A stretch of DNA of 20,408 bases. It comes from Pinguiococcus pyrenoidosus (Eukaryota; Sar; Pinguiophyceae; Pinguiochrysidales; Pinguiochrysidaceae). Below the pieces are notes generated by a model. It had not been told where the DNA came from, did no database searches, and was given only the letters and a program-made list of their open reading frames with translations. Each line of letters begins with the position of its first letter. The stretch's first letter is position 1. The stretch is taken from NCBI GenBank assembly GCA_019677205.1, contig JAAMXY010004251.1:1-20408 (forward strand). Direction: 5' to 3'. Below, in pieces: positions 1 through 20,408 of the stretch. A program made the translations under genes and the position numbers.

Positions 1-236
1 CCCGGAACGTCTGCGTGGTGCAGGCGCCGGTTCTTGTTGCGCGCCCGGAGGGTTGCTCCGCGCCGCTTCCGCCCCTCAAGCGGTGCATCGCCTCGAGGTG
101 TGACCCGTCCCGAGCCGCACGTTTCGATCTCGTACAAAGCAGAAGCGCAGACTTTCACCTTGCCGCCGCTGGGGCGCCAGTTCTTCAACTTCTCGTCCGG
201 CAGCGGAAGGGCCTTCAGCTTTGCGGTTTGGCAAAG
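1..236. other. Left edge: upstream region of the transporter gene
   Basis: No protein of recognisable family is visible here. The stretch is GC-rich and is open in more than one + frame, as expected by chance at this GC. It most likely holds 5' UTR and promoter of the transporter whose probable start is the ATG at 237. Upstream in-frame ATGs (for example at 15) would only add a low-complexity Arg/Ala/Pro-rich extension, so they are not preferred. Confidence 0.45.
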
Positions 237-2248
237 ATGTGCGAGGCGTTGTCGCGGTGCCGGCGCTGGTGGACCGCGATCAATCAAAATGTGCAAGTCG
301 CTCTCCTACAAGCTGCAGGCACTGGCGTTGCGGACTCCATCTGGACGACAACGTAAGCGACGGACCCGGAACATCCACGGCCGCCCTGTCGGAAGCCGGC
401 CCCTAATGGATTTCCCCCCTTTGCGGCGCAGCGTTCTCTCCAGCTTTATCTTCGTCCTCGCGGACGACAGCAACACCGTCGTGGGCGTTATTGAGATGAT
501 CCAAGGCCTCACGACGCTGCTCGTCGCGCTGCCGATGGGCTGGCTTGCAGACCGCTTCTCCAAGGCAGGGGTCATTCGGGTCGGCGGCGTCTTCGCCATC
601 ATCGCTTTGATTGCCACCAGCGCAGTCGTAGTTCTGGCCAGCGACAAGGAAGACGCCAGTGCTGACGACAGGTGGGTGCAGTTGTCTCGGTCTTGCGGCC
701 CGAGGAGCCGCGGCAGGTCGCAGGAGCTCCGCACCAGCCGCATGGATCTGTTCTCACCGCCCGTCGTCTCCTTCGCCCAGAAACGTCAAGGCCCTGCTCT
801 TTGCGCTGGGCGGCTGTGCCTGCATCTGGGGCGTCGTTGATGCGGTCGTGCAGGGCCCCGCGCCTGCTCTTTTTGCAGACTCGCTGCCGTCGGGCAGTCG
901 CAGCAGGTGGTACACCTACACCTTCGTTGTAAACATGGCCGGTCGCACGGTTGGTCCGATCGTGACGATCGTGATGTTCAGCTTCTTTGGCGACACCTGG
1001 ACGCTACCCGAGATTCGCACGGTGTTCCTGGCCGGCATGCTGGTCGAGCTCATCAACGCACCGACGTTCTTCCTCTACGACGACTCGAAGGCCCTGGACC
1101 AGCAGCCGTCGGCTACCGACCTGTCCGAGTCGCTTCTGGAGGATGGAGAAGCCCAGCAAGACGGCGGGAAGAGCGCCAAGGTGGAAGCAAAAGAGCGCCC
1201 TCCTGCCATGCCTGGGAAAGGCTGCGTCGGTGAATGGCTTGGCATACGATCGCAACATGTGCCCTACATCATGTTCGCCAACGACGTTGTGGTGGCCTTT
1301 GGGTCGGGAATGACCATCAAGTTTTTCCCCCTCTTTTGGAAGGAGGAGGTCGGACTGAGTCCGTCCCAAGTACAGGCGATCTTCGTGCTGGTCCCGATCG
1401 CAATTGCCTTCAGCTCGACGGTGGCCACGCGCCTTTCCAGGCACATCGGAAGGATCTACGCCATGATCACCGTCAAGTTCATCGGCATCTCCTTCCTCAT
1501 TTTGATGATCTTCCTCAAGGATCGGGTCCCGGCACTTGCCTTGATTGCCTTCTACCTCATACGGACGGGACTCGTCAACTCGACATATCCCCTCGAGGAG
1601 TCGGTGCTCATGGACTTTGTGCCCGCCGATACGCGCGCAAGGTGGAAGTCCCTGCAAAGCGTCACGAGCTTTGGATGGTGCGGCAGTGCCGCGCTCGGTG
1701 GTGTACTAGGCGATAGTCACGGATACGATTTTACCTTTTTGATCACAGCGGCGCTGCAGGTAAAGCACCTCGGATAAGCTGTTCTATGGGATACCAGTAG
1801 TTCCGAAAGGGCTGACGCTTGTTGTTGCTATTGTGGTTGTTGTCGTCGCTGTTCTTCTTCTTCTTAGGGTATGGGCGCTTGCTTGCTTATTTTCATAGCG
1901 CATCTCGTGCCCTACGAGACCAGCGACGAAGCAGAAGGCGAGAAGCTGGCAGGGAAAGCAGGCTACGAAGCTCCTGCTCCGGACGACGCGTCGCTTCAGC
2001 CCACAACTAGCTTGCTAGGCGACGAGAGCTTTCTGAGCTTCCGCTGGCACGAGAATCGTGCTGGTGACGGGCAAGACTCGACGGAGATAGTGATTGACTT
2101 CGAAGGAGAGGGTGCTGCCGAAGGAGCCAGCGATGGCTTCACGTCGCCCCAGGGCATGATGAGTCCCGGGAGATTTGTGGAAGGCGGATATCACGTTGGA
2201 AAGGTTTCTGCTGGTGACGAAGACACGGATCAACAAAGAATAGAATGA
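237..2248 (+). CDS. Major facilitator superfamily (MFS) transporter, four exons, 571 aa
   Basis: Predicted 12-TM secondary transporter of the MFS; the substrate cannot be told. Exons are 237-352, 432-671, 781-1759 and 1868-2248, with introns of 79, 109 and 108 nt (GTAAGC, GTGGGT and GTAAAG donors; CAG, CAG and TAG acceptors; phases 2, 2, 0). The last acceptor follows a long pyrimidine tract. The joined frame is 1716 nt. TM1 is made only by joining exons 1 and 2 (IWTTT then VLSSFIFVLADD), which supports the first intron. The MFS motif A variant GWLADRFSK lies at residues ~75-83, in the TM2-TM3 loop. A hydrophilic acidic loop (~218-262) separates the two six-helix halves. After the last helix (GMGACLLIFIAHLVPYE, completed across intron 3) there is a ~110-residue acidic, presumably cytosolic tail. 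The start at 237 gives a short cytosolic N-terminus; an upstream start cannot be excluded. The family is clear but the subfamily is not. Confidence 0.9.
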
Positions 2249-2397
2249 GCAATGTGCTTGCAACCACCGACAACACTTCTTTGCGAAGAGTCGTGCTAAG
2301 CTTCCCAGCAGTCTTCGTCAGCTGTTATCCTGCTCTTTGGGCCGAGCAAAGCTGAACCAGGAGCTGGCAAGCCTGATCACCTCCCGCATCAAAGAAG
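2249..2397. other. Tail-to-tail intergenic gap between transporter and AP-4 epsilon genes
   Basis: Only 149 nt separate the two stop codons of these convergent genes. Both 3' UTRs and both polyadenylation signals must fit here or overlap as antisense. No AATAAA on either strand and no RNA gene was recognised. Confidence 0.6.
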
Positions 2398-5330
2398 CTA
2401 GAGGCCTGCAAACGGGTCGTCATTGTCCGCACTGTTCTGTGGCTCGATGCTCGGGGCAGCGGCGTTTGTGGGCTGCTCGTCTATTCCAAGCAGATCAATG
2501 AGCAGGGGGATGTCGCTTTCGGGAACAGGCTCGTCGAGAAGATCCTGCATCGAGGTCTGCGTCGATGTTTGCGGCTCTGGCGCGACCATTGGCTCAGGTG
2601 CCGATGCCTCGGCAGCCTCGGGAGCTCGCGCTTCGGCTTCGGGTGCAATCGCAGGCTGATCCGCACTCACGTCCGCAGGAGGTCCGCTTTTAGTCGGCGT
2701 CTTGACGCGTCTGGGAGCCGGCTGCCTGCGGCGGCGGCTCTGAGACGATCCACCGCTCGTGGATCCGCCAAAGAGCGCTGCCGCCCGTTGCTCCTTCTCG
2801 CGCTGCTCCTGCAACTCCAGCTCGCGATCCACGCTTGTTTGAGATTGCCAGGCCTCCGCTGGCTGCGCCTGGTAGCTTTCGCTCACGCTCGGAGTTGGCA
2901 TGCTCATCTTGATCTCCGCGGGAACGATCGGCGAAGGCGACGAACCCCCCGCCGGAAGTGCTTCCGTAGGCTTCGGCCTGCCCCACGGCCCCGCCCTCCT
3001 GGCAAGGGACGGTTTCGCAACCTGGGTGGCAGCAGGCAGCGTCGCTGGTCCGACCGCGTCCGGCGCAGCGGCCGTCTGAGTCGGCCTCACGAGCGGGGGA
3101 GGCTTCGGGTGCATCTCCGGCTTGGAGTAGGGCGTGAATGATAAGGTTACCGAGTCGTCGACCTCATCGTCCATGTTGTCGAAGTCCGGGGGCGAATACC
3201 GCGGGGCTCCCGCCTTGATGGCACCTTCCACGAAAGCGTTTAGGAAGGCCAGGGATTCGTCCACTTGGATGTCCTCGCTGCTCGCGTCCACGGGAACGAC
3301 CTGGACATACACCTCCGGCTTCTTGATCAGCGACAGCATCTGCAAGCAGCGTTCCTGCAGATTGACATCCTCCGACATGGTCCCTGCCTCGACAAACTCA
3401 AGCACCCCTCCGTCGCATTCCCCCGTGGTCGCAGTGAGCTTCATGATCGAGCTGACAAGCATGCACACGGTGTGCCGCCGATTCGGCTGGGCACGCAACG
3501 TCTCCGCGTACTTGGCTAGTTCCTGCATGACCTCCGCGCCGGTGCGGCTCTCCGCCCAGGAGCCGTACTCTCCCAAGGTCCAAGCGATGGCTTGGATCAC
3601 AATGTCCGGCAGAATCGTGCCCTCGTCGTTGCTCTCTTCCAGAACAACAAGGAAGGACTCGACGGCTCGGACGCACAGATCCTCGTTGTCATCCGTGCTG
3701 GCTTCCGCGAGGATCGACAGCAGGTCCTGCATGACGCTCTCCTGGACGAGGTCGCCGCAGATGATGAAGATGTCCGTCATGGTGTTGATGTACCACTCGT
3801 CGTTGGGAGCCAGCTTCTCTGCCACGCCAATGGCGTCGTGGCAGAGCTCCTTCTTCCGGAACTGGTCTCCTTCAACGCGCAGGGCTTCAATGAGCGTCTC
3901 CATGATGCCTTCGACGTTCTGCGCATTCGCCATTCGACATAGGAGGCTGAGCGCTTGCGTCCGCAGCGTCGGATCCGTGTCCTCAAGGCAGTCAATGACC
4001 GCCACCTGATACCGGTTGCCGATCGCCGGCCGGATCCGGACGATCGCGTTCAGGGCCTTGATGCCGATGTACTTGGAGTTCAGCGAGACGCTTTCCGCGG
4101 TCAGCAGCCGATTGACAAAGGAGGCGCTCTTCTCAAGGAGAGCGTCGTTGGGATAGATGGTCGTCGCACACTTGACGCATTCGTACACCACGGCGTTCGA
4201 GGCGTTGATGCCCATGTCGGAGCGCCGCATGACCTCTACGAGCACTTCGTACATGCCCTCGGAAGCGTCCTTGTCGCTCTTCCCGAGAAGGGACAGCAGT
4301 CGCACAATCTGCATCGTGATCCACGGCGCGGGCACCCGATGATAATCGAACTCCTTCGGCAGGCGGTGCTCGACGATCTGCTTCGCGATGCTGACCAGGC
4401 TGGGCACGAGATCCTTGAAGAAGTTGGCGTCCTTCCGGATGAGATACTCCAGTCCCGGAAGCGCGCACGCCATGACCGAGGGCTGCGCGTCACAGAGAGC
4501 GCGCCGGAAGGCATCCGCCGTCTCCATGACGATGCTGTAGTCGAGCATCGTGAACGAATGGAGCGTGCCCAGCGCCTTCTTGCGCACGTCCGTGTTGTCA
4601 TGGCGGGCGAGCCGCACGACAAGCCCAACAAGCGGGGGCACCATCTCTGGGGTGGCGAGAGTCGCAGCGGCTTGGAGCGCGCAAGAGACCTCCAAGAAGT
4701 TGCTCGACGCCAGATCCCGCTGCATCTGAGTGTTGTGGGGAGATGGTGGTCACGGCAGGCTTGGTCGCTCGTTTCGTCGGGCACAAGTCCAGTACCTGGT
4801 TGACCAGCATGACGCGAAAGACATTGTCCGGCGCGAGGAAGATCCCACACGCCAGGTATCCCGTCCTCTTTTCATGGATCTAGATAGGGGGGAAAAATAA
4901 ACGAAACCAGAAGCGAAACCAGAAGCGAAACCAGAAGCGAAAGCGTTAGTGAAGGAAGAGTTTCCTTTCCACGAATCCCGCTGGCAACCATTCCGTCGGC
5001 TCATGAATACGCATTGACGATGAATACGCATTGACTACGAACCTTGGAGGACGCTGCTAGTTCCACCGCCTTCATGTGCCCGAACTGGGCATCATGGCCC
5101 AACATCTCGAGGTAGATACACCGAACGACGAACTCCTTGAGCCGATTCCGCGGCAGCGCGGCGGAGCCTTTGAGCTTCTCCTTCAAGTTCCGGGCCTCCT
5201 TCGCCATGATCTCGTTCTCTTCCTGCTTGCTGTAGGTCTCGCCGACCGATTTGATCAGCTTGTAGAACTCGTGGGAGATGTGGGAGGCGTTGTGGCCCAT
5301 CATGATCTGTCCAACCGCGTCCGAATACAT
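2398..5330 (-). CDS. AP4E1: AP-4 adaptor complex epsilon (large) subunit, three exons, 899 aa
   Basis: Large subunit of the AP-4 coat complex, which sorts cargo from the trans-Golgi network. Exons read downward are 5330-5043, 4879-4796 and 4725-2398; introns are 4880-5042 (163 nt) and 4726-4795 (70 nt), both phase 0 and GT-AG. The joined frame is 2700 nt. The trunk (adaptin N-terminal, HEAT-like solenoid) runs from about residue 15 to 600. It shows epsilon-family landmarks: EMLGHDAQFGHMKAVEL, then KRTGYLACGIFL across junction 1, VNQ-MQRDLASSN across junction 2, LPKEFDYHRVPAPW, and QVAVIDCLEDTDPTLR. This alignment confirms both introns. Beyond ~620 comes a low-complexity Pro/Ala/Ser/Glu hinge that runs to the stop; no folded appendage (ear) domain is seen. 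The C-terminus carries LLGID (869-873), which fits the clathrin-box consensus, and DPF (894-896). The start ATG at 5330 is the first in frame after a plausible upstream AG; ATGs at 5303 and 5300 are alternatives. The N-terminal ATG at 5438 would add a non-adaptin-like extension. Confidence 0.93.
4903..4938. repeat. Three perfect 12-nt tandem repeats inside AP-4 epsilon intron 1
   Basis: The unit GAAACCAGAAGC occurs three times head to tail at 4903-4914, 4915-4926 and 4927-4938, followed by a partial fourth copy. It sits near the 3' end of the intron (gene on the minus strand), upstream of the acceptor at 4880. On the coding strand it reads as a GCTTCTGGTTTC repeat, which is fairly pyrimidine-rich and could serve as an extended polypyrimidine tract. 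Confidence 0.9.
5003..5035. repeat. 16-nt direct repeat inside AP-4 epsilon intron 1, near the donor
   Basis: ATGAATACGCATTGAC occurs at 5003-5018 and again at 5020-5035, separated by one base. It lies 7 nt inside the donor of the same intron that carries the 12-nt triplication. Confidence 0.9.
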
Positions 5331-5900
5331 TGTGTTGATTCCAGCTCCTGAGACACAGCTCAACCGCACGACTCCGCTTCCCCCCTCAGTTACAAAATAA
5401 ATCGAGCAACGACGCCCCAAAACGCAGGTCTTCGGCAACCGGTGTCCTACACGGAGGGTGTGCGCGCCCAGCTCGCAGATCTTCCGTGGGATTTGGCTTG
5501 TGCTTCATTGTATGCACATATTGTGTATAAAAATTATTTATTTTTTGTTTTACTATAAAGTACATGCATTGAATTGTTACTAATTTTGAATTAAGAAAAT
5601 TGAAATTGTATTTTGATGCCTTTTTGTGAATCTGTCACGTGGAATTTGAAAAGAGAAAGAACAATCGGTGTCGTCGGCTTTTTCCCGCCCTCTTTGCATC
5701 AGCGCCACTTTCGAGGCTGAAAACTTCTTCGACCTTCCCAAGAGCAAGGTTGCTGACTGCGCAGCAGCAATCTGGGGGAGGTTTACGTAGCAGCTTGGAC
5801 GCAATAGCAGCATCTTTCCCCTGAAGATCCACCGCAAGCCACTGCTACCTTTCCCTGCTACCGCCACTGTGACGGCTACGGCCACTGCGCGTGCTGCACA
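5331..5900. promoter_or_regulatory. Head-to-head intergenic region, probable divergent promoter
   Basis: The 570 nt between the start codons of AP-4 epsilon (-) and the EF-hand giant (+) contain no supported gene. Most of the locus is GC-rich, but about 5510-5640 is strongly AT-rich, with TATA-like strings at 5526-5532 (TATAAAA) and 5554-5560 (TATAAAG). The part from ~5640 to 5900 is likely 5' UTR of the + gene. Promoter function is inferred from position and base composition only. Confidence 0.45.
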
Positions 5901-8900
5901 ATGTCAGACACGGATTGGGAGGACCGATACCGAAAGGTGCTGGAGCAGCGCAACGAGCTCCAGCAGCGCTGCAATGATCAGGAGGTCACGATCCGACGCA
6001 TCAATACCCGGCTTGCTCAGATCGAGAACAACATCGCAGCCAAGCAGCGCCTCGAGGCCAGTGGCGTTCGGCCTACGAGCCAGCCCCGCAATCGAGAGAA
6101 CGAGCAGCTTATCGAGGACCTCTTCAAGCGCAATAACGAGCTGATGAAGAAGAACCAAGAGCTCATGCGAGGGCACAAGAAGCTAGCGACGGAGCTGGAG
6201 AAGAAGAAGCGGGAGCTCGCGCGAAAGTTCGCTGGCCGGACCAGGTCGGGCACCGCGCCAGGCAGGAGGAAGGCGGGCGACGCAACAGCTGCCGGCGAGA
6301 CGGAGAACAAGTCCGTCACGCAGCTGAACAAGCTCGTCGCGCAGCTACGTACGCATCTGCAGAATGCAGAGACCATGCGGGACAAGTTGAAGCAGGAGAA
6401 TGCCCGCCTCAGAGGGCTTTCGAAAGATGTGGCGACGCAGCCGACTGCTGCGATGCAGGAGCTGGCGACCGCTGCGGCCATGGCAGGGGAGCGCATCTCG
6501 ATCGGCAGCGAAAACGAAGAGATCCTTGCGCTCCAGCGCGAAGTCCGAGAGTCCCACGCTCGGTACCAACTGCTGCAGACGCGCTACGATCACGTCGAGG
6601 CCAAGATGAAGGCGCACCTGGAGCTGCACGGCGGATCCTTCGAGCAGATGGAAGAGATGAACAAGCAGGTGCGCGATCTCCGCCGTGCGCTGGAGCAGGC
6701 AGTGGAGGACAAGGAGACCGCGCAGGAGCGCGCAGGCCAGGCGGCTGACTTGATGGACCGGGTCCGGGAGCTGGAGCAGAGCAATCGGGAGCGTGAAGAC
6801 GAGATCCAACGGCTCTGCCAGTCGCCCTTCATCTCCGAGGCATACGAGAATCAGGAAAGGATGCGACGACTGGAAAGTGCCGAGGAGCGGGAGAAACAGC
6901 AGAAGCTCCAGATCTCTCACCTTCGCGAGACCGCACAGACGTACCACAACGCCCTGACACAGCTTCAGAACAAGGCTAACGCGCTGATGGCAGAGAAGGA
7001 GGTCGCGGTTCGGGAGCTCGATGCCCTGAGGATCAAGATTCGCGAATCGGAAACGAGCGCGGAGCTGCTGAATGCCATGCCAAGCTCGTTCTCGCTCATC
7101 TACGGCGACGACGTCAACCCGGTCGAGCTGGAGAAGGCCCTCGCGATGATCCGGCGGCGCCATGAGAACCCGACGGCCATGTCGTTCCTGGAAGGCGGGG
7201 AGGGGGAAGAAGACACGGTTCCCAGCCTTCGAAGACGCCTCCAGGAGCTGCAGATCCGAAACCTCGAGCTCCAGCGGGAGGTGGAGAGAACGGAGCGGAT
7301 GCTCAAGGCTCAGACGAAGATCAATCGCGAGCTGCACGTGGAGGTTGAGGAAGTGAGCAAGACGACCAACGCCAGCAAGATGGAGCTGCAAGTGCAGCTG
7401 GCGGAGGCGGAGGCCGAGCGCGACCGCGGCAAGCAGCGGATCCAGATGCTGGAGGCGCAGGTCAAGCAGCATCTCTACTCCATCCAGCATGGAGCGAAGT
7501 CGATGGGACCTGCCCTTGCCCTGCCCATGGACGAGGAGGACGAAAGCATGGCGGACACCGCCTACGCCGCAGACCTGGCGGCGGACATAGGCCCTGATGA
7601 GAACATCGTGGAGGTCTGGATCCGCCGGGTGGAGCTCAAGGACGGCTCGTTGGAAGACGCTTCAAGCACCTTCTGCATCATTGATTTCTACGACTTCGAG
7701 TCCGTTGCCACGCCGATCATGACGGGGCTGGAGCCTGCCTTCGACTTCGCGACGACCTACAAGGTTTCGCTGGACGACTTCTTCCTCCGCTTCTTGGCCA
7801 CCGAGAGCTTGACGGTCGAGCTCAACCTTACCAAGCGCGGCGCCGACTTTGACATTCTCGCAAGAGCTCAGGTTCCGCTGGGAAGCATGCTGGAAGCCTA
7901 TCGACCGGTGCTGGTCCTGAGCCACGAACCCCTGTACAGTTTGCGCAGCGGCACCATACTTGGCCACGTGCACCTGGAGGTGCGCCTCGCCGTTCCCGTC
8001 GTCGAGCTGTACCGCATGTTCCTGCGGAACCACCCGGAGGAGCGCGCAGGCATCGAAGAGACCGTGCGGAATCGGGTGCGAAGCATCAAAGCCGACGGCG
8101 GCGTGGGCCTCGCGAGCGAAGCCGCGCTGCTCAACAACGAGTTGAAAGTGACCATCGTCAAGGTGGAAGACCTTCCGAAACGCGCGCGCAAAGGAGGGAA
8201 CCCCGACCCCTACGTACACTACAAGCTTCTGGGCTTCGGAGACACGTTCACTGAAATCGCACGTGGCGTCCGGTCGCACCGCTTCAACGAGACGCACGCC
8301 TTCGGCGTCGTGACCGACCAGCGCCTGCTCCGTCTCCTCAAGTCCGAAGTGCTGGAAGTCACGGTACTGGATGACGTCGCCACCGACGGTGGAGCGGCGG
8401 ATATCGTGCCGTCGCTGTCAGCCAAGCGCCTCCGATCGTTGCCGGGAACGGTGCAGGAGGCGCTCAAGGCGCTCCTGCTAGACGAAGCCAAGTTGCTTGA
8501 ACTGTTTGGCAATCGCGAGGGCCGCACCAAAGGTGTGGTGAGCACCAGCGACTTCGTCGCCGTTCTGGCGCAGCTTGACTTTGCCGGCTCCGGCGCGGAC
8601 CTGGACGCCGCCGCGGAGGCCTTTGACTTGGCAGGAGACGGCTTGATTGAGTATGCAGAGGTTGTAGAGACGCTGCGCTCCGCCACGGAGGGGGAGGATG
8701 AAGAGGATGCTCTGCTCGGTGAGGCGTCGGTGCCGCTGGCGCCGCTGGCTGAGGGTGAACCAGTGAGTCAGGAGGTGGAGCTGAGCGACGGCGGCGCCAT
8801 CCAGATCCATATGGAGTGGGCGCGGCCACTTCTGGGAAATGCCGAGAAGCGCCCGAGCGCATTGTGCGGGACGGAGGTGGAGGCGTTGCTGGAAAAGTTC

Positions 8901-11900
8901 AGTCCGGTGAAGGATGGGAGGGTCGACTACTTTGCGATGCGAGACTTTGTCGATCCTCCGCCCACGATCCAGCGCTGCTTGGAACGCATCCACGACTTCC
9001 TGAGCCTGCGACTGCAAGATCACGGCGAAGACGCGCGCACCGTCTTCCATTTCCTCGGCGGAGCCGACGCCAGGATTCTGTCCGACGCTTTCGTGTCTGG
9101 GCTGCTCCGTTCCAAGTTGCAGTTGGGCCTCCACGCTGACGAGCTCGAGAGCTGCTTTCGCTTCCTGGACCCGCAGGCCAGTGGCTTCATCACACTGGAT
9201 GCCTTCTTGGAGTTCGCGCGGCCGGTGCCGGCGTTCTTCCAGGCGGTGATCCAGAAGCTTCGCGGCAAGGTGAACGAGAGGCGGCAGCTGGGGTTGGAGC
9301 CTTTCCAGCCTTTCATCCGGATGGATCCATCCGGCACCGGAAAAGTGACTCGAAGAGAGTGCAAGATGGCGCTGCGAGAGCTGGGCTTCACGCTGGTAGA
9401 TGAGCCGGAGCCGGAGGTGGAGGACCGCAAGCGCCAGGGCTTTGGTGCCGACGCGGAAGATGATGTTCTGGAGCCAGACGTCAAGGTGGCGACGCATCTG
9501 CGCCACGACGACGAGCGTCGCGTCCAGGAAGAGCGGCGCGAGTTCCAGGAACGCATCGACGCTCAGTACAAACGCATGGAACGCCTCGCGCCCAGCAAGG
9601 CCTTTGCGATGGGGGAGGACCATGCAACCGCGGCTCTTGCAGGTGATCCCGATCCCGTCGAGGAGGGCAAGGAGCGAATCGACGTCTCCGGCGTCACTCC
9701 TGCGGTAGCGGCGCGGAGTACAGCGTCTCTTTTAGATGAAGACGAGGATGGCGACCACGAAGGTCGGGAGCCACAGCATATCAGCGGCGACGAGCCTGGC
9801 GGAGTCGTGTTGCGACAAGAGAGACTTGATGGTGCCCACACCCACGCAAGGGAGCTGACCACCGAGAAGGCGCGCGGGACAGCGTTGCACATCGTGGAGG
9901 CCGAGCGCCAGCTCCGCAGCAGCCTCGACAAGCTCAAGGGCGTTCGTGCGCTGCCGCACTTCGCCACCACCTTCCTGGGTCTCGACACGCAGACCGGCCC
10001 GACGGGCCGCTGCACAAGAAAGCAGTTCCTGTCTGCCCTGGCACAGCATACGGATTCTCTGAGGCTCAGCGGCGCGGCGCAGCGGGGCTTGTGCCGACAC
10101 TTTGACGTGAACCTGGATGCTTTCGTGCAAGACGCAGCGGCGCCGGATGAGCGTGCCATCGACTACCGCGCCTTCCTGCGCTTCGTGGAGTTCCAGGCGC
10201 CGACGCCGGCGGCAGGTCTGTCGGCCATGCGCGAGATGCAGCTGCCGCCCAGAGCCATGAGCGTCTTCAAGGCCAAAGAGATGCGCACGCGAAGCGGATA
10301 CGTCAGCAACGAGGCCTTCGTCGACTGCCTTCGCGAACTGGGGTACCAACATCTCAGCGCGTCCACGGTGGCATCCGTGGCGTTTCTCTTTCAACTCCAC
10401 CGCAATCTCAGCAGCACGGGTCGCTCCAGCTCGGACGTCAACTACGTCGCCTTCCTGGCCTTCGTGGCGGAGCAAAAGGCGCAGAAAGAAGTGGTCGAAG
10501 CGGAGATCTTGCTAAGGCGGCGGATCCTGGAGGCGGCTGGCCTGAAAGACGCAGACGCAGATGATGACAGCACTCTTCCGGCGCTGCGCGCCATTTTCAG
10601 CAAGTTCCAAGCACACGGCGGAGGCGTCCAGACCATGGGGGTCTGCGACTTGAACGACTGGTGCGTCGGCGTCGAGGCGCTGTGCCACTCGCAGATCAGC
10701 ACCGCGATGAGTGAGAGACTCTACGCCCGGCTGGATCCCTTCGCAGAAGGCGTCACCTTCGAAGACTTTGTCCACTACGCACGAGACAAGGCGTTCAGTA
10801 GTCGAAACGCCATCGGCGCCCTTGACGTCGTCGACATTCGCAAGAAGCTGCACCTCTGCCGCACGGCGGCCGCTGACGAGGGCTCTCCCAGCACGATTGA
10901 AGTGGACCGGTGCTTCCAACACTACGACTGGCGTGGCAGTGGCCGCCTCGACGAGTTGTGCTTTCGAGAGGCCTGCGTCCTGGCCGGCTTCACGCTCACG
11001 GCCGCCGACTGCGCCAAGCTGGTCCAGGAGTTGGGGGATGGCGCCACCATCCCCTACGCCGCCTTCCTCAAGATGGCGACGCCGCCGCTGCTGTCCAGCC
11101 GCAGAGGGGATGTGGGTGATGACCACTTCGAGGCGCTGGAGTCCATGCGAGCGGCGATTCGGACGGCGCACGCCGCTGGCGCGCCGGTGCTGGAAGTGTT
11201 CCAGAGCCACGAAAGCGAGAGCGGGTGCATGTCGGTAGCGGCCTTGGTAGAAGCCATGGCCGTTCTTGGGCACTCACTGGTAAAGCGCGAAGCCAAGATC
11301 GTTGCGGAGGCCTACGGCGACGGCCGAGGAGAGGTGCTGTGGCAGGACTTTGTCGACTCCGCCATCGAGGTGCAGACGGTGAAGTCGGTGCCGGAGCTGC
11401 TCATCCAAGTGCGGAAGGAGCTGCTGCGGCTGGACCCCGAAGCCACCGCGCTGCGCGTGGCGTTCGAGAGAAAGGACCTTGGGAACACTGGGCGCATCGA
11501 GCGCGGCGCCTTCCAGAGAGCCTTGGCGCACGTGGGCATGTCCATCAAGCCGAGAGAAGCGCTGCAGCTTGCCGGCGCCTTCGCGGCGGGAGCGCAGGTG
11601 GCCTATCGTGAGTTCCTGGATGCCCTACGCCTCGTGAGCGCCACCGCCGCACCGGACACGCTCCACTACACCTACCAGCTGGGCAGCCAACGCGCCAAGG
11701 GAAGCACGGTGCTGTCGAGATACCCATCCAGTTGCATGGAACGCTTTGCGGACGTGCTGCAGACGGCGATTCGCAAAGGCATCGACTACCGCTTTACGTT
11801 CGAGCATCACGACGACAAGTTGACGGGCTTCCTGAGCGTGCCCGAGTTCCGCAGCGCCTTGTACGCGCTGTACAGCGACCTCACGGACGGCGAGGAGGAC

Positions 11901-14900
11901 GAGCTGATCGAGCGCTTCGGCGACGACGCTGATCGCGTGGCCTATCTGGAGCTGCTGTACGCCGTACCGGCGCAGACCTTCTGTCCTGGGCACCCGCGAA
12001 GCGTCTGGGTCGGCGACAACTGGCGCGTCGAGGAGCACTTCCGCTTCCTCGTCCGACAGCGCTTCGACTACTGGGTCCCCAACGGGCTGCGCAAGGCCTT
12101 CTACCACTTCGACGTCGACAAGCAGGGCGAGTTCAACGAGGCGCAGTTCTCCGAGGGGCTTCGACTGCTCCAGCGGATGGGCAAACTGAGCACCGAGCAG
12201 GAGCACTTGCTCTTCAGGAGACTGGATTTGGACGGCGACGACTTTGTCTCGTATCCCGACTTCGTGGTGTTTGTCCGGGATCCCAACCACTGCGACGTGG
12301 CGCAGCGCCTGCGCCGGGATCTGCACCGGGCGGACGTGACGCCAGAGAAGATCCGCGAGATGCTGGAAGACGAGGAGAACACCAGGGGTTCCCTCGTGTC
12401 CAAGCGCAGCCTCGACAAGGTCCTCTCGGACCTCGGGGTCACCCTCACGGCGCAGGAGATCGACCGGATGGTGACGCGCTTCAGCCCCGACGAAGACGGT
12501 GCTGTGAGCATTCGTCGAGTTCTGGCGTTCGTACGCGGTACGACGGAAGGCGGAGACGACCTTTTTGGCGACAGTCGATTTGCGGAGACCCGAAGGTCTC
12601 GCGTCGTTGACATCGATGACGAAGAAGAAGGCGAGCCTGGTGAGAATGAAGTGGAGGACAAGATTCGGCAGCTTCTTAAGGACTTGAAAGAGATCGTCGA
12701 AAGTGCGCAAGAGCGCGGCATTAGCACGCCGGCTGCGATCTTCGACCGTTTTGACCAGAACAAGTCTGGCAACATTAACGTCAGCGAGCTGCAGAAGGGC
12801 CTGCAGTCCCTGGAGATGAGGGTCTCTCGTGAAGAAGCGCGCACGCTGATGCGCGAGCTCAGCGGAGATGGGGGCCGCCTGACGTACGAGTCCTTCCTCG
12901 CGGCGCTCGGGGTGGAAGAGCGGGTGGAAGCCAGCTACAAAGTGAACTTGAGGGTGATCATCAATCTTCTCATTTCGCAAGGCGAGAGCATTCCAGTGGC
13001 TATTGAGCAGACCGTGGCGGCCTTCGAAGAGGCGGACGAGAGGAAGTCAGGGCGCATGGTCCCGGCCAAAGTGCGAAAGTGTCTCATGCAGGTTGGTGTC
13101 GAGCTCACGCCGGAGCTTATGGTGCCGATTCAAGCGGAGCTTGACGAGCGCAACACCGGGAACGTGAATTACGACAGGCTACTCGAGGATCTCCGGGTCG
13201 AGGCTGGCAAGCTGGAGACTGCCCTGGAGGCCATCAAAGCATGTTCCAAAGTGCCAAAGCTGAGACACTCGGTGCTCGCAGCGGCCACGGAGGCGGGATC
13301 GGAGGGGAACCACGTGATTTCTCCGGAGGCCCTGAGGCGATGCCTGAGCGCGTTGGGGGCTGAGCTTTTGGAAGAGGACTATGCCATGATCTGCGACGCG
13401 TTCTCCTCCTTCCCCGAGGTACGCGGAGCCAAGGTGGACGTCGACCTGCTGCTGCGCTTTGTCGAGGGAAAGTCCTTCTCACTGGAGGACAGTCCCTTCG
13501 AGGCGGTGGGCAAGTATTTGGGAATCCTCAAGCGCGAGGTCGGCGTCGAGAAGCTGCGGCATCTGCTCCAGAAGGTCGACAAGCACGGCAAGGGGACCAT
13601 CAAGATCCGACGATTCGAAGACGTGCTGAATCGGTTGGGCGATGATTCCGGGCTCAGCGAGGCCAGGCAGGACAAGCTGCTTCGCGGGCTTCGCAAGCTG
13701 ATGAAGGAGATCGACTACGAGGAGATGCTGGACTTCATGGCGCACTACGATCGGACGGCCAAGGACGGAGCTGATGAGGCCTTTGAGAAGCTGAAGGAGC
13801 TCGTGCAAGAGGCGCGGACGGAACGCAACGTTGACCTGCTGCAGGTGTTTTCCGCCTTCGACAAGGACAACTCAGGTAAAACCCGACGGTGCTCCGCAGC
13901 CGGCCTGAATGGCGGCGCATCGCCAACTTCTAACAATCCCCCTTACAGGCGCGGTCGACGCTGCGGAGTTCCGGAAGGGGCTCCTCGAGATCGGCATCAC
14001 GCTGACCGCTGAGGAGTGCCGCCATCTCATGGCAAAGTTTAAGGGGAAGAGAGCCGGCGTCGTAAAGTATCGCGACTTCACGCGAGCCATTGACGGCAAT
14101 GGCAGTCACAAGAAGCCGTTGTCCAGCCACGCGCGCACTCCGCATGCGGACGAGCGCCGCCGGCGGGCACAGCGCCGCTTCCAGTCCCTCAAGGACGAGA
14201 TCCAGCGAGAAATCCGCCGGGCGTGGAAGACGAGCCACGCCAGTCTCAAGCGGCTCTTCAACGAGTTCGACGAGAACAGCACAGGTAGTGCATCAAGAAT
14301 CTCGTCCCAGGTGGCCCACGAGAAACGAGACTCACGCTACGCACGCAGGTGTCATCTCGAGAGATGAGTTCCAGAGAGGCTTGAGACGGCTGCGAATGAA
14401 CCTCAGCTCGGACGACATCCGAGGGATCATTGATGCCTTTGACGAAGATGGAGACGGCAAGATCAGCTACGTCGAGTTCATGCACATCTCCGGCTTCTCC
14501 GAAGAGTCGCCGGCTCCGCAACGGATCCACGAGAACTTCGGGAATCTGAAGGATTCCGTGAAGCGCGAGATCCGACGCGGTCTCCAACGCGAAGGGTCCA
14601 ACCTCAAGAACCTCTTCGCACGCTTTGACCGGGATGGAAGCGGCGAGATCACGAGGGACGAGTTCGGAAGGGCGCTGCAGAAGCTTGGCTTGGACATGAC
14701 GGAAACAGAGCTGTACGACCTGGTGGAAGCCTTCGACGCCGATGGAAATGGTACGTTTGGGTCGCTTCGCCGAAGCCTTCAGGCTCATCAGATGCTTGCT
14801 CACGAGTTTCGCAATGGGACGCACGGCGCGCAGGGAAGATAAGCTACCGCGAGTTCATGGACATCGTGAACTGGGAGAAGGTGGAAGAGGATGCGGGAGG

Positions 14901-16935
14901 GGCTACGCACAGCTTCCAAAGCCTCAAGGATACGGTCCGCAAGGAAGTCCGCAAGCTCTTCGACGAGCACGGGCGAGATCTCAAGACGGTCTTCACCGAG
15001 TTTGATTCGGATGCCACGGGGGCCATCACCAGGGATGAGTTTCGACGGATCCTACGCCGGTTCAAGCTGAAGATCTCCGATGCTGACGTGTACGACCTCG
15101 TCGACGCCTTCGACCGGGACAAGGATGGAAAGATCGACTACAGCGAATTCATGGGGATCGCTGGCGTGCCGGAGGTGCGGCACGAACGCCGGGGTCGAGA
15201 CGACGGAGACGACGGGGCTTCGCGGACGAAGCAGCGCAAAAGCTTTGAGCGGCTGAAGGACGACGTACGAGCCGAGGTTCGGGATCTCGTTGAGAAGCAC
15301 GGAGGCAACCTGAAACGCACCTTCGAGCGCGTGGACGAATCTGGTCGAGGGCAGATCAGTCGATCGCAGTTCCGCCGCGTCTTGTCGGACCTTCGGATGA
15401 CTCTCCGCAGCAGCGACATCAACGATCTCTTTGATGCCTTTGATAGCGACGGCAACGGCAGGCTGGACTACCGGGAGTTCATGGACATTGCAGGCGTGCC
15501 GGTGGTCAAGGAACGGAAGACTGTCAATGGATTCCAGAAGCTCAAGGACCATGTCCAAGACGAGATCCGCAGGTTTGTCGACCGGAATCGAGGGAACCTG
15601 AAACAGCTCTTCGCCGACATGGATCGCGACGGATCCGGTGAGCCCCGCATTCTCGATGCGTGGAAACATGTCGTCAGGTCAAGTGACGAGAACCACCGCT
15701 GCTTTCCAGGTCGCATCACGCGGGAGGAACTTCGCCGGGGACTGCGCGAGCTGAATGTGGAGCTTAGCAGCGCTGAGATCTACGATCTTGTGGATGCCTT
15801 CGACGCCGACAATGACGGCCGCATTGACTACAACGAGTTCATGGAGATCGGTGGCCTGGCCCCCGGGAGGAGGACCAGAGCTCCCGAAGCCAAAGATCTG
15901 AAAGAGACCGTCCAGGCAGCTCTGCGAAAGCTTAGCGGCAGGCATGGGGCGGGCCTGAAGCGGATGTTCGCAGATCTCGACCGAGATGGATCAGGTGCGG
16001 CATCTCTGAGCCATTCTAGGGACGAACTGCTGCTAAGCCGGGTACGGTGTCGATCCAGGACGCATCACGCGGGAAGAGTTCCGCAGAGGGCTCCGCGATC
16101 TGAACATTAGCCTCTCCAGCGCCAGCATCTACGATCTGGTGGAGGCCTTCGACAAGGACGGCGACGGTCGCATCGACTACCGCGAGTTCATGGAGATCGC
16201 GGGCATCGCGGGCGTGGCTGCACGGAAGAGCCCTCGAGTTTCTGGAATCCATCGGCTGAAAGAGAACGTGCAGGACGTGCTGCGCAGGCTGGCGGACAGG
16301 CATGGAGGAGGACTGAAGCAAGTCTTCGCCGATCTCGACAGAGATGGCTCAGGTACCCCCCGAGGACGCTGCAGCCCAGGCCTGGACGATTGAGGGCTTA
16401 CTCACGCACGCGCGTCGTAGGCTCCATCACTCGGGAGGAGTTCCGGCGGGGGTTGCGTGAGCTCGACATGGACCTCACAACCGCCGAGCTGTACGACCTC
16501 GTCGACGCCTTCGACTCGGACAAAGATGGGCGAATCGACTACAGGGAGTTCATTGAGATGGCGGGCACCAGCATCGATCACGGACGCAGGAGGAGCAGCG
16601 AGCACTCCCCCTCGCGCCGAAACAGCGACGGCCGAGATCGAAGCAAGTCCAGAGGAGATGACCGGCGTCGATCTGCCGAGGAGCTCCGTGATCGCATCAA
16701 GCGCGCTCTCCGCCGCCTCTCCCGTGAGAAGCGTGGAGGGCTGCTGCAGGCCTTCGAAGAGTTCGATCAGGATGGCTCGGGCCTCGTGACGAGGAGCGAG
16801 TTCAGGCGAGGCCTGCGCGATCTGGGGCTAAAGCTCGATGACGCCGACGTCTTTGATCTGGTGGAACGTCTCGACCGCGACGGCGACGGCCGGGTCTCTT
16901 ACCGAGAGTTCAGGCAATTCGTGGACGACTTGTGA
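5901..16935 (+). CDS. RPGRIP1L: Giant RPGRIP1L (fantom)-like protein fused to a long EF-hand array, seven exons, 3536 aa
   Basis: Likely ciliary scaffold. RPGRIP1L family proteins sit at the ciliary transition zone and bind NPHP4. Exons are 5901-13875, 13949-14284, 14349-14750, 14834-15637, 15710-15994, 16059-16352 and 16421-16935. The six introns are 64-83 nt, GT-AG and all phase 1, and the joined frame is 10611 nt. Domains in order: coiled coil ~1-545, beginning WEDRYRKVLEQRNELQQRC like the family N-terminus; C2 domain one ~566-700 (FYDFES...PIMTGLEPAFDF, as in RPGRIP1/RPGRIP1L); C2 domain two ~746-977 (PDPYVHYKLLGF...LLKSEVLEVTVLDD...IQIHMEW), interrupted by an EF-hand insert at ~826-936; then from ~978 a long series of EF-hand-like units, mostly degenerate up to ~2650, with acidic disordered linkers at ~1180-1370 and ~2220-2250; finally nine EF-hand pairs at 2654-3528, mostly canonical. 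No C-terminal RPGR-interacting C2 domain is recognised. The start ATG at 5901 is the first ATG of the frame and begins directly with family sequence. Confidence 0.9.
7596..8000 (+). other. First RPGRIP1-type C2 domain of the giant protein
   Basis: Residues ~566-700 match the central C2 domain of RPGRIP1/RPGRIP1L: an opening strand (NIVEVWIRRVEL), the diagnostic TFC-x-x-x-FYDFE-type string (here TFCIIDFYDFES), PIMTGLEPAFDF, a DFFLRFL segment, and closing strands (GHVHLEVRLAVP). The Asp cluster of Ca2+-binding C2 domains is not evident, as in the family, so this is probably a protein- or lipid-binding C2. Confidence 0.8.
8136..8831 (+). other. Second C2 domain with an EF-hand module inserted in it
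   Basis: Residues ~746-825 are the first part of a C2 fold (NELKVTIVKVEDL, DPYVHYKLLGFGD, LLKSEVLEVTVLDD). Residues ~937-977 supply the final strands (LLGEASVPLAPLAEGEP, then IQIHMEWARPL). In known RPGRIP1L proteins these two parts are joined by a short loop. Here about 110 residues (nt ~8376-8705) come between them and form an EF-hand-like pair. Its second loop, DLAGDGLIEYAE (909-920), is near canonical; the first is degenerate. Confidence 0.75.
8832..13857 (+). other. Degenerate EF-hand-like array encoded by the intronless first exon
   Basis: Residues ~978-2653 repeat a helix-loop-helix pattern, usually as pairs about 90-110 residues apart, with short hydrophobic patterns such as F-x-x-A-L-x-x-L-G and a late E-F or D-F. 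Most loops lack one or more calcium ligands. Near-canonical ones include DPSGTGKVTRRE (1142), DVDKQGEFNEAQ (2071), DLDGDDFVSYPD (2109) and DQNKSGNINVSE (2285). Acidic low-complexity linkers interrupt the array. The pattern resembles long EF-hand proteins such as EFCAB6, but this is an architectural comparison only. Confidence 0.7.
13858..16926 (+). repeat. Nine tandem EF-hand pairs split by six phase-1 introns
   Basis: Each unit is ~95 aa: a lead helix (pattern F-x-x-L-K-x-x-V-x-x-E-I-R), then a first EF loop of type DRDGSG-x-ITREE, then a second loop of type DxDxDGRIDYREF. Introns are 13876-13948, 14285-14348, 14751-14833, 15638-15709, 15995-16058 and 16353-16420. Every one cuts the Gly codon at loop position 6 after its first base. 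Five are in the first hand of a pair and one (14751) is in the second hand. Exons 5 and 6 (285 and 294 nt) are each exactly one symmetric 1-1 repeat unit. The loops of the last eight pairs carry mostly intact ligands at positions 1, 3, 5, 9 and 12, so calcium binding is expected. A Ser/Arg-rich linker (~16580-16680) separates the last two pairs. Confidence 0.9.
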
Positions 16936-17040
16936 TCATGCAGGGTGGGGTGATGTGATCCTGGAATCGGCCGCTGAAGCCGCCGAGATTGGTTGGAAGA
17001 GCAGAGAGTAGCAGCTTGCGTCGCCTGTCCTTGCTCATTC
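16936..17040. other. Tail-to-tail gap between EF-hand gene and phosphoserine phosphatase gene
   Basis: 105 nt lie between the two stop codons of convergent genes. No gene or clear polyadenylation signal was recognised. The 3' UTRs are short or overlap. Confidence 0.6.
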
Positions 17041-18095
17041 CTACTTCTGGATCTCGCTAATGATGTCTTGAAAGTCTTCTACGAACCAGTCTGCCCCCGC
17101 CTTTACCTCCTCCCGTACAGTGACGCCGCCGTAACCTAGTCACGAGACGCATGAGTCGCAGGCAGCACGCAGGCAGCAGCAGGCAGCAGGCAGCAGGCAG
17201 CAGGCAGCAGGCAGCAGGCAGCAGACAGCAGGCAGGCGGCGGGTGGAAGGCGGCGGGCAACGTTTTCACATGTTCTTGCATGACCTTTCTTACCAATGAA
17301 CGCCTGTGCCGGGGGCCGCGCCTCCATGTCCGTGGCTCCGTCGCCAATCATGACCACTGTGTTGTAAGCATGGTTCTGAATAAGCTGGGCGACCACATCT
17401 GGCTTGCCTCCGCTGCGGGACGTGGGCTCGGTCTCATCAAAGGCGTCGTACGTCCCGTCCTCCTGCGGCGGTCGCGCAGTGAGCAAAGTGATGGGGTGGG
17501 AATCCGCCGCCAATGCAGGGGTTCACCTTGAATCGGAGAGTGTTTGCAAAGACATTCTCAGGCGGGATGCTCAGCTGCTGTCGGACCGGCTCGATCATGA
17601 GACGGAAACCACCCGAGACGAGGTACACGTCTGCCCCAACTGTGTTGCGAAGCGCCGCCACCAGCTCCTCAAGGCCGGGGTTCAGCTGCGGCCTGTGCTC
17701 CGCAAGGCACTTCTCGATGTCCACCTTCGAGGGGCGGATCAGGTCGAGGCGCGCTTCCAACGCGTCCCGAAACTGCATGCTGCCGCCCATGGCGCTTCTG
17801 GTGAGCGCACTCACTTCGTCATACTTGCCGAGAAACTTCGCCAGCACGTCGATGCCCTCCTCGGTGATCACCGTGCTGTCCACATCGAAGCAGACCGCGT
17901 CGGCAACCTACGAGATGCAGGAGCGCTCAGCCATTCAGACCTGGGGGCCGGCCATGCAGCAGAGCCGAGGCGCTGCACCTTGATCGACTCCTTTGCCGTG
18001 CGCAAGCGCTCAGCCGCGCTCGTGCTCAGCGATCTCCGCGATCTCAGCGAGGACAGGGGAGATCGCGAGCAGAAGGAGCGCACCAGCGCAAACAT
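17041..18095 (-). CDS. PSPH: Phosphoserine phosphatase, four exons, 253 aa, probable organelle presequence
   Basis: Hydrolyses O-phosphoserine to serine in the last step of the phosphorylated serine pathway (HAD superfamily). Exons read downward are 18095-17979, 17907-17527, 17462-17294 and 17135-17041; introns are 71, 64 and 158 nt, GT-AG, phases 0, 0, 1. The joined frame is 762 nt. Catalytic motifs are intact: CFDVDSTVITEEG (motif I, nucleophile Asp), LVSGGF (motif II Ser), SGGK (motif III Lys) and MIGDGATDMEA (motif IV). AMGG and FDETEPT match the family. The last exon restores the C-terminus GYGGVTVREEV...WFVEDFQDII. The first ~35 residues are Arg/Ser/Leu-rich without acids (MFALVRSFCSRS..., RRSLSTSA) and precede the catalytic core, so a mitochondrial or plastid transit peptide is likely. 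ATGs at 18119 and 18155 are possible alternative starts. Family members without a presequence are ~225 aa, which fits 253 with one. Confidence 0.94.
17158..17240. repeat. AGGCAGC 7-nt microsatellite in phosphoserine phosphatase intron 3
   Basis: Six perfect head-to-tail copies of AGGCAGC lie at 17181-17222, with imperfect copies on both sides. The array lies wholly inside the 158-nt last intron (17136-17293), ending about 20 nt from the acceptor. On the coding strand it reads as CTG/CCTG repeats, which would spell a Cys/Leu/Ala-rich peptide if wrongly translated. Confidence 0.9.
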
Positions 18096-18192
18096 GGGCA
18101 AACGACAAGTGCAGCGCATGCTCCGATGGGCAAAGAGAAAATGCACACAAACCACAACACGCGCGCTCGCTTGCTCCCTCTCTCCCTCTCTC

Positions 18193-18249
18193 GCGGTCTA
18201 TGATCAGCGGTCCGCGGTCCAACGATCAGTGGTCAGCGGTCTACGATCC
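18193..18249. repeat. Short degenerate repeat cluster (GCGGTC and GATCA words)
   Basis: GCGGTC occurs at 18193, 18207, 18214 and 18236, interleaved with GATCA at 18202 and 18224 and GATCC at 18245. The cluster lies 98-154 nt upstream of the phosphoserine phosphatase start. Either a simple repeat or a regulatory cluster is possible. Confidence 0.6.
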
Positions 18250-18356
18250 TGAATCGAATGAAAAAAAAATCAGTTGGTGAAAAAGGAATCGCAACCGAAG
18301 GTCATCGAATATTCTGTATGGTATTTACTTACTGAAAGATATGAGGAGTGGGAGGG

Positions 18357-18462
18357 GAAAGTGAATGACTTTTCCGAGATGGAGCTGGAACCTTTGCTGA
18401 ACTTTTGTTGAATTGAAGTCTACGGATGGAGAAAGTTAATGACTTTTGGGAGACGGAACTTT
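18357..18462. repeat. Imperfect duplication with 74-nt period
   Basis: GAAAGTGAATGACTTTT at 18357 recurs as GAAAGTTAATGACTTTT at 18431, and similarity continues for ~15 more bases (GAGATGGAGCTGGAAC versus GAGACGGAACTTTGAA). Only two copies are seen. Confidence 0.7.
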
Positions 18463-19369
18463 GAATTTGGAATTTGGAACTCGAATGAACCTTCTTATGG
18501 AGTTGATGAAACGATGAAACCTTCGAAACCTTCTGATGAAAACTGCGAAGACTGAAAATGGACTTGGGTGGCTATGGAATGCAAGTCACAACGTCACAAC
18601 AGATGACATCATCGGTAGGCGTGCAAGTCGATTTGAGATCGCGCGAAACGCACGAAGCGTCGTTGGCTGCCGACGCAGGTGTAAGCAGGCACGTGCTTAT
18701 TCGAAAAAAGCATGTGCCATGAGAGATGTTGAAAGGCCGGCCGGTTTCATACTGATAGCCAATGGATGGCCAAGAAACTTTTCTCATTCGTGCCAAGTTC
18801 AACAAGAAACTGGAGATCTTTTCGCGAGCTTGAAGAGCAGGAGATGATTTGCTGGATTCAGCCCATCACCGCAGCGTCGTTCCGTTGAACCGCGCTCATT
18901 GGCTGAAGGCCAGACGCTTCAGCTCCACTTGGCTTCAATGGCGCCACACGTGGACGTTGCTTTAGCTTCGGTCTGCAGGGCGGGGGTGAACCTCCCTCTG
19001 AAGCTGAAATGGGTGTGCTCGCCATATCATGGAACGCTTCACGGCAGCCAATCCATCGCATAGGAGGCGTAGAGATTCAACAAGGCGCCTTCTGTTCAAG
19101 GACACTGATTTTGAAACCAAAAAGTGGGCAGACTTCTGAAACTTTCCAGACCCGGTGTCCATCCATTCGCCTCGACCGAGACGAGCAGAAGCGAACGCCG
19201 CTCGCGGAGACACAGCCTTTTCGCGCCGTTTGCCCCGACCGCACGCCTCGCGCCGTCACGGTTCCCCATATTTGTGTCGAGTCTGCGCACGCGCGCGGAG
19301 AGCTCTATTTGACCCGAGAAGAGCAGCCTTCTTTGCGAACTTTGTGGAACAGCGCAGAGCTCCAGAATC

Positions 19370-19585
19370 ATGGACGAGACGCAGTACCGCTCGACGGATA
19401 TGTGCAGCGCCCTGCACATTGTGTATTCTGACTGCGTAGAGAAGCACGGCACGCGTCGCTGCAACCGCGTGCTCGGAGAACAGAACCTTTTCAAGGCGTA
19501 CCACCAGTGCGTTCGGCCGACCGCGGCTGCCACCGAAACGCCTGTGAAGATGCGCAATGCTGTGCTCCGAGTGAGCCATCATTAA
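19370..19585 (+). CDS. Small CX9C-like cysteine-motif protein, 71 aa
   Basis: A short intact frame starting at ATG 19370, with third positions mostly G or C like the neighbouring genes and unlike the DNA around it. Residues 12-22 form a C-x9-C motif (CSALHIVYSDC). Two further cysteines follow at 31 and 47, and the second half (NLFKAYHQC) recalls the second helix of twin-CX9C proteins such as TRIAP1/Mdm35. The expected second CX9C is instead C-x15-C, so the match is incomplete. If real, it would be imported into the mitochondrial intermembrane space by the Mia40 route (inference). An alternative model splices at 19570 into 19629-19685 and 19772-19858 (both junctions phase 0, donors GTGAGC and GTAAGT), giving 114 aa. 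The extra exons have weaker codon bias. Confidence 0.45.
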   Translation: MDETQYRSTDMCSALHIVYSDCVEKHGTRRCNRVLGEQNLFKAYHQCVRPTAAATETPVKMRNAVLRVSHH

Positions 19586-20257
19586 GCCACCGCGCTCGAA
19601 AAGACACAGTAGACGAGGATAGCTGTAGGTGATAGACGTCCAGAAGCCTGTACATAGTGCCACCTGGCATGGCCCACTATGGGACGTAAGTAAACATCAG
19701 CGCCGTGAATCGACCCCTGAACAAGAAGTGCCTCTCGAGTGTGTGCTTCAACGCTGACTGCGACTCCGCAGAGAGACGTGACCTGTGCTCCAGTACTGCT
19801 TGCCGCGTGGTTCATTCAGTTTCTTCGTCACTCGGTGCGTGGCGACCGCTTTACATGAGATTGCCGTGACGTGATGCGCCTGCTCGCGCGGATTCCACGC
19901 GACGAGCTGCAAACGATGTGTAGACGTGATTGTGCAAATGATGTGCCTCGCGAATACTGTTGTAGATAAGTGTCATCACGGGCTGTAAAGTGATAAAATG
20001 CATGTTCGACACTCCGGCCCGAGAGCCATCATGCTTGCCGTGTCGCACCTCGCCTTGTCAAGCTTGAATGAAAATCCATTTGCATCCTCCTCCAGAGCCT
20101 CCGGCACGGGAAGCTGCCACTCCTCTCACGATCATCCTGTGAGGGAAGCATTCCTCTGGCGGTTTGACGGTGCAGCGAGACCCCACTTTTCTCTTCCTTG
20201 GATGCATCTCTTGGATGCCACCTCAGGGATCGCATCCATCCAACGACGGCTCAAGCA
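19586..20257. other. Intergenic region near the right edge
   Basis: About 670 nt without a supported gene. The only notable signals are the strong donor-like GTAAGT at 19686 and an AG after a short pyrimidine-poor stretch at 19770. Together these could define extra exons of the CX9C-like gene. No tRNA or other RNA gene was recognised. Confidence 0.4.
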
Positions 20258-20408
20258 TCACACGTCGTACACCTCCTCCTTCTTCTCCGAGGCTGACAAG
20301 TCGATCAGAGGCTCTCGCTCTGCGGCGTCGGCCGCGTCGATGGCGTCGGCCGCGTCAGTGGCATTGCCTGGCTGCCGATGCCGAACATGGCCGGCCCTTG
20401 TCCACGTG
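20258..20408 (-). CDS. C-terminal end of an unidentified gene, partial at the window edge
   Basis: Reading on the minus strand from the right edge, one frame stays open for about 49 codons to a TGA at 20260-20258. Its end is a low-complexity Ala/Asp-rich stretch followed by an acidic, lysine-containing tail (EPLIDLSASEKKEEVYDV). This looks like the cytosolic tail of a real protein, and third positions are mostly G or C. The Asp-Ala stretch comes from a two-copy 18-nt repeat (20325-20338 and 20343-20356). No family can be named, and an exon boundary inside the stretch is possible. Confidence 0.4.
   Translation of the reverse strand, partial: TWTRAGHVRHRQPGNATDAADAIDAADAAEREPLIDLSASEKKEEVYDV

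What the first reader, a model, noticed from the sequence alone, without database searches (positions are those of the whole stretch)
5901..16935. A transition-zone scaffold (RPGRIP1L-like) fused to a giant EF-hand array
Residues 1-977 carry the coiled coil plus two C2 domains diagnostic of RPGRIP1/RPGRIP1L, in the right order and spacing (first C2 near residue 566). The ~2550 residues that follow are EF-hand units, where animal RPGRIP1L has a short linker and the RPGR-interacting C2 domain. The sequence therefore shows one continuous frame joining a ciliary-gate scaffold to a very large calcium-responsive module. A calcium-tuned transition zone, or a long spacer or spring that stiffens with calcium, are possible functions (inference).
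Basis: partly seen in the sequence, partly recalled or inferred. Interest (0 to 1): 0.82.

Follow-up and report, generated by a model that had tools for sequence, protein, structure and literature searches.

The report
Ciliary-gate scaffold carrying an EF-hand rod
This algal gene joins a protein that builds the gate at the base of a flagellum to a very long string of EF-hand modules; a like join is already published in a ciliate and is seen in the related algae and water moulds sampled here, and most of the string looks unable to bind calcium.

Summary
One gene (5901-16935, seven exons, 3,536 aa) encodes a coiled coil, the RPGRIP1-specific first C2 (PF11618, 124 bits), a second C2 alike to that of a bird RPGRIP1-like protein, then about 2,560 residues of EF-hand-type units; C2s and most of the array share one uninterrupted exon. 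The fusion is not new: Paramecium RPGRIP1L has EF-hands in that place, and a form without them localises normally and rescues cilia shedding (PMC7093003). 47 of 48 homologues found here (oomycetes, brown algae, bolidophytes, unnamed relatives) carry EF-hands or a homologous tail; the exception is the bird protein.

Corrections and additions. (1) The array is mostly calcium-dead: 14 of 15 canonical loops lie after residue 2640, and 29 of 35 oomycete-like rows have none; calcium competence is concentrated in a distal tip that some ochrophytes have and others lack. (2) In this gene and its closest relative only (2 of 49 aligned), an EF-hand-like insert sits in a loop of the second C2. (3) All six introns cut the same glycine codon of an EF loop.

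Best reading: an RPGRIP1L/MKS5 scaffold with a mainly structural EF-hand rod, calcium-responsive at its tip. A new variant of a known kind.

The parts
5901..16935 (+). RPGRIP1L/MKS5-type gene, seven exons, 3,536 aa
   Evidence: Spliced frame without internal stop; six GT-AG introns, each restoring an EF loop
5901..7520 (+). N-terminal coiled coil, residues 1-540
   Evidence: Heptad z 6.6 against shuffles, P/G 5.6%; a simple measure, no dedicated predictor
7584..7997 (+). First C2, RPGRIP1-specific (PF11618), residues 562-699
   Evidence: 124 bits; only place in the assembly; C2 fold in the model
8133..8825 (+). Second C2, residues about 745-975
   Evidence: PF00168; alignment with 48 homologues and the bird protein; model
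8376..8699 (+). EF-hand-like helical insert in a loop of the second C2, residues about 826-933
   Evidence: Present in the window and P0001 only, 2 of 49 aligned; helices between two C2 strands in the model, pLDDT blocks 51-78
8832..13820 (+). Conserved, mostly degenerate EF-hand array, residues 978-2640, with a linker-like stretch at about 1175-1320
   Evidence: One strict EF loop, at 2285; about nine EF-hand pairs counted by eye in the model of 1321-2260; homology to relatives
13821..16935 (+). Distal calcium-competent EF-hand pairs, residues 2641-3536 (exon 1 end to exon 7, six introns)
   Evidence: 14 strict loops; pairs 39-72% identical to one another

Best explanation
This is the RPGRIP1L/MKS5 gene (one PF11618 place in the assembly) of a flagellated ochrophyte alga. 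The coiled coil and two C2 domains most likely build the flagellar transition zone, as the RPGRIP1L of Paramecium does (inferred here). In place of the vertebrate RPGR-binding C2 it carries a rod of roughly two dozen EF-hand pairs. I think the rod is mainly structural: most of its loops lack calcium ligands, and oomycetes keep a rod of steady length with almost no canonical loops. It probably docks along the transition-zone microtubules or neighbouring scaffold proteins. In some ochrophytes the distal end holds calcium-competent pairs, multiplied by tandem duplication, and in this lineage an EF-hand-like segment also entered a loop of the second C2, so calcium could change the stiffness or membrane contact of the outer parts without being needed for assembly. 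Shown: gene structure, domains, conservation, where canonical loops lie. Inferred: location, docking, calcium effect, total number of pairs.
For: RPGRIP1-specific C2 at 124 bits; 2yrb the only PDB match below E 0.01; bird RPGRIP1-like protein aligned over both C2s (E 9e-20 and 5e-6 for that single comparison). One PF11618 place in the assembly, which also has 4 B9-C2 matches, 24 dynein MT-domain matches and IFT46. 44 of 48 homologues carry EF-hand Pfam families and 3 more have tails homologous to relatives' arrays. Tails are 1,506-1,666 aa in 13 oomycete rows that start like the window (a 14th, P0011, has 632) and 2,563 aa here. Strict loops: none in 29 of 35 oomycete-like rows, at most 2; 9, 7, 8 and 8 in P0001, P0004, P0005, P0047; 15 here. 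The mid-array model is a chain of EF-hand pairs whose 11 best Foldseek rows are doublet-microtubule chains; the family profile ranks EFCAB6 and CFAP115 first in the PDB. Paramecium RPGRIP1L without EF-hands localises and rescues deciliation; RPGRIP1L there lies close to the microtubules (PMC8535419 passages).
Against: No localisation, expression or binding data. The EFCAB6/CFAP115 ranking adds up over repeats: with exon 4 alone EFCAB6 led but no single stretch of it passed 1e-8, and with the mid-array sequence alone the 60 rows shown of 207 were calmodulins or calmodulin fusions. The mid-array model's overall shape is unreliable (pTM 0.49; rmsd 23-71 A in the doublet rows). 'Calcium-dead' rests on a strict sequence pattern; a looser one finds 25 sites against 8.5 in shuffles, and degenerate loops can bind calcium. 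Calcium-competent tips are not general in ochrophytes: brown algal P0043 (2,952 aa) has one strict loop, P0044 and P0045 none. Several oomycete rows are incomplete gene models. CEP290 was not found, in a search without a positive control.
Confidence: 0.6

Rival explanations
1. Calcium-tuned gate: the array is chiefly a calcium sensor that changes transition-zone structure, for example in flagellar shedding or steering.
For: 14 canonical loops in the distal 896 residues; cilia shedding is calcium-dependent and needs RPGRIP1L in Paramecium.
Against: Most of the array lacks ligands and oomycete and brown algal versions have almost none; Paramecium delta-EF protein rescues deciliation and localises normally.
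Confidence: 0.2
2. Inert spacer or spring: the units give length or elasticity and bind neither calcium in vivo nor a specific partner.
For: Degenerate middle array; steady tail length in oomycetes.
Against: Collinear conservation over 1,000 residues and more with P0001 (44%) and Triparma P0005 (28%) suggests specific surfaces; distal loops keep full ligand sets.
Confidence: 0.15
3. Two genes or a misjoined model: an RPGRIP1L gene followed by an independent EF-hand gene.
For: None found; an internal start cannot be excluded from DNA alone.
Against: One 2,658-codon exon spans the join; P0001, Triparma, oomycete and brown algal proteins have the same join.
Confidence: 0.03
4. The C2 region belongs to an unrelated C2 family and the protein has no transition-zone role.
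For: The second C2 is only modestly matched by the general C2 profile (28.1 bits).
Against: PF11618 at 124 bits, 2yrb, and the bird RPGRIP1-like alignment.
Confidence: 0.02

Closest known systems
Paramecium tetraurelia RPGRIP1L (PMC7093003; passages and section 14 read)
   Same: Coiled coil, C2 domains, then EF-hands in place of the vertebrate RPGR-binding domain
Vertebrate RPGRIP1 / RPGRIP1L (bird protein P0048; human 2yrb)
   Same: First and second C2 in the same order, 28% identity over 247 columns
   Different: P0048 has PF18111 and no EF-hand family, with 298 aa after the second C2; here PF18111 is not among the families listed and the tail is 2,563 aa
Oomycete, Triparma and brown algal database proteins (some already named 'Protein fantom', 'RPGRIP1 family' or 'Calmodulin')
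   Same: PF11618 with EF-hand families; array segments homologous in most of the 15 compared
   Different: Fewer or no canonical EF loops, shorter tails, no EF-hand-like insert in the second C2 (P0001 excepted)
Tetrahymena CFAP115 and mammalian EFCAB6, ciliary doublet EF-hand proteins
   Same: Head-to-tail EF-hand pairs of similar spacing; CFAP115 has four pairs and a 32-nm repeat, the one-pair Chlamydomonas protein repeats every 8 nm (PMC10105768 passages)
   Different: No PF11618 scaffold known to me (recalled); specific common ancestry with the array not shown

Membership tests
RPGRIP1/RPGRIP1L (MKS5) family | RPGRIP1-specific first C2 (PF11618) | tested here: met
   124 bits, cut-off 29.2
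RPGRIP1/RPGRIP1L (MKS5) family | Second C2 directly downstream, alike to that of animal members | tested here: met
   Alignment with P0048 and 47 others; C2 fold in the model
RPGRIP1/RPGRIP1L (MKS5) family | N-terminal coiled coil of about 500 residues | tested here: met
   Heptad z 6.6, low P/G; simple measure only
RPGRIP1/RPGRIP1L (MKS5) family | Transition-zone localisation | not testable with these tools
   Needs an experiment
Vertebrate RPGRIP1/RPGRIP1L subfamily | C-terminal RPGR-interacting C2 (PF18111) | tested here: not met
   Not among the families listed for the seven exon translations at E up to 1; exon 4's list was cut at 25 of 35. Genome-wide search found none but had no positive control
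EF-hand-bearing RPGRIP1L as in Paramecium | EF-hands where the RPGR-binding domain would be | tested here: met
   compared with the text of PMC7093003 only, not with its sequence
EFCAB6/CFAP115-type doublet EF-hand proteins | Specific kinship of the EF-hand units | tested here: inconclusive
   Top by profile score and fold; PF08976 above cut-off in exon 4 (that this Pfam family centres on EFCAB6 is recalled); not among the rows shown for the mid-array sequence alone
EFCAB6/CFAP115-type doublet EF-hand proteins | Binding to doublet microtubules | not testable with these tools
   Needs an experiment

The most novel reading that the evidence does not exclude
The EF-hand rod is a ruler for the stramenopile transition zone. 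As with CFAP115, where pairs step at about 8 nm on the doublet, each EF-hand pair would occupy one tubulin step, so the number of pairs would set how far the RPGRIP1L scaffold reaches along the doublets (at roughly 96 residues a pair, about 130 nm for the ~1,600-aa oomycete rods and about 200 nm here), while the calcium-competent distal pairs and the EF-hand-like insert in the C2 let calcium loosen or shorten the outer end. Pair number should then track transition-zone length between species.
Probability: 0.08. Interest if true: 0.8.

Novelty: new variant of a known kind. Interest (0 to 1): 0.42.

Why it matters
RPGRIP1L is a core ciliopathy scaffold, and its C-terminus is usually described from the vertebrate RPGR-binding form (recalled). 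The ciliate in the literature and the stramenopiles found here together show that an EF-hand tail in that position is not a ciliate speciality, that oomycetes kept its length with almost no calcium ligands, and that some algae have a calcium-competent tip. This is a natural series for testing whether the tail acts by structure or by calcium, and it corrects the published phrase 'Paramecium-specific'. An EF-hand-like segment nested in a C2 loop would be an unusual joining of two calcium-binding folds.

Tried and rejected
Two-gene or artefact reading: rejected on the long exon and the shared join. Unrelated C2 family: rejected. NCBIfam on exon 1: two weak matches far under their cut-offs (18.1 against 120 bits, 9.7 against 40). 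Rfam: none at gathering score. Introns as copies of one another: local scores low in all 15 pairs. Profile search A2, meant to reach further, found only P0001 and P0007, so no ciliate or other alveolate sequence was compared; descent from a common SAR ancestor is a guess from the paper plus the stramenopiles. VIA-align of the mid-array listed mostly single calmodulin-like pairs. CEP290 coiled-coil profile: none, no positive control. PF08976 over the assembly: one other weak place, 27.2 bits with two stops. Paper searches for RPGRIP1/RPGRIP1L/MKS5 with EF-hands, oomycetes or stramenopiles. Of the papers listed I opened PMC7093003 and PMC8535419; the former describes the fusion, the others listed were seen as titles and abstract starts only. 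In PMC9010356 (passages; first 300,000 of 591,736 characters held) 'rpgrip1' does not occur. The C2-domain paper cited by PMC7093003 (PMC3495828) is not held, so what it says of this architecture is unknown to me. Limits of the counts: protein searches admit only proteins of 0.55-1.75 times the query length, so homologues under about 1,099 aa or 1,462 aa could not appear, and one search scored only the 7,981 candidates sharing most words. The tree used 27 of 49 proteins and warns of long branches for P0048 and P0046. The collinearity test used 15 of 48 homologues; P0046 and P0048 gave no match.

Full report
WHAT WAS CHECKED. The window is contig C721 of a 23.7-Mb assembly in 768 contigs. It holds a seven-exon gene on the + strand. 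I placed six GT-AG introns by eye and joined the exons: 3,536 codons, no internal stop, stop ending at 16935. Exon 1 is 7,975 bases, in a frame open from 5808 to beyond its splice site. It contains the coiled coil, both C2 domains and the first ~1,680 residues of the EF-hand array, so no splice is needed to join scaffold and array.

IDENTITY. Pfam assigns residues 562-699 to PF11618, 'First C2 domain of RPGR-interacting protein 1', with 124 bits against a cut-off of 29.2, and 747-826 to the general C2 family at 28.1 bits. Against the PDB, residues 1-977 match 21 sequences at E up to 10; only 2yrb, 'Protein fantom' (human RPGRIP1L), is below 0.01 (E 1.3e-11); the next is troponin C at 0.017. 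By fold 2yrb is Foldseek rank 10 (E 2.2e-11, 26% identity over 139 columns), below general double-C2 proteins. A bird RPGRIP1-like protein aligns over both C2s (E 9e-20, and 5e-6 for the last strands of the second C2). Residues 1-540 show heptad periodicity (z 6.6; the other four stretches tested gave -0.1 to 2.3). The vertebrate RPGR-binding domain PF18111 is not among the families listed for the seven exon translations (exon 4's list was cut at 25 of 35). PF11618 has one place in the assembly. The assembly also has four B9-C2 matches, 24 dynein MT-domain matches and IFT46, so the organism has flagellar and MKS-module genes. CEP290 was not found, without a positive control.

THE FUSION IS KNOWN AND RECURS. 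[quoted passage not shown]). Three protein searches gave 48 different homologues, all with PF11618. 44 of 48 carry at least one EF-hand Pfam family. Three more (P0011, P0045, P0046) have tails that match the arrays of relatives. The bird protein has none. Named sources include Phytophthora, Nothophytophthora, Pythium, Globisporangium, Plasmopara, Albugo, Aphanomyces, Achlya, Saprolegnia, Scytosiphon, Ectocarpus and Triparma; some entries are already named 'Protein fantom' or 'RPGRIP1 family'. The searches admit only long proteins, so short forms may exist. In a tree of 27 of the 49 proteins the window groups with P0001 (100/100) inside an 11-row clade (100/100) with brown algae and Triparma; I therefore call the host an ochrophyte. 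The 18S search never completed.

THE ARRAY IS MOSTLY NOT A CALCIUM MODULE. A strict EF-loop pattern finds 15 loops; shuffles give 0.024 on average. A looser pattern finds 25 against 8.5. Fourteen of the 15 lie after residue 2640, one at 2285. The strict pattern finds 9 in P0001; 7 and 8 in Triparma P0004 and P0005; 1 and 3 in the shorter P0002 and P0003; 8 in P0047; 4 in P0007; 1, 0 and 0 in P0043, P0044 and P0045 (P0044 and P0045 named brown algae, P0043 grouped with them in the tree); 0 in P0042 and P0046; and in 35 oomycete-like rows (P0006, P0008-P0041, several of them incomplete) none in 29, one in five, two in one. Yet array segments are homologous: residues 1326-2639 match P0001 at 44%, 1324-2338 match Triparma P0005 at 28% (E 4e-92), with shorter and weaker matches to oomycetes and brown algae; of 15 compared, P0046 and the bird gave none. 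Residues after the second C2 number 1,506-1,666 in 13 oomycete rows that start like the window (P0011 has 632), 1,890-2,143 in six ochrophyte-side rows (P0001, P0004, P0005, P0007, P0043, P0047), fewer in P0002, P0003, P0044 and P0045, 2,563 here and 298 in the bird. An AlphaFold model of 1321-2260 (mean pLDDT 79, pTM 0.49) shows about nine EF-hand pairs by my count of its helices. With eight distal pairs and the rest by eye I estimate about two dozen pairs; that total is an estimate.

THE DISTAL PAIRS. Eight window pairs are 39-72% identical to one another, 42-63% to three P0001 pairs and 28-41% to four Triparma pairs; two P0001 pairs are identical over the compared 69 residues. So Triparma's and the window's tips have been multiplied separately or have diverged far, while part of the expansion may predate the split from P0001. 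All six introns are phase 1 and fall in the codon of the glycine at position 6 of an EF loop, five in first-of-pair loops and one in a second-of-pair loop. Tandem duplication of a unit with its intron would give this pattern; so would insertion at a repeated splice-like motif. The introns themselves are not alike.

MECHANISM. The scaffold role of the N-terminal half follows from family identity and from Paramecium. For the rod, three facts argue for structure first: most loops lack ligands, oomycete rods keep their length, and the Paramecium EF-hands are dispensable for localisation and shedding. The best PDB matches of a family profile are EFCAB6 and CFAP115, tandem EF-hand proteins of ciliary doublets, and the 11 best Foldseek rows of the mid-array are doublet-microtubule chains. 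Scores add up over repeats and the Foldseek rmsd is 23-71 A. With exon 4 alone EFCAB6 led again but without one stretch passing 1e-8, and for the mid-array sequence alone the 60 rows shown of 207 were calmodulins. This is a pointer, not proof of kinship. PMC10105768 (passages) reports four EF-hand pairs and a 32-nm repeat for Tetrahymena CFAP115, and an 8-nm repeat for the one-pair Chlamydomonas protein. The ruler idea in the section on the most novel reading follows from that and is inference.

VERDICT. Observation confirmed, interpretation partly supported; a new variant of a known kind, with a published precedent.

Noticed in passing
window 13876-16420: All six introns are phase 1 and interrupt the same codon (Gly at loop position 6) of six different EF-hand loops; the introns are unrelated in sequence.
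   Followed up: partly
window 8376-8699: EF-hand-like helical insert inside a loop of the second C2, shared only with P0001 among 49 aligned proteins.
   Followed up: partly
P0007 (ENA, 2,808 aa), C-terminus: A relative whose EF-hand array is followed by three similar segments of Agenet/Tudor type (PF05641, PF18359; the type names are recalled).
   Followed up: no
window 2401-5504, minus strand: Adaptin large-chain gene (PF01602, E 4.4e-55; a weaker match, 19.3 bits, in the upstream piece), transcribed away from the RPGRIP1L gene.
   Followed up: no
window 632-1774 plus and 17440-17907 minus: MFS transporter (PF07690) and HAD-family phosphatase (PF12710) genes as neighbours.
   Followed up: no
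assembly G000, PF00168 search: 54 C2-domain matches in a 23.7-Mb assembly, several in very long open frames (for example C578, C456, C255).
   Followed up: no
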